Shown: positions 1 through 64,000 of the stretch, piece by piece
How positions within the stretch are numbered: position 1 is the stretch's first letter
Layout of the letters: each line of letters begins with the position of its first letter
Source of the DNA: Solwaraspora sp. WMMD792
GTDB taxonomy: Bacteria > Actinomycetota > Actinomycetes > Mycobacteriales > Micromonosporaceae
Reading direction: 5' to 3'
NCBI RefSeq assembly: GCF_029626105.1
Contig: NZ_JARUBH010000009.1
Location: 124,001 to 188,000 of the forward strand
Length of the DNA stretch: 64,000 nt
Notes under the pieces: generated by a model
Databases searched by the model: none
Seen by the model: only the letters and a program-made list of their open reading frames with translations
What the model was told of the DNA's origin: nothing
Translations under genes and position numbers: made by a program

Positions 1-813
1 GATGTCCCGGCTGAACGCGTGTTCCAGCAGAGTCGGGTCGCGCTGCAACGCGGCGTCCAGGAACGAATCGGCCGGTACGAACAGCACCACGAACTCCGGC
101 GTCTGATCGAACGCGGACCAGTACTGCTTCGCGGCGAGCGCGTCCACATGGGTCCGCAGCTGCCGGGCGTGGCTGTCCAGGTGCTGATCCCGGCTGCGCT
201 CCTCGCGAGCCTCCATCGCGGACAGATAGCCGTCGAACGGTGCCTTGGCGTCGACCACCACGCTGCGCCCGCCGTGCAGCCGTACCACCAGGTCCGGACG
301 GACTGTCTGCTGCTCGGTCCGCGCGGTCACCTGCTCGGCGAAGTCGCAGTGCTCCAGCATCCCGGCCGCCTCGACGATGCGCCGCAGCTGGTGCTCCCCC
401 CACCGGCCACGCACCTGCGGCGCGCGCAGCGCCGCGACCAGCTGTTTGGTCTCGGTACGCAGCTCAGCGGAGACCCCGCCCATCGCCCGGACCTGCTCAC
501 GCAGCTCGGCGTACGCGTCGACCCGGTCGTGCTCCAGCTCGGCCACCCGCTGCTCGTAGCGGCGCAGCGCGTCGTGCAGCGGAGCCACCGCCCGCGCCAC
601 CGCCTCCTGCGACTGGGCGGTCGCCTCGTACGACAGCGCCCGCATCGACTGCTCCAGCCGGCCCTCGCCGTCGCGGGTGGCGCGCAGCGTCGCGTCCAGT
701 CGGGCGATCTCGGTCGCCGACCGGGCCCGGGCGGCCAGCCAGCCGAGCGCCGCGCCGCAACCGAGACAGACGACCACCACCACTACCGTCGCGACATCCA
801 CGCCGGAAAGCAT
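1..813 (-). CDS. rmuC: RmuC-family DNA recombination protein, 3' end outside the window
   Basis: The reverse strand reads open from an ATG at 813 to the window edge (271 codons, C-terminus missing). The N-terminus is one hydrophobic segment (VATVVVVVVCLGCGAALG) followed by a long alpha-helical, probably coiled-coil stretch. The start of the RmuC domain follows, with the family marker VVDAKAPFDGYL, then a helix with SHARQLRTHVDAL and the strand PEFVVLFVPADSFL. RmuC proteins are membrane-tethered nuclease-like proteins that limit inversion between short inverted repeats. The catalytic half lies beyond the edge. The gene is divergent from the membrane protein at 903. Family assignment is firm; the function in this organism is inferred. 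Confidence 0.85.
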   Translation of the reverse strand, partial: MLSGVDVATVVVVVVCLGCGAALGWLAARARSATEIARLDATLRATRDGEGRLEQSMRALSYEATAQSQEAVARAVAPLHDALRRYEQRVAELEHDRVDAYAELREQVRAMGGVSAELRTETKQLVAALRAPQVRGRWGEHQLRRIVEAAGMLEHCDFAEQVTARTEQQTVRPDLVVRLHGGRSVVVDAKAPFDGYLSAMEAREERSRDQHLDSHARQLRTHVDALAAKQYWSAFDQTPEFVVLFVPADSFLDAALQRDPTLLEHAFSRDI

Positions 814-902
814 GTCAAACAGGTACGCCACCCGCCCGCCGACGCCCGGTCACCGGCCGTCGTTGTGGCTGGTGGTGGATCAGTGCGGCTACCGTCGTAG
901 CC

Positions 903-1673
903 ATGGAATTTCTTCTGCTCCTGGTCTTGGTGGCGTTGTTCGCCGGCGGCCTGCTGTGGTGGCGGGGGGAGAGCACCGCCCGCAAGGAGCGGGCGCTGGC
1001 CGACGCCCGGGCCGAGGCACAGCGCTGGTACGAGCGCCTCGGCGGCCAGGTGATGAACCTGCACGGCGACCAGCCGGCGGTCCGGCAGTCGCTGCTCGAC
1101 GCCGGCGAGCGCTACACCGCGGCCGGCTCCCAGCTGGAGCAGGCTCGCAGCGTCAAGCAGTTCGAGCTGGCCCGGGAGACCGCCCTGGAAGGCCTGGCCT
1201 ACGTCCGGGCGGCCCGGGTGGCGCTCGGCATCGACCCCGGCCCCGAGCTGCCCCCGCTGGCCGCCGCCCGCGGCGCCGGGCAGCTGACCAAGGAGCGGGA
1301 GGTCGACGTCCAGGGGCAGACCTTCCGGGCCGGGCCCAACCCGGGCCCGCAGACGCCGCACTACTACCCGGGCGGCTACCACCAGGGTCGGCCGGTGCCC
1401 GCCGGCTGGTACTCGCAACCGCTGTGGAAGCCGGCGTTGGCCGGGGCGGCCGGCGCGATCGGCGGCATGCTGGTCTTCAGCGCGTTGTTCTCCCCGGCGT
1501 TCGGCGACCCCGGTTACGACGCCGGGTACGCCGCCGGTCTGGAGGACGGCGGCGCCGGTGACGAGGACTTCTCCGGCGGGGAGGACTTCTCCGGTGGCGA
1601 GGATTTCGGTGGCGGCGACTTCGGCGGTGGGGATTTCGGTGGCGGCGACTTCGGCGGGTTCGGGGATTTCTGA
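903..1673 (+). CDS. Membrane protein with an acidic Gly/Asp/Phe repeat tail
   Basis: I do not recognise a characterised family. The 256-residue product starts at an ATG with a hydrophobic N-terminal segment (about residues 2-20, ending in Trp-Trp-Arg). A helical domain rich in Ala/Glu/Arg follows, then a Pro/Gly/Tyr-rich linker, a second hydrophobic segment near residue 180 (LAGAAGAIGGMLVFSALFSP) and a tail of repeated GGEDF / GGGDF units ending in Phe. An in-frame extension back to 240 is antisense to rmuC and has no coding character, so I chose 903. No clear Shine-Dalgarno is visible. The acidic tail suggests a surface-interacting or multimerising membrane protein, which is inference. Confidence 0.75.
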   Translation: MEFLLLLVLVALFAGGLLWWRGESTARKERALADARAEAQRWYERLGGQVMNLHGDQPAVRQSLLDAGERYTAAGSQLEQARSVKQFELARETALEGLAYVRAARVALGIDPGPELPPLAAARGAGQLTKEREVDVQGQTFRAGPNPGPQTPHYYPGGYHQGRPVPAGWYSQPLWKPALAGAAGAIGGMLVFSALFSPAFGDPGYDAGYAAGLEDGGAGDEDFSGGEDFSGGEDFGGGDFGGGDFGGGDFGGFGDF

Positions 1674-1733
1674 CCTTCGGAAGTAGGGCTACCCGGATGG
1701 TCCGCCGACCGGTGAGCGGGCAGGCTCGTCACC

Positions 1734-2351
1734 GTGGACACCAAGCGACAGATTCAGCGCGGCTGGCTCGCCGGTCTCGGCGCGGCGGCCCTGGCCACCG
1801 GGGCGGCGACCGCCGCCGCCCAGTCGTCCGGGCGGTTCCACTGGTGGGCCGGCTTCGTCCTGGTACCCGGCGCGTTGATCGCCGCCGCCGGTGGCCCGCT
1901 ACTGGCCCGCGGTGGCGGCCGGGCCTTCGGTGGGTACGTCATCGCCGGCATCGGCGCGATCGTCTTCACGGTGGGTGCGCTGCTCATGCTGGGACTGATG
2001 GGTGACGGCTGGCCGTTGCTCGTCGTGCTGTCCTGCCTGGCGGTGGCCGGCACCTACCGCTGGCGTCCGGATCATCCGCTCGCCCGAGGGTTGCACCGCA
2101 CCGTGGCCCTGCTGGCCGTCACCGGCGCCGGGGTCGGCGTCACCCTCGGGCTGATCGTGACCGGTCTGGTCGACTTCGGCGCCACCGGCTGGTGGGGCGG
2201 TTTCATGATGCTCGCCGCCGCCGTGGTGTTCGCCAACGCACTCGAACTCGGCCGGCACCGGATGCCGTACCGGCTGCAGGCGGTGACGCTGCTCGTCGGG
2301 CCGTCGGTGGTGGCCTTCCTGCTCGGCCTGCGCTTCCTGCGCGGCTGGTGA
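1734..2351 (+). CDS. Multi-span membrane protein of unknown function
   Basis: The 205-residue product starts at a GTG and is mostly hydrophobic, with about six predicted membrane segments separated by short Gly/Arg-rich loops. Examples are a segment near residues 10-28 and another at 155-175. It begins 60 bp after the preceding membrane protein and is probably co-transcribed with it. I recognise no catalytic or binding motif. Its stop codon lies inside the left arm of the strong inverted repeat at 2339-2384, so transcription should end immediately after the gene. Confidence 0.7.
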   Translation: MDTKRQIQRGWLAGLGAAALATGAATAAAQSSGRFHWWAGFVLVPGALIAAAGGPLLARGGGRAFGGYVIAGIGAIVFTVGALLMLGLMGDGWPLLVVLSCLAVAGTYRWRPDHPLARGLHRTVALLAVTGAGVGVTLGLIVTGLVDFGATGWWGGFMMLAAAVVFANALELGRHRMPYRLQAVTLLVGPSVVAFLLGLRFLRGW

Positions 2352-2384
2352 CCAGGCCCCCCGGGGCCCGGTCACCAGCCGCGC
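2339..2384. terminator. Long bidirectional terminator hairpin
   Basis: A perfect 15-bp inverted repeat (GCGCGGCTGGTGACC at 2339-2353 against its complement at 2370-2384) encloses a second 6-bp stem, GGCCCC/GGGGCC. Together they form one very stable hairpin. It sits between convergent genes and its left arm contains the last codons and stop of the upstream gene. There is no T-tract, as is common in high-GC actinomycetes. Confidence 0.8.
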
Positions 2385-2392
2385 AGCGCCGG

Positions 2393-3151
2393 CTAGAGGT
2401 TGTAGCCGCCGGACACCTCTATGTCCTGCGCGGTGATCCAGCGGCACTCCTCGGACAGCAGGGCCGCGATCACCATGCCGATGTCGTCGGGCTCGCCGAT
2501 CCGGCCGAGTGCGGTCCGGGCGGCGAGCGCCGGGATCACCTCGGGGTGGCGCTCGAAGGCGTCGTCGCCGATCCGGGTACGGGTCGAACCGGGCGAGACG
2601 GAGTTGACCCGGATGCCCCGTGGGCTGAACTCCTTGGCCAGATAGCGGGTCAGCACGACCAGTCCGCCCTTCATCGTGCCGTACGCGGAGTAGCCGGGCT
2701 CCAGGCCGGAGAATCGGGCCGAGTTGCTCGTGGTGTTGACGATCGCGCCCCCATCGGCCAGCAGTGGCAGCAGGGTCTGGGTCAGGAAGTACGGTCCCTT
2801 GAGCAGCACCCGCATCAGGGTGTCGAACGCCTCCTCGGTGGTGTCGGCGAACATCGCCAGGTGACCGAATCCGGCGTTGTTGACCAGGAAGTCGAAGCTG
2901 TCCCGCTGCCAGGTGTCGCGCAGCGCCGCGACGACCGACTCCCGGAAGGCCGGGAACGTCTCCGAGTGGCCGACGTCCAGCGGCAGCGCGACGGCCGTAC
3001 CGCCGTCCTTCTCGATCCTGGCCACGGTGTCCAGCGCACCGGACTCGTTGCCCTGGTAGGTGCAGACGACGCCGGCTCCCCGCCGGGCGACCTGGATGGC
3101 GGCACTCTGTCCGATACCGGAGCTGGCACCGGTGACGATAGCGACCCGCAT
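2393..3151 (-). CDS. Short-chain dehydrogenase/reductase (SDR)
   Basis: A classical SDR of 252 residues. The nucleotide-binding motif TGASSGIG is at residues 7-14, NNAG at 91-94, and the catalytic YxxxK is Tyr157-Lys161, preceded by TSNSAR for the serine. The C-terminus ends in the usual sequence before Gly-Gly-Tyr-Asn-Leu. I chose the ATG at 3151, seven bases after the esterase stop; the longer frame upstream overlaps that gene. It should reduce a carbonyl or oxidise an alcohol with NAD(P)H, substrate unknown. It is the last gene of a three-gene leftward operon (4498 to 2393) facing an AraC regulator. Confidence 0.9.
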   Translation of the reverse strand: MRVAIVTGASSGIGQSAAIQVARRGAGVVCTYQGNESGALDTVARIEKDGGTAVALPLDVGHSETFPAFRESVVAALRDTWQRDSFDFLVNNAGFGHLAMFADTTEEAFDTLMRVLLKGPYFLTQTLLPLLADGGAIVNTTSNSARFSGLEPGYSAYGTMKGGLVVLTRYLAKEFSPRGIRVNSVSPGSTRTRIGDDAFERHPEVIPALAARTALGRIGEPDDIGMVIAALLSEECRWITAQDIEVSGGYNL

Positions 3152-3158
3152 GACTGAC

Positions 3159-4160
3159 CTACCTGTCCATTCGAGGGGTGGATGAGCGTGGTGCGTCGGT
3201 CGGCGAAGCCGACAGGACCCGGTCGAGCCAGTCGCTACGGGTACGGCGGGCCGTGGCCGAGATGGACGCCTGCGGGTACAGCGCGTCGAATCCGTGACAG
3301 CCGCCCGCCCAGACGTGCAGCTCCGCCTGGCCACCGGCGGCCCAGATCCTGGTGGCGTAGGCGACGTCCTCGTCGCGGAACACCTCGGCGCTGCCGGCGT
3401 CGACGTAGGTGGTGGGCAGCCCGGAGAGGTCGTCGGCGACGGCGGGTGATACGTAGCCGGGCACCTCACTGTCGGCGAGGTCACCGAGGACCGCGGCCCA
3501 GCCGAACTGGTTCATTTCCCGGGTCCAGACCCCCGGGCCACCGGAGAACTGCTGGCTCGACGTGGTGTCGCAGCGGTGGTCGAGCATCGGGCAGATCAGC
3601 ACCTGGGCGGCGATCGGCGGGGCCGCGAGGTCGCGGGCGAGCAGCGTGACGCCGGCCGCCAGGCCACCGCCGGCGCTGGCCCCCGCGACCACGATGCGGG
3701 CGGGGTCGACGCCCAGTTCGTCGGCGTGCTCGGCGGTCCAGAGCAGCCCTCGGTAGCAGTCGTCGACCAGTGTCATCCCGGTGGCCTCCGGCGCGAGCCG
3801 GTAGTCCACCGAGACGACCACGGCACCGAACCGGTCGAGCCAGTCGAGGGGGATGTCGAGTTGGGAGTAGCGGTCGCCCATGACCATGCCGCCGCCGTGG
3901 ATCCAGTAGATGCACGGTGCCGGCGTGCGGCGACCGGCCCCGGCGGGGATGAACACCGACAGCGGGATCGGCGAGCCGTCCGAGGCGGCGATGGACACCT
4001 CCCGGTGGTCGACCGTGTGACCGTGCAGGAGGGTATCGACCGGCGCCGATGGAAGCTGTCGCAGTTGGGTGAGGATCTCGACGCTGAGCTCGGACATCAG
4101 CGGCAGATCGGCGAGCAGGGTACGCAGTTCGGGGTCGAGGTCGGGGCGTACGGGTGCCAC
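3159..4160 (-). CDS. Alpha/beta hydrolase, hormone-sensitive-lipase-type esterase
   Basis: A 333-residue esterase of the HSL (family IV) type. The oxyanion-hole motif HGGG is at residues 88-91, the nucleophile motif GASAGG at 160-165 (Ser162), and the catalytic His is His289 in GGCHGFD. The acidic member appears to be Glu259 in GSAEVFRDE rather than the usual Asp of the DPLRDE motif; Asp263 is the alternative. No signal peptide is visible, so it is probably cytoplasmic. It lies 32 bp after the ABM-domain gene and 7 bp before the SDR, so the three are likely one transcript. The substrate cannot be told from sequence. Confidence 0.88.
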   Translation of the reverse strand: MAPVRPDLDPELRTLLADLPLMSELSVEILTQLRQLPSAPVDTLLHGHTVDHREVSIAASDGSPIPLSVFIPAGAGRRTPAPCIYWIHGGGMVMGDRYSQLDIPLDWLDRFGAVVVSVDYRLAPEATGMTLVDDCYRGLLWTAEHADELGVDPARIVVAGASAGGGLAAGVTLLARDLAAPPIAAQVLICPMLDHRCDTTSSQQFSGGPGVWTREMNQFGWAAVLGDLADSEVPGYVSPAVADDLSGLPTTYVDAGSAEVFRDEDVAYATRIWAAGGQAELHVWAGGCHGFDALYPQASISATARRTRSDWLDRVLSASPTDAPRSSTPRMDR

Positions 4161-4192
4161 GGTGGTTCCTTCCAGCGGGAGGGGACAGGCGG

Positions 4193-4498
4193 TCAGAAGG
4201 CGGCCTTGCCGCCGACCGGCACCGTGTCGGCGTAACGGGACTCGCCGGCCAGCAGCGGTTGCAGCTTCGCGACCAGCGCCTGCGCCGGCCCGGTGGCGAA
4301 GAAGACGCTGTGCGCCTCCTGACTGGTCCAGCCCTCCGTGACGGTGACGGTGTCCGGGTCGCCGGCCGAGCGACCGACCAGGAAGACGACGCAGTCGGGG
4401 TGCGGCAGCGACGGCGCGTCGAGCAGCAACTCGACCAGCTCGTCACCCTTGCCCGGCTGGGCGGTCATGGTGGCGTGGAAGCCATGGTTGACGATCAT
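4193..4498 (-). CDS. ABM-domain protein, putative quinol monooxygenase
   Basis: A 101-residue protein that looks like a single antibiotic-biosynthesis-monooxygenase (ABM) fold. It opens with a strand containing HATMTAQPGKGDELVELLLDA, has a central strand VVFLVGRSAGDPDTVTVTEGW, and a helix SQEAHSVFFATGPAQALVAKL. Such small dimeric proteins include YgiN-type quinol monooxygenases and heme-degrading enzymes. The Asn/His pattern of heme monooxygenases is not obvious, so I keep the broad call. It is first in the operon with the esterase and SDR, and its promoter region is shared with the divergent AraC regulator. Confidence 0.75.
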   Translation of the reverse strand: MIVNHGFHATMTAQPGKGDELVELLLDAPSLPHPDCVVFLVGRSAGDPDTVTVTEGWTSQEAHSVFFATGPAQALVAKLQPLLAGESRYADTVPVGGKAAF

Positions 4499-4609
4499 CA
4501 GGGGTGTCTCCTCGCTTGTCGGTTGCTACCGCAACTTCGTTTCTTCGACACGCCCATCGAAGCATCGCCAGCTGCTGAAACGGTAGAAACATCCTCCTGG
4601 TTACTTGCC

Positions 4610-4635
4610 CGATCCTCTCGTTGTCGAGAGGATCG
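4610..4635 (+). promoter_or_regulatory. Perfect inverted repeat that contains the AraC gene's ribosome-binding site
   Basis: CGATCCTCTCG (4610-4620), the 4-base loop TTGT, and CGAGAGGATCG (4625-4635) make a perfect 11-bp hairpin or dyad. The right arm carries the only plausible Shine-Dalgarno (GAGAGGA) for the TTG start at 4644. It could be an operator between the divergent genes, an RNA hairpin that hides the ribosome-binding site, or both. A weaker repeat, GTTGC-TACC-GCAAC, lies at 4522-4535 nearer the operon start. Confidence 0.6.
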
Positions 4636-4643
4636 AATGATGC

Positions 4644-5564
4644 TTGAATCGGTCTGTGGACCTCGATGAGCTGCGCGGACTGATCGTCCGTCACGCCCGC
4701 CCCGACACGACGACCGCGATCGACGACGTACTGATCTCCAAGGTGGACCGGGCTGCGCCGCCGTCGCCGTCGATGACCGGCACCGTCCTGGCGCTCATCG
4801 CCCAGGGCGCGAAACGGCTCGCACTGGGCGATCGGGTGTACGAGTACCACGCTGGGCAGTACCTGATCGCCTCGGTCGATCTGCCGATCACCGGACACTT
4901 CACCGAGGCCGATCCGCAGCGGCCGGCGCTGGGGTTCGGTCTCGTCCTGCGCCCGACGATCGTCGCCGAGCTGCTCCTGCACGCCGTACCCGGAGATCTG
5001 CCACCCGTGGCCGGCGGCACCCCGTCCGGCCTGGCGGTCAGTGACGCGCCCGCCGAGCTCGTCGACGCGGCGATCCGACTGCTGCGCCTGCTCGACCAGC
5101 CACGCGACCGCGCCGTACTCGCGCCGCTGATCAAACGGGAGATCCTGTGGAGGGTCATGACCGGTGAGCAGGGCGCCGTCGTCCGCCAACTCGGCCTCGC
5201 CGACAGCAGCCTGAACCACATCGCGCGGGCGGTGCAGTGGATCCGTGACCACTACACCCGGTCGTTCCGGGTCGAGGACGTGGCACGGATGTCCGGGATG
5301 AGCAACTCCGCGTTCTACCGCAACTTCCAGGCGGTCACCGCGATGAGCCCGATCCAGTTCCAGAAGCAGATCCGGCTGCAGCAGGCCCGGCTGTTGCTCG
5401 CCACCCACCCCACCGACGTCACCGGCGTAGGTAGCCGGGTCGGCTACGACAGCCCGTCTCAGTTCAGCCGTGAGTACCGCCGGCAGTTCGGCGTACCGCC
5501 CAGTCAGGACGCCGCCCGGCTGCGCGGCCTGCCCTCCGGCGTCGTCGACCCGGCCCTGGTGTGA
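4644..5564 (+). CDS. AraC-family transcriptional regulator
   Basis: The 306-residue product has an N-terminal cupin-like AraC_N domain (AraC-type arabinose-binding/dimerisation domain, about residues 20-190). A C-terminal pair of helix-turn-helices follows, with VEDVARMSGMSNSAFYRNFQ and then VGYDSPSQFSREYRRQFG. I chose TTG at 4644 because GAGAGGA lies just upstream; a GTG at 4656 is the alternative. It is divergent from the ABM-esterase-SDR operon, which is the usual arrangement for a regulator and its target. Control of that operon is inferred from position only. Confidence 0.85.
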   Translation: MNRSVDLDELRGLIVRHARPDTTTAIDDVLISKVDRAAPPSPSMTGTVLALIAQGAKRLALGDRVYEYHAGQYLIASVDLPITGHFTEADPQRPALGFGLVLRPTIVAELLLHAVPGDLPPVAGGTPSGLAVSDAPAELVDAAIRLLRLLDQPRDRAVLAPLIKREILWRVMTGEQGAVVRQLGLADSSLNHIARAVQWIRDHYTRSFRVEDVARMSGMSNSAFYRNFQAVTAMSPIQFQKQIRLQQARLLLATHPTDVTGVGSRVGYDSPSQFSREYRRQFGVPPSQDAARLRGLPSGVVDPALV

Positions 5565-5566
5565 CG

Positions 5567-5585
5567 CATCGTCGCGCCGACGATG
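5567..5585. terminator. Small hairpin between convergent genes
   Basis: CATCGTCG at 5567-5574 pairs perfectly with CGACGATG at 5578-5585 across a 3-base loop, directly after the AraC gene stop. It is short but well placed to end transcription of the AraC gene before the GDSL gene that converges on it. Confidence 0.45.
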
Positions 5586-5590
5586 TTGCC

Positions 5591-5615
5591 GGTGCGGTGC
5601 GGTGCGGTGCGGTGC
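5591..5615. repeat. Five tandem copies of a pentanucleotide
   Basis: GGTGC is repeated five times without error in the 60-bp gap between convergent genes, immediately after the hairpin at 5567. It lies outside both coding regions and could vary in copy number by slippage. Confidence 0.8.
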
Positions 5616-5624
5616 GGTCGCGGG

Positions 5625-6377
5625 TCAGCCGGCCTGGACCGGCACCCAGTCGACGTACTTCGCGGTCCGCCCGTCACCGGACGAGCGGCCGCGCAGCCGG
5701 CGGTGCACCCAGGGCACCACGAACTCCCGGTAGTAGCGGGCCTCGGCGAGCAGGCTGCGCCGGCCGACCGGGGCCGGGTCGACCACGTGCGCCTCGGTGG
5801 GGTGGCCCAGCCCGTCCAGCACCAGGCTGGCGACCCGGCGGTGGCCGGCCGAGTTGAGGTGCAGGCGGTCGGGCGACCAGTACGGTTCGCGGCGGATCTC
5901 CACGTCGCTGAACACGTCGATGAAGTCGAGGCCGTGCCGGGCGGCGAGTTCGGCGGTGGCGGCGGTCAGCGCCAACCCGCGTCGCCGCATCGTCGCGCCG
6001 AACGGCAGCCGGGCACTCGGGTCACCGCCGCTGAGCAGCACCAGCCGTACGCCGGCGTCGGCGCAGCGGCGTACCGCGTCCTCGGTCAGCGCGACCAGCC
6101 GGCCCAGATCCGTGCCGGCGCGCATCATGTCGTTGCCGCCGCCGTTGAGCGTGATCATCGTCGGGAGCGGGGACAACGACAGCGCCCGGTCGAGCTGCTC
6201 GGTGACGATCGGCTCCAGTAGCCGTCCCCGGATCGCCAGGTTGGCGTACCGCACGCTACCGCCGTTCGCGGCGGCGAGCCCGGCGGCGACCAGATCGGCC
6301 CAGCCGCGCACGGTGCCGTCCGGAAGTTCGTCGCCGAGTCCTTCGGTGAAGCTGTCCCCGATCGCCACGTACCGCAC
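5625..6377 (-). CDS. SGNH/GDSL-family hydrolase
   Basis: The 250-residue product shows the SGNH blocks in order. Block I is AIGDSFTEG near residue 5 (nucleophile Ser), followed by a Gly-containing block around YANLAIRG, then the Asn block NGGGNDM. The C-terminal Asp-x-x-His is SPDRLHLNSAGH. These make an esterase or lipase-like hydrolase, substrate unknown. I chose GTG at 6377 because GGGAGG lies just upstream; the longer frame has no coding character. There is no signal peptide. The upstream region is shared with the divergent IPT-repeat protein gene. Confidence 0.88.
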   Translation of the reverse strand: MRYVAIGDSFTEGLGDELPDGTVRGWADLVAAGLAAANGGSVRYANLAIRGRLLEPIVTEQLDRALSLSPLPTMITLNGGGNDMMRAGTDLGRLVALTEDAVRRCADAGVRLVLLSGGDPSARLPFGATMRRRGLALTAATAELAARHGLDFIDVFSDVEIRREPYWSPDRLHLNSAGHRRVASLVLDGLGHPTEAHVVDPAPVGRRSLLAEARYYREFVVPWVHRRLRGRSSGDGRTAKYVDWVPVQAG

Positions 6378-6734
6378 CCGCGACCTCCCCGTCCCGCGTA
6401 ACCAGCGGCACCAAGTTACCTCCCGGTACCGGTAGGTGCTGTGACGTGGATCCCGCTGCGGCCGCCGGCATCGCATCGCTCCTGCCCGGACAGCGGTCGG
6501 AGATCGGCCAGTTGAGCTTAGGGACTCGCCGGTGGTGCGTCCGGTGAACGGTGGAAGTCGATCCGATCGGCGGACGCCGTCCTGCCTGGCCGGGTACGGC
6601 GCGCCAGACAGGCGCATCCACTCAGGCGAACTTTTGGTGATTTGCACTACTTGACCGTTTTGTTGTCGTTCTCGTTTTGGGGTGGGCACTCCGGCCCGTC
6701 CAGTTCACGCTGCAAACGAGACGAGGAAAGAAAC
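6378..6734. other. 357-bp divergent intergenic region with promoters and a palindrome
   Basis: There is no gene here. A near-palindrome ACCTCCCGGTACCGGTAGGT lies at 6418-6437 (one mismatched pair), close to the GDSL start, and may be an operator. The right part (about 6630-6695) is unusually AT-rich for this genome. It includes TTGACC near 6650, a plausible -35 for the IPT protein gene, but no convincing -10 was found. Confidence 0.5.
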
Positions 6735-9700
6735 GTGCAGTCAACGATGAAACGAGTAGCCGGCCTTTCCCTGGCCGCGCTGCTCGGGACCGCTGGCGGC
6801 TTGGCGGTCACCGCCACGCCGGCCCACGCCGCCCCCGGTGATGCGCAGGCCAGAGGGGTGGTCGTCGACCTGTCCGCAGAGGTCCTCGGGGTTCCTGTGG
6901 TCCAGGCGAATGCCGTGATCGGCTCGGCGACCGCCCCGCCCGGCGGTGGCACCGACACCGAGACCCTGATCGACATCACCCTGCCCGGTGCCATCGGCGT
7001 CACCGCCGACGGCACCGTGCTGGAGGTCAGCGCGACCAGAGGTCCGATCTCCTCGTTCGCCTCATCGTCGGTCGCCGATGTGTCGTTGAACATTCTTGGC
7101 CTGAACGTGCTGACCGCCACGGCCGTCGAGGCTGCGGTCAGTTGCCCGTACCTCGGTCCACAGACCGCTGACACGACGCTGACCGGACTGACCGTGTTCG
7201 GCTCGGCGGAAGTCCTGGTCCCCAACGGGCCGAGCCTCGACGCGAGCGCCGCCGTGACGGTGCCGGGGCTGGTCGGGGCGAGCCTCGACGTGTCGTTGTC
7301 GCGTGTCGAAACCGTAGCCGCCGACAGTGCGGCGGCGGCCACCATCGTGCTCACCGCCGAACTCTCGGGTGAGATTCTCGGTGTGCCGGTGGTCATTCCG
7401 GTCGGAACCGTGATCATCGCGGAGGCCACCTGTGAGCGCCCCGCCGCGCCGGCGCCGCCGACGGCGTCGTCGATTGATCCGGATTCTGGTCCGCAGTCTG
7501 GTGGTCAGACGGTGACGATCACGGGTTCGGGGTTTGTGCCGAATGGTACGTCGGTGACGTTTGATGGGGTGCCGGCGACGGATGTGGTGGTGGATCCGTC
7601 GGGTACGTCGTTGACGGCGGTGACTCCGCCGGGTGCTGTTGGTCCGGCGGATGTGGTGGTGACCACTGATGGTGGTTCGACTGATCCGTTGGCGTACACG
7701 TATCTGGCTGATGGTTCGGATGCGGTGGTGACCGGGCTGGATCCTGATTTCGGGCCGACGTCTGGTGGGACGACGGTGACGATCACGGGTTCGGGTTTCA
7801 CTGGGGCGACCGGTGTCACGTTCGATGGCGTGGCGGGTTCGGGGTTTGCGGTGAATCCGGCTGGTACGGAGATCACGGTGGTGACTCCGCCGGGTGCTGC
7901 TGGTCCGGCTGATGTGGTGATCACGTTCCCGGCTGGTACGGCGGACGCGGGAATCTTCACCTATGTGCCGCCGACGCCGACGGCGTCGTCGATTGATCCG
8001 GATTCTGGTCCGCAGTCTGGTGGTCAGACGGTGACGATCACGGGTTCGGGGTTTGTGCCGAATGGTACGTCGGTGACGTTTGATGGGGTGCCGGCGACGG
8101 ATGTGGTGGTGGATCCGTCGGGTACGTCGTTGACGGCGGTGACTCCGCCGGGTGCTGTTGGTCCGGCGGATGTGGTGGTGACCACTGATGGTGGTTCGAC
8201 TGATCCGTTGGCGTACACGTATCTGGCTGATGGTTCGGATGCGGTGGTGACCGGGCTGGATCCTGATTTCGGGCCGACGTCTGGTGGGACGACGGTGACG
8301 ATCACGGGTTCGGGTTTCACTGGGGCGACCGGTGTCACGTTCGATGGCGTGGCGGGTTCGGGGTTTGCGGTGAATCCGGCTGGTACGGAGATCACGGTGG
8401 TGACTCCGCCGGGTGCTGCTGGTCCGGCTGATGTGGTGATCACGTTCCCGGCTGGTACGGCGGACGCGGGAATCTTCACCTATGTGCCGCCGACGCCGAC
8501 GGCGTCGTCGATTGATCCGGATTCTGGTCCGCAGTCTGGTGGTCAGACGGTGACGATCACGGGTTCGGGGTTTGTGCCGAATGGTACGTCGGTGACGTTT
8601 GATGGGGTGCCGGCGACGGATGTGGTGGTGGATCCGTCGGGTACGTCGTTGACGGCGGTGACTCCGCCGGGTGCTGTTGGTCCGGCGGATGTGGTGGTGA
8701 CCACTGATGGTGGTTCGACTGATCCGTTGGCGTACACGTATCTGGCTGATGGTTCGGATGCGGTGGTGACCGGGCTGGATCCTGATTTCGGGCCGACGTC
8801 TGGTGGGACGACGGTGACGATCACGGGTTCGGGTTTCACTGGGGCGACCGGTGTCACGTTCGATGGCGTGGCGGGTTCGGGGTTTGCGGTGAATCCGGCT
8901 GGTACGGAGATCACGGTGGTGACTCCGCCGGGTGCTGCTGGTCCGGCTGATGTGGTGATCACGTTCCCGGCTGGTACGGCGGACGCGGGAATCTTCACCT
9001 ATGTGCCGCCGACGCCGACGGCGTCGTCGATTGATCCGGATTCTGGTCCGCAGTCTGGTGGTCAGACGGTGACGATCACGGGTTCGGGGTTTGTGCCGAA
9101 TGGTACGTCGGTGACGTTTGATGGGGTGCCGGCGACGGATGTGGTGGTGGATCCGTCGGGTACGTCGTTGACGGCGGTGACTCCGCCGGGTGCTGTTGGT
9201 CCGGCGGATGTGGTGGTGACCACTGATGGTGGTTCGACTGATCCGTTGGCGTACACGTATCTGGCTGATGGTTCGGATGCGGTGGTGACCGGGCTGGATC
9301 CTGATTTCGGGCCGACGTCTGGTGGGACGACGGTGACGATCACGGGTTCGGGTTTCACTGGGGCGACCGGTGTCACGTTCGATGGCGTGGCGGGTTCGGG
9401 GTTTGCGGTGAATCCGGCTGGTACGGAGATCACGGTGGTGACTCCGCCGGGTGCTGCTGGTCCGGCTGATGTGGTGATCACGTTCCCGGCTGGTACGGCG
9501 GACGCGGGAATCTTCACCTATGTGCCGCCGACGCCGACGGCGTCGTCGATTGATCCGGATTCTGGTCCGCAGTCTGGTGGTCAGACGGTGACGATCACGG
9601 GTTCGGGGTTTGTGCCGAATGGTACGTCGGTGACGTTTGATGGGGTGCCGGCGACGGATGTGGTGGTGGATCCGTCGGGTACGTCGTTGACGGCGGTGAC

Positions 9701-10676
9701 TCCGCCGGGTGCTGTTGGTCCGGCGGATGTGGTGGTGACCACTGATGGTGGTTCGACTGATCCGTTGGCGTACACGTATCTGGCTGATGGTTCGGATGCG
9801 GTGGTGACCGGGCTGGATCCTGATTTCGGGCCGACGTCTGGTGGGACGACGGTGACGATCACGGGTTCGGGTTTCACTGGGGCGACCGGTGTCACGTTCG
9901 ATGGCGTGGCGGGTTCGGGGTTTGCGGTGAATCCGGCTGGTACGGAGATCACGGTGGTGACTCCGCCGGGTGCTGCTGGTCCGGCTGATGTGGTGATCAC
10001 GTTCCCGGCTGGTACGGCGGACGCGGGAATCTTCACCTATGTGCCGCCGACGATCGATTCGGTGGTGCCGGATTCGGGTCCGAACACGGGTGGTACCACG
10101 GTGACGATCACGGGTTCCGGGTTCACTGGGGCGACTGATGTGACGTTCGGTGGTGTGCCGGGGACCGATCTGGTGGTGGATCCGTCGGGTACGTCGTTGA
10201 CGGTGGTGACGCCGCCGGGGCCGGTGGGTCCGGTTGATGTGGTGGTGGTGTTGCCGGGTGACGACGCGGTCGCTCCGGACGGGTTCACCTACTCGGGTGG
10301 CCCGGCACCGGTGATCGACTCGGTCGACCCTGGACAGGGACCGGCCAACGGCGGGACCACAGTGGTCGTCGGAGGCGGCGGGTTCATCCCGGGTCAGACG
10401 ACCGTGACGATCTGCGGCAAGACGATTCCAGCAAACAATGTCACGGTCAACAGTTCCGGGACCTCGCTGACCTTCGTCACTCCGCCGTGCGACGTCAAGA
10501 ACACGACCATCACGGTGACCACACCGAACGGCACCTCGAACGAGATCGCCTTCCGGTACGTGGGGCTGCCGGTCACCGGTACGGCGACCACGAACCTGAT
10601 CACCAGCGGTGGCGCGCTCGTGGCGCTCGGTATCTCGTTGCTCCTGCTCACCCGCCGTCGGGCGAACAGGGCGTGA
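6735..10676 (+). CDS. Secreted LPXTG-anchored protein with 12 IPT/TIG domains
   Basis: The 1313-residue product starts at GTG 6735, which has GAGGA seven bases upstream; ATG 6747 is the alternative. A signal peptide (MKRVAGLSLAALLG through AHA) is followed by about 230 residues resembling the actinobacterial choice-of-anchor P domain. Ten IPT/TIG domains follow as five identical two-domain units, and then two diverged IPT domains. The C-terminus is a sorting signal: LPVTG, a hydrophobic stretch and TRRRANRA. Sortase should therefore link it to the wall as a long immunoglobulin-like stalk, probably for adhesion or surface scaffolding (inference). The last IPT domain has two Cys. No sortase gene is in the window. 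Confidence 0.9.
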   Translation: MQSTMKRVAGLSLAALLGTAGGLAVTATPAHAAPGDAQARGVVVDLSAEVLGVPVVQANAVIGSATAPPGGGTDTETLIDITLPGAIGVTADGTVLEVSATRGPISSFASSSVADVSLNILGLNVLTATAVEAAVSCPYLGPQTADTTLTGLTVFGSAEVLVPNGPSLDASAAVTVPGLVGASLDVSLSRVETVAADSAAAATIVLTAELSGEILGVPVVIPVGTVIIAEATCERPAAPAPPTASSIDPDSGPQSGGQTVTITGSGFVPNGTSVTFDGVPATDVVVDPSGTSLTAVTPPGAVGPADVVVTTDGGSTDPLAYTYLADGSDAVVTGLDPDFGPTSGGTTVTITGSGFTGATGVTFDGVAGSGFAVNPAGTEITVVTPPGAAGPADVVITFPAGTADAGIFTYVPPTPTASSIDPDSGPQSGGQTVTITGSGFVPNGTSVTFDGVPATDVVVDPSGTSLTAVTPPGAVGPADVVVTTDGGSTDPLAYTYLADGSDAVVTGLDPDFGPTSGGTTVTITGSGFTGATGVTFDGVAGSGFAVNPAGTEITVVTPPGAAGPADVVITFPAGTADAGIFTYVPPTPTASSIDPDSGPQSGGQTVTITGSGFVPNGTSVTFDGVPATDVVVDPSGTSLTAVTPPGAVGPADVVVTTDGGSTDPLAYTYLADGSDAVVTGLDPDFGPTSGGTTVTITGSGFTGATGVTFDGVAGSGFAVNPAGTEITVVTPPGAAGPADVVITFPAGTADAGIFTYVPPTPTASSIDPDSGPQSGGQTVTITGSGFVPNGTSVTFDGVPATDVVVDPSGTSLTAVTPPGAVGPADVVVTTDGGSTDPLAYTYLADGSDAVVTGLDPDFGPTSGGTTVTITGSGFTGATGVTFDGVAGSGFAVNPAGTEITVVTPPGAAGPADVVITFPAGTADAGIFTYVPPTPTASSIDPDSGPQSGGQTVTITGSGFVPNGTSVTFDGVPATDVVVDPSGTSLTAVTPPGAVGPADVVVTTDGGSTDPLAYTYLADGSDAVVTGLDPDFGPTSGGTTVTITGSGFTGATGVTFDGVAGSGFAVNPAGTEITVVTPPGAAGPADVVITFPAGTADAGIFTYVPPTIDSVVPDSGPNTGGTTVTITGSGFTGATDVTFGGVPGTDLVVDPSGTSLTVVTPPGPVGPVDVVVVLPGDDAVAPDGFTYSGGPAPVIDSVDPGQGPANGGTTVVVGGGGFIPGQTTVTICGKTIPANNVTVNSSGTSLTFVTPPCDVKNTTITVTTPNGTSNEIAFRYVGLPVTGTATTNLITSGGALVALGISLLLLTRRRANRA
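7458..10052 (+). repeat. Five 519-bp tandem repeats encoding paired IPT/TIG domains
   Basis: The period is exactly 519 bp (173 codons), with units starting at 7458, 7977, 8496, 9015 and 9534. By eye the five copies are identical at nucleotide level, silent positions included. Each unit encodes two different IPT domains, one with GSGFVPNGTSVTF and one with GSGFTGATGVTF. The array ends at 10052 inside a codon run that continues into a diverged IPT domain. Identity across copies means recent expansion or continued gene conversion. Confidence 0.95.
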
Positions 10677-10696
10677 CACGCAACAACTGAGAGCGC

Positions 10697-10734
10697 GGGT
10701 GGCCCCGGGAGCGGATGAGCGACCGGGGCCACCC
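10697..10734 (+). terminator. Terminator hairpin after the IPT-repeat gene
   Basis: GGGTGGCCCCGG at 10697-10708 pairs perfectly with its complement at 10723-10734 across a 14-base loop, 20 bp after the stop codon. There is no T-tract. Confidence 0.7.
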
Positions 10735-10802
10735 CGCTGTCACCGGTCCCACCGGACGATAACGGGGTGCCAGCGGCATCAGATCATGCGATCGTCGGCG
10801 GC

Positions 10803-11630
10803 ATGACCGACTATCTGGCGCTCAACCGGGCCAGCTGGGACGAGCGCGCGCCGGCGCACGCCGCCTCACCGGACTACCGGGTGGCGCAGCTGATCGCCGA
10901 CCCGGCACTGCTCAGCGAGGTGGTGCGGTTCGACCTGCCGAGGCTCGGCGACCTGACCGGCGTACGCGGGGTGCACCTGCAGTGCCACATCGGCACCGAC
11001 ACGCTGTCGCTGGCCCGGCTCGGCGCGACCATGACCGGCCTGGACCTTTCCGGCGCGTCCCTGGCCGAGGCGCGGCGGATCGCCGCCGCGACGCAGACCC
11101 CGATCGAGTACGTCGAAGCCGATGTCTACCGCGCCGTCGAGGTGCTCGGCGCGGGCGGCTTCGACCTCGTCTTCACCGGGATCGGCGCGCTGTGCTGGCT
11201 GCCGAGCGTGACCCGGTGGGCGGAGACGGTGGTTGGGCTGCTGCGGCCGGGTGGCCGGCTGTTCCTGCGGGAAGGGCACCCGGCGCTGTGGGCGGTCGAC
11301 GAGACCCGCCCGGACGGCCTGCTCGTGCTCGACCTGCCGTACTTCGAGACGGACCGACCGCTGGTGTGGAACGAGGACGGCACCTACGTCGACACCGACA
11401 CAAGTTTCACCCACAACCTGACCCACTCCTGGAACCACGGCGTCGGGGAGATCTTCACCGCGCTCACCGGTGTCGGGATGCAGGTGACTATGCTGGTCGA
11501 GCACGACAGTGTGCCGTGGAACGCGCTGCCCGGCCGGATGGTCAAGGGCGATGACGGCGAGTGGCGGTTGACCGAACGACCGGAGCGGTTCCCGCTCAGC
11601 TACACCCTGCAGGCGGTACGGGTCAGCTGA
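10803..11630 (+). CDS. Class I SAM-dependent methyltransferase
   Basis: The 275-residue product carries the methyltransferase_11-type motifs. Motif I is degenerate (VHLQCHIGTDTLSLARLGA) and is followed by a strand ending in GLDLSGASLAEAR. The acidic motif II is EYVEADVYRA, then FDLVFTGIGALCWLPS, and LLRPGGRLFLREGHP is motif III. Cys-His-Ile-Gly replaces the usual glycine-rich loop but fits a known subgroup. The substrate is unknown. I chose ATG 10803 over GTG 10767 because the conserved YLALNRASWDERA follows it directly. The end overlaps the convergent ABC gene by 8 bp. Confidence 0.85.
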   Translation: MTDYLALNRASWDERAPAHAASPDYRVAQLIADPALLSEVVRFDLPRLGDLTGVRGVHLQCHIGTDTLSLARLGATMTGLDLSGASLAEARRIAAATQTPIEYVEADVYRAVEVLGAGGFDLVFTGIGALCWLPSVTRWAETVVGLLRPGGRLFLREGHPALWAVDETRPDGLLVLDLPYFETDRPLVWNEDGTYVDTDTSFTHNLTHSWNHGVGEIFTALTGVGMQVTMLVEHDSVPWNALPGRMVKGDDGEWRLTERPERFPLSYTLQAVRVS

Positions 11631-13584
11631 GGCTGTCCCGCCACTGGTGGTGCAGCACGGCGTACCGGCCGCCGTCGGCGATCAGGTCGGCGGGCCGGCC
11701 GTCCTCGACGATCCGCCCGTCGTCGAGGACCAGCACCCGGTCGGCGATCTGCACCGTCGACAGTCGATGCGCGATGACCAGCGCGGTACGCCCGTGGCCG
11801 GTCGGCCGGCCGTTGGCCCCCAACCCGTCCCCGTTGCGGCCACCGTCGCTCTGGTCGCCGTTGAGCATGGTCTGCAACGCCCGCTGCACCAGGCGCTCGG
11901 TCGGCACGTCCAGCGAGGAGGTCGCCTCGTCGAGGATCAGCACCGCCGGGTCGGCCAGCACCGCCCGGGCGAAGGCGACCAGCTGCCGCTGCCCGGCGGA
12001 CAGCCGCCCGCCGCGTCGGTGCACGTCGGTGGCGTACCCGTCGGGAAGTCCGGCGATGAACTCGTGCGCGCCGATCGCTCGCGCCGCGGCCTCGACCTCG
12101 GCGTCGGTCGCGTCCGGGCGGCCGAACCGGATGTTGTCCGCGACGCTGCCGGCGAAGAGGTGGTTCTCCTGCGTCACCATGATCACGTTTCGCCGCAGGT
12201 CGCGGCCGGCGATCTCACGCAGGTCGACACCGTCGAGGGTGACCGACCCGCTGACCGGGTCGTAGAGTCGGGCCACCAGCTTGGCGATCGTCGACTTGCC
12301 GGCCCCGGTGGCCCCGACCAGCGCGACCGTCTGGCCGGCCGGGATCCGCAGGGTCAGCTCGGGCAGCACCAGACGGTCCGGCCGGTAGCCGAACGAGACG
12401 GCGTGCAGCCGCACCGCGCCGCGTACCGGCTGCGGCAGCGGACGCGGCCGCGCCGGCTCGGCGACGTCCGGCCGCTCGTCGAGCACGCCGGAGAGCTTCT
12501 CCAGCGCCGCGGTCGCCGACTGCAGCGAGTTGTAGAACTGGCTCAGCTCCTGCATCGGCTCGAAGAACCGGCGCAGGTACAGCAGGAACGCGGCGAGCAC
12601 GCCGATCTCGGTGCGGCCCTGCAGCACCTGCCAACCGCCGAAGGTGAGCACCATCGCGACAGCCACGTTGCCGATGCCTTTGAGACTCGGTGAGTAGATC
12701 GCGATCAGCCGGAACGCATGCAGGCTGGCCCGCTGGAAGCCAGTGTTGACCTCGGAGAAGATTTCCTGGTTGCGGGGCTCGCGCCGGAACGCGTGCACGG
12801 CCCGGACCCCGCCGAGCGACTCCACGAAGTGGACGATCAGCAGCGCCACGGTCTCCCGGGTACGCCGGTAGGCGACGGTGGAGGCGCGGGCGAACCAGAT
12901 CGACATCCACACCAGGAACGGGAACGCCAACAGCGTCACCAGGGCCAGCGGCAGGTCCAGCCAGAGCAGGATCGCCGCCACCGAGACCACCGACAGCCCG
13001 GCGAGCACCAGATCGTCGATGCCGCCGTTGACCAGCTCGGAGATCGAGTCCATGTCACTGGTCAGCCGGGCGACCACCCGGCCGGAGGTGTACCGCTCGT
13101 GGAAGCTGACCGACAGGTTGAGGAAGTGCCGGTACACCCGCTGACGCAGGTCGAGCAGGATCGCCTGACCGATCCGGGCAGACAGGATCAGGAAGCTGCG
13201 CTTGCCGACGTACTCGGCGACGGTGGCGACCGCGAAGGCGACGGCGATCGCGACCAGCGGCCCCGCGTCGCCGTCGTCGGTCAGCGGCGGGATGGCCCGG
13301 TCGATGCCCAGCATCACGAGGTACGGACCGGCCATCGCGGCAGCGTTCTGCAGCAGCAGCAGGCCGACCGCCACCGCGATCATCCGCCGGTGCGGCCGGG
13401 TCAGCGAGCCGAGCAGCGCCCGGCTGCGGGCCCGGACCCGGGCGTTGTCGACCGGACCGCCGTCGTCTGCGCCGCTGACCTCGTCCGCCGCCCGGTCGGA
13501 GACGCCGCGCCAGTCCGGCTGACCATCGTCGGACCTGCTCGCGTCACGGTCCGCGGTGCCGCCGGCATCGTCGGTCCGGCTCAC
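11623..13584 (-). CDS. ABC exporter half-transporter with intact ATPase site
   Basis: The 653-residue product has a hydrophilic N-terminal extension (about 60 residues), six membrane helices and a nucleotide-binding domain. Motifs are Walker A GATGAGKST, Q-loop VTQENHLF, signature LSAGQRQ (Gly to Ala at the third position), Walker B LILDEATSSLD with catalytic Glu, and H-loop IAHRLST. A Gly/Asn-rich insert lies between Walker B and the H-loop. The GTG start at 13584 overlaps the upstream partner's stop by 4 bp, so translation is coupled. With that partner it forms a heterodimeric exporter; the cargo is unknown. Confidence 0.9.
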   Translation of the reverse strand: MSRTDDAGGTADRDASRSDDGQPDWRGVSDRAADEVSGADDGGPVDNARVRARSRALLGSLTRPHRRMIAVAVGLLLLQNAAAMAGPYLVMLGIDRAIPPLTDDGDAGPLVAIAVAFAVATVAEYVGKRSFLILSARIGQAILLDLRQRVYRHFLNLSVSFHERYTSGRVVARLTSDMDSISELVNGGIDDLVLAGLSVVSVAAILLWLDLPLALVTLLAFPFLVWMSIWFARASTVAYRRTRETVALLIVHFVESLGGVRAVHAFRREPRNQEIFSEVNTGFQRASLHAFRLIAIYSPSLKGIGNVAVAMVLTFGGWQVLQGRTEIGVLAAFLLYLRRFFEPMQELSQFYNSLQSATAALEKLSGVLDERPDVAEPARPRPLPQPVRGAVRLHAVSFGYRPDRLVLPELTLRIPAGQTVALVGATGAGKSTIAKLVARLYDPVSGSVTLDGVDLREIAGRDLRRNVIMVTQENHLFAGSVADNIRFGRPDATDAEVEAAARAIGAHEFIAGLPDGYATDVHRRGGRLSAGQRQLVAFARAVLADPAVLILDEATSSLDVPTERLVQRALQTMLNGDQSDGGRNGDGLGANGRPTGHGRTALVIAHRLSTVQIADRVLVLDDGRIVEDGRPADLIADGGRYAVLHHQWRDSLS

Positions 13585-15365
13585 CGGGACCTGACCAGGC
13601 CGGGCCCGTCGGCGGAGAGTACGGCCCGGTAGGCGGGCACGGTGGCGAGCAGTTCGGTGTGGGTGCCGACGGCCGCGATCCGGCCCGCGTCCAGCAGCGC
13701 CACCCGGTCGGCCAGCGCGACCGTGGACGGCCGGTGCACCACCAGCAGCGCGGTGGTGCCTACCAGCACCCGGCGCAGCGCCTGCTCCACCAGCGCCTCG
13801 GTGTGCACGTCCAGGGCGGACAGCGGGTCGTCGAGCACCAGCACCCGGGGTCGGCCCAGCACCGCCCGGGCCAGCGCGAGTCGTTGCCGCTGCCCGCCGG
13901 ACAGTGAGAGCCCCTGCTCGCCGATCCGGGTCCGCAACCCCCAGGGCAGGTCGTGGACGAAGTCGGCCTGCGCCAACCGGACGGCGGCGTGCACCTCCGC
14001 GTCGGTGGCGTCCGGCCGGCCGAGGGTCAGATTCTCCCGAACCGACATCGAGAACAGGGTGGGATCTTCGAACGCCACGCCAACGCACCGGCGCAGCTCG
14101 TCGAGGCGCAGGTCGCGCAGGTCGTGACCGTCCAGGGTGATCCGACCGCCGGTGACGTCGTACAGTCGCGGCACCAGCGACACCAGGCTGGTCTTGCCGC
14201 TGCCGGTCAGGCCGGCGATGGCCAGCGTCTCACCCGGCCGTACGGTGAGGTCCACGCCGCGCAGCACCGGCTCCGGCGTACCCGGGTAGCCGAAGGTGAC
14301 GTTGTCGAAGCGCAGCTCGCCGCGGACCTCGGCGACCCGGATCCGGACGGCGTCCGGCCGGTCGACGATCGACGGCGGGGTGTCCAGCACCTCCTGGATC
14401 CGGTCGGCGGCGGTCATCGCCTCCTGGGCGTGCGAAATGATCCAGCCCAGCGACTTGATCGGCCAGATCAGCATCAGCTGCAGGGTGACGAAGGCGACCA
14501 GCTGACCGATGGTGAGCTGCTGGTCGGCGACGGCGCCGGCCCCGGCGACCAGCACGACCGCGAGGCTCGCGTTCGGCACCAGGTCGTAGCGGGCCGACGC
14601 GTGGGCGAGCAGCCGGCCCTTGCCGACCGCGGTGTCGTGCAGCTCTCGGGCCAGGTCGGTGAAGCGTGCGGTGAGGTACGGCCCGCGCCCGAACGAGATG
14701 ATGGTCCGCAGCCCTTGCGCGGACTCCTCGACCAGGGTGGCCAGGTCACCCTGCTGGTCCTGCATTCGTCGGGACACCCGCAGGTAGGCGCGGGTGAACT
14801 GGCGGCTGAACAGGTAGAGCGGTACGGCGCTGGCCGCCACCACCAGCCCCAACGGCCAGTGCAGGTGCAGCAGCAACGCCACCACGGTCAGGTAGGTCGC
14901 CGAGTTGAGGATCAGGAACAGCAGACCGAAGGAGAGGAAGCGTCGGATAACCGACAGATCGCTGATCGCCCGGGACAACAACTGCCCGGACTGCCACTGG
15001 TCGTGGAAGGTGACCGGGAGCCGCTGCAGGTGGGTGTAGATGTCGTCGCGGATGGTGCCTTCCATCCCGATCGACGAGGCACTCTGTGTCCACCGCCGGA
15101 TGAAGATGAGCACCGCCTCGACGACGCCGAGCAGCAAAGCGAGTCCACCGAGGAGCAGCAGACCGGCGGGATCACCGGCGGCCACCGGGCCGTCCACCAC
15201 CTCGGCGATGACCAGCGGGATGGCGATGCCGGCTCCGGTCGCGGCTGCGGCGGCCGCCAGTAGCCAACCGAGTTGACCGAGGTACGGGCGCAGGTAGCGG
15301 CGCAGCCGCCAGAGATTGTGGACGGCGCGCCGCCGGGGCGAAGATCGGTCGGGTACGGCGTCCAC
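13581..15365 (-). CDS. ABC exporter half-transporter with degenerate ATPase site
   Basis: The 594-residue product has six membrane helices and a nucleotide-binding domain. Walker A is GLTGSGKTS and the signature LSGGQRQ is perfect. After Walker B the catalytic Glu is replaced by Asp (VLVLDDPLSALD, near residue 512), and the Q-loop Gln is replaced by Glu (VAFEDPTLFS). This is the pattern of asymmetric heterodimers such as TM287/288. The intact site would be built from this signature and the partner's Walker motifs. It starts at GTG 15365, about 30 bp after ogt, and may belong to the same leftward transcript. Confidence 0.9.
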   Translation of the reverse strand: MDAVPDRSSPRRRAVHNLWRLRRYLRPYLGQLGWLLAAAAAATGAGIAIPLVIAEVVDGPVAAGDPAGLLLLGGLALLLGVVEAVLIFIRRWTQSASSIGMEGTIRDDIYTHLQRLPVTFHDQWQSGQLLSRAISDLSVIRRFLSFGLLFLILNSATYLTVVALLLHLHWPLGLVVAASAVPLYLFSRQFTRAYLRVSRRMQDQQGDLATLVEESAQGLRTIISFGRGPYLTARFTDLARELHDTAVGKGRLLAHASARYDLVPNASLAVVLVAGAGAVADQQLTIGQLVAFVTLQLMLIWPIKSLGWIISHAQEAMTAADRIQEVLDTPPSIVDRPDAVRIRVAEVRGELRFDNVTFGYPGTPEPVLRGVDLTVRPGETLAIAGLTGSGKTSLVSLVPRLYDVTGGRITLDGHDLRDLRLDELRRCVGVAFEDPTLFSMSVRENLTLGRPDATDAEVHAAVRLAQADFVHDLPWGLRTRIGEQGLSLSGGQRQRLALARAVLGRPRVLVLDDPLSALDVHTEALVEQALRRVLVGTTALLVVHRPSTVALADRVALLDAGRIAAVGTHTELLATVPAYRAVLSADGPGLVRSR

Positions 15366-15395
15366 ACCACGACGGTAGCCGGTGCCGGCACCGGT

Positions 15396-15920
15396 TCACT
15401 GCCCCGCGAAGGTCACCTGCGATTCATGGTCGAGCAGCCACTTCTTGATCGGCAGACCCCATCGGTAGCCGCCCAGCGTGCCGTCGCCGCGTAGCACCCG
15501 GTGACAGGGGACCACCAGCGCGACCGCGTTGCGGGCGCAGGCGCCGGCCGCCGCCCGGACCGCTGCTGGACGGCCGGAGCGCAGGGCGAACGCCGTATAG
15601 CTGACCGGCTCGCCGGGCTTCACCTCACGCAGCGCCGACCAGGCGGTGCGCTGGAACGGGCCGCCGTGCTGACAGACCGTGAGCTGGTCGATCGCGGTCA
15701 GCTCACCGGACAGGTAGGACCGTACGGCGCGGGTGACGTCGCCGAGGTCGGCCCGGCGGCGCACCGGCCCGCGCAGGTCGGGGTGGACCAGGGCGAGCAG
15801 GTCGTCCGGGTCGGCGGTGAACCCGGCGGCCCGTAGCGCCCCGTCCGGGTCGGCGATCAGCGTCAGCGGCCCGACCGCCGTGGCGACCGTACTCGTGTCC
15901 AGTGTCGAAGGCGTTGTCAC
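15396..15920 (-). CDS. ogt: Methylated-DNA--protein-cysteine methyltransferase
   Basis: The 174-residue product transfers the methyl group of O6-methylguanine to its own cysteine and is used once. The active-site motif is PCHRV with Cys139, preceded by PFQRTAWSALREVKPGEPVSY and followed by GGYRWGLPIKKWLLDHE. The length matches free-standing Ogt enzymes. Its ATG lies four bases after the stop of the Ada/AlkA-type gene, so the two are one operon: direct reversal plus base excision of alkylation damage. Confidence 0.95.
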   Translation of the reverse strand: MTTPSTLDTSTVATAVGPLTLIADPDGALRAAGFTADPDDLLALVHPDLRGPVRRRADLGDVTRAVRSYLSGELTAIDQLTVCQHGGPFQRTAWSALREVKPGEPVSYTAFALRSGRPAAVRAAAGACARNAVALVVPCHRVLRGDGTLGGYRWGLPIKKWLLDHESQVTFAGQ

Positions 15921-15924
15921 AGGT

Positions 15925-17421
15925 TCACTCCGATGTAGATTTCGTTGGCGTGGCGGACCGCCACAGCCGCAGGTTGGCGTAGGACCGCCAGGGCCGCCAG
16001 TGCTCGGCGTGGGCGGTCAGGTCGGCGGGGGAGGCGGGCAGGCCCAGCGCCGCCGCGCCGCGCCGTACCCCCAGGTCGGTGCCGAGCAGCACGTCCGGGT
16101 CGCCGAGCGCCCGCATCGCCACGTAACCGGCGGTCCACGGGCCGATGCCGGGCAGCGCGGTGAGCCGGTGCGACAGCTCGGCCCGGTCGCTGCCCGGGTC
16201 GAGTCCGATGCCGCCGTCGGCGACCCCGGCGGCCAGCGCGCGTAGCGTGCCGCGCCGGGCGGCCGGCATCGCGAAGGCGTCGTCGGGCAGGGCGAGCAGG
16301 TCGTCCGGGCCCGGGAACGGCGCCAGGCCGTCCGCAGGCGCCGCTGTTCGCGACCCGGTTGACCCGGTCGCGGGTGGGGCTGTTCTCGACGCGGTCGCCG
16401 CGCAGAGGCGGGCCAGCACCCGGCGGGCGGCGGACACCGAGATCTGCTGCCCGACCACGGCCCGTACCGCCAGTTCGAAGCCGTCCACCGCGCCCGGCAC
16501 CCGGACCCCGGGCTCGGCTGCGACGGCAGCGGCCAACGCCGGATCGGCGCCCAGCACGGCGTCCACCGCCGCCGGATCGGCGTCCAGGTCGAACAGCCGG
16601 CGGCAGCGGGACACCGCCGGTGCCAGATCGCGCAGGTCGGCGAGGTGCAACGCGGCGGCGAGGAAGCCGTCGTGCGGGGTGAGCGCCACCGTGCCGGCAC
16701 CGTACGGCAACCGCAGCGCACGCCGGTATCCGCCGCCGTCGGCGGACTCCACGCCGGGCACCGCCCGGTCGGCCAGGAATCCGAGTACGGCGTCGACCGC
16801 CATCGGCCGACGGAAGGCCAGCCGTACGGTGATCACCCCGGCCCGGTCGGGCGCACCGGGCCGTACGCGGCCGCGCAGCGTCGACGGCGGGCCGCCGTAC
16901 ACCGTCCGGAACGTGTCGTTGAACTGCCGTACGCTGCCGAACCCGGCCGCGAACGCGATCTCGGCGACGGTCAGGGCGGTCCGCTCCACCAGGATCCGGG
17001 CCGTCTGCGCACGCTGCGCCCTGGCCAACGCCAGCGGGCCGGCACCCACCTGCTCGGTCAGCACCCGGGTGAGATGCCGTTCGGTGTAGCCGAGCCGGCG
17101 GGCCAGCCCTGGCACGCCGTCGCGGTCCACCACCCCGTCGCCGATCAACCGCATCGCCCGGCCGACCAGGTCGGCGCGGCGGTCCCAGTCGGGCGAACCC
17201 GGGGTGGCGTCGGGGTGACAGCGTCGGCAGGCGCGCAGCCCGGCCTGTTGCGCGGCGGCCGCTGACGCAAAGAACCGGACGTTGTGCCGCTTCGGGGTGA
17301 CCGCCGGGCAGGACGGCCGGCAGTAGATGCCGGTCGACGTCACGCCGGTGTAGAACCAGCCGTCGAAGCGCTGGTCGCGGCTGTCCACCACCCGGTAGCA
17401 CCGCTCGAAGTCGAGCTCCAT
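15925..17421 (-). CDS. Ada-type regulator fused to AlkA-type DNA glycosylase
   Basis: The 498-residue fusion contains, in order, four parts. First is an Ada zinc domain, with the Cys set in GIYCRPSCPA and ACRRCHPD and the methyl-acceptor Cys of the first pair. Next is an AraC-type HTH (VAEIAFAAGFGSVRQFNDTF), then an AlkA N-terminal domain, and last a helix-hairpin-helix glycosylase core (LPGIGPWTAGYVAMRALG) with the catalytic Asp in GTDLGVR. It should sense methyl phosphotriesters, activate the operon, and excise alkylated bases. The O6-methyltransferase half of classical Ada is absent and is supplied by the adjacent ogt. The start is ATG 17421. Confidence 0.93.
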   Translation of the reverse strand: MELDFERCYRVVDSRDQRFDGWFYTGVTSTGIYCRPSCPAVTPKRHNVRFFASAAAAQQAGLRACRRCHPDATPGSPDWDRRADLVGRAMRLIGDGVVDRDGVPGLARRLGYTERHLTRVLTEQVGAGPLALARAQRAQTARILVERTALTVAEIAFAAGFGSVRQFNDTFRTVYGGPPSTLRGRVRPGAPDRAGVITVRLAFRRPMAVDAVLGFLADRAVPGVESADGGGYRRALRLPYGAGTVALTPHDGFLAAALHLADLRDLAPAVSRCRRLFDLDADPAAVDAVLGADPALAAAVAAEPGVRVPGAVDGFELAVRAVVGQQISVSAARRVLARLCAATASRTAPPATGSTGSRTAAPADGLAPFPGPDDLLALPDDAFAMPAARRGTLRALAAGVADGGIGLDPGSDRAELSHRLTALPGIGPWTAGYVAMRALGDPDVLLGTDLGVRRGAAALGLPASPADLTAHAEHWRPWRSYANLRLWRSATPTKSTSE

Positions 17422-17476
17422 GGGTCGATCCTGCCTGCTGCCGGGCCCGGTCGGCTGGCGGGAATCGGACCTGCAG

Positions 17477-18715
17477 TCACGAGCCCTGGCCCGTGCCGCC
17501 CGGCCGGCTCGTGCCGGCCGTGCCGCCCGTGCCGGCCGGCCGGGTCGCGCCGGCGGCCAGCAGGCCGATCGCCAACGCCCCGAGCACCACCAACAGCGAT
17601 CGCAGGATGCCTACCTGCTCGGCCAGGAAGCCGATCAGTGGCGGACCGGCCAGGAACGAGGTGTAGCCGATCGAACTGACCACCGACACCCGTACCGCCG
17701 CCCGGTCGGCCTCGTCGGCGGCCGCGCTCATCCCGACCGGGAAGCCGAGCGACGCCCCCGCGCCCCACAGCAGCGCCCCGAGCAGCGCCAGCGGCAGTGT
17801 CGTCCCGAAAACCACCAGGGCGAGGCCGACCAGTGCGAGCACCGCCGTTGCCTGCAGCACCGTCACCCGGCCCCAGCGTTGCAACGCCGTACCGCCGACC
17901 ATCCGGGCGGCGGTCATCGCCGCGACGAACACCCCGAACGCCACCGCGCCGACCGCGTCACCGACCCGGTAGCCGTCGACCACGGCCAGGGTGAGCCAGT
18001 CGTTCGCCACCCCTTCGACGAACGCGAAGGCCAGCACCAGCAGACCGATCAGCAGGGTGCGCGGCTCCCGCCAGGCACGCAGCACCCCGGACCGGGGTGC
18101 TGCCGCGCCGGGCACCCGCGCCGGGACCGGCAGGAACATCCGTACCGCTGCGGCGATAGAGGCGATCACCAGCAGCGCGGTGACGGCGAGTTGCCAGTCG
18201 ACCGGCACCGCGAGCCAGGCACACCCGGCCCCGAGGAGCGCGCCGGTCACCGTACCCAGGCTGAAGCCGGCGTGGAAACGGGGCATCAGCGGGCGGTCGA
18301 GCCGGCGCTCGACGTCGGCACCCTCGACGTTCATCGCCACGTCCCAGCTGCTCAACCCGGTGCCGGTCAGCAGCAGCCCGGCGCCGGCCAGCGGCGGTGA
18401 GACGACCGCCACACCGACCGCGACGGCGAGCATCCCGACGGTCACGGCCGAGGCGCCCAGCAGCACCGTCCGGTGCGGCCCGATCGCGTGCACCAGCGGA
18501 CCGGACAGTGGCAGCGCACTGACCGCCCCCACCGACGTGCACAACAGCAGCAGCCCGAACTGGGCGTTGGTCAGATCGAGGGCGTCGCGGATCGCCGGCG
18601 TACGGGAGATCCACGAGGCGAACGCCAGACCGCTGACCCCGAACGCGATCGCGACCGCGATCCGCGCCCGTTCCACCACCGGCCGCGCCAGCGTCGCCGC
18701 CCCGTTCGCCACCAC
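17477..18715 (-). CDS. Major facilitator superfamily transporter
   Basis: The 412-residue product has about twelve hydrophobic segments. It resembles the YbjJ-like MFS group, with SWISRTPAIRDALDLTNAQFG after helix 1 and a loop with AADEADRAAVRVSVVSSIGY. The substrate is unknown. I chose GTG 18715 because GGGGAG lies eight bases upstream. The frame is open to 18883, but the extra 56 residues are low-complexity and overlap a perfect hairpin. The gene ends 55 bp before the Ada/AlkA gene on the same strand and could share its transcript. Confidence 0.8.
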   Translation of the reverse strand: MVANGAATLARPVVERARIAVAIAFGVSGLAFASWISRTPAIRDALDLTNAQFGLLLLCTSVGAVSALPLSGPLVHAIGPHRTVLLGASAVTVGMLAVAVGVAVVSPPLAGAGLLLTGTGLSSWDVAMNVEGADVERRLDRPLMPRFHAGFSLGTVTGALLGAGCAWLAVPVDWQLAVTALLVIASIAAAVRMFLPVPARVPGAAAPRSGVLRAWREPRTLLIGLLVLAFAFVEGVANDWLTLAVVDGYRVGDAVGAVAFGVFVAAMTAARMVGGTALQRWGRVTVLQATAVLALVGLALVVFGTTLPLALLGALLWGAGASLGFPVGMSAAADEADRAAVRVSVVSSIGYTSFLAGPPLIGFLAEQVGILRSLLVVLGALAIGLLAAGATRPAGTGGTAGTSRPGGTGQGS

Positions 18716-19034
18716 GCCACCCGCTCCCCGCTCCCCGCTCGCCCGGACCTTGCCGTCCGCCCGGACGTCCGTCCGGGCGGCAACGGTACGCCGCCCGCAG
18801 CGGCTATCGCCCGGTGCTGACGGGTCTGGCCGCGCTGGGCACACGGCGCCGTCGCCCTGCGCAGACGGTAGAGCACCCGACACCGGTAGGTAACATGACG
18901 ATGCTCACCCTCAACTGCTGGCAGCGGCGCTCTTGCCATCTGTTTTGGTCGATGGGCTCCGTTCGGCGACCTGGCTCCTGGATCGATAGAGTGGCACAGT
19001 TTGGTGCACCTCGATAAAGGAGTCGGTAGATATC
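18716..19034. other. 319-bp divergent intergenic region
   Basis: No supported gene lies between the MFS and lipoprotein genes. A perfect hairpin, CCGCCCGGAC-GTCC-GTCCGGGCGG, occupies 18757-18780 in the MFS 5' region. A short frame from ATG 18896 (40 codons) has no homology I recognise and was left out. The lipoprotein's Shine-Dalgarno AAGGAG is at 19017-19022. Confidence 0.5.
18757..18780 (-). promoter_or_regulatory. Perfect hairpin in the MFS gene 5' region
   Basis: There are 10-bp arms with a 4-base loop, 42 bp upstream of the proposed MFS start. It would sit in the leader RNA or act as an operator. Its perfect symmetry also argues against the longer coding start. Confidence 0.5.
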
Positions 19035-19505
19035 ATGCGTCGCCTACTGGCCAGCGCCGTCCTCGGCTCGGCCCTGATCCTCGGATTCACCGGCTGCGGC
19101 ACCGAGCCGCCGCCGACGGGCGCGCCGTCGCCGACCGGCGGCAGCACCACCGCCAGCGAGGCCGACATCCTCGCCGCCACCAATGCCGCCTGCAATCAGG
19201 CAGTATCGATGAGCAGCGACTTCGCCGCCGGTTTCCAGCGTGACGTCAACCAGTTCGCCGATCCGTCCGCCAGCGCGGAGGCGCCGGCGGACGCCGAGGA
19301 CAACTTCGAGGCACAGATGCGCGGCTGGTCGGCGACGCTCACCTCGCTGGCCACCGGCCCGGTGTCGGACGAACTGCGGACGGTGCTGACCGAGAGTACG
19401 GCCGCGATCGAAGCGGCCACCGAGATCGGTGAGACCCCGCTCAGCGACGAGCAGGTCGCCGCCGTGGTGGCGATCCCGGACAACTTCCGCGCCGTCTGCG
19501 AGTGA
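19035..19505 (+). CDS. Secreted lipoprotein, paralogue A
   Basis: The 156-residue product has a signal peptide MRRLLASAVLGSALILGFTGC with a lipobox ending at Cys21, then a Pro/Thr/Ser-rich linker and a small helical domain. The domain begins AATNAACNQAVSM, contains QMRGWSATLTSLATGPV and ends in a Cys-Glu tail. The two Cys outside the lipobox could pair. No function is known to me. AAGGAG lies 12 bases before the ATG. The next gene encodes a clear paralogue with the same layout. Confidence 0.8.
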   Translation: MRRLLASAVLGSALILGFTGCGTEPPPTGAPSPTGGSTTASEADILAATNAACNQAVSMSSDFAAGFQRDVNQFADPSASAEAPADAEDNFEAQMRGWSATLTSLATGPVSDELRTVLTESTAAIEAATEIGETPLSDEQVAAVVAIPDNFRAVCE

Positions 19506-19588
19506 CGTCCACGAGGGGCCGGGCGGGCCGGGAGCAGGCGTCCGTTAACCTGCTCCGGTTTGCTCGCCTCTCAATGGACGGATTCCCG

Positions 19589-20095
19589 ATGCGACGTACC
19601 CTGATCACCGCCGCCGCTGCGACGGCGCTCGCGTTCACCCTGGCCGGCTGCGGCGGTGGCGACAGCGATGTCGACGCCGCTTCCGGTCAGACGTCATCGC
19701 CGACGGCGACCGCGTCGGCCGACGCGGAGTCGGCCGGCTCCGCCGCCGACGGGGCCGCTGCGGCCACGAAGGAGGCGTGTGACATGGCGGTGCCGGTCAG
19801 CGAGGAGAACACCGCGAACATCGAGGACGACTTCGGCAAGCTGATCGCCGCTGCGGTCGAGGGCGGATCGGCGGCGGAGACCGCCGAGTCCGAGTTCCGG
19901 AGCAAGCTCGCCGGCTGGTCCGGGATGCTGCAGTCGCTCGCCGTCGACCCGGTGGACGCCGACGTGCAGCAGGCGCTGACCGAGGCCGCCGACGTCGTCG
20001 CCCAGATCAACGACCCGGACGACAACACCCCGATGGGTCAGGTGGCCGACCTGCTGGCCGAGGCGACCGGCAAGCTCAAGACCGCCTGCGCCTGA
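19589..20095 (+). CDS. Secreted lipoprotein, paralogue B
   Basis: The 168-residue product has a signal peptide MRRTLITAAAATALAFTLAGC with lipobox Cys21 and a Ser/Ala/Asp-rich linker. The domain mirrors the previous gene, with ATKEACDMAVPVSEEN, KLAGWSGMLQSLAVDPVDADV and a final Cys-Ala. The GWS-x-x-L-x-SLA-x-x-PV block is shared by both. I chose ATG 19589 for its standard signal peptide; ATG 19574 is possible and neither has a good Shine-Dalgarno. It ends 33 bp before ychF and is probably not functionally linked to it. Confidence 0.78.
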   Translation: MRRTLITAAAATALAFTLAGCGGGDSDVDAASGQTSSPTATASADAESAGSAADGAAAATKEACDMAVPVSEENTANIEDDFGKLIAAAVEGGSAAETAESEFRSKLAGWSGMLQSLAVDPVDADVQQALTEAADVVAQINDPDDNTPMGQVADLLAEATGKLKTACA

Positions 20096-20128
20096 CCCGC
20101 CACCGGACGCTGCGTAGACTCGACCGAC

Positions 20129-21214
20129 GTGAGTCTCACCATCGGCATCGTCGGCCTGCCCAACGTCGGCAAGAGCACCCTGTTCAACGCGCTCACCAAG
20201 AACGACGTTCTCGCGGCGAACTACCCGTTCGCCACGATCGAACCGAACGTCGGGGTGGTGGGACTGCCGGACGGGCGGCTGGGCAGGCTGGCGGAGATCT
20301 TCGGCTCGGAGAAGATCCTTCCGGCGCCGGTGTCGTTCGTCGACATCGCCGGTCTGGTGCGGGGCGCGTCCAAGGGACAGGGCCGAGGCAACGCCTTTTT
20401 GGCCAACATCCGCGACGCCGCCGCGATCTGCCAGGTCGTGCGGGTGTTCTCCGACCCGAACGTGGTGCACGTCGACGGCAAGGTCTCCCCGGGGGACGAC
20501 ATCGCCACGATCAACACCGAGCTGATCCTGGCCGACCTGCAGACCTTGGAGAAGGCGCTGCCCCGGCTGGAGAAGGAAGCCCGGCTGCGCAAGGACCGGG
20601 CGGCGATCCACGCCGCCGCGAAGGCCGCCGCCGCGCTGCTCGACGGCGGCACCACGCTGTACGCGGGTGCGGCCGCCGCCGGCATCGACGTCGCCGAACT
20701 GCGCGAGCTGCACCTGCTCACCACCAAGCCGTTCCTGTACGTCTTCAACGTCGACGAGGACGAGCTGGGCAACGCCGAGCTGCTCGCCGAGCTGCGGGCG
20801 CTGGTCGCCCCGGCCGAGGCGGTCTTCATGGACGCCAAGATCGAGTCTGAGTTGATCGATCTGCCGGACGACGAGGCGATGGAGCTGCTGGAGTCGACCG
20901 GGCAGAGCGAGCCGGGGCTCAACCAGCTGATCCGGGTCGGCTTCCGCACCCTCGGGCTGCAGACGTACCTCACCGCCGGGCCGAAGGAGGCGCGGGCCTG
21001 GACCATCCCGGTCGGGGCGACCGCGCCGGAGGCCGCCGGGGTGATCCACTCCGACTTCCAGCGCGGCTTCATCAAGGCCGAGATCGTCTCCTACGACGAC
21101 CTGGTCGCGGCCGGCACGATGGCGGCGGCCAAGGCGGCCGGCAAGGTCCGGATGGAAGGCAAGGAGTACGTCATGCAGGACGGCGACGTCGTCGAGTTCC
21201 GCTTCAACGTCTGA
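20129..21214 (+). CDS. ychF: Redox-regulated ATPase YchF (OLA1 family)
   Basis: The 361-residue product has the Obg-type P-loop GLPNVGKST at residues 9-17, switch-region FVDIAGLVRGASKGQGRGN, an inserted coiled coil (EKALPRLEKEARLRKDR) and a C-terminal TGS domain. Family length is about 363. It binds ribosomes and hydrolyses ATP better than GTP, with roles in stress and translation quality control. It starts at GTG 20129. This is a core gene and a good anchor for aligning the region to other actinomycetes. Confidence 0.97.
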   Translation: MSLTIGIVGLPNVGKSTLFNALTKNDVLAANYPFATIEPNVGVVGLPDGRLGRLAEIFGSEKILPAPVSFVDIAGLVRGASKGQGRGNAFLANIRDAAAICQVVRVFSDPNVVHVDGKVSPGDDIATINTELILADLQTLEKALPRLEKEARLRKDRAAIHAAAKAAAALLDGGTTLYAGAAAAGIDVAELRELHLLTTKPFLYVFNVDEDELGNAELLAELRALVAPAEAVFMDAKIESELIDLPDDEAMELLESTGQSEPGLNQLIRVGFRTLGLQTYLTAGPKEARAWTIPVGATAPEAAGVIHSDFQRGFIKAEIVSYDDLVAAGTMAAAKAAGKVRMEGKEYVMQDGDVVEFRFNV

Positions 21215-21304
21215 TTCCGGCATGCTGGGCACGAGCCGGCGTGTGGCGCGCCCCAAGGTTCGCGGTGTCTGCCAGGGGGTAGCAGCTGTGCCCAGCTCGC
21301 GGTA

Positions 21305-21316
21305 ATACCGTGGTAT
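21305..21316. promoter_or_regulatory. Dyad overlapping the toxin-antitoxin promoter
   Basis: ATACC-GT-GGTAT is a perfect short palindrome ending ten bases before the antitoxin ATG. It overlaps two -10-like hexamers, TAATAC and TATGGT. There is no Shine-Dalgarno before the ATG at 21326, and TATGGT at 21314-21319 would place transcription start at about the ATG, so a leaderless mRNA is likely. Such a dyad is a natural autorepression site for the antitoxin. Confidence 0.5.
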
Positions 21317-21325
21317 GGTTGCTGG

Positions 21326-21565
21326 ATGGCGAGGACGAGGAAGGTTACGATCACGCTGCCGGTGGAGCTGCTGGAGAGCATGAAGTCGCACACCGACAAC
21401 GTCTCCGGCTACCTCACCGAGCTGGCCGAGCGGGCTGAGCGGCGAAGGCTTCTCCGGGAGGAGTTGGACCGCTATCAAGCTGAGTCCGGGGCGTTCACCG
21501 ATCAGGAGATGGCCGAGGCCCAGGCGCTTCTGTACGGGACCAGGGAGACGGACCGGGCGGCGTGA
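21326..21565 (+). CDS. Antitoxin of a VapBC-like pair
   Basis: The 79-residue product has an N-terminal ribbon-helix-helix-like segment (KVTITLPVELLESMKSH) followed by a charged helix rich in Glu/Arg and a disordered C-terminal tail that would wrap the toxin. It is the upstream gene and overlaps the toxin start by four bases (GTGA), the standard antitoxin-first layout. It probably binds the dyad just upstream. Confidence 0.8.
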   Translation: MARTRKVTITLPVELLESMKSHTDNVSGYLTELAERAERRRLLREELDRYQAESGAFTDQEMAEAQALLYGTRETDRAA

Positions 21566-21957
21566 GCCTCGAATCGCTTGTGCTCGACTCGCAAGGCTTC
21601 TCGGGATGGATCGGCCGGGATCGCATGGTGATGCGACTGCTGGAGCAGGCGGAGCGTGACGGGGCTGATCTGGCCATGTCGGCTGCCACGATCATCGAGG
21701 TTTCCCACACCGGCGTGGACACCGCTCGGCTGACCTGGCTGTTGTCCCGCATTCGTGTGGAGGCGGTGACGAAGGAAAGCGCCCGTCGCAGTGCGGGGCT
21801 GTTGAAGGCGGCGGGGCTGCACGGGCACAAGTACGCCATCGATGCCATGGTCGCCGAGATGGCGCTACGACTACCCGCGCCGGTCGCGGTCCTGACGTCG
21901 GATGTCGACGACATGACCAAGTTGTGCGGGCATCGGGTTCGGGTCATCAGGCTGTAG
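21562..21957 (+). CDS. PIN-domain ribonuclease toxin (VapC-like)
   Basis: The 131-residue product has the acidic residues of a PIN nuclease: Asp in SLVLDSQGFSG near the N-terminus, Glu in TIIEVSH, Asp in YAIDAMVAEMA and Asp in LTSDVDDM. Family length is about 130. It should cleave RNA with Mg2+ when free of its antitoxin. The start is GTG 21562, overlapping the antitoxin stop. The target RNA is unknown. Confidence 0.88.
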   Translation: MSLESLVLDSQGFSGWIGRDRMVMRLLEQAERDGADLAMSAATIIEVSHTGVDTARLTWLLSRIRVEAVTKESARRSAGLLKAAGLHGHKYAIDAMVAEMALRLPAPVAVLTSDVDDMTKLCGHRVRVIRL

Positions 21958-22011
21958 ATCGGCCCTGCGGTCATGGCGGAGACGTGTCAGGCAGTTGAGC
22001 GGCTGCCCGGC

Positions 22012-22596
22012 TCAGCTTTTGCGACCGGGCACAAGCCCGTCCAGATTCAGCTTGAGCTCGAACGGCGTCGTGGTGTGCAGCTCGTGGCGGTGGATCCCGG
22101 TCGCGACGTACGACCGGGTGGGCTCGTCGAGCTCGTAGGCGTGGACCACCGGTGATCCACCCTCGTCTTCGACGCGCCAGTAGTGCGGGATGCCGGCTTC
22201 CGCGTACTTGCGCAGCTTGACCGTCCGGTCGCGGTGGGCCGACTCTGGCGAGACCACCTCGACGACCAACAGCACCTGGTCGGGTGTGTAGAAGGTGCAG
22301 TCCGGGTCGTAGTAGGGAGCCCGCGTGGCGAGGAGATCGGGCTCGGGGCGGTTCCGTTCGTCGAGCCGAATCGTCATCTCCCGCTCGATCTCGACGCCTG
22401 CTGGCGCCTGCTCCATGAGGGCGAAGAGCAAAGCGGAGACAGCTCGGCCGTGCCAAGCCCGCTGGGGGGACATCATGAAGACGAGTGCTCCGTCGATCAG
22501 CTCGGTGTGACGCGGCGCCTGAGGGAGCTGGTCGAGGTCGTCGGCGTACCACCCTTCGGGGCGGGGCGGTCGCATCCACTCGGGCACCGCAGTCAT
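22012..22596 (-). CDS. Uma2-family (DUF820) nuclease-like protein
   Basis: The 194-residue product carries the restriction-endonuclease-like core of Uma2: HTELIDGALVFM, RPEPDLLATR with the metal-binding Asp, VLLVVEVVSPESAHRDRTVKL with the E-x-K-like set, and YAEAGIPHYWRV. Such genes are abundant in actinomycetes and cyanobacteria; their biological role is not established. I chose ATG 22596; GTG 22605 is possible. It converges on the toxin gene. Confidence 0.88.
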   Translation of the reverse strand: MTAVPEWMRPPRPEGWYADDLDQLPQAPRHTELIDGALVFMMSPQRAWHGRAVSALLFALMEQAPAGVEIEREMTIRLDERNRPEPDLLATRAPYYDPDCTFYTPDQVLLVVEVVSPESAHRDRTVKLRKYAEAGIPHYWRVEDEGGSPVVHAYELDEPTRSYVATGIHRHELHTTTPFELKLNLDGLVPGRKS

Positions 22597-22661
22597 GTTC
22601 CTCACCGTAACATCCGGCTTCTGTTGACCTACCGTCGTTCAGTCTCGATGTCTGCGCCGCA

Positions 22662-22720
22662 TCGAGGTGAGGCTCAGACACCTTACGAGGCGGTTTTAAG
22701 GTGCGTGAGCCTCACCTCGA
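22662..22720 (-). terminator. Very long hairpin with 24-base arms
   Basis: The arms at 22662-22685 and 22697-22720 match at 22 of 24 positions (both begin TCGAGGTGAGGCTCA in their own 5' to 3' sense), with an 11-base loop. It follows the stop of the 98-residue gene at 22736 and precedes the Uma2 start, so a terminator is the simple reading. The arms are longer than any other hairpin here, so a mobile-element remnant or RNA element is also possible. Confidence 0.6.
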
Positions 22721-22735
22721 CGCTGAACGGAGGGG

Positions 22736-23032
22736 TCAGCCTCGGTGGTGGGACGTCTCCAGCCGGTACAGGGCCTTGACGCCTTCGCCGGAGTCGATCT
22801 CCGCCAGTCGGAGGCGGTCGACGGCAACATCCACCCGCTGACCGGTTCCGCCTGAGCCGGCGTCGGCCCAGATCTGCACCGTCCCGTGCCCCGGCAGCAC
22901 TCTCGGACCGACCACCAGGATCCCCGGCTCCTGAGCCGGCGTCGCACCGCCGCGCGCTTCGCCTGGGGACTCGCGGTGCGGGTGGGTTTTGGGCTGGTCG
23001 TCGGGTGGCGGTGTTTCGGGCAAAATGTTCAC
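22736..23032 (-). CDS. Small protein of unknown function
   Basis: I do not recognise this protein. The 98-residue product has a Pro/His-rich N-terminal third, then a beta-rich half with GILVVGPRVLPGHGTVQIW and VDVAVDRLRLAEIDSGEGVKALY. I chose GTG 23032 because GAGG lies about eight bases upstream; the frame is open to a TTG at 23056. It is divergent from the GntR regulator at 23190, across a region with nested inverted repeats, so it may be that regulator's target. Confidence 0.5.
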   Translation of the reverse strand: MNILPETPPPDDQPKTHPHRESPGEARGGATPAQEPGILVVGPRVLPGHGTVQIWADAGSGGTGQRVDVAVDRLRLAEIDSGEGVKALYRLETSHHRG

Positions 23033-23126
23033 GGGCGCGACCTCGCTTCGCGTCAAGGCCCTCGGCGAGCGCTGCCACGCGAGCCGAGGGCCGCCTTTGT
23101 CTGCCGATCCAACGCTAGTCCAACAG

Positions 23127-23161
23127 GTTCATCCTGTCCATCAGATGAACTGAATGGACAG
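23127..23161. promoter_or_regulatory. Nested inverted repeats between the divergent small gene and GntR gene
   Basis: Two interleaved dyads occur: GTTCATC (23127-23133) with GATGAAC (23144-23150), and CTGTCCAT (23134-23141) with ATGGACAG (23154-23161). Another GGACAG follows at 23174. This density of exact symmetry in a regulator's own upstream region is typical of operators. GntR binding is inferred from position. Confidence 0.6.
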
Positions 23162-23189
23162 CATCGGTCGGCTGGACAGGTGGCAGCCT

Positions 23190-23435
23190 GTGAGCATGGT
23201 CGACCCGTGGTCGCCGCGTTCGTTTGCCGAGCAGGTGGCCGATGCGCTCAAGGCGAAGATCGATAGCGGCGATTGGCTGCCGGGGCGCAAGCTGCCTGGT
23301 GAGGTGACGTTGGCGCAGACGTACGGCGTGGCGCGCGGCACCGTGCGGGCCGCGCTCGACGTGCTGCGCGAGGAAGGCCGAGTGGTCACCTTCGCCGGTC
23401 GCGGCACATTCGTCACGCCAGACCCGAAGCCCTGA
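23190..23435 (+). CDS. Stand-alone GntR-type DNA-binding regulator
   Basis: The 81-residue product consists only of a GntR winged helix: FAEQVADALKAKIDSGDWLPG, then LPGEVTLAQTYGVARGTVRAALDVL and the wing GRVVTFAGRGTFVTP. There is no effector-binding domain, unlike most GntR proteins; such minimal forms are common in actinomycetes. I chose GTG 23190 (AGGTGG six bases upstream); ATG 23196 is the alternative. A small HTH gene follows after 12 bp. Confidence 0.85.
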   Translation: MSMVDPWSPRSFAEQVADALKAKIDSGDWLPGRKLPGEVTLAQTYGVARGTVRAALDVLREEGRVVTFAGRGTFVTPDPKP

Positions 23436-23447
23436 GGCACTTCCGCC

Positions 23448-23705
23448 GTGGCAGGTGACCTTGAGGCGGCAGCGGAGGCGTACCGGGCTGCGTTCCAACG
23501 CGTGCAGGATGGGCTCGCGGAGGTCGCTTCAGCGCGTGCCGAGGTGCCACGGGTACGAAAGCGGCTTGCGGCCGCAATCGTGACTGCATACCAAGGCGGA
23601 GCCCGCGTGGGCGAGATCGCTCGGGTGACTGGCTACGGCCGGGAACAGGTCCGGCGGATCCTGCGAGCCGGCGGTGTCGAGCCGGAGAAGCCGGAAACCG
23701 CTTAG
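23448..23705 (+). CDS. Small helix-turn-helix protein
   Basis: The 85-residue product has a helical N-terminal half (AAEAYRAAFQRVQDGLAEV) and a C-terminal HTH (GARVGEIARVTGYGREQVRRILRAGG). It starts at GTG 23448, 12 bp after the GntR gene, and is probably co-transcribed. The pairing of a minimal GntR with a small HTH protein recurs in actinomycete accessory regions. The DNA target is unknown. Confidence 0.7.
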   Translation: MAGDLEAAAEAYRAAFQRVQDGLAEVASARAEVPRVRKRLAAAIVTAYQGGARVGEIARVTGYGREQVRRILRAGGVEPEKPETA

Positions 23706-23767
23706 GTTGAGCGCGGGATGGACAGGATCGAGCGGTCAGCCCTGCTGGCTGTCGGTCCCGCAGTCGG

Positions 23768-24130
23768 TCACGAGATGTAGTGCAGGATCACGTTGTGCAC
23801 GTGGTGGGACTTCTGGTCGCCACGGAACTCGACCTCGTAGGTGTGGGTGCCGACGTTGATCGCGATGGCGCCGGACGAGAAGTACGAGCCGCCCCAGGAC
23901 TTGTTGCTCACCACGCTCACGCTGGTGATCTTCGAGTACGGGATGCTGGTGATGGCGACCTTCTTGCCGACGAACGACTTGTCCTGGATGATCACGCGGC
24001 GGTTGGTCAGCCCGATGAAGCCGGTGCCGGTGCCGATCGCGTCGTAGACCGCGATCACCTGCTCCCCGTCGAGCAGCCCGCTCTCGATCTGCCGAAGTTG
24101 CTCCCGCCGGTCGTACGCCACGTTCGCCAT
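23768..24130 (-). CDS. Bacterial PH-domain protein
   Basis: The 120-residue product looks like a bacterial pleckstrin-homology domain. A leading helix (RREQLRQIESGLLDGEQVIAV) is followed by alternating strands: GFIGLTNRRVIIQD, KVAITSIPYSKITSVSVV, GAIAINVGTHTYEVEF and a closing helix. There is no signal or membrane segment. The role of these proteins is largely unknown. ATG 24130 fits the domain; the open frame upstream to 24157 is unlikely. Confidence 0.75.
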   Translation of the reverse strand: MANVAYDRREQLRQIESGLLDGEQVIAVYDAIGTGTGFIGLTNRRVIIQDKSFVGKKVAITSIPYSKITSVSVVSNKSWGGSYFSSGAIAINVGTHTYEVEFRGDQKSHHVHNVILHYIS

Positions 24131-24217
24131 GTGCCCGAGGGTAGGCGGCGGGCACAACCATGCCAGCGAAGCGCGAGGTCGCTGCGGTCAGCGGTGGTCC
24201 GAGCGCAGGATGCGGGG

Positions 24218-24529
24218 TCAGCGAAGGTCGACGACCGTACGGTAGGCGTCCTCGATGCGGGCCGCGAGTGCGACGTCGCCGTCGGTGATCTTGTCGCCGT
24301 CGGGGGAGCCGAGCCGGATCTGGGTCTGCCCCTCGGCCCGGCGTACGTCGGGCCGCAGGTGCAGGGCGTCGGCTGCTACCTTGATCCGCTCGGTGAGCTC
24401 GGCGTGCTGGCTGTCGTCGAGCAGCAGGGTTCGCCGGAGCTGGTGGCCGTCCTGCGTCCACCCGTCCAGTTGGGTAAGGGCATCGCTAAGGTAGTCGCGG
24501 CCGGTCCGGCTGGACCAGAGTGCTCGCAA
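24218..24529 (-). CDS. Pterin-4a-carbinolamine dehydratase-like protein, degenerate active site
   Basis: The 103-residue product aligns by eye to the PCD fold. LTQLDGWTQDGHQLRRTLLL matches the first strands. HLRPDVRRAEGQTQIRLGS matches the HHPEW-type active-site segment. DGDKITDGDVALAARIE matches the C-terminal GLT-x-x-D-x-x-LA-x-x-I-D helix. The consecutive active-site histidines and the Pro-Glu-Trp block are not kept, so dehydratase activity is doubtful. I chose TTG 24529 because GGGAGG lies seven bases upstream; the frame is open to 24568. It is divergent from the Nudix gene. Confidence 0.65.
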   Translation of the reverse strand: MRALWSSRTGRDYLSDALTQLDGWTQDGHQLRRTLLLDDSQHAELTERIKVAADALHLRPDVRRAEGQTQIRLGSPDGDKITDGDVALAARIEDAYRTVVDLR

Positions 24530-24684
24530 AGCCACACCTCCCAGGCGTCGTTGCCGGCTTGTGGCCAAATCGTCGCCATCCTGTGTCTTGGTCGGTGGTC
24601 CCCAGTCTGGCCGCTAACTGGTTGGTGTGTCCACGTCCACCCTTCCGTCATCTGCTGTCCTAGCAGTCAGCAGGGTTACCCGAA

Positions 24685-25146
24685 ATGCTGATTGATCTGG
24701 CAGGCTCATCTGCTGTGCGGAGCGGGCGGGCGAGGCGTCAGGTGGTGGTCGGGGCGGCGATCGTCGTTGACGGTCGGGTGCTGGCGTGTGCCCGGACCCA
24801 TCCACCGGGCGCGGCCGGCAAGTGGGAGTTTCCCGGCGGCAAGGTGGAGAGCGGCGAGACCGAGACCGATGCCCTGATCCGTGAGTGCCGCGAGGAACTC
24901 GGGGTTGCGATCACGGTGGGTGACCGGGTCGGCCCCGACCAGCCGCTCGGCCACGGCCGGTCGGTGCTGCGGGTCTACCTTGCCGGACTGCTCGGGCCGG
25001 CGCAGCCGACCGCGCTCGAGCACTCAGCTCTGCGCTGGCTGGCGGCCGACGAACTCGATCAGGTCACCTGGCTGCCCGCAGATCAGCCGATCGTCGCCGA
25101 GCTCCGTCCGTTGCTGCATGCCGGCAGCAGGCCGCACGACGGCTGA
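24685..25146 (+). CDS. MutT-like Nudix pyrophosphohydrolase
   Basis: The 153-residue product has a complete Nudix box: GGKVESGETETDALIRECREELGV fits the pattern Gly-x5-Glu-x7-Arg-Glu-x2-Glu-Glu-x-Gly. Before it lies VVVGAAIVVDGRVLACART and GKWEFPGG, which is the MutT/8-oxo-dGTPase subgroup style. It probably cleans oxidised nucleoside triphosphates from the pool. ATG 24685 is used; a GTG at 24715 is possible. Confidence 0.85.
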   Translation: MLIDLAGSSAVRSGRARRQVVVGAAIVVDGRVLACARTHPPGAAGKWEFPGGKVESGETETDALIRECREELGVAITVGDRVGPDQPLGHGRSVLRVYLAGLLGPAQPTALEHSALRWLAADELDQVTWLPADQPIVAELRPLLHAGSRPHDG

Positions 25147-25165
25147 TGCGGCCGGGTGCTGTGGT

Positions 25166-26158
25166 TCAGTGCGGGCTGGCGCTCGGGTCGCGGCCACTGC
25201 GGACCGAGCCGGGAGCGACTCCGATCATGCGCTTGAACGCCCGGCTGAACGCGGCCTCCGATCCGTAGCCGGACTGGCCGGCCAGTTCACGAACCGTCGT
25301 CTGGCCCTGTTCGAGCCTGGCGAGCGCGACGTGCATCCGCCACCGGGTGACGTACTGGAGTGCCGGTTCACCGACGAGCCGGGTGAACCGGGCCGCGAAC
25401 GACGACCGCGACATCGCGGCTACGCGCGCCAGCGAGGCGACGGTCCAGGTACGGCTGGGTTCGCGGTGGATCGCCGCGATGGCCCGCCCGATCAGTGGGT
25501 CTGACAGCGCGCCGAGCCATCCGGCTCGCGCTTGCGGGTCGTCGCTGTCGATCCATGATCTGATCGCCTGGATCACCAGGATGTCAGCGAGTCTGGTGGT
25601 GACAGCTTCCCCGCCCGGGCGAAGGTCCGACACCTCGCTGGTCAGCAACGCGAGGGTGGCACCGATCCAGCCACTGGTCCGCGGGTCCGACCCGGTCGCA
25701 TGGATGACCGGTGGCAGCAGCCGTACGAGTTGGTGAGCGGCCGGCCCCTCGAACGACACCACTGCGCAGACCAGCGTGGACGTCTCGCCGCCTCCACCGT
25801 GACGGAGTATCGAGTAGTGCGCATTGAGATGTTCCTGTGGTAGCAGATCGACCCGTCCGGCCCGTCCAGCCTGTCCGGCCTGTGGGCTGCTGAGCAGCAG
25901 ATGTCCACGGCCATGCGGCACGAGCGCGAGGTCACCGGCGCTCAGCTGTCGTGGTGGTGCGTCCCCGACACGTAGCCAGCAGCCACCGGACGTCACGACA
26001 TGGAAACTCAGACAATCACCGAACGGCGGCATCTCCAGCGCCCATGGGGCGCTGACCTCGGTCCGGCAGTAGAAGATCCCGGTCATCCGCAGCAGGTGCA
26101 GCGCTTCCCCGACCGGGTCCACCGACACCCACGGCGCATCGACCTCGAGTTTCGCCAT
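25166..26158 (-). CDS. AraC-family regulator with cupin sensor domain
   Basis: The 330-residue product has an N-terminal AraC cupin_6-type sensor domain. Features include LHLLRMTGIFYCRTEVSAPW, LSFHVVTSGGCWLRVG and LSAGDLALVPHGRGHLL. The C-terminal double HTH contains VASLARVAAMSRSSFAARFTRL and LAGQSGYGSEAAFSRAFKR. I chose ATG 26158 (AGGGA upstream); in-frame starts at 26182 and 26203 also exist. It is divergent from the NAD(P)-binding protein at 26278, its likely target, as for many members that control redox enzymes. Confidence 0.88.
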   Translation of the reverse strand: MAKLEVDAPWVSVDPVGEALHLLRMTGIFYCRTEVSAPWALEMPPFGDCLSFHVVTSGGCWLRVGDAPPRQLSAGDLALVPHGRGHLLLSSPQAGQAGRAGRVDLLPQEHLNAHYSILRHGGGGETSTLVCAVVSFEGPAAHQLVRLLPPVIHATGSDPRTSGWIGATLALLTSEVSDLRPGGEAVTTRLADILVIQAIRSWIDSDDPQARAGWLGALSDPLIGRAIAAIHREPSRTWTVASLARVAAMSRSSFAARFTRLVGEPALQYVTRWRMHVALARLEQGQTTVRELAGQSGYGSEAAFSRAFKRMIGVAPGSVRSGRDPSASPH

Positions 26159-26277
26159 CGCGGTCCCTGGACGATCGAGCATACTTTCGCGTTTCCCGAT
26201 CATATCCTCGCCGGCCCCGAACTGATTTTGTCGATGGGGAGCCGCTCGCTGGCGGCAGCGACGACAGGGGAGAAACG

Positions 26278-26955
26278 ATGAAGGTACTGGTGGTCGGTGC
26301 GTCCGGTGGGTCCGGCCGTGCCACGGTACGGGAACTTGGCCGCCGGGGTCACGAGGTCACCGCGTTCTCGCGGAACGCGTCGACTGTGGCCGGTCCGGTC
26401 GATGGCGGCTCGCTGCGCGGGTTGAACGGCGACGCCACCGACCCTGACGATGTCGACGATGCGGTGCGTGGTCAGGACGCGGTGATCGTCACGCTCGGTA
26501 TCAGCGAGAACCCGGTGCGGGTCAGGCTGCGTGGTCCGGCGCATACGTCGTTGGATGTCCGTTCCCGGGGGACCGGTGTCGTTGTCGAGGCGATGCGCCG
26601 CCACGGCGTACGCCGGTTGGTGGTGCAGACGTCGTACGGCGTCGGACCCACCCGAACGCACCTGCCCATGCTCCAACGACTGGTCTTCTGGGCGCTTCTG
26701 CGACCGCAGATCGTCGACACCGAGCGGCAGGAGCGGATCGTACGGTCCAGCGGCCTGGACTGGACCGCCGTTCAACCGGTGAACCTCACCGACGACGACA
26801 CGACCGAGCCGCCGTTCGTCTCGACCACTGGTGCGACCCGCAGCATGAAGGTGGCCCGCGCGCAGGTCGCGTGGCTCCTGGCGGAGTCGGTCGAGAACGA
26901 CGACCACATCGGCTCGACACTTGCACTCTCGGCCGGCAAGCTGCGTCCCGCTTGA
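26278..26955 (+). CDS. NAD(P)H-binding protein, atypical SDR (NmrA/YwnB-like)
   Basis: The 225-residue product has a Rossmann start MKVLVVGASGGSGRATVREL, then VTAFSRNAS, GDATDPDDVDDAVRGQDAVIVTLG, and GVVVEAMRRHGVRRLVVQTS. It ends with SGLDWTAVQPVNLTDD. The catalytic YxxxK of classical SDRs is absent, as usual in this NAD(P)-sensor/reductase group. GGGGAGAAACG precedes the ATG. It is divergent from and probably controlled by the AraC gene. Confidence 0.87.
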   Translation: MKVLVVGASGGSGRATVRELGRRGHEVTAFSRNASTVAGPVDGGSLRGLNGDATDPDDVDDAVRGQDAVIVTLGISENPVRVRLRGPAHTSLDVRSRGTGVVVEAMRRHGVRRLVVQTSYGVGPTRTHLPMLQRLVFWALLRPQIVDTERQERIVRSSGLDWTAVQPVNLTDDDTTEPPFVSTTGATRSMKVARAQVAWLLAESVENDDHIGSTLALSAGKLRPA

Positions 26956-26990
26956 CCCAGCTTGACGACTGACGACGCGCCCGACTCTGC

Positions 26991-27773
26991 TCAGAGGTTG
27001 ATCGCGACCTGGAACGACCGCGAAGTGAGCCCGGCACCGCCGTGCCAGATCTCGAAACCCGCCTCGACCCCGCTGAGGTACCAGTCCCGGTCGAGGTAAC
27101 CCCGGCCCACCGCGTCCCGGGCGAACGCCGCCAACTCCAGGTCCCGCGCCTCGTCGACCGGCGTGGTACGCACGTACGCCACGTAGTTCCAGTGCCAGTC
27201 GGCGTAGTAGACGTCCCAGGTCGCCCCGGCCAGGGTCACTCCCCGCGCCACCAGCGTCCCGGCCGGCTCGGCCCCACCGGCCCGGTCCAGCCAGACCATC
27301 AGTTCGGCGCCGTCGGGGGAGCGGTGGGCGTTGGCGTCGGTGTGGAACCACAGGTCGTACGTGGCGTTCCAGCGGCCGGTGGCGCCCTTGGTATCGATCG
27401 CCCAGTTGGACCGGGCGGAGCGCAACTGCGTCACCTTGATCGGCAGGCCGCTGCCGACGGTGCAGTTGCCCCAGTGGCAGCCCTGGTAGATGGTCGGGTA
27501 GGCGGCGGCGGAGCCGTCCCGCTTGTCGTGCTCGGTGTGGGTCACCTCGAACCGGCCGGCCGCGTCGACCGTCAGGCACTGCGGAGTGTCCGCACCCCAA
27601 ACGTTGTTCATCACCACGTACCGCTTGTCGGTGATGTCGACCGTGTCGGCCCGCCCGCAGAGTTCGCCAGCGTCGGCGTCCGGTGCCAGCCAGACGACGG
27701 TCACGCCGGCGACGACGAGGGCGGCGACGACGAGCGCGGGCAGGCGGTAGCGCCGGAGTCGGAGCGGGATCAT
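26991..27773 (-). CDS. Secreted glycoside hydrolase family 12 endoglucanase
   Basis: The 260-residue product has an N-terminal hydrophobic signal segment (LPALVVAALVVAGVTVVW, residues 11-28) and a GH12 jelly-roll domain. Family motifs are VVMNNVWGAD, YPTIYQGCHWGNCT (possible disulfide), the nucleophile Glu157 in GAELMVWL and the acid/base Glu241 in GFEIWHGGAGL. It should cut beta-1,4-glucan or xyloglucan outside the cell. There is no carbohydrate-binding module. ATG 27773 is chosen; the upstream frame lacks coding character. Confidence 0.92.
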   Translation of the reverse strand: MIPLRLRRYRLPALVVAALVVAGVTVVWLAPDADAGELCGRADTVDITDKRYVVMNNVWGADTPQCLTVDAAGRFEVTHTEHDKRDGSAAAYPTIYQGCHWGNCTVGSGLPIKVTQLRSARSNWAIDTKGATGRWNATYDLWFHTDANAHRSPDGAELMVWLDRAGGAEPAGTLVARGVTLAGATWDVYYADWHWNYVAYVRTTPVDEARDLELAAFARDAVGRGYLDRDWYLSGVEAGFEIWHGGAGLTSRSFQVAINL

Positions 27774-27945
27774 GGTGGCTGAGTCCTTCGGCGAGCAGCC
27801 CGCAGTACGGGCTGGTGCCGTGGGCCCGGCGCCCCTACGCCGCCCCACGACGGAAACGGTGGACAGGTCCGTTCCCGGCTCCGCCGAGGATGTTACGACT
27901 GTCGATGGCTAGCCGGCAACCCCGGTGGCGCAGCCGGCAATCCGG

Positions 27946-27990
27946 AAAAAAAACCGCCCCTCCCGGCGCACGAAGCACCGGGAGGGGCGG
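27946..27990 (-). terminator. Intrinsic terminator of the sdh operon
   Basis: On the reverse strand a perfect 13-bp stem (CCGCCCCTCCCGG against CCGGGAGGGGCGG, arms 27954-27966 and 27978-27990) is followed by eight T residues (27946-27953). It lies about 30 bp after the sdhB stop and is the most classical Rho-independent terminator in the window. Confidence 0.93.
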
Positions 27991-28040
27991 TCAGCGGTCC
28001 TGGTCCGGGTGAGACCGGCTCAGCGGTCCTGGTCCGGGTG
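27991..28040. repeat. 21-bp direct repeat spanning the sdhB stop
   Basis: A 21-bp sequence beginning TCAGCGGTCCTGG occurs at 27991-28011 and again at 28020-28040. The second copy encodes the last residues and stop of SdhB; the first lies between that stop and the terminator. It looks like a small local duplication of the gene end. Confidence 0.85.
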
Positions 28041-29072
28041 GTGGTAGTTGAGTGACTTGTCCGGCAGCGGGAAAGTGACGTCCTCGCCGAACGGCGACGG
28101 CGCGGCCGGCTTGTCGAACGCCAGCTCGCTGATCGGCAGGTGGCCCTTCTCGTCCACCGCCGCCGCCTGCGGGCGGGGCACCTGCTGGTGCCAGTTGACC
28201 CCGCGCTCGGCGTCGGCCGCCGCGCTGTGGTCACCGTCGGCCGGCAGCCCGGCGGTCGTGGCGGCCGGCTGGTCCAGGCCGGACTCACCGAGCGCCGGTC
28301 CACTCGCCGCCGCGCCGTTCTGCCCCCGCCGGAAGATCTTGCTGCCGAGCCACACGAGGGGATCGTACCGCCGGTCGACGACGCGCTCCTTCATCGGGAT
28401 GATCGCGTTGTCGGTGATCTTGATGTGCTCGGGGCAGACCTCGGTGCAGCACTTGGTGATGTTGCAGTAGCCGAGCCCCTGCTGCGCCTGCGCGTACTGC
28501 TTGCGGTCGGTCCTGGTGTCCAGCGGGTGCATGTCCAGCTCGGCGGCGCGGATGAACACCCGGGGACCGGAGAACGCGGTCTTGTTGTCCTCGTGGTCAC
28601 GTACCACGTGGCAGGTGTTCTGGCAGAGGAAGCACTCGATGCACTTGCGGAACTCCTGCGAGCGTTCCACGTCGACCTGCTGCATCCGGTACTCACCCGG
28701 CGCGAGGTCCTCCGGCGGGCTGAACGCCGGCGTCTCCAACGACTTCTGGTAGTTGAACGAGACGTCGGTGACCAGGTCGCGGATCACCGGGAAGGTCCGC
28801 AGCGGGCTGACGCTGATCGTCTCGTTCTCCTCGAACGTCGACATCCGCGTCATGCAGCCCAGCTTCGGCATGCCGTTGATCTCCATGGAGCAGGAGCCGC
28901 ACTTGCCGGCCTTGCAGTTCCACCGGCAGGCCAGATCCGGAGCCTCGGTGGCCTGCAGCCGGTGGATGACGTCGAGGACGACCTCGCCCTCGTTCACCTC
29001 CACCTGGTAGTCCTGCAGTTCGCCGCCGGTCTCGTCGCCCCGCCACACCCTGAAGTGGCGCTTGGTGCCCAT
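28020..29072 (-). CDS. sdhB: Succinate dehydrogenase iron-sulfur subunit
   Basis: The 350-residue product has the 2Fe-2S ligands Cys53, Cys58, Cys61 and Cys73 and the 4Fe-4S set CIECFLCQNTC (Cys144-154). The 3Fe-4S set is in CNITKCCTEVCP (Cys203-213). It passes electrons from the flavoprotein to the membrane subunit. About 100 residues at the C-terminus are low-complexity (Ala/Pro/Gly) and exceed the usual ~250-residue length. The ATG overlaps the sdhA stop by one base (TGATG), so translation is coupled. Confidence 0.96.
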   Translation of the reverse strand: MGTKRHFRVWRGDETGGELQDYQVEVNEGEVVLDVIHRLQATEAPDLACRWNCKAGKCGSCSMEINGMPKLGCMTRMSTFEENETISVSPLRTFPVIRDLVTDVSFNYQKSLETPAFSPPEDLAPGEYRMQQVDVERSQEFRKCIECFLCQNTCHVVRDHEDNKTAFSGPRVFIRAAELDMHPLDTRTDRKQYAQAQQGLGYCNITKCCTEVCPEHIKITDNAIIPMKERVVDRRYDPLVWLGSKIFRRGQNGAAASGPALGESGLDQPAATTAGLPADGDHSAAADAERGVNWHQQVPRPQAAAVDEKGHLPISELAFDKPAAPSPFGEDVTFPLPDKSLNYHHPDQDR

Positions 29073-31009
29073 CAGTTGTCCGCCTCCTCAGCGAGCGCGT
29101 CCTGCGCCAGCGCGTCGAACTCCGCCAACTCCTCGTCGGTCAGATACTTGGCCAGCTCCGCCCGGTCGAAGAGCTTGATCAGCTCCGGGCGCATCTTCGG
29201 CAGCGGCTTGTGCTCCAGCTTGACCGTGTCACCGTCCAGCGAGCAGACCAGGTTGACCGTGCGCCACGTCGGGGCCATGGTCGGGTGGTCCTCGCGGGTG
29301 TGCCCGCCCCGCGACTCGGTGCGCTCCAGCGCGGCCTTGGCGGTGCACTCCGAGACCACCAGCATGTTGCGCAGGTCCAGCGCCAGGTGCCAGCCCGGGT
29401 TGTAGCGCCGGCCGCCGGCGGCGCTGACCTTGGCCACCCGCTCACGTAGCTCGGCCAGCTTGACCAGCGAATCCGCCAGCTCACCCTCGCGCCGGATGAT
29501 GCCGACCAGGTCGCCCATCACCGCCTGCAGGTCCTGCTGCAGGGTGTACGGGTTCTCCCCGGTGTCGCGCGACAGCGGTGCCAGGGCCTGGTCCACCGCC
29601 TGCTCGACCTCGTCGGCCGAGACCTTCGGCCGCCGGTCCAGCCCGCCGACGTACGTGGCCGCGTGCTCGCCGGCCCGCTTGCCGAAGACCAGCAGGTCGG
29701 ACAGGGAGTTGCCGCCGAGGCGGTTGGAACCGTGCATACCGCCGGAGACCTCGCCGGCGGCGAACAGGCCGCTGATCCGGCCGGCCGCCGCAGCGGTGTC
29801 CGGGTCGACCTCGACGCCACCCATCACGTAGTGGCAGGTCGGCCCGACCTCCATCGGCTGCTTGGTGATGTCGACGTCGGCCAGCTCCTTGAACTGGTGG
29901 TACATCGACGGCAGCCGGCGACGGATCTCCTCTGCCGGCAGCCGGCTGGCGATGTCCAGCAGTACGCCGCCGGACTCCGTACCGCGACCGGCTTTGACCT
30001 CGCTGTTGATCGCCCGGGCGACCTCGTCACGGGGCAGCAGCTCCGGCGGACGCCGGTTGTTGTCCGGGTCGGTGTACCAGCGGTCCGCCTCCTCCTCGGT
30101 CTCCGCGTACTGCTTGCGGAACACGTCGGGGACGTAGTCGAACATGAACCGCTTGCCGTCGGTGTTGCGCAGCACCCCGCCGTCGCCCCGGACCGACTCG
30201 GTGACCAGGATGCCCTTCACCGAGGGCGGCCAGACCATGCCGGTCGGGTGGAACTGCAGGAACTCCATGTTGATCAGGGTGGCGCCGGCCCGCAGGGCGA
30301 GCGCGTGCCCGTCGCCGGTGTACTCCCAGGAGTTCGAGGTGACCTTGTACGACTTGCCGACCCCGCCGGTGGCCAGCACCACGGCCGGCGCCTCGAACAG
30401 GACGAACTCGCCGCTCTCCCGGTAGTAGCCGAAGGCACCGGCGACCCGGGGACCGTCCGGCCCGTCCTCCAGCATCAGCTCGGTGATGGTGGTTTCGGCG
30501 AAGACCTTGATCCGGGCGTCGTGGACGCCGTACTCCCGCTTGTCCTCCTGCTGCAGCGAGACGATTTTCTGCTGGAGGGTACGGATCAGCTCCAGGCCGG
30601 TGCGGTCACCGACGTGGGCCAGTCGCGGGTACTCGTGGCCGCCGAAGTTGCGCTGCGAGATCTTGCCGTCCTTCGTACGGTCGAACAGCGCGCCGTACGT
30701 CTCCAGCTCCCAGATCCGCTGCGGTGACTCCTTGGCGTGCAGCTCGGCCATCCGGAAGTTGTTCAGGAACTTGCCGCCGCGCATGGTGTCGCGGAAGTGC
30801 ACCTGCCAGCTGTCCCGGCTGTTCACGTTGCCCATCGCGGCGGCGGCGCCGCCCTCGGCCATCACCGTGTGCGCCTTGCCGAACAGCGACTTGGAGATGA
30901 TCGCGGTGCGTTTGCCGGCCAGTCGGGCCTCGATCGCCGCCCGCAGTCCGGCGCCGCCGGCGCCGATGACCACGACGTCGTAGTGGTGTCGTTCGATTCG
31001 GGTAGTCAT
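29072..31009 (-). CDS. sdhA: Succinate dehydrogenase flavoprotein subunit
   Basis: The 645-residue product oxidises succinate to fumarate with covalent FAD. It shows the FAD-binding start DVVVIGAGGAGLRAAIEA, the flavinylation His in SLFGKAHTVMAEGG, HPTGMVWPPSVKGILVTE near the substrate site, and GGMHGSNRLGGNSLSDLL. Length and layout match mycobacterial Sdh1 (about 646 residues). ATG 31009 is preceded by GAGGG. It lies 13 bp after sdhC. Confidence 0.97.
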   Translation of the reverse strand: MTTRIERHHYDVVVIGAGGAGLRAAIEARLAGKRTAIISKSLFGKAHTVMAEGGAAAAMGNVNSRDSWQVHFRDTMRGGKFLNNFRMAELHAKESPQRIWELETYGALFDRTKDGKISQRNFGGHEYPRLAHVGDRTGLELIRTLQQKIVSLQQEDKREYGVHDARIKVFAETTITELMLEDGPDGPRVAGAFGYYRESGEFVLFEAPAVVLATGGVGKSYKVTSNSWEYTGDGHALALRAGATLINMEFLQFHPTGMVWPPSVKGILVTESVRGDGGVLRNTDGKRFMFDYVPDVFRKQYAETEEEADRWYTDPDNNRRPPELLPRDEVARAINSEVKAGRGTESGGVLLDIASRLPAEEIRRRLPSMYHQFKELADVDITKQPMEVGPTCHYVMGGVEVDPDTAAAAGRISGLFAAGEVSGGMHGSNRLGGNSLSDLLVFGKRAGEHAATYVGGLDRRPKVSADEVEQAVDQALAPLSRDTGENPYTLQQDLQAVMGDLVGIIRREGELADSLVKLAELRERVAKVSAAGGRRYNPGWHLALDLRNMLVVSECTAKAALERTESRGGHTREDHPTMAPTWRTVNLVCSLDGDTVKLEHKPLPKMRPELIKLFDRAELAKYLTDEELAEFDALAQDALAEEADN

Positions 31010-31022
31010 ATCGTCCAAGCCC

Positions 31023-31829
31023 TCAGTTGAAGAACCGCAGGTCGCTGAACCAGCCGGCGGACAGCGCCATCACGTAGAAGTCGGTCAGCGCCAGGGTGCC
31101 GAGCGTGATCCAGGCCAGTTGCATGTGCCGGACGTTGAGCTTGGAGATGAACGTCCAGGCCCGGTACCGCACCGGGTGCTTGGAGAAGTGCTTCAGCCGG
31201 CCGCCGGCGATGTGCCGGCAGGAGTGGCAGGACAGGGTGTACGCCCAGAGCATGACCACGTTGCCGAGCAGGATGACGTTGCCCAGTCCGACCCCGAAGC
31301 CGTTCTCCCCGTCGAAGGCGAGCACCGCGTCCCAGCTGTTGATCAGCGAGATGATCACCGCAGCGTAGAAGGCGTAGCGGTGCGCGTTCTGGAAGATCAG
31401 CGGGAAGCGGGTCTCACCGGTGTAGCGCTGGTGGCCGTCCGGCACCGCACAGGCCGGCGGGGAGAGCCAGAACGCCCGGTAGTAGGCCTTGCGGTAGTAG
31501 TAGCAGGTCAGCCGGAACAGCAGCAGGAACGGCAGGGTCATCGCCGCGTCGGGGATGATCCACCAGCCGGGTAGGAACCGCCCGAAGTGCGCCGCCTCCG
31601 GTACGCAGCGTTCGGTGACGCACGGTGAGTAGAACGGGGTGAGGTAGTGGTGCTCCTGGACCCAGTAGAAGTCGTGCATGAAAACACGGACAGTGGCGTA
31701 GGTGACCCAGGCACCGAGTCCGATCACGGTGATCAGCGGGGGTAGCCACCACCGGTCGGTGCGCAACGTCTTCGCCGCGATGGCGGCGCGCGCCCGCGCC
31801 TGCCCCGGCATCGTTGCCGTAGTCGTCAT
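31023..31829 (-). CDS. sdhC: Succinate dehydrogenase membrane-anchor subunit
   Basis: The 268-residue integral membrane protein has about five helices and resembles the single large anchor of mycobacterial Sdh1 rather than the SdhC/SdhD pair. It contains DRWWLPPLITVIGLGAWVTY, a paired-Cys loop YSPCVTERCVPEA, and YTLSCHSCRHIAGGRLKHF with histidines suited to heme or quinone contacts. It is first in the sdhC-A-B operon. ATG 31829 has GGGAG upstream. Confidence 0.9.
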   Translation of the reverse strand: MTTTATMPGQARARAAIAAKTLRTDRWWLPPLITVIGLGAWVTYATVRVFMHDFYWVQEHHYLTPFYSPCVTERCVPEAAHFGRFLPGWWIIPDAAMTLPFLLLFRLTCYYYRKAYYRAFWLSPPACAVPDGHQRYTGETRFPLIFQNAHRYAFYAAVIISLINSWDAVLAFDGENGFGVGLGNVILLGNVVMLWAYTLSCHSCRHIAGGRLKHFSKHPVRYRAWTFISKLNVRHMQLAWITLGTLALTDFYVMALSAGWFSDLRFFN

Positions 31830-32144
31830 CCTGTCTCCCTGACGGGGCCCGACCCGCGCAAGGGTGGACCCGGATATCTTCGGCCGGTCTGTGGCGTAGC
31901 AGGGCAGAGCCCAGATTGCCGTGCGACCGCGTGCTCCGGAACCCGCACCACACGCATCGGCGGGCGCTGGTCCGGTGCACACGTTACGCCCAGTACCGGC
32001 GGCCGTATGCGCAAGGGAGTCTCGCCGGTATCGCGTCGGTTACGAAAGCCCGGCCCGCCGCTACGGGGGTGGATGTGCAGAAGCTCACTGGATCCCGAGC
32101 GGCGTCGGTCACAGATTGACAGCGAACGCGTCGTCAGGGGTGAC

Positions 32145-32175
32145 GGGCGGTGCGGTCGACCAGCCCGCACCGCCC
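32145..32175 (-). promoter_or_regulatory. Stable hairpin near the 5' end of the predicted sdh leader
   Basis: GGGCGGTGCGG (32145-32155) and CCGCACCGCCC (32165-32175) form a perfect 11-bp stem with a 9-base loop. It would begin about 25 nt downstream of the predicted transcription start. It could stabilise the RNA or be part of a regulatory fold. Confidence 0.5.
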
Positions 32176-32194
32176 ATCGCGGACCCACCAGAAG

Positions 32195-32213
32195 TGAGGT
32201 ATGGCTAACCTAA
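32195..32213. promoter_or_regulatory. Iron box (IdeR/DmdR operator)
   Basis: TGAGGTATGGCTAACCTAA matches the mycobacterial/streptomycete IdeR-DmdR consensus TTAGGTTAGGCTAACCTAA at 16 of 19 positions, with the right half perfect. It covers the -10 of the leftward promoter, as in iron-repressed promoters of these regulators. The match is seen in sequence; binding is inferred. Confidence 0.75.
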
Positions 32214-32235
32214 GCAATCCGCGTAGCGTCGTCAA
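32207..32235 (-). promoter_or_regulatory. Sigma70-type promoter for the sdh leader
   Basis: On the reverse strand, TTGACG (32230-32235) is followed by an optimal 17-bp spacer and TAGGTT (32207-32212), a TAnnnT-type -10. Transcription would start near 32199 and run toward sdhC, which begins at 31829. It lies just after the tldE stop, so it would separate sdh from the tldD-tldE transcript. Confidence 0.7.
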
Positions 32236-32253
32236 TCTCGCAATTCGCCGAGG

Positions 32254-33663
32254 TCAGCCGGCGGCGCCGCCGGTGATCTGCCAGTCCGCCAGGTGCAGGG
32301 CCGGCGCGTGCCAGGAGGTGTCGTCCCAACTGTCCGGCAACCGGCTCAACTCAGAGCCCAGACCCAGCACCGCACCGGGCGCGAGCGCCTGCGGATACGA
32401 CTGGGTGAACCGCAGACTGCGGACCGCCGCCACGATCTCGCCTGACTCGACCAGCCACGCACCGTTACGGGTCAGGCCGGTCACCACCAGGCTGCGTGGA
32501 TCGAGAATCCGGGTGTACCACAGGTCGGTGACCAGCAGACCACGCTCCACCCCGCCGAGCAGCGCCGCACTGCCCCCGGCCGCCGGCCCGTCGCCGCTGG
32601 CGGACTGCCAGCCATCGGCCGGGAGCAGCCGCAGATGCTGACCCACCGGCCCCCACGGGACGCTGCCCGGTGCCGCGTGTCCGGTCGAAGCGGTGCCGGC
32701 CGCCGCCGCGGTCCGTCGGTCGTGGGTGAGCGCCGTCGATCGGCCGGCGTCCACCAGCACCGTACGGCCGGTCGGGGTGCCCTCGGCGTCGAACGGCAGC
32801 CCGCCGCCGGTGGCCGGGTCGTCGACCAGCGAGATGGCCGGGTCGAACTGGGCCTCGCCGAGCCGGACGAACGACCGCCGTTCGTGGTGCGCCTTGCCGG
32901 CGAAGCCGTGCCGGGCCAGCATCTGCAACAGATCCAGCACCGCGGTCGGTTCGAGCACCACCGGGTAGCGCCCCGGCGGCAGGTCGACCGGGTGCCGGCC
33001 GGCCCGGGCCTTCACCGCGGCTCGGGCACCCAGCGCCGCGCCGTCGATCTCGGTCAGCCGGTCGGCCGCCTGCCGGGCCACCCCGTCGGCGCCGTCGGTC
33101 CGGGCGATCCCGTCCATCGCGGCCTCCGCCGACCGGCCACCGGCGGTCTGCCCGGCGCTGTTGGCGAACCCCGTCGACCGGTGCACGGTTCGGCAGAATC
33201 CGGCGCATTCCAGACCACCTGCGGCCGCGACGAAGTCCCGCACCCGGGCCGCCCGCTCCGCCGGACCGGCCTGCGCGGTCGCCTCGTCCCACGAACCGGC
33301 CGCGTGTAGCGGCGCCGGCCCGGCCAGCCCTGGCCAGGCCGGATCCGGCGGGCAGAGCCGGGCTGCCGCCAAAGTGCGCTCGACCAGGTCGGCCAACCCG
33401 TCCGGGCCGGTCAGCGTGGTCGAACCGATCGCGGTCCGGCCGTCGACGTGCAACCGCAGCCACACCGTGGTGACCGCCTCGGCGACGTTCTGGTGGATGA
33501 ACGAGTTGGCGAACCGGGTCAGTGCCAGCGCCCGATGGCTGACGTACGCCTCGGCCTGCGCGTCCGGTCCGGCGGCCCGCCGGACCAGTTCCACCACCCG
33601 GAGGGCCAGGTCGGTTTCGGCGGGCGACGTCGCCGCGCCGGTCAGCCCCGCGTCCAGACTCAC
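32254..33663 (-). CDS. tldE: TldE/PmbA-family metalloprotease subunit
   Basis: The 469-residue product is the partner subunit of TldD. It has the TldD/PmbA fold, with ALTRFANSFIHQNVAEAV near the N-terminus and LVVTGLTRNGAWLVESGEIV in the C-terminal barrel, and it lacks the HExxxH zinc motif, as expected. TldD/TldE complexes digest unfolded peptides and mature some ribosomal peptides (known for the family). It starts at GTG 33663, overlapping the tldD stop by four bases. Confidence 0.92.
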   Translation of the reverse strand: MSLDAGLTGAATSPAETDLALRVVELVRRAAGPDAQAEAYVSHRALALTRFANSFIHQNVAEAVTTVWLRLHVDGRTAIGSTTLTGPDGLADLVERTLAAARLCPPDPAWPGLAGPAPLHAAGSWDEATAQAGPAERAARVRDFVAAAGGLECAGFCRTVHRSTGFANSAGQTAGGRSAEAAMDGIARTDGADGVARQAADRLTEIDGAALGARAAVKARAGRHPVDLPPGRYPVVLEPTAVLDLLQMLARHGFAGKAHHERRSFVRLGEAQFDPAISLVDDPATGGGLPFDAEGTPTGRTVLVDAGRSTALTHDRRTAAAAGTASTGHAAPGSVPWGPVGQHLRLLPADGWQSASGDGPAAGGSAALLGGVERGLLVTDLWYTRILDPRSLVVTGLTRNGAWLVESGEIVAAVRSLRFTQSYPQALAPGAVLGLGSELSRLPDSWDDTSWHAPALHLADWQITGGAAG

Positions 33664-35096
33664 CCGCGTACCCCCACCCGGACGTTGGTGAACCGGGCCG
33701 GCGCCGCCGGGTGCCCGGTGTGCCCGACCTGGCCGGGCTGGCCCTTGCCGCAGTTCGGCGTCCCCCAGGCGACGCTCTCCGACGACAGCATGTCCATCGA
33801 CCGCCAGAACACCGGGCCGATCCCGGTGTACGTCGGGTTGCGCAGCATCCGCCCCAACTTGCCGTTGCGGATCTCCCAGCCGATCTCACACCCGAACTGG
33901 AAGTTGAGCCGCTTGTCGTCGATCGACCAGGACCGGTTGATGTCCATCAGTACCCCGTGGTCGGTCGCCGCGATCATCTCGTCCAACGTGTGCGGCCCCG
34001 GCTCCAGACCGACGTTGGTCATCCGGACCATCGGCAGCCGCGACCAGCCGTCCGCCCGCACGCTGCCGCCGTGGTCCAGGCCGGCGACGGCGGCCGAGTC
34101 CCGACCGGCCAGTACGCCGACCCACCGGCCCTGCCGGACCGCGTCCCGCTTGACCGCCGGGCTGCCCTCGTCGTCGAACCCGAAACTGCCCAGCGCGCCC
34201 GGGATGGTCGGGTCGATCGTCACGTTCATCAGCTCGGATCCGTACCGCAGGCTGCCGAGTTGGGCCAGGTCCAGCCAGGACGTGCCGGCGAAGGCGGCCT
34301 CCCAGCCGAGGATCCGGTCCAGTTCGATGGCGTGCCCGACCGACTCGTGGATCTGCAACGCCATCTGCTCCCCGCCGAGGATCAGCGTGGTCTCCCCGGC
34401 CGGGCAGGCCGGCGCGGTGAGCAACGCCCGTGCCTCCTCGGCGATCCGGGCGGCGTGCGCCGGCAGGTCCAGGCTGTCGACCAGTTCCCAGCCGCTGGTG
34501 CCGTACTGGCCGCGGTGGCTCGGATAGGAGCGGCGCTGGGTCTCCCCGTCACCGATCACCGTCGCGGACAGCCCCGCACCGCACTCGCGGATCCGCTGGT
34601 CGATCCGGTGCCCCTCGCTGGAGACGAACCACTTCTCGGTGTCCCAGATCTGGTACAGCCCTTCGGCCAGGTCGGCGCCGTGGTCGAGCATCGTGCGGGT
34701 GGCCGACACCAGCAGATCGCCCTTGTCCGGCAGCGGCACCGACAGCGGGTCGATCCGGCACGGGCTGGACCAGCTCGCGGTGCCGGCCCCGGCCGGCACC
34801 AGGTCGATCGGCGGCCCGGGCACCTGGGCGCTGGCCGCGGCGATCTTCGCCGCCCGACCACCGGCGGCCCGCGCCGCCGCCGGCGACGGATCCGGTACGG
34901 CGTAGAAGCCCCAACTGGAACCGACCAGTGCGCGGACGCCGAGACCGGCGTCGCTGTGCTGGACCAGCGCCTCGATCTCGCCGTTGCGCGCGGTCATCGA
35001 CTCGTAACGGCGGTGCATCACCCGCGCGTCGGCGTACCGGGCGCCGGCGTCGAGTGCCGCCTGCACGGCGGCCGTCGCCACCTCGAACTGGGTCAC
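33660..35096 (-). CDS. tldD: TldD-family zinc metalloprotease
   Basis: The 478-residue product carries the zinc motif HESVGH (His250, Glu251, His255) and the downstream Cys in FQFGCEIGWEI that completes the site. It is the catalytic half of a heterodimer with TldE. It lies 59 bp after an S9-peptidase-like gene on the same strand, so S9-tldD-tldE may be one transcript. No precursor peptide is obvious nearby. Confidence 0.93.
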   Translation of the reverse strand: MTQFEVATAAVQAALDAGARYADARVMHRRYESMTARNGEIEALVQHSDAGLGVRALVGSSWGFYAVPDPSPAAARAAGGRAAKIAAASAQVPGPPIDLVPAGAGTASWSSPCRIDPLSVPLPDKGDLLVSATRTMLDHGADLAEGLYQIWDTEKWFVSSEGHRIDQRIRECGAGLSATVIGDGETQRRSYPSHRGQYGTSGWELVDSLDLPAHAARIAEEARALLTAPACPAGETTLILGGEQMALQIHESVGHAIELDRILGWEAAFAGTSWLDLAQLGSLRYGSELMNVTIDPTIPGALGSFGFDDEGSPAVKRDAVRQGRWVGVLAGRDSAAVAGLDHGGSVRADGWSRLPMVRMTNVGLEPGPHTLDEMIAATDHGVLMDINRSWSIDDKRLNFQFGCEIGWEIRNGKLGRMLRNPTYTGIGPVFWRSMDMLSSESVAWGTPNCGKGQPGQVGHTGHPAAPARFTNVRVGVRG

Positions 35097-35155
35097 CCTG
35101 TGACCTTATGCGACATCGGCTCGGCCGAGCGATCCCGACGCCCGCTGACGACCGC

Positions 35156-37360
35156 TCAGCCGAGCGGTCCCAACGCCTGCCGGATGAACCCGAGTTCGGC
35201 GCGCAGCACGGTGGCCGCGTCCGGGTCGGTGCCGGCGGCCAACGGCAGCACCGCATGCGGTCGGCCGGCGGCCAGCAGCGCGGCGGACAACCGCAGGGTG
35301 TGCGCCACCGGCACGGCGTCGTCGGCCAGCCCGTGCACCAGCAGCAGCGGGCGGAGCTGGTCGCTGCCGGTCACCGGCTCGGCGGCGACCTCCACCAGGC
35401 TGTGGTGCGGGTAGATCTCGCCGCCCTCCTCGGGCAGGCCGAGGAACCGTTCGGCGTACCCGCTGCGCAGCAGCGCCCAGTCGGTGACCGGGTCGCGCGC
35501 CACGGCGGCCCGGAACACGTCCGGGCGGCGCAGCGCGGCCAGCCCGGCCAGCCAGCCGCCGAACCCGGTGCCCCGCACCGCCACCCGGTCCAGGTCGAGG
35601 TCGGGATGTTTTTCCGCGATCGCGGTCAGCGCGTCCACCTGGTCGGCGAGCAGCACGTCGGCCAGCCGTCGGTGCACCACCTTCTCGAAACTCGGCGCGA
35701 CACCCGGCGTACCCCGGTTGTCGACAATCACCACGGCGAAGCCGGCGTCGGCCCACCACTGCCGGGCCAGCCAGCCCGCCCGTTCGGCCCGGACCTGCTG
35801 GTGGCCCGGTCCGCCGTGCACCTCCAGCAGCACCGGTAGCCGCCGGCCGGCGACATGCGACTGCGGGTACAGCACACCGGACGGCAGCCGGCGGTCGGTG
35901 ACCCGTTGCAGCGTGGGCCGGGGCGTCACCGCCGGGGTGGCCGCCAGGCTCCGCAGCACGCCGAGTTCGGTGTCGTCCCGGCAGATCGTCCAACGCACCC
36001 CGGGCTGGTCCAGGGTGGCCGAACCGACGGCCAGTACGGCACCGCCGACCGCGGCGACGTGCCAGCCGGGGCTGCTGGTGAGCCGGACCGCGTCCAGACC
36101 ACCCGAGGATGCCGCGGTGCGGACCCGGTAGAGGTGCTGTTCGCTGGGTTCCCCGTCACTCGCCTCGATCAGCAGGTCCGGGCTGGTGTGCCGGCCGGGC
36201 AGCCGGCCGACCACCCGGCGTACGTACAGCGCCGCCGGGGTGAGCAGGGTGCCGTCGGCGAACAGGCAGCGGGCGTCGTACCCGTCGTGGGCGAGTTCCC
36301 CGCCGACCAGCACCCGGCCGTCGGACAGGTGGCAGGGGGTGCCGGGGATCGGCTCCACCCACCGGGGGTCGGCGAGCTCGGCGTGCACCTGGGTCTCCCC
36401 GGTGCGTGGGTCGATGGACAGCACCAGACCGTGCTGCTGCAACCGGCGCAGCACGGTGATCAGCGGACCGCCGTCGGACCAGTCGACCGACACCAGGTAC
36501 GGGTAGGTCTCCCGGTCCCAGTGCACGTCGACCCAGCCGCCGTCGAGGTCGAGCAGGTGCAGGGTCACCTCGGCGTTCGGGCCACCGCACATCGGGTACG
36601 GCCGGCTGCGGGCCGGCAGCTGCGGCCGCGCCGGGTCGGCGTACTGCCAGCGGGGCAGCCGGGACTGGTCGGTCCGGGCGGCGAGGATGCTCTGGCCGTC
36701 CGGTGACCACCAGTAGCCACGGTCCCGGCCGAAGTCGGCCGCCGCCGGGTCGGGCAGCGCCCAGGTGATGTCGCCGTCCTCGCCGGCGAGCAGCACGTCG
36801 CGGCCGTCCGGGTGGACGACCCGGAGCTTGCCGGATCCGTCGCGGTCCGGGCCGCCGCCCGGCCCGTTGCCGCTGAATCCGTCGTGGGCCGTTCCATCGC
36901 GGCCGGATCCGCCGGTCGCGCCGGCCGGCCCGACCGGATCCGCGTCGCTGTCCGACACGTACGCGATCCGGCTGCCGGTCGGGTCCGGCCGGGCGTCGGT
37001 GACCGAGCCGACCACCGGTACCTCGATCACGTCGCCGGTCACCAGGTCGGCCCGGAACAGCCGGCCGGCCAGGACGAACACGGCGACCCGGGCGGCCGGG
37101 TCGGTGGCGTACCGGGTGATTCCCGCACCGGCGGTGTTCCCGGCACCGGCGGTGTTCCCGGTGCCGAGCAGGACCGTCGGGTCGGCGATCCGGCGGTGTT
37201 CGCCGCTGTCGACCTCGAACGACCAGAGACCAGCGGCCGGGTCGTGCGGGCCGGTGGAGCGCAGGAACACCACGCGGGCGCCGTCGGCGCCCACGGTCAC
37301 CGCGTGCGGGGCGCCCCGGACGGGTCCACGGGTACGGGCGGCAGGTTCCGGAGATTCCAC
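35156..37360 (-). CDS. S9 prolyl-oligopeptidase-like protein lacking the catalytic serine
   Basis: The 734-residue product has a DPP-IV-type beta-propeller (about residues 20-480) and a C-terminal alpha/beta-hydrolase domain. The latter has VLLEVHGGPGHQQV, VIVDNRGTPGVAPSF and DVLLADQVDAL. The nucleophile elbow, normally GxSxGG, reads RGTGFGGWLAG, so Gly replaces Ser. The segment that normally holds the catalytic His reads LPLAAGTDPDAA without His. The Asp loop HGLADDAVP is kept. It is therefore probably a pseudo-enzyme that binds rather than cuts peptides. GTG 37360 is used; the frame upstream overlaps mshB. Confidence 0.85.
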   Translation of the reverse strand: MESPEPAARTRGPVRGAPHAVTVGADGARVVFLRSTGPHDPAAGLWSFEVDSGEHRRIADPTVLLGTGNTAGAGNTAGAGITRYATDPAARVAVFVLAGRLFRADLVTGDVIEVPVVGSVTDARPDPTGSRIAYVSDSDADPVGPAGATGGSGRDGTAHDGFSGNGPGGGPDRDGSGKLRVVHPDGRDVLLAGEDGDITWALPDPAAADFGRDRGYWWSPDGQSILAARTDQSRLPRWQYADPARPQLPARSRPYPMCGGPNAEVTLHLLDLDGGWVDVHWDRETYPYLVSVDWSDGGPLITVLRRLQQHGLVLSIDPRTGETQVHAELADPRWVEPIPGTPCHLSDGRVLVGGELAHDGYDARCLFADGTLLTPAALYVRRVVGRLPGRHTSPDLLIEASDGEPSEQHLYRVRTAASSGGLDAVRLTSSPGWHVAAVGGAVLAVGSATLDQPGVRWTICRDDTELGVLRSLAATPAVTPRPTLQRVTDRRLPSGVLYPQSHVAGRRLPVLLEVHGGPGHQQVRAERAGWLARQWWADAGFAVVIVDNRGTPGVAPSFEKVVHRRLADVLLADQVDALTAIAEKHPDLDLDRVAVRGTGFGGWLAGLAALRRPDVFRAAVARDPVTDWALLRSGYAERFLGLPEEGGEIYPHHSLVEVAAEPVTGSDQLRPLLLVHGLADDAVPVAHTLRLSAALLAAGRPHAVLPLAAGTDPDAATVLRAELGFIRQALGPLG

Positions 37361-37438
37361 TCTCGGATCGTAGAACCGGCTGATCAGCGATGAGACCAGT
37401 AATCCACTCCGGTGCCCATCCGGCGTAAAGTTGCCGGA

Positions 37439-38332
37439 GTGACCGACCCCGCCGCCGCGCGACGGCTTCTCCTGGTTCATGCCCATCCGGACGACGAGAC
37501 GATCGGCACCGGCGCCCTGATGGCCCGGTACGCCGCCGCCGGAGCGCAGGTCACCCTGGTCACCTGCACCCTCGGCGAGGAAGGCGAGATCCACCTGCCG
37601 CGCCTCGCCGGGCTGGCCCCCGATCAGGCCGACCAGCTCGGCGGGTACCGGATCGCCGAGCTCGACGCCGCCTGCGCGGCGCTCGGAGTGACCGATCACC
37701 GGTTCCTCGGCGGTGCCGGCCGGTACCGGGATTCCGGGATGATGGGCCTGCCGACCAACGACCACCCACGGGCGTTCTGGCAGGCCGACCTTGACGAGGC
37801 CGCCGGGTTGCTGCTCGAGGTGCTGCGGGAGACCCGGCCGCAGGTGGTGGTCACCTACGACGACAACGGCTTCTACGGTCACCCCGACCACATCCAGGCC
37901 CACCGGGTGACGATGCGCGCCGCCGAACTGGCCGCCACCGAGGGTGTCGCCCCCGACAAGATCTACTTCACCGCGATGCCGAAGAGCGTGCTCGCCGCCG
38001 GCATCGACGCGTTCCGGGGCGCGTCGAACAACCCGTTCGCCGGCGTCGAACACGTCGACGATTTGCCGTTCGGCACCCCCGATCCGCAGATCGCGGCGCG
38101 GATCGACGGCACCGCCCACTACCAGGCGAAGCAGGCCGCCATGCGGGCGCATGCCAGCCAGATCCCGGCCGATTCGTGGCTCTACGCGCTGGCCGGCAAC
38201 GTCGGCGGCGAGTTCATGGGCTACGAGTACTTCGTCCTCGGCGCCGGCCGGCAGGGTCCGGGCGACGGCCCGTACGGCTGGGAGACCGACCTGTTCGCCG
38301 GGCTGCCGGCCGCCGAGGTGCCGCTGCCGTGA
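37439..38332 (+). CDS. mshB: GlcNAc-inositol deacetylase of mycothiol synthesis
   Basis: The 297-residue product removes the acetyl group of GlcNAc-Ins, the third step to mycothiol. The metal-binding motif HAHPDDE is at residues 14-20, with the further His ligand in [10 protein letters not shown]. Length (about 300) and the start of the conserved core favour GTG 37439 over GTG 37412. It is divergent from the S9-like gene and overlaps the next gene by four bases (GTGA). Confidence 0.95.
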
Positions 38333-38823
38333 CCTCGCCCGGTGTCTCCGGCCAGGTGTCGGCGGTGGAGCCGTCGCCGCCGGTGGCGACGGCTCCGGCC
38401 CCCACCCGCCTGCGTGAGCTGGTGGACCTGGGGCTACGGACGGTCGGCGGGGTGGTCGCGGTGGTCGCGGCGGTGCTGTCCGCGGTCCTGGAGCTGCTGC
38501 TGGCCACGGTACGGGTCGGCGGGCACCTGGTCGGAGCGTCGGTGCTGCTGGCGATCGCCGGCAACGTGCTGGTGAGCTGGTTCGCGATCCGCGCGGTGGG
38601 TGCCCGGTGGGCGATGACGTTGCCGGCGGCGGCCTGGTTCGCGGTGATGGTGCTGGCCGCTGGCGGCACCACCGAGGGGGACATTCTGCTGGCCGGCGAC
38701 AACTGGGTGGGCTTCGCGGTGATCTTCACCGGGGCGATCGCCTTCGCCGTACTCGCGTTCCGGATGATCCTGGCCCAGCCGGCCCAGCCGGCCCAGCCGG
38801 CCCGCCGCAGCGACGGAGGCTGA
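38329..38823 (+). CDS. Membrane protein coupled to mshB (DUF6113-like)
   Basis: The 164-residue product has a Pro-rich N-terminus, about four membrane helices (e.g. [37 protein letters not shown]) and a C-terminal QPAQPAQPA stretch from a 9-bp triplicate at about 38774-38800. A membrane protein directly after mshB recurs in actinomycetes; the DUF6113 name is from memory. Translation is coupled to mshB by a GTGA overlap. A role in mycothiol biology is only suggested by position. Confidence 0.72.
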
Positions 38824-38941
38824 CGCGGCCGGCTGCCGGCTCCTACAATCTTCGGTACGAAAATTCTGGTCTGTTCCGGAGGACACCTGTGCGGTCCGGC
38901 GTGCTGTGGACGCGGTGCGGGTCTAGGTGCGGGAGGTGGAG

Positions 38942-39406
38942 ATGAGGCAGCGCTGGCTGCCGGTCGGCGTACTCGCCGGGGTGCTGTTCGCGGCCAATGT
39001 GGTGGCCCGGTTGGTGGTCCGCTTCTGGTTCGACGCCGACCCGCAGATGCAGGACCGGCTCTCGTTGGCGATGTTCGTGGTGATCGGCGTCGTGCTCGGC
39101 TCGGTGGCCTTCGTCTGGGGCCGGGACCGGCCGGTCGAGCGGTGGAGCGGTGACGTCGCGGCGGCGATCCTGGCGGCGTTGGTGCTCACCGTTTTCGTCG
39201 GGCCGTTCATCAACGGCGACCATCCGTTCTCGGCCGGGGCGGGCGCGTTCTTTTCCCAGGTGTGGCTGTACGGCGGCTTCTCCATCGGCGGGGTGCTGCT
39301 CGGCTATCTGGTGCTGATCACGCTCGGCTGGGACCACCGGTCCAAGTCGCTGGAACGGTACGCCGAGACCAAGCTCAACAAGCCCCGTCGGGTGGTTCGT
39401 CGCTGA
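38942..39406 (+). CDS. Small membrane protein of unknown function
   Basis: The 154-residue product has four hydrophobic segments: LPVGVLAGVLFAANVVARLV, LAMFVVIGVVLGSVAFVWG, AAAILAALVLTVFVGPFI and GGFSIGGVLLGYLVLITLG. It ends in a basic tail. ATG 38942 is preceded at five bases by GGGAGG; GTG 38927 is a weaker choice. Its 3' end overlaps the convergent GNAT gene by 32 bp, so the two mRNAs would be complementary at their ends. Confidence 0.72.
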   Translation: MRQRWLPVGVLAGVLFAANVVARLVVRFWFDADPQMQDRLSLAMFVVIGVVLGSVAFVWGRDRPVERWSGDVAAAILAALVLTVFVGPFINGDHPFSAGAGAFFSQVWLYGGFSIGGVLLGYLVLITLGWDHRSKSLERYAETKLNKPRRVVRR

Positions 39407-40454
39407 CCGCCGGCTGCCATGGCAGATAGACGTGGTGGGTGGTGAAGCCGAGCCGGGCGTACAGGGCGGTCGCCGGGTTGTGCTGTTCGACCTGGAGGAA
39501 CGCGGTCGGCGCGGCCAGTTCGTCGGCGGCCCACCGGCCGACGGCCCGCAGCACCCGGGTGGCGTGCCCCCGCCGCCGGGCCGCCGGCTGCACCTCCAGC
39601 AGCGCGATCTGACACCACCGGTGGTCGGCGTCGACAGCGCCCCGGGCGATGGCGACGAGCTGGCCGTCGGCGTACAGGTGGGCGAAGCGCACCTGTGGTG
39701 CGTCGGTGAGCAGCCGGTGGGCGGCGGCCGGCAGCGGGTCGCCGGCCGATTTGCGGGCCGCTACCAGGGCGAGCCACTCCGGCGACGGCGCGTGGTCCAG
39801 CCGTACCGTCGGCCCGCCGTCGGGTGAACCGCCTGCGCCGCCGGGTGAACCGTCGGGTGAACCGCCCGCCGGGTCCTCGCCCGGCCCGGCGGTCCGGGCC
39901 AGCAGGTCGGCCAGCGGCACGGTCTGCACCAGCACCAACGGTCCGCTGCGCCAACCTCGGCGGGCGAGTTCGCCAGCGACCTCGGCGGCGGCCGGCAGCG
40001 GCACGTTGACCTGTGCCGGCAGGCCACGCTCGGCGTACCAGGCGGTGACCGCGTCCACCGCCGCCGGCAGCGGGCAGCCGGGGTCGCCGAGCGGCAGCGC
40101 CGAGTTCGCCCGGCCGGTCCAGCCGTCGGCGGCGCGCAGCAGCCAGTCGCCGAGCCGCTGCTGCACCGGCGCCGCCCAGGTCTGGTTCGCGGCCCGTTCC
40201 AGCTCGGCGACGGCGGCGGATTCGCGGTCCGCCGCGCGCCGGGCCGCCGGATTTGCGGTCGGCGGCACCAGCTTGCTGCGGTGCACGTCGGCGAGGGCGA
40301 CCCGGCGTGGCCCGTTGCGGGTCAGCACCGTGAGTTCGGTCTCGGTCAGCTCGGCCAGCAGGCCGAGTAGGTCGGTATAGAGCGGACGATCTCCGCCAAC
40401 ACCTATAATTTTTCGGACTACCACGCGGTGTCCCACATCTTGTGGCCGGAGCAC
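39375..40454 (-). CDS. GNAT-family N-acetyltransferase with an N-terminal extra domain
   Basis: The 359-residue product has an N-terminal SH3-like/beta region (GHRVVVRKIIGVGGDRPLYTDLLG) and a helical linker. A C-terminal GNAT domain follows, with acetyl-CoA motif A ALLEVQPAARRRGHATRVL and the late motif YARLGFTTHHVYLPW. The middle may be a diverged second GNAT half. A Gly/Ser/Pro-rich insert lies near residue 195. The acceptor is unknown. GTG 40454 is used, but a start at the Val of VGHRVV is possible. Confidence 0.82.
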   Translation of the reverse strand: MLRPQDVGHRVVVRKIIGVGGDRPLYTDLLGLLAELTETELTVLTRNGPRRVALADVHRSKLVPPTANPAARRAADRESAAVAELERAANQTWAAPVQQRLGDWLLRAADGWTGRANSALPLGDPGCPLPAAVDAVTAWYAERGLPAQVNVPLPAAAEVAGELARRGWRSGPLVLVQTVPLADLLARTAGPGEDPAGGSPDGSPGGAGGSPDGGPTVRLDHAPSPEWLALVAARKSAGDPLPAAAHRLLTDAPQVRFAHLYADGQLVAIARGAVDADHRWCQIALLEVQPAARRRGHATRVLRAVGRWAADELAAPTAFLQVEQHNPATALYARLGFTTHHVYLPWQPAVSDEPPDGAC

Positions 40455-40534
40455 GATCGACCCCCTCCCCGGCGAGATACTAGGCTCGTCAGTGCCGCGG
40501 GCGATCGCGGCATGTCGTGCGGGAAGGAAGGCCA

Positions 40535-40861
40535 GTGACCTACATCATCGCCGAGCCGTGCGTCGATGTGCTCGACAAGGCGTGCATCGAGGAATGCCCG
40601 GTCGACTGCATCTACGAGGGCAATCGGATGCTGTACATCCACCCCGATGAGTGTGTCGACTGCGGTGCATGTGAGCCGGTCTGCCCGGTGGAGGCGATCT
40701 TCTACGAGGACGACGTGCCGGAGCAGTGGAAGGAGTACACCACCGCGAACTACGAGTTCTTCGAGGATCTCGGCTCGCCGGGCGGTGCCTCCAAGGTCGG
40801 CAAGATCGAGAAGGACACCCCGTTCGTCGCGGCCCAGCCGGCGCGCGGGGACGCGCACTGA
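40535..40861 (+). CDS. fdxA: Seven-iron ferredoxin (3Fe-4S/4Fe-4S)
   Basis: The 108-residue product opens TYIIAEPCVDVLDKACIEECPVDCIYEG, giving the 3Fe-4S Cys set with the fourth Cys shared, and then ECVDCGACEPVCPVEAI for the 4Fe-4S cluster. Length and the C-terminal extension match actinobacterial FdxA, a small soluble electron carrier. GTG 40535 is preceded by AGGAAGG. It ends 17 bp before dapC. Confidence 0.95.
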   Translation: MTYIIAEPCVDVLDKACIEECPVDCIYEGNRMLYIHPDECVDCGACEPVCPVEAIFYEDDVPEQWKEYTTANYEFFEDLGSPGGASKVGKIEKDTPFVAAQPARGDAH

Positions 40862-40878
40862 CCGGGGCGCGGGCGGGC

Positions 40879-42003
40879 TTGGCCGCCGGGCGGTCCGCGC
40901 CGACCGGCGGCGGGTCACCGGCCGCCGGCCTGCCGGACTTTCCGTGGGATCGGCTGGCCCCGGTCAAGGAGCGTGCCGCCCGGCACCCCGACGGCATCGT
41001 GGACCTCTCGGTCGGTACACCGGTCGACCCGGTGCCGGCCGTGGTCCAGCAGGCGCTGGCTGCCACCACGGACACCCCGGGTTATCCGATGACGGCCGGC
41101 AGCCCGCGACTGCGCGAGGCCATCCGGGACTGGTGCGTGCGCGAGTGCGGTGCCGTCGGCGGCCGGATCGGTGTGCTCCCGACGGTCGGTTCCAAGGAAC
41201 TGGTCGCCTGGCTGCCCACCCTGCTCGGGGTCGGTCCCGGTGACGTGGTGGTGGTGCCGTCCGTCTGCTACCCGACCTACGAGGTGGGCGCCCGGCTCGC
41301 CGGGGCCGAGGTGGTACGGACCGACTCGCTGACCGCGCTCGGGCCGGCCAGCCGGGTCCGGCTGGTCTGGGTCAACTCGCCGGGCAACCCGACCGGCCAG
41401 GTGCTGCCCAGTGGGCATCTGCGCAAGGTCGTCGACTGGGCGCGCGAGCGCGGGGCGGTGGTGGCCAGCGACGAGTGCTACCAGACCCTCGGCTTCGAGG
41501 CGCAGCCGGTCTCGGTGCTCAGCGACGACGTCTGCGGCGGTGATCCGACCGGTCTGCTCGCCGTGCACTCGTTGTCCAAGCGGAGCAACCTGGCCGGCTA
41601 CCGGGCCGGGTTCGTCGCCGGTGAGCCGCGGCTCATCGACGACCTGCTCGCGGTGCGCAAGCACGCTGGCATGATCGTGCCGGCTCCGGTGCAGGCGGCG
41701 ATGGTCGCCGCGCTCACCGACGAGCGGCACGTGGCCGACCAGCGTCGGCGGTACGCGGCCCGCCGGGACCGGCTCCGGGGGGCGCTCACCGCGGCCGGCT
41801 TCACCATCTCCCACTCGACCGCTGGTCTCTACCTGTGGGCCAGCCGGGACGAGGACAGCTGGTCGACCGCCGACTGGCTCGCCGCCCGCGGCATCCTGGT
41901 CGCGCCGGGTGCCTTCTACGGCCCGGCCGGGCAGCGCCATGTGCGGGTGGCATTGACCGCCACCGACGAGCGGGTGGCGGCGGCGGTCGCCCGGCTCGGC
42001 TAG
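40879..42003 (+). CDS. dapC: Succinyldiaminopimelate aminotransferase
   Basis: The product is a class I/II PLP aminotransferase of about 374 residues. It has VDLSVGTPVDPVP, LPTVGSKELVAWLP, WVNSPGNPTGQ, the cofactor-binding Asp/Tyr in ASDECYQTLGF and the Schiff-base Lys in HSLSKRSNLAGYRAGF. This is the FdxA-linked actinobacterial DapC type that makes N-succinyl-LL-diaminopimelate for lysine and peptidoglycan. No ATG or GTG fits the start; TTG 40879 is the best in-frame choice, and a CTG at 40858 overlapping the fdxA stop is possible. Confidence 0.87.
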   Translation: MAAGRSAPTGGGSPAAGLPDFPWDRLAPVKERAARHPDGIVDLSVGTPVDPVPAVVQQALAATTDTPGYPMTAGSPRLREAIRDWCVRECGAVGGRIGVLPTVGSKELVAWLPTLLGVGPGDVVVVPSVCYPTYEVGARLAGAEVVRTDSLTALGPASRVRLVWVNSPGNPTGQVLPSGHLRKVVDWARERGAVVASDECYQTLGFEAQPVSVLSDDVCGGDPTGLLAVHSLSKRSNLAGYRAGFVAGEPRLIDDLLAVRKHAGMIVPAPVQAAMVAALTDERHVADQRRRYAARRDRLRGALTAAGFTISHSTAGLYLWASRDEDSWSTADWLAARGILVAPGAFYGPAGQRHVRVALTATDERVAAAVARLG

Positions 42004-42012
42004 GCTGGCCGG

Positions 42013-42675
42013 ATGGATGCTCCGGTGGTGGCGGTGCGCGGTGAGGTGACCCGGGAGGTCCCACCCGAGTTGGCCCGGTTCGGGGTGACCGCCGTCGCCC
42101 GGGGCAAGGACCGCTCCGGCACCCTCGCCCGGCTCGCCGAGCGGGGCGACGCGGTCCGTACCTTGATCGACGGGTACGGGCCGGCGATCGAGCGCCGGGA
42201 GTCCGGCGCGCTGCTGGTGCGGCCTGAGTGGCGACGCTCCGGGGAACGGGTCGTCGCCTACCACGCCAGCGTCACCACCACCGTCACGGTTGTCGACTTC
42301 ACTGTGCTCGGTGAGCTGATGATGCGGCTGGCCGGTCAGGACCAGGTCCAGGTCAGCGGGCCGTGGTGGTCGCTGCGGCCGACCAGCCCCGAGCTGGGCC
42401 AGGCCCGTCGGGCGGCGATCGCCGAAGCGATCACCCGGGCACGCGACTACGCCGACGCGCTCGGGGCGGAGGTGACCGGCCTGGTGGAATTGGCCGACCA
42501 CGGGATGTCCGCGCCGCAGCCGGTGACGTTGCGCGGTGCCCCCCGGGCGTTCGCCGCGACCGAGATGGCGGATTCCGCGCCGCAGCTCGACCTCGACCCG
42601 CAGGTGCAGACGGTGCAGGCGGTCGTGGAGGCCCGATTCACCATCTCTGCTCCGGCGGTACTGCGTCCAACGTGA
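42013..42675 (+). CDS. SIMPL-domain (DUF541) protein
   Basis: The 220-residue product fits the SIMPL domain: VVAVRGEVTREVPPELARFGV at the N-terminus, VVAYHASVTTTVTVVD, ARRAAIAEAITRARDYADALG, and a C-terminal strand VQTVQAVVEARFTISA. There is no signal peptide or membrane helix, so it is cytoplasmic here. Function of the family is unclear. It starts nine bases after dapC and is probably co-transcribed with fdxA-dapC. Confidence 0.82.
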   Translation: MDAPVVAVRGEVTREVPPELARFGVTAVARGKDRSGTLARLAERGDAVRTLIDGYGPAIERRESGALLVRPEWRRSGERVVAYHASVTTTVTVVDFTVLGELMMRLAGQDQVQVSGPWWSLRPTSPELGQARRAAIAEAITRARDYADALGAEVTGLVELADHGMSAPQPVTLRGAPRAFAATEMADSAPQLDLDPQVQTVQAVVEARFTISAPAVLRPT

Positions 42676-42867
42676 CCGGCGAACTGCCCGATCCGGATCG
42701 ACGTCTCATCGTTGCCGACCATTGCCCGGCAGAAGTATGGCCAACGCGTTGTCGGACTGGTAAACCGAGCGGTGGATGTGTTGCCCGGCGGTGAATGGAT
42801 CGCTCGGGCGTCGACGGGTCAGTTGTAGGCGTCGCCACGCGTTGACGTCCGGCCTGAGGGGAGGCCC

Positions 42868-45800
42868 GTGTCGGTCCGGAAGCTCACCAGTGGATATGCC
42901 ACGGTGATGATCCTGCTGTCCGCCGGGATCCTCCTCGCCCCCGGCTGGCATCCGGTGCTGTGGCCGGCGCTCGGTCTGATGAGCGCCGGTGGAATCTTCT
43001 TCGGTATCCGCCGCTACCGGCCGAAACGGGCCGCTGCGTGGTGGAGTCTCGCCGCCGCAGTGGTGATGCTCGCCGCCGGCGACACGACATACGCGATTCT
43101 TCCCGGCTCAATCGTCACCGAGCTGTGCTATCTGACGGTATTCGCCCTCACCGCCGTCGGCCTGTTCATGCTGACCCGGGGCAACCAGATGCTTGGCGAC
43201 CGGTCGCGGCTGCTCGACGTCCTCACATTTCTGTGCACCGCCGCGCTTCTGGCCTGGATCTTCATCATCGGTCCGTACATCACCGCTCCCGGGATGGATC
43301 CGTTCGAACGATCGATCCTCGCCGCGTACGCCCTCGGTGATCTGTTGATTCTGGCCGTGATGATTCGCCTGCTGGCGACGAATCCACGGACCCCGGCCCT
43401 GGTGTTGCTGCTCGTCGGGGGCGCCGGCATGCTCACCGGCGACATCCTGTACGGACTGACGACGCTCGGTGAGCAGTGGCAGCCCGGCGGGCCGATCGAG
43501 CTCGGCTGGCTGCTGACGTACCTGACCTGGGGAGCGGCCGGGCTGCATCCGTCGATGGCGCAGCTGTCCGAGCCGGCGGAGATCGAGCCGGGCAAGATCA
43601 GCCGGCCGTGGGCGGTGCTGCTGGTCCTGGCAACCATGATCTCGCCGTCGATTCTGCTGATCGAGGCGATGACCGGGCGGATCCGCGACGGGGCGATGCT
43701 GGCCATCACCTCGGCGGTGGTCTTCGCGTTGGTGCTCAGCCGGTTCGGTGACGTGCTCGCGGCACACCGTCAGACGGTCCGCCGGGAGCAGGGGCTGCGG
43801 GACGCGTGCGCCGCCCTGGTCTCGGCGGCCGACGCGGCGCAGGTGGATCGTGCGGTGCGGTCCGGGCTCGCCCGGATCGTGCCGGAGGGCGTCGACCACC
43901 GCCTGGTGCTGGTGCTCAACCGCACCGGCGGGGTACCGGCGCTGGCCAGCAGCGTCTGGGGTCCGTCGGTGCCGGCGACGGCGACCGGCACGTTGCTGCC
44001 GTCGACCGCCGCGGTACGGCGTACCCGGCTGCTGCGTCGGCCGACCCTGACCCCGATGCTGGCCCACCAGCTCGGGTCGTTTCCGTTCGCGTTGCTCTGC
44101 CCGTTGGTGCTGCCGGAGCAGCGGCCACCCGGTCCGGTGCCGGCACAGCCGCGGCCCGACGTGACCGGTCCGCGAGCCGGGGTGCTGCTGGTCTCAGCCG
44201 AGACCAGCGTCCTCAACGCGTTGCGCGACGCCATCGAGGTGCTGGCCAGTCACGCCACGATGGCATTGGAACGGATCCGGCTGGGTGACGAGATCAACCG
44301 GCGGGACGCGGAGGTGTACTTCCGGGCCCTGGTGCAGAACAGCGTGGACATCATTCTGATCGTCGACGACTGCGACGCGGTCCGGTACGCCAGCCCGGCG
44401 GTGCAGACGGTGCTCGGTCGGCCGGCACCGGACGGCGGCCCGCTGACCGACCTGGTCGATCCGCCGGACCACGGGCGGGTGCTCGAAGGGCTGGCCCTGG
44501 TCCGCTCCTCCGGTGAGCCGCACGACTGGCCGGACTGGCGGCTGCGGCACGCCGACGGTAGCACCGTGCAGGTCGAGGTGAGCTGCCGTGACCTGCGGTC
44601 GGACCGGGCGGTACGCGGTCTGGTGCTCACCCTGCGGGACGTCACCGAGCGACGTCGGCTGGAGCAGGAGTTGACTCACCGGGCGTTCCACGACTCGTTG
44701 ACCGGTCTGGCGAACCGGGTGCTGTTCCACGACCGGGTGCAGCAGGCAGTGGCCCGCGCCCAGCGCGGCGGGCACGCGGTCGGCGTACTGTTCATCGATC
44801 TTGACGACTTCAAGGTGGTCAACGACACGATGGGCCATCAGGCCGGCGACGAGTTGCTGGTCGCGGTGGCGAACCGGTTGGCGGCCACGCTGGGATCGGC
44901 CGACGCGGCCGCCCGGCTCGGCGGTGACGAGTTCGCCGCGCTGGTCGACGACGCGACCGACCCGGCCGAGGTGGAGCAGACGGCGCAGCGGGTGGTGGCG
45001 GCCTTCACCGAGCCGTTCCGGCTCGCCGGCCGGATGGTCGGTGGCGCGGTCAGCGTCGGGGTCGCCGCCACCTCGGACGCCGAGGGCACCGACGAGCTGC
45101 TGCGGCACGCGGATCTCGCCCTCTACGTCGCCAAGGGTGCGGGCAAGGGACGCTGGCGGCGGTACCAGCCGGCGTTGCACGTGAGCCTGATCCGGCGGAT
45201 GGAGCTGCGTACCGCGTTGGAACGGTCGGCGCCGGAGTCCGACTTCGCCGTCGTGTACCAGCCGGTCGTCGAGCTGGCCAGCGGCAACGCCGTCGGGCTG
45301 GAGGCGTTGCTGCGGTGGCGGCACCCGAGCCTGGGGCTGCTGCGGCCGGACCAGTTCATCGACGTGGCCGAGGAGACCGGGCTGATCGAGCCGATCGGCG
45401 ACTGGGTGCTGGGCCGGGCGCTCGCCGCTGTCACCCAGTGGCGGGCCGCTCTGCCGGTGGGTGAGGCTCCGTATGTCAGCATCAACGTCTCTGCCCGGCA
45501 GTTCCGGGTGGCCGGCTTCACCGGCAAGGTCCGTCGCGAGTTGATCGCCGCCGGGTTGCCGGCGGACTCGGTGATGCTGGAGCTGACCGAGAGTCTGCTG
45601 CTGCAGAACGACGACCAGGTCTGGTCGGACCTGGCACAGCTGCGCGAGCTCGGTGTCCGGCTGGCCATCGACGACTTCGGTACGGGGTTCTCCTCGCTCA
45701 GCTACCTGCGTCAGCTGCCTATCGACGTACTCAAGATCGACCGTTCGTTCACCGCGGAGATGGCCTTCTCGCAACGGCAGCGGTCGTTGGTGGACGGGAT

Positions 45801-45990
45801 CATCCGGTTGGCGCACTCGCTCGGGCTGCAGGTGGTGGCGGAGGGCATCGAGACGGTCGCCGACCGGAACCTGCTCGGTGATCTGGGCTGTGGCTTCGGG
45901 CAGGGTTATCTGTTTTCCCGGCCGCTCGCCGAGGCGGACGCGGCGGCCTGGCTGGCCGGTGGCCGGCCGGTCGGGTTGACCCACCCATAG
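42868..45990 (+). CDS. Membrane GGDEF-EAL protein (cyclic di-GMP turnover)
   Basis: The 1040-residue product has an N-terminal membrane sensor of about nine helices (residues 1-290), a GAF-like region (310-470) and a PAS domain (about 480-590). A GGDEF domain with intact RLGGDEF near 688 and an EAL domain follow. The EAL domain has EALLRWRHP near 812, and IDDFGTGFSSL and KIDRSF further on. The residues five before GGDEF (GSAD) lack the Arg of the RxxD inhibitory site, so product inhibition of the cyclase is unlikely. GTG 42868 follows GGGGAGG. Confidence 0.93.
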   Translation: MSVRKLTSGYATVMILLSAGILLAPGWHPVLWPALGLMSAGGIFFGIRRYRPKRAAAWWSLAAAVVMLAAGDTTYAILPGSIVTELCYLTVFALTAVGLFMLTRGNQMLGDRSRLLDVLTFLCTAALLAWIFIIGPYITAPGMDPFERSILAAYALGDLLILAVMIRLLATNPRTPALVLLLVGGAGMLTGDILYGLTTLGEQWQPGGPIELGWLLTYLTWGAAGLHPSMAQLSEPAEIEPGKISRPWAVLLVLATMISPSILLIEAMTGRIRDGAMLAITSAVVFALVLSRFGDVLAAHRQTVRREQGLRDACAALVSAADAAQVDRAVRSGLARIVPEGVDHRLVLVLNRTGGVPALASSVWGPSVPATATGTLLPSTAAVRRTRLLRRPTLTPMLAHQLGSFPFALLCPLVLPEQRPPGPVPAQPRPDVTGPRAGVLLVSAETSVLNALRDAIEVLASHATMALERIRLGDEINRRDAEVYFRALVQNSVDIILIVDDCDAVRYASPAVQTVLGRPAPDGGPLTDLVDPPDHGRVLEGLALVRSSGEPHDWPDWRLRHADGSTVQVEVSCRDLRSDRAVRGLVLTLRDVTERRRLEQELTHRAFHDSLTGLANRVLFHDRVQQAVARAQRGGHAVGVLFIDLDDFKVVNDTMGHQAGDELLVAVANRLAATLGSADAAARLGGDEFAALVDDATDPAEVEQTAQRVVAAFTEPFRLAGRMVGGAVSVGVAATSDAEGTDELLRHADLALYVAKGAGKGRWRRYQPALHVSLIRRMELRTALERSAPESDFAVVYQPVVELASGNAVGLEALLRWRHPSLGLLRPDQFIDVAEETGLIEPIGDWVLGRALAAVTQWRAALPVGEAPYVSINVSARQFRVAGFTGKVRRELIAAGLPADSVMLELTESLLLQNDDQVWSDLAQLRELGVRLAIDDFGTGFSSLSYLRQLPIDVLKIDRSFTAEMAFSQRQRSLVDGIIRLAHSLGLQVVAEGIETVADRNLLGDLGCGFGQGYLFSRPLAEADAAAWLAGGRPVGLTHP

Positions 45991-46065
45991 ATGATCTATA
46001 AGTAGTCGTGTGGCGACTTAGAGTGCAATCGTGTCCATATTGCCCCGAGTTTCGGGCCGGGTCGA

Positions 46066-46082
46066 TGCATACCAGGTATGCA
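46066..46082. promoter_or_regulatory. 17-bp perfect palindrome upstream of the subtilase gene
   Basis: TGCATACC-A-GGTATGCA lies 62 bp before the protease ATG, in an AT-richer stretch than its surroundings. Its perfect symmetry and position suggest an operator. An ATG at 46078 inside it opens a longer frame for the protease, but that start lacks a Shine-Dalgarno. Confidence 0.55.
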
Positions 46083-46143
46083 ATCCTGGGGCTTCGGAAT
46101 CACGACCCTGACGCCGCTGCGGCGTCTACCGGGGAGGTTCACG

Positions 46144-49100
46144 ATGTCCAATCCATCCAGGAGAGTCCAAGCCGCCGCTCTCGTCGCCGTACTGGCCGCG
46201 ACGCTGATCGGTGTCGGACGGCCGGGACCGGCCGCCGCCCGCCCGGCACCGACCCCCGACGACCCGGTCAGCCGGGTCCGTACCGACCCCGCGACCGTGG
46301 TCACCCTGGTCACCGGGGACCGGGTCGTCGTCACCAGCGCCGGCACCGCCGTCCAACCCGCCCCAGGCCGCAACCACCTGCGGTTCCACACCTACCAGAG
46401 CTCCGACGGCCGGTACGTCGTACCAGCCGACGCGCAGCCGCTGATCCGCACCGGCGTGCTGGACCGGCGACTGTTCAACGTCACCGACCTGATCTCGTAC
46501 GGTTACCACGACGCCGCCACCGCTCGGCTGCCGCTGCTCGTCGAGTACGCCGCCCCGGCCGACGCCGCCCGCCGGGACGCCGGTGGCCTTGCCGGCGCGC
46601 GGATCACCCGGGACCTGCCGGCGATCGGTGGTGCCGCGCTGACCGCCGACAAGCACGCGGCGACCGACTTCTGGGCGGCGGTCACCGGCACCGACCCGGC
46701 CGCGCCCGGCGGGGCCACCGGCACCGACCCGGCCGCGTCCGGCGGGGCCACCGGCCGCGCCGGGGCCCTGGCCACCGCCTCCGGCCTGGCCCGGGTCTGG
46801 CTGGACGGCAGACGACGGTTACTGCTCGACCGCAGCGTCGGGCAGATCGGCGCGCCGGCCGCCCACGACGCCGGATTCACCGGGGCCGGGGTGATCGTCG
46901 CGGTGCTGGACAGCGGGGTCGACGCAGACCACCCCGACCTGACCGGCAAGGTGGCCCGGTCGGAGAACTTCACCGACGACCCGGACCCGGCCGACCGGGT
47001 CGGCCACGGCACCCACGTCGCCTCGATCATCGCCGGCAGCGGTGCCGCCTCCGGCGGGGCGAACCGTGGTGTGGCCCCCGACGCCACCCTGATCTCCGGC
47101 AAGGTGTGCGAGTCGTCCTGGTGCACCGAGTCGGCGATCCTGGCCGGCATGCAGTGGGCCGCGACCGACCAGCGGGCCACCGTCGTCAACCTCAGCCTCG
47201 GTGGCCCGGACACCCCGCAGACCGATCCGCTGGAGAAGGCGGTTGACACGCTCACCGCGCAGACCGGCGCGCTCTTCGTGATCTCAGCCGGAAACTCCGG
47301 CGCGGACCGCACCGTCGGCTCGCCGGGCAGCGCCGACGCGGCGCTGACCGTGGGCGCGGTGGACCGCGACGACACGCTCGCCGACTTCTCCAGCCGGGGA
47401 CCACGCACCGGTGACGACGCGGTCAAGCCGGACATCACCGCCCCGGGCGTCGGGATCGTCGCGGCCCGCGCCGCCGGCACCACCCTCGCCGATCCGGTCG
47501 ACGAGCACTACGTCGCCGCCTCCGGCACCTCGATGGCCGCGCCGCACGTGGCCGGAGCGGCCGCGCTGCTCGCCCAGCGCCGGCCGAACTGGACCGCCGT
47601 GCGGTTGAAGGCCGGCCTGATGGCGTCGGCCGCACCACGCTCCGGCACCGGCGCGTACCCGCAGGGTGCCGGCCGGGTGGACGTCGCCCGCGCCGTGACC
47701 CAGGAGCTGATCAGCCGACCGGCCAGCGTGTCGTTCGGCCGCGCCGACTGGCCGCACCACGACGACCCGGCGATCGTCGAGAAGGTCACCTACCGCAACA
47801 CCGGCAGCAAGCCGCAGACCCTGACCCTCACCGTCGAAGCCGTCGGCCCGACCGGCCGCAGCGCGCCGACGGCGATGTTCCGGGCCGGTGCCGACACGCT
47901 GACCGTACCGGCCGGCGGCACCGCCGCTGTCACCCTGACCGCGGACACCAGCGTCGGTGGCCCGGACGGCTACTACTCCGGCCATCTGGTCGCCACCGGC
48001 GCCGGCCAGCGCGTCGTCACCCCGTTCGGCGTCCACCGCGAGGTGGAGAGCTACGACCTGACCTTCGTCCACGTCGACCAGGCCGGCGTGGCGACCGACG
48101 ACTACTGGACCGTCGCGGTCGGCCTGGACCAGCCGGTGGACGCGATGCCGTGGACCTCGGACGGCTCCGGCCGGGTCGCCACCCGGCTGCCCGCCGGCCG
48201 GTACGGACTGTCCAGCGTGATCCAACGCCAGACTGGCGAACAGGAGTACGAGCTCGCCGTCCTGGTCCGGTCGAACCTGCGGCTGGACGGTGACCGCACC
48301 GTACTGTTCGACGCCCGTACCGCCCGGCCGGTCCGGATGACCGTGCCCGAGTCGACCGCCCGTCCGGCGCTGGTCGACGTCAGCTTCCAGTACCGCACCC
48401 CGGACACCGGTGCCGGGATCGGGGTGCTGGCCGACACGTTCGACGGGCTCTCCGCCGCCCATGAGGGCGGTCCGTCGGGCACGGGCGAGTTCACCGCCAG
48501 CATCGCCAGCCAGTGGCTGCGACCGGACGGCGCGGACGGGTTCACCGCCAGCCCGTACTTCTACGGGTTGAGCGAGCTCTTCGTCGACCGGCTGCCCACC
48601 GGGTTCACCCGGCACTACCGTCCCCGGGACCTGGCCACCGTCCGGCACCGGTTCCGTGGGGTCAGCCACGGCGACCGCACCGACCGGCTGGTCTTCCCCG
48701 GCCACGGCGAGCGGGACATCGGGGGATGGGCGCTGGTGACCCCGGTCGAGCTGCCCAGCGTGCGGGTGGAGCACTACAGCGTGTCGAGCACGTCGACCTG
48801 GGAGAGTTCCCTGGAGTTCGGCCGGACGGTGGACGGTCAGCTCTGGCCGGAGTACACCGCCGTGCTGGTCTCGCCGCCGAGCCGCCACCAGCCTGGCAAA
48901 CGCACCCTGGACACCTGGAACCTGGCACCGTACGGGCCGGTGTTCCCGGCCGTCGCGGGTGACGGTGCCTGGGTCAGCCGGCGGGGCAACGTCGTCGAAG
49001 TCCAGGTGCCGATGTTCGGCGACGCGCAGGGCCACCCCGGCGGGGTGGTGACGGAGACCGCGCGGACCGCGCTGTACCGCAGCGGCAAGCTGATCGGGGA

Positions 49101-49587
49101 GAGCCCGGAGCCGGGCTACGGCTGGTTCCCGGTACCGCGGGCCCAGGCCGACTACCGGTTGGAGGTGTCGGCGACGCACGACGTCGGGGACTTCTCCACG
49201 TCGGTCAGCGGGGCGTGGACCTTCCCGTCCGGTCCGGTGACCCGTGACCAGGTGGCGGCGCTGCCGGTGATGGCGGTGCGGTTCACCCCGTCGGTGGACG
49301 CCGGCAACACCGCCGTCGCCGGGCGGGCGATGGAGATCCCGTTCACCGTCGCCCACCAGCCCGGAGTGGTCGGGATCGGGATCCGTCGGCCGACCGTCGA
49401 GGCGTCCTACGACGGCGGGCGGACCTGGCAGCCGGTCGACGTACGGTCCGCCAAGGCCGGCTGGACCGCCACGGTCCACCATCCGGACCGGGACGGCTAC
49501 GTGTCACTGCGGGCGTCGGTCACCGACCGGGCCGGCAACACGGCACGGCAGACGATCGTCCAGGCGTACCGGATCGCGCGGCGCTGA
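46144..49587 (+). CDS. Large secreted subtilisin-family serine protease
   Basis: The 1147-residue product has a signal peptide ([15 protein letters not shown] through AAA), a propeptide of about 190 residues and an S8 catalytic domain. Asp256 is in VLDSGVD, His288 in GHGTHVA, Ser463 in [13 protein letters not shown], and the oxyanion Asn in ISAGNSG. About 600 residues of beta-rich C-terminal domains follow. A Gly/Ala/Thr-rich repeat (GTDPAA-x-GGATG, twice) lies near residue 185 in the propeptide linker. ATG 46144 follows GGGGAGG. It is an extracellular protein-degrading enzyme; substrates are not known. Confidence 0.92.
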
Positions 49588-49594
49588 CCCGCGC

Positions 49595-49641
49595 CGGCCG
49601 GTGCCCTGCCCGTCGCCACGGGGCGGGTGGGGCACCGGCCG
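49595..49641. terminator. Bidirectional terminator between the subtilase and dapD
   Basis: CGGCCGGTGCCC (49595-49606) pairs perfectly with its complement at 49630-49641, and an inner CCCG/CGGG stem extends it. It starts eight bases after the protease stop, between convergent genes. Confidence 0.75.
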
Positions 49642-49687
49642 ACCTCGGCGGAGCCGCCACCGGCTCACCGCACCGGCCGGTCCGCGG

Positions 49688-50644
49688 TCAGCTGTTGGCG
49701 TGCAGTGCCTCGTTGAGCTGGATGCCGGCACCGGTACGCGGCCGGGCCTCCAGCGCGCCGGTGACCGAGTTGCGCCAGAACAGCAGCCCGTCGACGCCGG
49801 ACAACTCGCGGGCCTTGACCACCCGACCGTCCGGCAGGGTCACCTTGGAGCCGGCGGTGATGTAGCAGCCGGCCTCCACCACGCAGTCGTCGCCCAGCGA
49901 GATGCCGATGCCGGCGTTCGCGCCGAGCAGACTGCGCTCGCCGATACGTACCTTTTCGGTGCCGCCACCGGAGAGGGTGCCCATGATCGACGCGCCGGCG
50001 CCGACGTCGGAGCCGTCGCCGACCACCACGCCGGCGACGATCCGCCCCTCGACCATCGAGGTGCCGAGCGTGCCGGCGTTGAAGTTGCAGAAGCCTTCGT
50101 GCATGACGGTCGTCCCGGACGCCAGGTGGGCGCCGAGCCGTACCCGGTCGGCGTCGGCGATCCGCACCCCGGACGGCACCACGTAGTCGGTCATCCGGGG
50201 GAACTTGTCCACCCCGTACACCGCCAGGTGCCGCCCGGCGGCCCGCTCGATCAGCCGCAGCTCGTCGACCCGGTCCGGCGGGCACGGACCGGCGGAGGTC
50301 CAGGCGACGTTGGCCAGCCGGCCGAAGATGCCGTCCAGATTGAGCTCGTTCGGCCGGACCAGCCGGTGGGAGAGCAGGTGCAGCCGCAGGTACGCGTCGG
50401 CGGCGTCGGCGATCGGGTCGGCCAACGAACCGATCTCGACGACCACGATCTCGGTACGCAGTCCGGGCAGTGCCCGGGGGCCGACCACAGCGCCGGGCAG
50501 CCCGGCCGGTGTGCTGCCGTTCGCGGCTGGCGGACGCTCGCCGAGCCCCAGCTGGCCGACCGGATACCAGGTGTCCAGCACCTGCCCCTGCTCCGTGCAG
50601 GTGGCCAGGCCGATGCCCCAGGCGGGCTGCGTCGAAACCGTCAC
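49688..50644 (-). CDS. dapD: Tetrahydrodipicolinate N-succinyltransferase
   Basis: The 318-residue product has an N-terminal alpha/beta domain and a left-handed beta-helix built of hexapeptide repeats ([53 protein letters not shown]). This is the actinobacterial DapD type. It makes N-succinyl-2-amino-6-oxopimelate, the step before DapC. It is divergent from dapE across about 110 bp, so the two can be expressed together. Confidence 0.95.
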
Positions 50645-50752
50645 CGAACTGTCGCCTTCCGATCGGGGTACGAGTCACCACCGGGCCGACGTCCGGGCGA
50701 TCCGGGTGATCAGCGGACGAGTCGACCCTGCCGAGACGGTACCGTGCCAGCC

Positions 50753-51826
50753 ATGGTGAACCCGCTGACCCCCGAGGTCCTGGCCGATCCGGTGACCCTG
50801 ACCCGCGCGTTGGTCGACATCGAGTCGGTGTCGCGCAACGAGCAGCGGATCGCCGACTGCGTGGAGCAGGCGCTGTCCGTCGTGCCCTGGCTCACCACCG
50901 GGCGGTACGGCAACACGGTGATGGCCCGGACCGAGCTGGGGCGTTCCCGACGGGTGGTGCTCGCCGGGCATCTGGACACCGTGCCGCTGGCCGACAACTT
51001 CCCGTCCCGGGTGGTCGACGGCCTGATCTACGGCTGCGGCACCTCGGACATGAAGTCCGGGGTGGCGCACGCGTTGCATCTGGCGGCCACCGTCGCCGAG
51101 CCGAGGTACGACGTCACCTACCTGTTCTACGAGGCGGAGGAGATCGACTCACGGTTCAACGGGCTGCGTCTGGTGGCCGAGGCCCACCCGCAGTGGCTGT
51201 CGGCCGACTTCGCGGTGCTGCACGAGCCGACCCACGGCGTCGTCGAGGCCGGTTGCCAGGGCACCCTGCGGGCGGTGGTCGGCACCACCGGCCGCCGGGC
51301 CCACTCCGCCCGGTCCTGGCGTGGGGTGAACGCCATCCACGCCGCCGGTGAGGTGCTGCGCCGGCTGGGCGACTATTCGGCGCGGACCGTCACCATCGAC
51401 GGATGCGAGTACCGGGAAGGGCTGAACGCGGTCCGGATCGGCGGCGGGGTGGCCGGCAACGTGATCCCGGACCGGTGCGACGTCGAGGTCAACTTCCGGT
51501 TCGCGCCGGACCGCGACGGGCAGCAGGCGGAGCAGCACGTCCGCGAGGTCTTCGCCGGGTTCGACATCGAGGTGGTCGACTGCGCCGGCGGGGCGCTGCC
51601 CGGACTGACGTCGGCACCGGCGCGGGAGTTCCTCGCGGCGGTCGGCGCGCCGCCGGTCGCGAAGCTGGGCTGGACCGACGTCGCCCGGTTCGCCGCGCTG
51701 GGCATCCCGGCGCTCAACTTCGGCCCCGGCGACCCCAACCTGGCGCACGCCCGTGACGAGCACGTGGAGATCGACAAGATTCAGCAAGGTGCCGAGACAC
51801 TCCGGCGTTGGCTGACGCCGGAGTGA
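50753..51826 (+). CDS. dapE: Succinyl-diaminopimelate desuccinylase
   Basis: The 357-residue product is an M20 metallohydrolase: [12 protein letters not shown] carries the first His and Asp, [11 protein letters not shown] the bridging Asp, and FYEAEEIDS the catalytic Glu pair. The dimerisation domain includes [15 protein letters not shown]. It releases LL-diaminopimelate after DapC. ATG 50753 is used. The M20 group is broad, but the next-door dapD supports the name. Confidence 0.93.
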
Positions 51827-51848
51827 ACCGGGATCACCACAGCCGGGA

Positions 51849-52001
51849 TCACCGCAGCAGTGCCGGCTCCTGCTCGACGGCGTCGTCCACCGGCTCAGCC
51901 GGAAGCGCTCGCCCGCCGGCAACCCGGCGCTCGGCCACCACGACACGGATCCGGCGGTGCATCTGCCGCCGGACCCGGATGAGTTCGCTACGTGTCATCA
52001 T
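51849..52001 (-). CDS. Small basic protein of 50 residues
   Basis: I recognise no family. It begins MMTRSELIRVRRQMHRRIRV and ends EQEPALLR: an Arg-rich helical N-terminal half and an acidic C-terminal half. The evidence that it is real is the strong Shine-Dalgarno GGGGGGAGGAG five bases before the ATG, and its place in an otherwise unexplained gap. It converges on dapE (22 bp apart). The charge pattern would suit RNA or protein binding, which is speculative. Confidence 0.6.
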   Translation of the reverse strand: MMTRSELIRVRRQMHRRIRVVVAERRVAGGRALPAEPVDDAVEQEPALLR

Positions 52002-52235
52002 GACTACTCCTCCCCCCGAAGGTGCCGTGACGGCGTCCTCCCCACCGTCCGGCGCACCCAGTATCTGTTAATGGAGACGTAGCCGCAGCCGATTTGGTTG
52101 CACTTGACGCAAGATTGACATCACCTTTTTCGTCGTGGGCCGGGTGAGTGCCGCAGCGGGGCGGTTCGGCGTCCGCACTGGACACGCGCGGGCGGCCACG
52201 TCAAGCACGGCACGCCGCCCACTACGGTTGTCCAG

Positions 52236-53156
52236 ATGGACCAGTCGAACAACTATCGCGCGCCAGACGACCAATCCCGACCGGGACCGGACCGGGTCGG
52301 CCCGACACCCGACGAACCGGGGTCGGAGCGGCACCGGGGCGCGGTGACCCTGCGCCGGGAAGCGGTCCGCCGCAGCACCGCCGATCAGGGTCTGCTCGAT
52401 TCACGGGCCCGTGGCGAATGGAAGACCAAGGATTCCTGGCGGGCGCTGCGAATCCTGTCGGAGTTCGTCGAAGGGTTCGACACTCTCGCTGATCTGCCGC
52501 CGGCTGTCAGTGTTTTCGGGTCGGCCCGCAGCGCGCCGGACAGCCCTGAATGCCGGCTCGCCGAAGAACTGGGCCGGGCGCTCGCCGGTGCCGGCTACGC
52601 CGTGATCACCGGCGGCGGTCCCGGTGTGATGGAGGCGGCCAACCGGGGTGCCACCGAAGCCGGCGGCGTGTCGGTGGGGCTCGGCATCGAATTGCCGTTC
52701 GAGCAGGGCATCAACGAATGGGTGGAGGTCGGCATCAACTTCCGCTACTTCTTCGCCCGCAAGACCATGTTCGTCAAGTACGCCCAGGCGTTCGTGGTGC
52801 TGCCCGGCGGGTTCGGCACCATGGACGAGTTGTTCGAGGCGCTCACCCTGGTGCAGACCGGCAAGGTGACCAGGTTCCCGGTGGTGCTGATGGGCACCGG
52901 GTACTGGTCCGGACTGGTCGACTGGCTGCGTGACACGATGCAGGCGCAGGGGCGGATCGGCGACGCCGACCTCGACCTGCTCTGCCTGACCGACGAGGTC
53001 GCCGAGGCGGTACGGCACATCGTCGACGCGGACGCCGCACTCGCCGCCGAGCAGACGGCGCTGCGTCAGACGGCGCACGCCCAGATCGAGGCCGAGCGGC
53101 AGGCCGGCGAACGGGCACCGGCCGGGTACCACCGGCCGGCGGAAGGAGAGGAGTAG
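52236..53156 (+). CDS. LOG-family protein, long form
   Basis: The 306-residue product has a disordered N-terminal extension of about 75 residues and the TIGR00730/LOG domain. The nucleotide site is ITGGGPGVMEAANRGA and the catalytic PGGFGTMDELFE carries the conserved Glu. A charged C-terminal helix follows. LOG proteins release cytokinin-type bases from nucleoside monophosphates or act as related nucleotide hydrolases. The next gene is a second LOG protein, five bases away. The arrangement dapE-LOG-LOG recurs in actinomycetes. Confidence 0.9.
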   Translation: MDQSNNYRAPDDQSRPGPDRVGPTPDEPGSERHRGAVTLRREAVRRSTADQGLLDSRARGEWKTKDSWRALRILSEFVEGFDTLADLPPAVSVFGSARSAPDSPECRLAEELGRALAGAGYAVITGGGPGVMEAANRGATEAGGVSVGLGIELPFEQGINEWVEVGINFRYFFARKTMFVKYAQAFVVLPGGFGTMDELFEALTLVQTGKVTRFPVVLMGTGYWSGLVDWLRDTMQAQGRIGDADLDLLCLTDEVAEAVRHIVDADAALAAEQTALRQTAHAQIEAERQAGERAPAGYHRPAEGEE

Positions 53157-53161
53157 CACGG

Positions 53162-53707
53162 ATGGCCGCGATCGGAGTCTTCTGCGCCTCGTCGCGCACT
53201 CTCGAGCAGCGGTGGCTCGACCTGGCCGCCGAGACCGGGCGGGAGCTGGCCCGACGTGGGCACACCCTGGTCTCCGGCGGCGGCTGTGTCGGCATGATGG
53301 GTGCGCTCGCGGACGGTACCCGGGCCGGCGGCGGCTGGACCCTCGGGGTGATCCCGCAGTCGCTGGTCGACCTGGAAGTGGCCGACACCCACTCCGACGA
53401 ACTCGTCGTCACCGACGGGATGGCCAGCCGCAAGACGCTGATGATCGAAAAGTCGGATGCGTTCGTCACCCTCCCCGGCGGCCTCGGCACCCTGGACGAA
53501 CTGTTCGAGGTGTGGACCACGGCGGTGCTCGGGCTGCACCGCAAACCGGTGGTGCTGGTCGACACCGACGGCTTCTACCAAGGGCTGCTGGACTGGCTGA
53601 CGGCGTTGGCGGAGACGGCTTTCGTCGGGCGGTCGGCCCGGGAGATGCTGATCGTCGTCGATTCGGTGCCGGCGGCGCTGGACGAGATCGAGGCCCGGTT
53701 AGGTTGA
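53162..53707 (+). CDS. LOG-family protein, short form
   Basis: The 181-residue product is a minimal LOG protein, with MAAIGVFCASSRTLEQRW, LVSGGGCVGMMGALADG and the conserved LPGGLGTLDELFEVWT. It closely resembles the classical family, about 180-190 residues. GGAGAGGAG precedes its ATG, inside the end of the upstream gene, so the two LOG genes are co-translated and could form mixed oligomers (inference). Confidence 0.92.
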   Translation: MAAIGVFCASSRTLEQRWLDLAAETGRELARRGHTLVSGGGCVGMMGALADGTRAGGGWTLGVIPQSLVDLEVADTHSDELVVTDGMASRKTLMIEKSDAFVTLPGGLGTLDELFEVWTTAVLGLHRKPVVLVDTDGFYQGLLDWLTALAETAFVGRSAREMLIVVDSVPAALDEIEARLG

Positions 53708-53789
53708 CCGGGTCCGCGCCGTCCGGTGTGCCCACCTCCCGGCGTGCCGGCCACCCGGCTGCCGACAGCTGTCCCATCGTCGTGGTGAG

Positions 53790-56700
53790 ATGAGCGGCGT
53801 GCAGGCGTACCGGCTGGTCCGCCGGCCGGCGCAGGCCGAGCCGGCGCGCTTCGACGACCCCGCGCAGCAGGCGGTGGTCGCGCACACCGACGGGCCGCTG
53901 CTGGTCGTCGGCGGTCCGGGGACCGGCAAGACCAGCACCCTGGTCGACGCGGTCGCCGCCCGGGTCGCCGAGGGGACCGACCCGGAGCGGATCCTGGTGC
54001 TCACCTTCAACCGGCGGGCCGCCGTGGCACTGCGCCGGCGGATCGAGGCGGCGATCGCCGCCGGCTCCCGGCGGGTGCTGCACGAACCCCTGGTACGCAC
54101 GTTTCCCGGCTACGCGTTCGGCCTGTTGCGCCGGGCCGCCGCCGAACGGGGCGAGCCGTCGCCGCGGCTGCTCACCGGCCCCGAGCAGGATCTGATCATC
54201 CGCGAGCTGTTGGACGTGGCCGGCCCACAGCCGGGGGCCGTCGGCCCGGACGGCCCGGCCGCCAACACCGGCTCCACCGGACCGGCCGGCGATCAGACCG
54301 GTGACCAGATCGGCGACCCGGTCGGCTGGCCGCCGGAGCTGCGCGCCGCCCTACCCACCAGGGCGTTCGCCACCCAGCTGCGAGACCTGCTGCAGCGGGC
54401 CACCGAACGCGGTGTCGGGCCGGTCGAGCTGGCCCGGCTCGGTGAACGGCTGGGCCGGGCCGACTGGCCGGCGGCGGCCCGCTTCCTGCGCCAGTACGTC
54501 GCGGTCCTCGCGCTGCGCGACGTCAGCAACCGGGGCTCGATCGGCTACGACCACGCCGAGCTGGTCCGGGCCGCCACCGGGTTGCTCACCGACGATCCGC
54601 CGCTGCTGGAGGCCGAACGAGGCCGGCTGTCCTACGTCTACGTCGACGAGCTGGCCGACACGGACCCGGCGCAGGTCGAGCTGCTCGGTCTGATCGCCGG
54701 TGGCGGGCGGCCGCTGGTCGCGTTCGCCGACCCGGACTCCTCGACGTACGCGTTCCGGGGTGCCGATCCGGGCATCGTGCCGGCGTTCGGGCACCGGTTC
54801 CGGACCGCCTCGGGCGCTCCCGCCCGGCAGATCCTGCTGCCGGTCTGCTACCGCACCGACCCGGAGCTGCTGGCGGCCACCGCCCGGGTGGCCCGGCGGC
54901 TGCGCGGCCCGGCCGGCCACCGCGACCTGCGCCCCGCCCCGGACACCGGCGCGACGGCCGACAGCGGCGACGCCGTGGCGGTACGGGTGTTCCGCTCGTC
55001 GACCAGCGAGGCCGGCTACCTGGCGCATGCGCTGCGGGTGGCGCATCTGATCGACGGGGTGCCGTGGTCCCGGATGGCGGTGATCGTGCGCTCGACCACG
55101 CTGCAGCTGCCGCCGCTGCAGCGGGCGCTGCACGTCACCGGCGTGCCGACCGTGGTGCACGCCGAGGACCTGCCGCTGCACCGGCAGCCGGCGGTGGCGC
55201 CCCTGCTGTTGCTGCTGCGCTGCGCGTTGGAGCCGGACCGACTGGACGAGGAGGCGGCGGTCGCCCTGCTGCACTCCCCGCTGGGCGGGGCGGACCCGCT
55301 GGCCGAGCGGCGGCTGCGGCAAGGGCTGCGGGCCCTGGCGCTGGCCGCCGGTGACCGCCGTCCCTCCGGTGAGTTGCTGGTCGACGCGTTGCGGGATCCG
55401 GCGGAGCTGGCCGCGATCGAACGCCGCTGGGCGGCACCGGCGCAGGCGGTCGCGGCGCTGCTGGCCACCGCCCGGGACACTGCGGCCCGGCCGGGTGCGA
55501 CCGCCGAGGATGTGCTCTGGGCGGTGTGGCAGACCAGCGGGCTGGCCGACCGGTGGTTCGGCGCGATTCTGCGCGGCCGGACCCCGGCCGGGCCGGCCGG
55601 CACCGTACCGGTCGGTGGGGTGACCGACGCCGGGGCGCGGTGGCGGGCGGCTGCGGCGGACCGGGACCTCGACGCGGTGATGGCGCTGTTCGACGCGGCT
55701 GCCCGGTTCGTCGACCGGCTGCCGGGTGCCCGCACCGAGGTCTTCCTCGACCATGTGCTCGGCCAGCAGCTGCCGGCCGACACACTGGCGCCGAGCGGCG
55801 ATCGCGGCGAGGCGGTCCGGCTACTCACCGCGCATGCCGCGAAAGGCCTGGAATGGGACGTGGTGGCGGTCGCCGGGGTGCAGGAGGGCGTCTGGCCGGA
55901 CCTGCGGCTGCGCGGCAGCCTGCTCGGTTCGGAACGGCTGGTCGACGTGCTGACCGGCCGGGTCGACGGTGCCGGGCTCACCGCGTCGCTGGTCGCGCAG
56001 ACGTCGGCGCTGCTCGACGAGGAGCGGCGGCTGTTCTACGTGGCGGTGACCCGGGCCCGCCGGCGGCTGCTGGTCACCGCGGTCGCCTCCGCCGGGGTCG
56101 GCGGGCTGGACCACGAGGAACAGCCGAGCCGGTTCCTGCACGAGCTGGGCGTGTCGACGGTGGACGCCGACGGCGAGGAGCTGCCGACCCTGCCGGTCGG
56201 CCGGCCGCCCCGGTCGCTCACCCTGCCGGCGCTGGTCGCCGAGCTGCGTACCGTGGTAGCCGACCAGACGGCGCAGCCGCAGCGCCGGCAGGAGGCGGCC
56301 GCGGTGCTCGGCCGGCTGGCGGTCGCCGGGGTGCCCGGTGCCCACCCGGATGACTGGTGGGGGCTGCGGCCGCTCTCCGACGACCGGCCGCTGGTCGACG
56401 AGGGCGAACCGGTCCGGGTCACCCCGTCGACCATGGAGAGCGCGCTGCGGTGCAGCCTGCGCTGGCTGTTGGAGCGGCACGGCGGCCGGGGCGAGCCGAG
56501 CGCGGCGGCCGGCGTCGGCAACCTGGTGCACGCGGCGGCGATGCTCGCCGAGGACGCCAGCGTCGACCGGGCGAAACTGCTGGAGTACGTCGCCGCCCGG
56601 TTCGACGCCATCGACCTGGCCGCCCGCTGGATGGCCGGCCCGGAGCTGGCCCGCGCCGAAGGCATGGTCGACAAGCTGCTGCGCTGGCTGGCCAGCAACC

Positions 56701-57239
56701 CGCGTCGGCTGCTCGCCATCGAGCACGAGTTCACCGTACGGCTGGACGACCCGCGGCAGCCGGTGGAGCTGACCGGCCGGGTGGACCGGTTGGAGATCGA
56801 CGCCGACGGCCGGCTGGTGGTGATCGACCTCAAGACCGGCAAGTCGACCTCGGTCACCGCCGCCGAGCTGGCCGAGCATCCGCAGCTCGGCGCCTACCAG
56901 GCGGCGGTCGAGGCGGGGGCGTTCGCCGAGTACGGCGACGACGCCGGTGGCGCGGCGCTGGTCCAGCTCGGTACCCCGGTGAAGGAGGCGAAGGAGCAGC
57001 AGCAGGAGCCGCTGGCCGACACCGACGACGCCGGTTGGGCGAGCGCGATGGTCCGCCGTACCGCCCAGACGATGGCCGCGTCGACGTTCTCCGCGGTGGC
57101 CAACTCCAGCTGCCGGGTCTGCCCGGTGAAGACCAGCTGCCCGGTCTCCGGCAAGGGCCGGCAGGTCGTCGAGCCGCCGGCCGGCGGGCCAACCTCGGGC
57201 GGGCCGCCGGCCGCCGAGCCACCCGGGGAGCACGGATGA
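53790..57239 (+). CDS. adnA: AdnA-type helicase-nuclease subunit of double-strand-break resection
   Basis: The 1149-residue product has a UvrD-like superfamily 1 motor with Walker A GGPGTGKTST near residue 41 and motif II VDELADTDPAQ near 286. Late helicase motifs include LTAHAAKGLEWDVVAVAG and VAVTRARRRL. The C-terminal RecB-type nuclease has VIDLKTGKS near 1012. A Cys near 887 (ALRCSLRW) and CRVCPVKTSCP near 1108 form the Fe-S site. AdnAB is the mycobacterial counterpart of RecBCD/AddAB. It overlaps adnB by four bases (ATGA). Confidence 0.93.
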   Translation: MSGVQAYRLVRRPAQAEPARFDDPAQQAVVAHTDGPLLVVGGPGTGKTSTLVDAVAARVAEGTDPERILVLTFNRRAAVALRRRIEAAIAAGSRRVLHEPLVRTFPGYAFGLLRRAAAERGEPSPRLLTGPEQDLIIRELLDVAGPQPGAVGPDGPAANTGSTGPAGDQTGDQIGDPVGWPPELRAALPTRAFATQLRDLLQRATERGVGPVELARLGERLGRADWPAAARFLRQYVAVLALRDVSNRGSIGYDHAELVRAATGLLTDDPPLLEAERGRLSYVYVDELADTDPAQVELLGLIAGGGRPLVAFADPDSSTYAFRGADPGIVPAFGHRFRTASGAPARQILLPVCYRTDPELLAATARVARRLRGPAGHRDLRPAPDTGATADSGDAVAVRVFRSSTSEAGYLAHALRVAHLIDGVPWSRMAVIVRSTTLQLPPLQRALHVTGVPTVVHAEDLPLHRQPAVAPLLLLLRCALEPDRLDEEAAVALLHSPLGGADPLAERRLRQGLRALALAAGDRRPSGELLVDALRDPAELAAIERRWAAPAQAVAALLATARDTAARPGATAEDVLWAVWQTSGLADRWFGAILRGRTPAGPAGTVPVGGVTDAGARWRAAAADRDLDAVMALFDAAARFVDRLPGARTEVFLDHVLGQQLPADTLAPSGDRGEAVRLLTAHAAKGLEWDVVAVAGVQEGVWPDLRLRGSLLGSERLVDVLTGRVDGAGLTASLVAQTSALLDEERRLFYVAVTRARRRLLVTAVASAGVGGLDHEEQPSRFLHELGVSTVDADGEELPTLPVGRPPRSLTLPALVAELRTVVADQTAQPQRRQEAAAVLGRLAVAGVPGAHPDDWWGLRPLSDDRPLVDEGEPVRVTPSTMESALRCSLRWLLERHGGRGEPSAAAGVGNLVHAAAMLAEDASVDRAKLLEYVAARFDAIDLAARWMAGPELARAEGMVDKLLRWLASNPRRLLAIEHEFTVRLDDPRQPVELTGRVDRLEIDADGRLVVIDLKTGKSTSVTAAELAEHPQLGAYQAAVEAGAFAEYGDDAGGAALVQLGTPVKEAKEQQQEPLADTDDAGWASAMVRRTAQTMAASTFSAVANSSCRVCPVKTSCPVSGKGRQVVEPPAGGPTSGGPPAAEPPGEHG

Positions 57240-60200
57240 CCCAGCAGTCGCTGTTCGCCGCCGCGCCGCCGCCGCGCCGCCGCCCCGACGCCGGGCCCCG
57301 CTACACCCCGCAGGAGCTGTCCCGGCTGCTGAAACTGCCGCCACCGACCCCGGAGCAGGCGGCGATCATCGCCGCCCCGGTGGAGCCGCTGCTGGTGGTC
57401 GCCGGGGCCGGGTCCGGCAAGACCGAGACGATGGCCGCCCGGGTGGTCTGGCTGGTCGCCAACGACCAGGTACGCCCGGAGCAGGTGCTCGGCCTCACCT
57501 TCACCCGTAAGGCCGCCGGTGAGCTGGCCCACCGGATCCGGACCCGGCTCGGGCAGCTGGTCCGCCAGCTCGGCCGGCAGGGTCGCCGGGCGGAGGAGGA
57601 TCCGCTGGCCGGCGAGCCGATGGTGGCCACCTACCACTCGTACGCCGCCCGGGTGGTCACCGAACACGGGCTGCGGGCCGGGTACGAGCCGTCGGCCCGG
57701 CTGCTCACCGAGGCGTCCCGCTGGCAGATCGTCGACTTCCTGGTCCGCAACTACGACGGCGACATGTCCGAGGTGGACCGGGCGCCGGGCACGGTCACCG
57801 ACGCGGTGCTGGCGCTCGCCGGGGAGCTGGCCGAGCACCTGGTCACCCCGGACCAGCTGGCCGGCTGGACCGGCCGGTTCTTCGCCGAGGTGCAGTCCCG
57901 GCCCGGCCGGGTGTACGCCGACGTGCGGCGGGCGCTGACCATCCAGCAGATCCGGCTGCGCCTGCTGCCGCTGGTCCGGGCGTACCAGCAGCGCAAGGCC
58001 GATTTCGAGGCGATGGACTTCGCCGACCAGATGTCCCGGGCGGCGCAGGTGGCCCGGGACCATCCGGCGGTGGGCGAGTTGGAGCGGGACCGCTACCGGG
58101 TGGTGCTGCTCGACGAGTACCAGGACACCAGCCACGCCCAGGTGGTGATGCTGCGGTCGCTGTTCGGCGGCGGGCATCCGGTGGTCGCGGTCGGTGACCC
58201 GTGCCAGTCGATCTACGGCTGGCGCGGGGCGAGCGCCGGCACCCTGGACCGGTTCCCCGGCGAGTTCGCCCGCGCCGACGGCACCCCGGCCCGGTCGCTG
58301 ACGCTGACCACCAGTTGGCGTAACCGGCCGGAGATCCTCAGCGTCGCCAACCAGCTGTCCGGCCCGCTGCGGACCGCCGGGGCCCGGGTGGCGGCGCTGG
58401 CCGCCGCCGCGAAGGTCGCCCCGCCGATCCCGGGCCGTACCGCCCGGGGCGCGCCGGCCGCGACGGTGCACTGCGCGCTGCTGGACACGGTGCTCGACGA
58501 GGCCGAGTGGATCGCCGACGGCATGTTGGCGGCCTGGCGGGGGGCGGCCGGCGTCGAGCCGGGTCGCGGCGACGAGATCCCGGTCGACGCCCGGCCGACC
58601 AGCGCGGTGCTGGTCCGGGTGCGCAGCCAGATCCCGGCGGTCGAGGCGGCGCTGCGGGCCCGCGGCCTGCCGGTCGAGGTGGTCGGTCTCGGCGGCCTGC
58701 TGGACACCCCGGAGGTCCGCGACGTCGTCAGTACGCTGCGCGTGCTGGCCGATCCGACCGACGGCGCGGCGCTGCTGCGGCTGCTGACCGGGGCCCGGTG
58801 GCGGATCGGTCCCCGGGACCTGGTGGCGCTGCACCGGCGGGCCCGGGCGATCGCCGACGCCCGGCGGGAGCTGCCCCGGGCCGGGGCGGCCGAGCCGGAG
58901 ATCGTCGTCGACCGGCTCGACGAGGCCAGCCTGGTCGAGGCGTTGGCCGATCCGGGGCCGGCCCAGCTGTACTCGGCGGAGGGCTACGCCCGGCTGCGCG
59001 GGTACGGCCGGGAGCTGGCCCTGCTGCGGCAACGCCTGGACCAGTCGTTGCCGGACCTGATCGCCGACGTCGAGCGGACCACCGGCCTGGACGTGGAGGT
59101 GGCGGTGCGGGCCGGCGGGGCCGGCGGCGGTGACGCCGGGCTGGCCCGCGGGCACCTGGACGCGCTCGGCGACGTCGCGGCCCGGTTCGCCGGTGAGTCG
59201 GACACCGCGACCCTGTCGGCGTTCCTGGCGTTCCTGGACGCCGCCGAGGACGAGGAACGCGGGCTGAGCCCCGGCGAGATCGACGTGGTGTCCGGCGCGG
59301 TGCAGATCCTCACCGCGCACGCCGCCAAGGGCCTGGAGTGGGACGTGGTGGCGGTGGCCGGGCTGACCCGCGACGTCTGGCCGGGCGCGGTGCGTGGCTC
59401 GGACCATTACCTGTACGGCCTCGGGGTGCTGCCGTTCCCGTTGCGCGGCGACGCGGACGGCCTGCCGGCGCTGGACCTCGACGACGCCGAGGACCAGAAG
59501 GCGGTCGAGCGGGAGCTGACCGAGTTCGGTAAGCGGTGGCGCGAGCACGACGAGCGGGAGGAGCGGCGGCTGGCGTACGTGGCGGTCACCCGGCCGCGCC
59601 GGCTGCTGCTCTGCTCCGGCTACTGGTGGGGCGCCGGGGTGAAACGGCACCGCGGACCGTCGGTGTTCCTCAAGGAGATCCACGACGACTGCCTGGCCGG
59701 CGCGGGGGTGGTGGACCACTGGGCGCCGGAGCCGCTGCCGGGTGCGGCGAACCCCATCGACGAGGTGACGGTACGGGCCGAGTGGCCGGCCGACCCGCTG
59801 GGCGCGCAGCGGCCCCGGATGGCGGAGGCGGCGAACCTGGTCCGCCAGGCGATGGACCGGCCGGTCGACCCGCCGGACGATCAGCCCTCGGCGGGGTGGT
59901 GGGCGGAGGCCCGGATCCTGCTCGCCGAGCGGGACCGGCTGGCCCACGGGGTCGGGCCGGTGGACGTGCCGTTGCCGGACCAGTTGTCGGTGTCGCAGCT
60001 GGTGGCCCTGCGCCGGGACCGGTTCGGGCTGGCCCGCACGCTGCGCCGGCCGCTGCCCGGTCGACCGGACCCGTACGCCCGCCGGGGGACGGCGTTCCAC
60101 ACCTGGCTGGAGCAGCGCTTCGGCGCGGACCGGCTGTTGGATGTCGACGAGTTGCCCGGTGCCGCCGACGCCGACGCCGCACCCGATGACGCCCTGTTGG

Positions 60201-60586
60201 AGCTGCAGGAGCGGTTCCTGGCCAGCGAGTGGGCCGGCCGGGTGCCGGTCGAGGTGGAGGTGCCGTTCGCCACGGTGATCTCCGGGGTGGTGGTCCGTGG
60301 CCGGATGGACGCGGTGTTCGCCGGCCCGGGTGGCCGCTACGACGTGGTCGACTGGAAGACCGGCCGGCAACCGACCGGGGTGGCCGAGGCCGCGGCGGCG
60401 GTGCAGCTCGCCGCGTACCGGCTGGCCTGGGCGGACCTGGCCGGGGTGCCGGTGGAGCAGGTCCGGGCGGCGTTCCACTACGTGCGCGACGGCGTCACCG
60501 TGCGCCCGGCGGACCTGCTGGACCGGGCCGGGCTGGCGAAGCTGATCAGCGATCTGCCGTTGCTGGGTGACGCGCCGGATTCGTGA
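57236..60586 (+). CDS. adnB: AdnB-type helicase-nuclease subunit
   Basis: The 1116-residue product has a second UvrD-like motor with Walker A VAGAGSGKTET near residue 52 and motif II LLDEYQDTSHAQ near 292. Motif III GDPCQSIYGWRGAS and motif V LTAHAAKGLEWD are present. The C-terminal nuclease has VVDWKTGRQPTG near 1038. Both motors and both nucleases look intact. With AdnA it unwinds and trims DNA ends for homologous recombination. ATG 57236 overlaps the adnA stop. Confidence 0.94.
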   Translation: MTQQSLFAAAPPPRRRPDAGPRYTPQELSRLLKLPPPTPEQAAIIAAPVEPLLVVAGAGSGKTETMAARVVWLVANDQVRPEQVLGLTFTRKAAGELAHRIRTRLGQLVRQLGRQGRRAEEDPLAGEPMVATYHSYAARVVTEHGLRAGYEPSARLLTEASRWQIVDFLVRNYDGDMSEVDRAPGTVTDAVLALAGELAEHLVTPDQLAGWTGRFFAEVQSRPGRVYADVRRALTIQQIRLRLLPLVRAYQQRKADFEAMDFADQMSRAAQVARDHPAVGELERDRYRVVLLDEYQDTSHAQVVMLRSLFGGGHPVVAVGDPCQSIYGWRGASAGTLDRFPGEFARADGTPARSLTLTTSWRNRPEILSVANQLSGPLRTAGARVAALAAAAKVAPPIPGRTARGAPAATVHCALLDTVLDEAEWIADGMLAAWRGAAGVEPGRGDEIPVDARPTSAVLVRVRSQIPAVEAALRARGLPVEVVGLGGLLDTPEVRDVVSTLRVLADPTDGAALLRLLTGARWRIGPRDLVALHRRARAIADARRELPRAGAAEPEIVVDRLDEASLVEALADPGPAQLYSAEGYARLRGYGRELALLRQRLDQSLPDLIADVERTTGLDVEVAVRAGGAGGGDAGLARGHLDALGDVAARFAGESDTATLSAFLAFLDAAEDEERGLSPGEIDVVSGAVQILTAHAAKGLEWDVVAVAGLTRDVWPGAVRGSDHYLYGLGVLPFPLRGDADGLPALDLDDAEDQKAVERELTEFGKRWREHDEREERRLAYVAVTRPRRLLLCSGYWWGAGVKRHRGPSVFLKEIHDDCLAGAGVVDHWAPEPLPGAANPIDEVTVRAEWPADPLGAQRPRMAEAANLVRQAMDRPVDPPDDQPSAGWWAEARILLAERDRLAHGVGPVDVPLPDQLSVSQLVALRRDRFGLARTLRRPLPGRPDPYARRGTAFHTWLEQRFGADRLLDVDELPGAADADAAPDDALLELQERFLASEWAGRVPVEVEVPFATVISGVVVRGRMDAVFAGPGGRYDVVDWKTGRQPTGVAEAAAAVQLAAYRLAWADLAGVPVEQVRAAFHYVRDGVTVRPADLLDRAGLAKLISDLPLLGDAPDS

Positions 60587-60666
60587 TAGCCTGACGCTGT
60601 TGCAGTATTGGTTCCCCGTGCCGCCCCCGGTGCTACCCGCCGGCCGGCCGGTCACAGTGACAGTGC

Positions 60667-60707
60667 GAGCGCCTGTGGGGTCTCGGCCCAGGCGCTCTTT
60701 GTTGTGT
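60667..60707 (+). terminator. Terminator after adnB, in the cspA upstream region
   Basis: GAGCGCCTG (60667-60675) pairs perfectly with CAGGCGCTC (60689-60697) and is followed by TTTGTTGTGT. It lies 80 bp after adnB and 122 bp before cspA. It most simply ends adnB transcription; if cspA transcripts start upstream of it, it could act as a temperature-sensitive attenuator. Confidence 0.7.
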
Positions 60708-60828
60708 CCGGGCTCTGTTCCGGATGGGGCGATCAGCACCGCGACGCCGGTCCGCGTAGGAAGCGCGGATCTCACATCGGCCCGCAGGCAGTCTCGGGTC
60801 CGATCGTTCCATCAAGGAGAAGAGTTAC

Positions 60829-61032
60829 ATGGCAGTAGGCACCGTCAAGTGGTTCAACGCGGACAAGGGTTTTGGTTTCATCACCCCGGATGAGGGCGGT
60901 GCCGACGTGTTCGCCCACTTCTCCGCCATCCAGTCCTCCGGCTACCGGAGCCTGGACGAGAACCAGCGGGTCGAGTTCGAGATCACCCAGGGCCAGAAGG
61001 GCCCGCAGGCGGCCAACATCCGCCCGCTCTGA
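60829..61032 (+). CDS. cspA: Cold-shock protein
   Basis: The 67-residue single cold-shock domain has [18 protein letters not shown] (RNP1 KGFGFI) and DVFAHFSAI (RNP2). It binds single-stranded RNA and DNA and melts RNA structure. AAGGAGA precedes the ATG. It is followed by a 15-bp terminator and then a DEAD-box RNA helicase, a common cold-response pairing. Confidence 0.97.
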
Positions 61033-61048
61033 GCTGTTCGGTACGAAC

Positions 61049-61085
61049 GGTCCGGCTCCCGCCGCTCGGCGGCGGGAGCCGGACC
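61049..61085 (+). terminator. Terminator after cspA
   Basis: GGTCCGGCTCCCGCC (61049-61063) pairs perfectly with its complement at 61071-61085 across a 7-base loop, 17 bp after the cspA stop. The 15-bp stem has no T-tract. Confidence 0.8.
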
Positions 61086-61195
61086 GCAGCAAGTCCCACC
61101 CTGGTTCGTGCTTGTGACCCGCTGCTGGCGACCTTCGTCGCCCGGCGCCTTCCTCGCTACGTGCCACCTAGCTAGCGGAAGGCCGATCCGGTCAG

Positions 61196-62533
61196 ATGAG
61201 CACCACCACGATTCTTCACGCCCAGACGCCCTCGTTCGCCGACCTCGGTGTGCCGGCGAGCCTGCTCGCCGCGTTGACCGCGAACGGCATCAACGAGCCG
61301 TTCCCCATCCAGGCGGCGACGCTGCCCGACTCGTTGGCCGGCCGCGACGTCCTCGGCCGCGGCCGCACCGGCTCCGGCAAGACCCTCGCCTTCGGGCTGC
61401 CGCTGGTGGCCCGTACCGCCGGGCGACGCGCCCGCCCCGGCCGGCCACTGGCCCTGGTCCTGGTCCCCACCCGTGAGCTGGCCCAGCAGGTGACAGCCGC
61501 GGTGGAACCGTATGCCCGGGCGGTGCGGCTGCGCTGCGTCACCGTCGTCGGCGGCCTGTCGATCCAACGCCAGGCCGACGCGCTGCGCTCCGGCGCGGAA
61601 ATCGTCGTCGCCACCCCGGGCCGGCTCAACGACCTGGTCAACCGGGGCGCGTGCCAGCTCGACGACGTCACCGTGGCGGTGCTCGACGAGGCCGACCAGA
61701 TGGCCGACATGGGCTTCCTGCCGCAGGTCACCATGATCCTGCGCAAGGTCGCGCCGGGCGGGCAGCGGATGCTCTTCTCGGCCACCCTGGACCGTGGGGT
61801 GGACCGGCTGGTCCGCGAGTTCCTCACCGACCCGGTGTCACACCAGGTCGACCCGTCCACCGCCACCGTCGGCGCGATGAGCCACCACCTGTTGCACGTC
61901 AGCGCCGCCGACAAGCCGGCGACCACGGCGGCCATCGCCGCCCGGGACGGCCGGGTGATCATGTTCATCGGCACCAAGCACCGTGCCGACCGGCTGGCCC
62001 GCCAGCTGCTCGCCAGCGGGGTACGGGCGGCCGCCCTGCACGGCGGCAAGTCCCAGGGGCAGCGCAACCGCATCCTGGAGCAGTTCAAGACCGGTCAGGT
62101 CACCGCGCTGGTCGCCACCGACGTCGCGGCCCGCGGCATCCACATCGACGACCTCGACCTGGTGCTCAACGTCGACCCGCCGGCGGACCACAAGGACTAC
62201 CTGCACCGGGGCGGGCGTACCGCCAGGGCCGGTGCCGCCGGCGTGGTGGCCACCCTGGTCCTGCCCGAGCAGCGGCGGGACATGGACCGCCTGATGGCCG
62301 CCGCGAAGATCCGTCCACAGCGCAGCTCGGTCGGCCCGGCGGACACGGAGCTGGCCCGGGTCACCGGCGCCCGCACCCCGTCCGGGGTGCCGGTCACGCT
62401 GCCCACGCCGACCCGGGCCGCGGCGGCGAAGAACACTCCGGCCGGCACCGCCGGCGGCACCGGTACCGGTCGGCGCCCCGGGCGCCGTCCGGGCGGCCGG
62501 CGTCGCCCGGCCCGCCGTCCGGCGGCCCGTTGA
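61196..62533 (+). CDS. DEAD-box ATP-dependent RNA helicase
   Basis: The 445-residue product has the Q motif EPFPIQAATLP, motif I GRTGSGKT, PTRELAQQ, TPGRLNDL, motif II DEAD, motif III SATL, and motifs V and VI TDVAARGIHIDD and HRGGRTARAG. A Gly/Arg/Pro-rich basic tail ([17 protein letters not shown]) aids RNA binding. It resembles RhlE/DeaD-type helicases. It lies downstream of cspA, after a terminator and a ~110-bp leader, so it has its own promoter but probably a shared cold role. Confidence 0.93.
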   Translation: MSTTTILHAQTPSFADLGVPASLLAALTANGINEPFPIQAATLPDSLAGRDVLGRGRTGSGKTLAFGLPLVARTAGRRARPGRPLALVLVPTRELAQQVTAAVEPYARAVRLRCVTVVGGLSIQRQADALRSGAEIVVATPGRLNDLVNRGACQLDDVTVAVLDEADQMADMGFLPQVTMILRKVAPGGQRMLFSATLDRGVDRLVREFLTDPVSHQVDPSTATVGAMSHHLLHVSAADKPATTAAIAARDGRVIMFIGTKHRADRLARQLLASGVRAAALHGGKSQGQRNRILEQFKTGQVTALVATDVAARGIHIDDLDLVLNVDPPADHKDYLHRGGRTARAGAAGVVATLVLPEQRRDMDRLMAAAKIRPQRSSVGPADTELARVTGARTPSGVPVTLPTPTRAAAAKNTPAGTAGGTGTGRRPGRRPGGRRRPARRPAAR

Positions 62534-62560
62534 CCGGCAGACCCGGATCAGGCCCGGACC

Positions 62561-62587
62561 GGGCCGGACCCCGATGCGGTCCGGCCC
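62561..62587. terminator. Bidirectional terminator between the helicase and zwf
   Basis: GGGCCGGACC (62561-62570) pairs perfectly with GGTCCGGCCC (62578-62587) across a 7-base loop, midway between two convergent genes. Confidence 0.7.
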
Positions 62588-62615
62588 GACCGGGACCCGG
62601 AGACGGTCCGGCCGG

Positions 62616-64000
62616 TCAGAGCCGTGGGCCGGTGCTGCCGGCCGGATAGTCACGTAGCGGTGTCCGACCCTGCGCCCAGCCGGCGAGCACCGGTTCGATG
62701 ATCCGCCAGCTCTCCTCGGCCTCCTGCGCCTGGGCGCTGAGCCGGGTGTCACCTTCGATGATGGCCAGCAGCAGCTGCCCGTACGGGCTCGGTGCCTGCC
62801 GGGCCAGTTCGGTGACCATCTCGACCGGCTCCAGTTCGAACGGGTCGCCGATGCCGTTGACGTTGAGCCGCAGCGACATCCGGTCCGGGTCGAGTTGCAG
62901 CCGCAGCTCGTTGCACGGGCTGTTCCGGCCGGTGAAGATCGCGTGTGGCACGTCGGCGAACCGGATCACGATCTCGCGCCGGTCGGCGGCCAACGCCTTG
63001 CCGGTACGCAGCTTGAACGGCACTCCCGACCACCGCCAGTTGTCGATGTGGACGGTCAGTTCGGCGTACGTCTCGGTGTTTCGGGCCGGGTCGACCCCGG
63101 CGCCGTCGACGTAGCTGGCCACCTTCTGCTCGCCGCGCCGGCCCTGGACCACCCCGGCGGTGTACCGACCGCGTACCGTGCAGGCGGCCACGTCGGCGGC
63201 CCGGATCGGGCGGACCGCCCGCAGCACGTCCAGTTTGCGCACCGCCAGGTCGGCCGGGTCGACGGTCAGCGGCGGCTCCATCGCGACCAGGGTCAGCAGC
63301 TGCAGCAGATGGTTCTGCACCATGTCGCGCAGCGCGCCGGCGTGGTCGTAGTAGCTGGACCGACCTTCCGCGTCGACCGTCTCGTCGAAGACGATGTCGA
63401 CCCCGGTGATGTGCGTGTTGCTCCACAGCGGCTCCAGCACCCGGTTGGCGAACCGCAGCCCGAGCAGGTTCAGCACGGTCTGCTTGGCCAGGAAGTGGTC
63501 CACCCGGAACACCCGGTCGTCCGGCAGCACCTGGTGCAGCACCGTGTTCAGCCGCCGGGCGCTGGCCAGGTCCTCGCCGAACGGCTTCTCCACCACCAGC
63601 CGGATGCCGGCCGGCAGGTCGCAGCGGCCCAGCGCGATCGCGACCGGCTCGAACAACCGGTGCGGCAGGGCCAGGTAGACCACCACGGCGTCGTCGCCGT
63701 GACTGGCCCGCTCGCCGTTCCGGGCGATCCCCAGCGCCGTCGCCAGCACCTCCGGGTCGGTCACGTCACCGTGGACGTAGCTGGCCGTCTCGGCGAGTTC
63801 GCTGCGGGCCCGGCTCGCCACCTCGGGGGCGTGTTCGCGCAGCGCGGCGCTCACCCGGTGCCGGAAGCCACGGTCGTCGAGCTCGTCGCGGGCCACCCCG
63901 ATCAGTCGCATCCCGCCGGCCGGCCGGCCGAGCTCGCGCAGCTGGGCCAGGCCGGGCAACAGATAACGGGTGGTGAGGTCGCCGGTGGCGCCGAGCACGA
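62616..64000 (-). CDS. zwf: Glucose-6-phosphate dehydrogenase, 5' end outside the window
   Basis: About 460 residues are present; only a short N-terminal piece is cut off, since LGATGDLTTRYLLPGL is the start of the NADP-binding motif. Other landmarks are VVEKPFGEDLASA, the substrate/catalytic block RVDHFLAKQTVLN, and NHLLQLLTLVAMEPP. The catalytic block usually reads DHYLGKE; here Phe, Ala and Gln are substituted while the His and Lys are kept. It oxidises glucose-6-phosphate to feed the pentose phosphate pathway. The GTG at 63998 is internal, not the true start. Confidence 0.93.
   Translation of the reverse strand, partial: VLGATGDLTTRYLLPGLAQLRELGRPAGGMRLIGVARDELDDRGFRHRVSAALREHAPEVASRARSELAETASYVHGDVTDPEVLATALGIARNGERASHGDDAVVVYLALPHRLFEPVAIALGRCDLPAGIRLVVEKPFGEDLASARRLNTVLHQVLPDDRVFRVDHFLAKQTVLNLLGLRFANRVLEPLWSNTHITGVDIVFDETVDAEGRSSYYDHAGALRDMVQNHLLQLLTLVAMEPPLTVDPADLAVRKLDVLRAVRPIRAADVAACTVRGRYTAGVVQGRRGEQKVASYVDGAGVDPARNTETYAELTVHIDNWRWSGVPFKLRTGKALAADRREIVIRFADVPHAIFTGRNSPCNELRLQLDPDRMSLRLNVNGIGDPFELEPVEMVTELARQAPSPYGQLLLAIIEGDTRLSAQAQEAEESWRIIEPVLAGWAQGRTPLRDYPAGSTGPRL

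Follow-up and report, generated by a model that had tools for sequence, protein, structure and literature searches.

How does a promoter of the kind that iron shuts down come to lie upstream of the genes for succinate dehydrogenase, so that an Fe-S enzyme is seemingly repressed by iron? The locus lies in a 64,000-nt stretch of Solwaraspora sp. WMMD792 DNA, called the window here, whose minus strand carries tldD, tldE, a 424-nt gap, sdhC, sdhA and sdhB in that order (Table 1). A TTGACG element begins 18 nt past the tldE stop, inside the gap. The succinate dehydrogenase, whose SdhC and SdhA match structure 7d6v, is presumably of the Sdh1 type. Its SdhC has no Pfam or NCBIfam match; named relatives of this SdhC, up to 87% identical, come mostly from Micromonospora, and some from Plantactinospora, Asanoa and other genera. 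The window also contains mshB.

Table 1. Features of the tldE-sdhC region in window coordinates.
Feature	Position	Strand	Remarks
-35 element TTGACG	32230..32235	-	invariant in 7/7 genus members; also in G066
Spacer between -35 and -10, 17 nt	32229-32213	-	17-18 across the genus
-10 element TAGGTT	32207..32212	-	direct reading
IdeR/DmdR box TTAGGTTAGCCATACCTCA, 16/19, over the -10 and the predicted start	32195..32213	-	96% mean pairwise identity in the genus
Predicted 5' head of the candidate RNA	32179..32200	-	CTTCTGGTGGGTCCGC; identical in 5/7 genomes, small changes in L004 and L005
14-bp hairpin	32142..32178	-	arms 32178-32165 and 32155-32142; apex GCUGGUCGA at 32164-32156
Putative proximal sdh promoter/regulatory region	31974..32090	-	CAGTGAGCTTCTGCACATCC ... 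CTTTCGTAACC ... GGCGTAACGTGTGCACC; three blocks 97-100% identical in the genus
sdhC (membrane anchor)	31023..31829	-	PDB 7d6v chain C, E 2.1e-118
sdhA	29072..31018	-	NCBIfam PRK07803; 7d6v chain A
sdhB	28020..29072	-	NCBIfam PRK12386
tldE/pmbA-like gene, 3' flank bears the promoter-hairpin unit	32254..33663	-	Pfam PmbA_TldD domains
tldD-like gene	33660..35096	-	Pfam PmbA_TldD domains; NCBIfam TldD models below cut-offs

Re-reading of the minus strand confirmed the promoter described in an earlier note on this DNA: TTGACG, a 17-nt spacer and TAGGTT, with an IdeR/DmdR box matching at 16 of 19 positions over the -10. Boxes were scored against TTAGGTTAGSCTAACCTAA, which we take to be the IdeR/DmdR consensus. 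This pattern is similar to the DtxR sites described in passages of PMC1382209. The window as a whole holds one match with at most three mismatches, the box itself, and 100 dinucleotide-preserving shuffles of the window gave none; across the whole genome (7.4 Mb) 11 box places were found, against none with the reversed pattern. A generic promoter scan of 31700-32400 found no sigma-70 site, because TAGGTT has three of the six TATAAT bases and four were demanded. The case for a promoter rests on the -35 element, which stays invariant in all seven genomes of the genus where flank and spacer are 43% identical.

Transcription is predicted to start near 32200, 371 nt from the sdhC ATG at 31829. The box overlaps the core promoter, lying over TAGGTT, and a similar arrangement of box and -10 can be seen by eye at a siderophore promoter (L154). 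This position implies repression when iron is high and firing when it is low, and the earlier proposal of an IdeR/DmdR-repressed promoter is, as a prediction, well supported by sequence comparison.

Eight of the other ten box places in the genome adjoin siderophore or heme genes. The neighbours are an ABC ATPase with a periplasmic binding protein, a GNAT acetyltransferase together with a decarboxylase/ornithine-monooxygenase pair (two boxes), a siderophore-interacting protein (next to two sites, the protein being scanned at one of them), HtaA (two boxes) and a second binding protein; at sites L157 and L158 no iron link was established. One gene of the DtxR family scored over the cut-off, and two weaker matches fell short of it. 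Among solved structures the product of this gene is closest to IdeR (1fx7, E 2.8e-74), and by this similarity an IdeR orthologue is present in the genome. The siderophore-interacting-protein site shows the same gene start and IdeR box twice (G000:C1:15405 and G000:C9:2529635), on the main contig and a 25.7-kb contig, which is either a duplication or an assembly artefact.

Within the genus, the 16/19 box was found in all seven genomes compared, beginning 382-432 nt upstream of sdhC, and conservation around it is sharply bounded. The 23 alignment columns upstream of the -35 are 43% identical, the -35 itself 100% and the 17-column spacer 43%; identity then rises to 96% in the box, 86% in the 17 columns from box to hairpin, 86% and 92% in the hairpin arms and 100% at the apex. 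The conserved unit thus delimited spans the -35 to the hairpin. Past the hairpin come 72 columns at 26% identity, 48 of them gapped, then a short block at 95%, and then the sdh upstream blocks at 97-100%. Two conserved stretches parted by poor columns argue for two separate constrained units in the tldE-sdhC gap. The one nearer sdhC probably has the role of an sdh promoter; the stretches between its blocks are 77-80% identical in the genus, and 77 of 80 named relatives carry GTAACGTGTG ahead of sdhC. The conserved block at 31974-32090 can also be read as CTCCCTTGCGCAT ... GGCGTAACGTGTGCACC, with an imperfect palindrome around GTGAAGTTCTGCAC in relatives.

The unit that follows tldE ends in a hairpin whose 14 pairs are all kept in the seven genus members. 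When the one carrier from another genus, G066, was added, 98.2% of cells in the alignment were paired and 5 of the 14 pairs showed a double compensatory change. None of 500 shuffles of this eight-sequence alignment reached the observed pairing or double-change count, and slid controls were 31-59% paired; both controls leave relatedness in, and the eight sequences are related. L003 contributes two of the five double changes and G066 the other three, and for the seven genus members alone 15 of 500 shuffles reached the observed pairing (a second, 4-pair helix included). The apex UGGUCG is identical in all eight sequences. Fold z-scores for six genus sequences ran from -2.67 to -4.12; the G066 sequence, at z -1.27, was not unusual against its shuffles. 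Across these few, related sequences the unit has the conserved RNA structure expected of an sRNA.

A terminator scan found none at the hairpin, and no T-run lies behind it. Strong hairpins (-25 kcal/mol or lower) occur within 170 nt past the tldE stop in 82 of 158 loci, a count that has no shuffled control and in which some windows may reach into the next gene. With strong hairpins so common past tldE, it is plausible that transcription stops between tldE and sdhC; at this locus the hairpin follows the promoter. It is a candidate 3' end for a short RNA and perhaps also the tldD-tldE terminator. The window gave no Rfam match at the gathering score, and with E up to 5 the best match in 31820-32260 was EcpR1, at 20.7 bits against 60 needed.

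Two further readings of the candidate RNA were rejected. A GTG stands near +15 in six of the seven genus members, one frame being kept in five; the GTG is missing in L004, the frame is shifted in L003, and lengths range from 34 to 169 aa; start, frame or stop vary between genomes, and there is no conserved small ORF. Direct pairing with the starts of sdhC, sdhA and sdhB was not better than background, the fraction of background windows at least as strong being 0.19-0.57 for the head, 0.48-0.99 for the loop and 0.38-0.96 for the whole RNA.

The arrangement in G066 bears most directly on the link to sdh. This genome belongs to another genus, represented by that one genome, and its SdhC (89% identical) is the closest outside the window's genus among 150 family genomes. 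Promoter, box and hairpin again lie directly behind tldE: TTGACG, 17 nt and TAACTT (the best -10 by eye) run into the box TTAGGTGAGCCTTACCGAA, which matches at 16 of 19 positions (locus L188). Here a gene of 225 aa stands between the unit and sdhC. It starts about 110 nt downstream of the promoter, and the box is 1070 nt from sdhC. This arrangement indicates that the promoter-hairpin unit belongs to the flank of tldE and not to sdhC. An RNA model built from the genus members alone (R1) did not report G066 at E 0.05 among 150 family genomes, of which we infer G066 to be one; its homology rests on position, promoter, box and apex.

The 225-aa gene has homologues in 28 of 149 loci, counting G066, but the seven genomes of the window's genus lack them. 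By eye the protein (L188 2569-3246) shows a single hydrophobic stretch; Pfam gave no match for it at E 0.01.

The earlier note implied that the box controls sdh, and that link is weakened, since G066 has another gene in between and sdhC has a conserved upstream block of its own. As a target of the box, sdh has lost ground through G066. The suspicion voiced alongside it, that something other than plain sdh mRNA may be transcribed in low iron, is well supported by sequence.

The box itself has a narrow distribution. Conservation in close relatives, which the earlier note made a check of its reading, holds within the genus and fails in the named relatives: none of these 80, mostly Micromonospora, has a box of at least 13/19 within 1200 nt upstream of sdhC (in some named loci the stretch scanned was shorter: L074 949, L105 722 and L123 670 nt). 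A first further set of 50 loci gave, besides the boxes of the seven, one at 16/19 (G036), one at 15 (G040), one at 14 and two at 13; the next 107 loci gave one at 16 (L188, G066), one at 14 and one at 13. In 88 loci these scans covered about 700 nt, so that boxes further up would not show, and several genomes occur both among the named relatives and in the further sets, so that counts of loci are not counts of genomes. Behind the tldE stop, which was found in 160 loci, a 16/19 box occurs in nine (the seven, G036 and G066), the next best being 14.

Boxes of other kinds were seen along the way. In G036 (L045) a 16/19 IdeR box lies behind tldE, 281 nt upstream of sdhC, with a different hairpin and no TTGACG -35. 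Two genomes of one genus in another family, G040 (L031 1874-1892) and G174 (L186 1373-1391), have DtxR-type boxes (15/19 and 14/19) that precede the SdhC match by about 127 nt. Actinobacteria may have gained iron boxes in front of sdh on several occasions.

Searches with RNA models outlined the same small set of carriers. Over 150 family genomes R1 returned 26 rows, seven of them genus members; a box check of 20 matched loci gave nothing above 12/19 in the 13 that are not from these seven. A second model, R2, was built from all eight carriers and run over 354 family genomes, where it returned 76 rows: the eight carriers scored 68-103 bits, by construction, and 62 other family genomes 25-40 bits. 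Seventeen non-carrier rows were viewed and comprised 11 dnaK leaders, 5 plain hairpins and 1 IdeR-boxed decarboxylase leader (G167). A row from G004 proved to be an HtaA heme locus. The other 50 rows (49 loci), together with one row of the order-wide search below (G411), were sorted by script into 26 dnaK leaders, 8 loci whose IdeR box has 17-19 matches, and a remainder of 16; when those eight boxed loci were viewed, the 14-bp hairpin with UGGUCG apex was absent from them. Over 397 genomes of the order, R2 found 15 genomes at E 1e-4, among them a plain hairpin in G389, and no further carrier near the scores of the eight. Both R2 searches used stricter filters, by which weak matches are lost. 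Among the genomes searched, the unit is carried by eight only.

We propose that the product of an IdeR-repressed promoter is a short RNA, ending at the hairpin and acting in trans during iron limitation, a reading in which our confidence is evenly poised. When iron is replete, IdeR would cover the -10 and start of a sigma-70-type promoter just behind tldE; when iron is poor, IdeR would come off and the promoter would fire. The RNA would consist of a conserved head of about 20 nt and the strong 14-bp hairpin with its UGGUCG apex, and would most likely end at or just past the hairpin, giving a discrete species of about 60-65 nt. Its action would probably be in trans, as part of the response to iron limitation, like that of an iron-sparing sRNA. 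Judged by sequence and conservation, its promoter is under the iron regulator. A short RNA is favoured because conservation ends sharply at the hairpin, because the unit survives a change of the downstream gene and because hairpins past tldE are common. The missing T-run speaks against it. So does G167, in which the leader of a pyridoxal-dependent decarboxylase gene contains a hairpin downstream of a perfect IdeR box: transcripts that begin at an IdeR box do not necessarily end at the next hairpin.

FsrA of Bacillus subtilis and RyhB of Escherichia coli are iron-repressor-controlled RNAs of the iron-sparing response; both are Fur-controlled, and their proven targets include sdh. The candidate RNA resembles them in standing, by its sequence, under an iron repressor, but they belong to other phyla and it lacks supported pairing with sdh. 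Another likeness in kind is MrsI (ncRv11846), a mycobacterial iron-sparing sRNA with an IdeR site near its start, outlined in sections of the review PMC11188477 as a structured 100-nt RNA that has an apical loop and a short seed. By description both are actinobacterial and have an IdeR site near the start; the candidate, a predicted structured short RNA, differs in lineage and would be shorter. Iron sparing of Sdh is treated in passages of PMC2975660, and the main text of PMC12161575, on the DmdR1 regulon, does not mention succinate dehydrogenase. In the open-access PMC literature we found no paper on an iron-controlled sRNA in Micromonosporaceae.

More tentatively, and with somewhat less confidence than doubt, we suggest a lineage-specific iron-sparing sRNA of Micromonosporaceae-like bacteria: IdeR-repressed, formed in the gap before the sdh operon out of an iron promoter and the 3' flank of tldE, pairing through its UGGUCG apex and head, and confined to two related lineages. 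If this is true, it suggests a way for bacteria bearing siderophore genes to spare iron while leaving iron enzymes free of direct repression, and its restriction to two lineages would catch an iron sRNA shortly after it arose. A short RNA would also offer a way out of the paradox with which we began.

The alternative that survives best, though we think it unlikely, is that the promoter makes a low-iron sdhCAB mRNA with a leader of about 370 nt, in which the hairpin is a 5' stabiliser or an attenuator. Expression of sdh could then be deliberately raised, or the long isoform could lower it by interfering with the proximal promoter, which would be the expected iron-sparing direction. Promoter and sdhC are on the same strand with no listed gene between them, the hairpin has no T-run, and hairpins do occur in the IdeR-boxed leader of G167 and in dnaK leaders. 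Against this, the stretch from the hairpin to the sdh blocks is poorly conserved and rich in indels, hairpins after tldE are common in the family, and in G066 sdhC is 1070 nt off behind another gene. There the unit is not tied to sdhC as such a leader would demand; in the window's genus read-through could still occur.

Less probable again is a role for far-upstream IdeR as an activator or insulator of sdh when iron is high, on the model proposed for DtxR in Corynebacterium glutamicum, the promoter being weak or silent. Passages of PMC1382209 give predicted DtxR boxes upstream of sdh in three Corynebacterium species and lower sdh expression in a C. glutamicum dtxR mutant, and the boxes upstream of sdhC in G040, G174 and G036 fit the same idea. 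The Corynebacterium sites upstream of sdhCD/sdhCAB resemble ours as predicted iron-regulator boxes at a distance (PMC1382209), but sdh there is raised by iron and DtxR, according to parts of PMC13001254. That article describes sdh as iron- and DtxR-induced and discusses RipA, and its main text makes no mention of an sRNA or small RNA; in Corynebacterium iron could also act on sdh through the repressor RipA (passages of PMC1382209 and PMC13001254). It also counts against this reading that our box covers the -10 of a conserved promoter, in a layout shared, by eye, with the siderophore promoter L154, and that the box of G066 lies 1070 nt from sdhC.

It is also rather improbable that the promoter served the 225-aa gene in G066 and in an ancestor, and is a leftover in the window's genus after loss of that gene. 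The short spacing between promoter and gene in G066, the scatter of homologues and their absence from the genus agree with this, and AATCTGTGACC near 32117 resembles, by eye, the end of the 225-aa gene. A leftover would hardly keep its -35, box, head, hairpin and apex across seven species, and of the loci with the 225-aa gene G066 alone has a box of at least 13/19 in the upstream stretches scanned. That the box is a functionless chance match, as an imperfect 16/19 site might suggest, is very hard to reconcile with its absence from the 100 shuffles and from the reversed control in 7.4 Mb and with its presence in all seven genomes.

Two minor observations concern folded leaders elsewhere. In G324 (L344 201-219) an 18/19 IdeR box precedes a leader that folds strongly (-37.5 kcal/mol), with no start codon directly behind the box. 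The dnaK leaders L303, L304, L307-L309, L313-L317 and L319 (genus g4) and L320-L326 (the window's genus) resemble the unit; within the window's genus the likeness is short and not significant by BLAST. They carry an inverted repeat, presumably of the HspR type, then in most the head ACTTGTGGTGGG, and then a GC hairpin resembling the tldE-flank unit, a likeness that is probably a coincidence.
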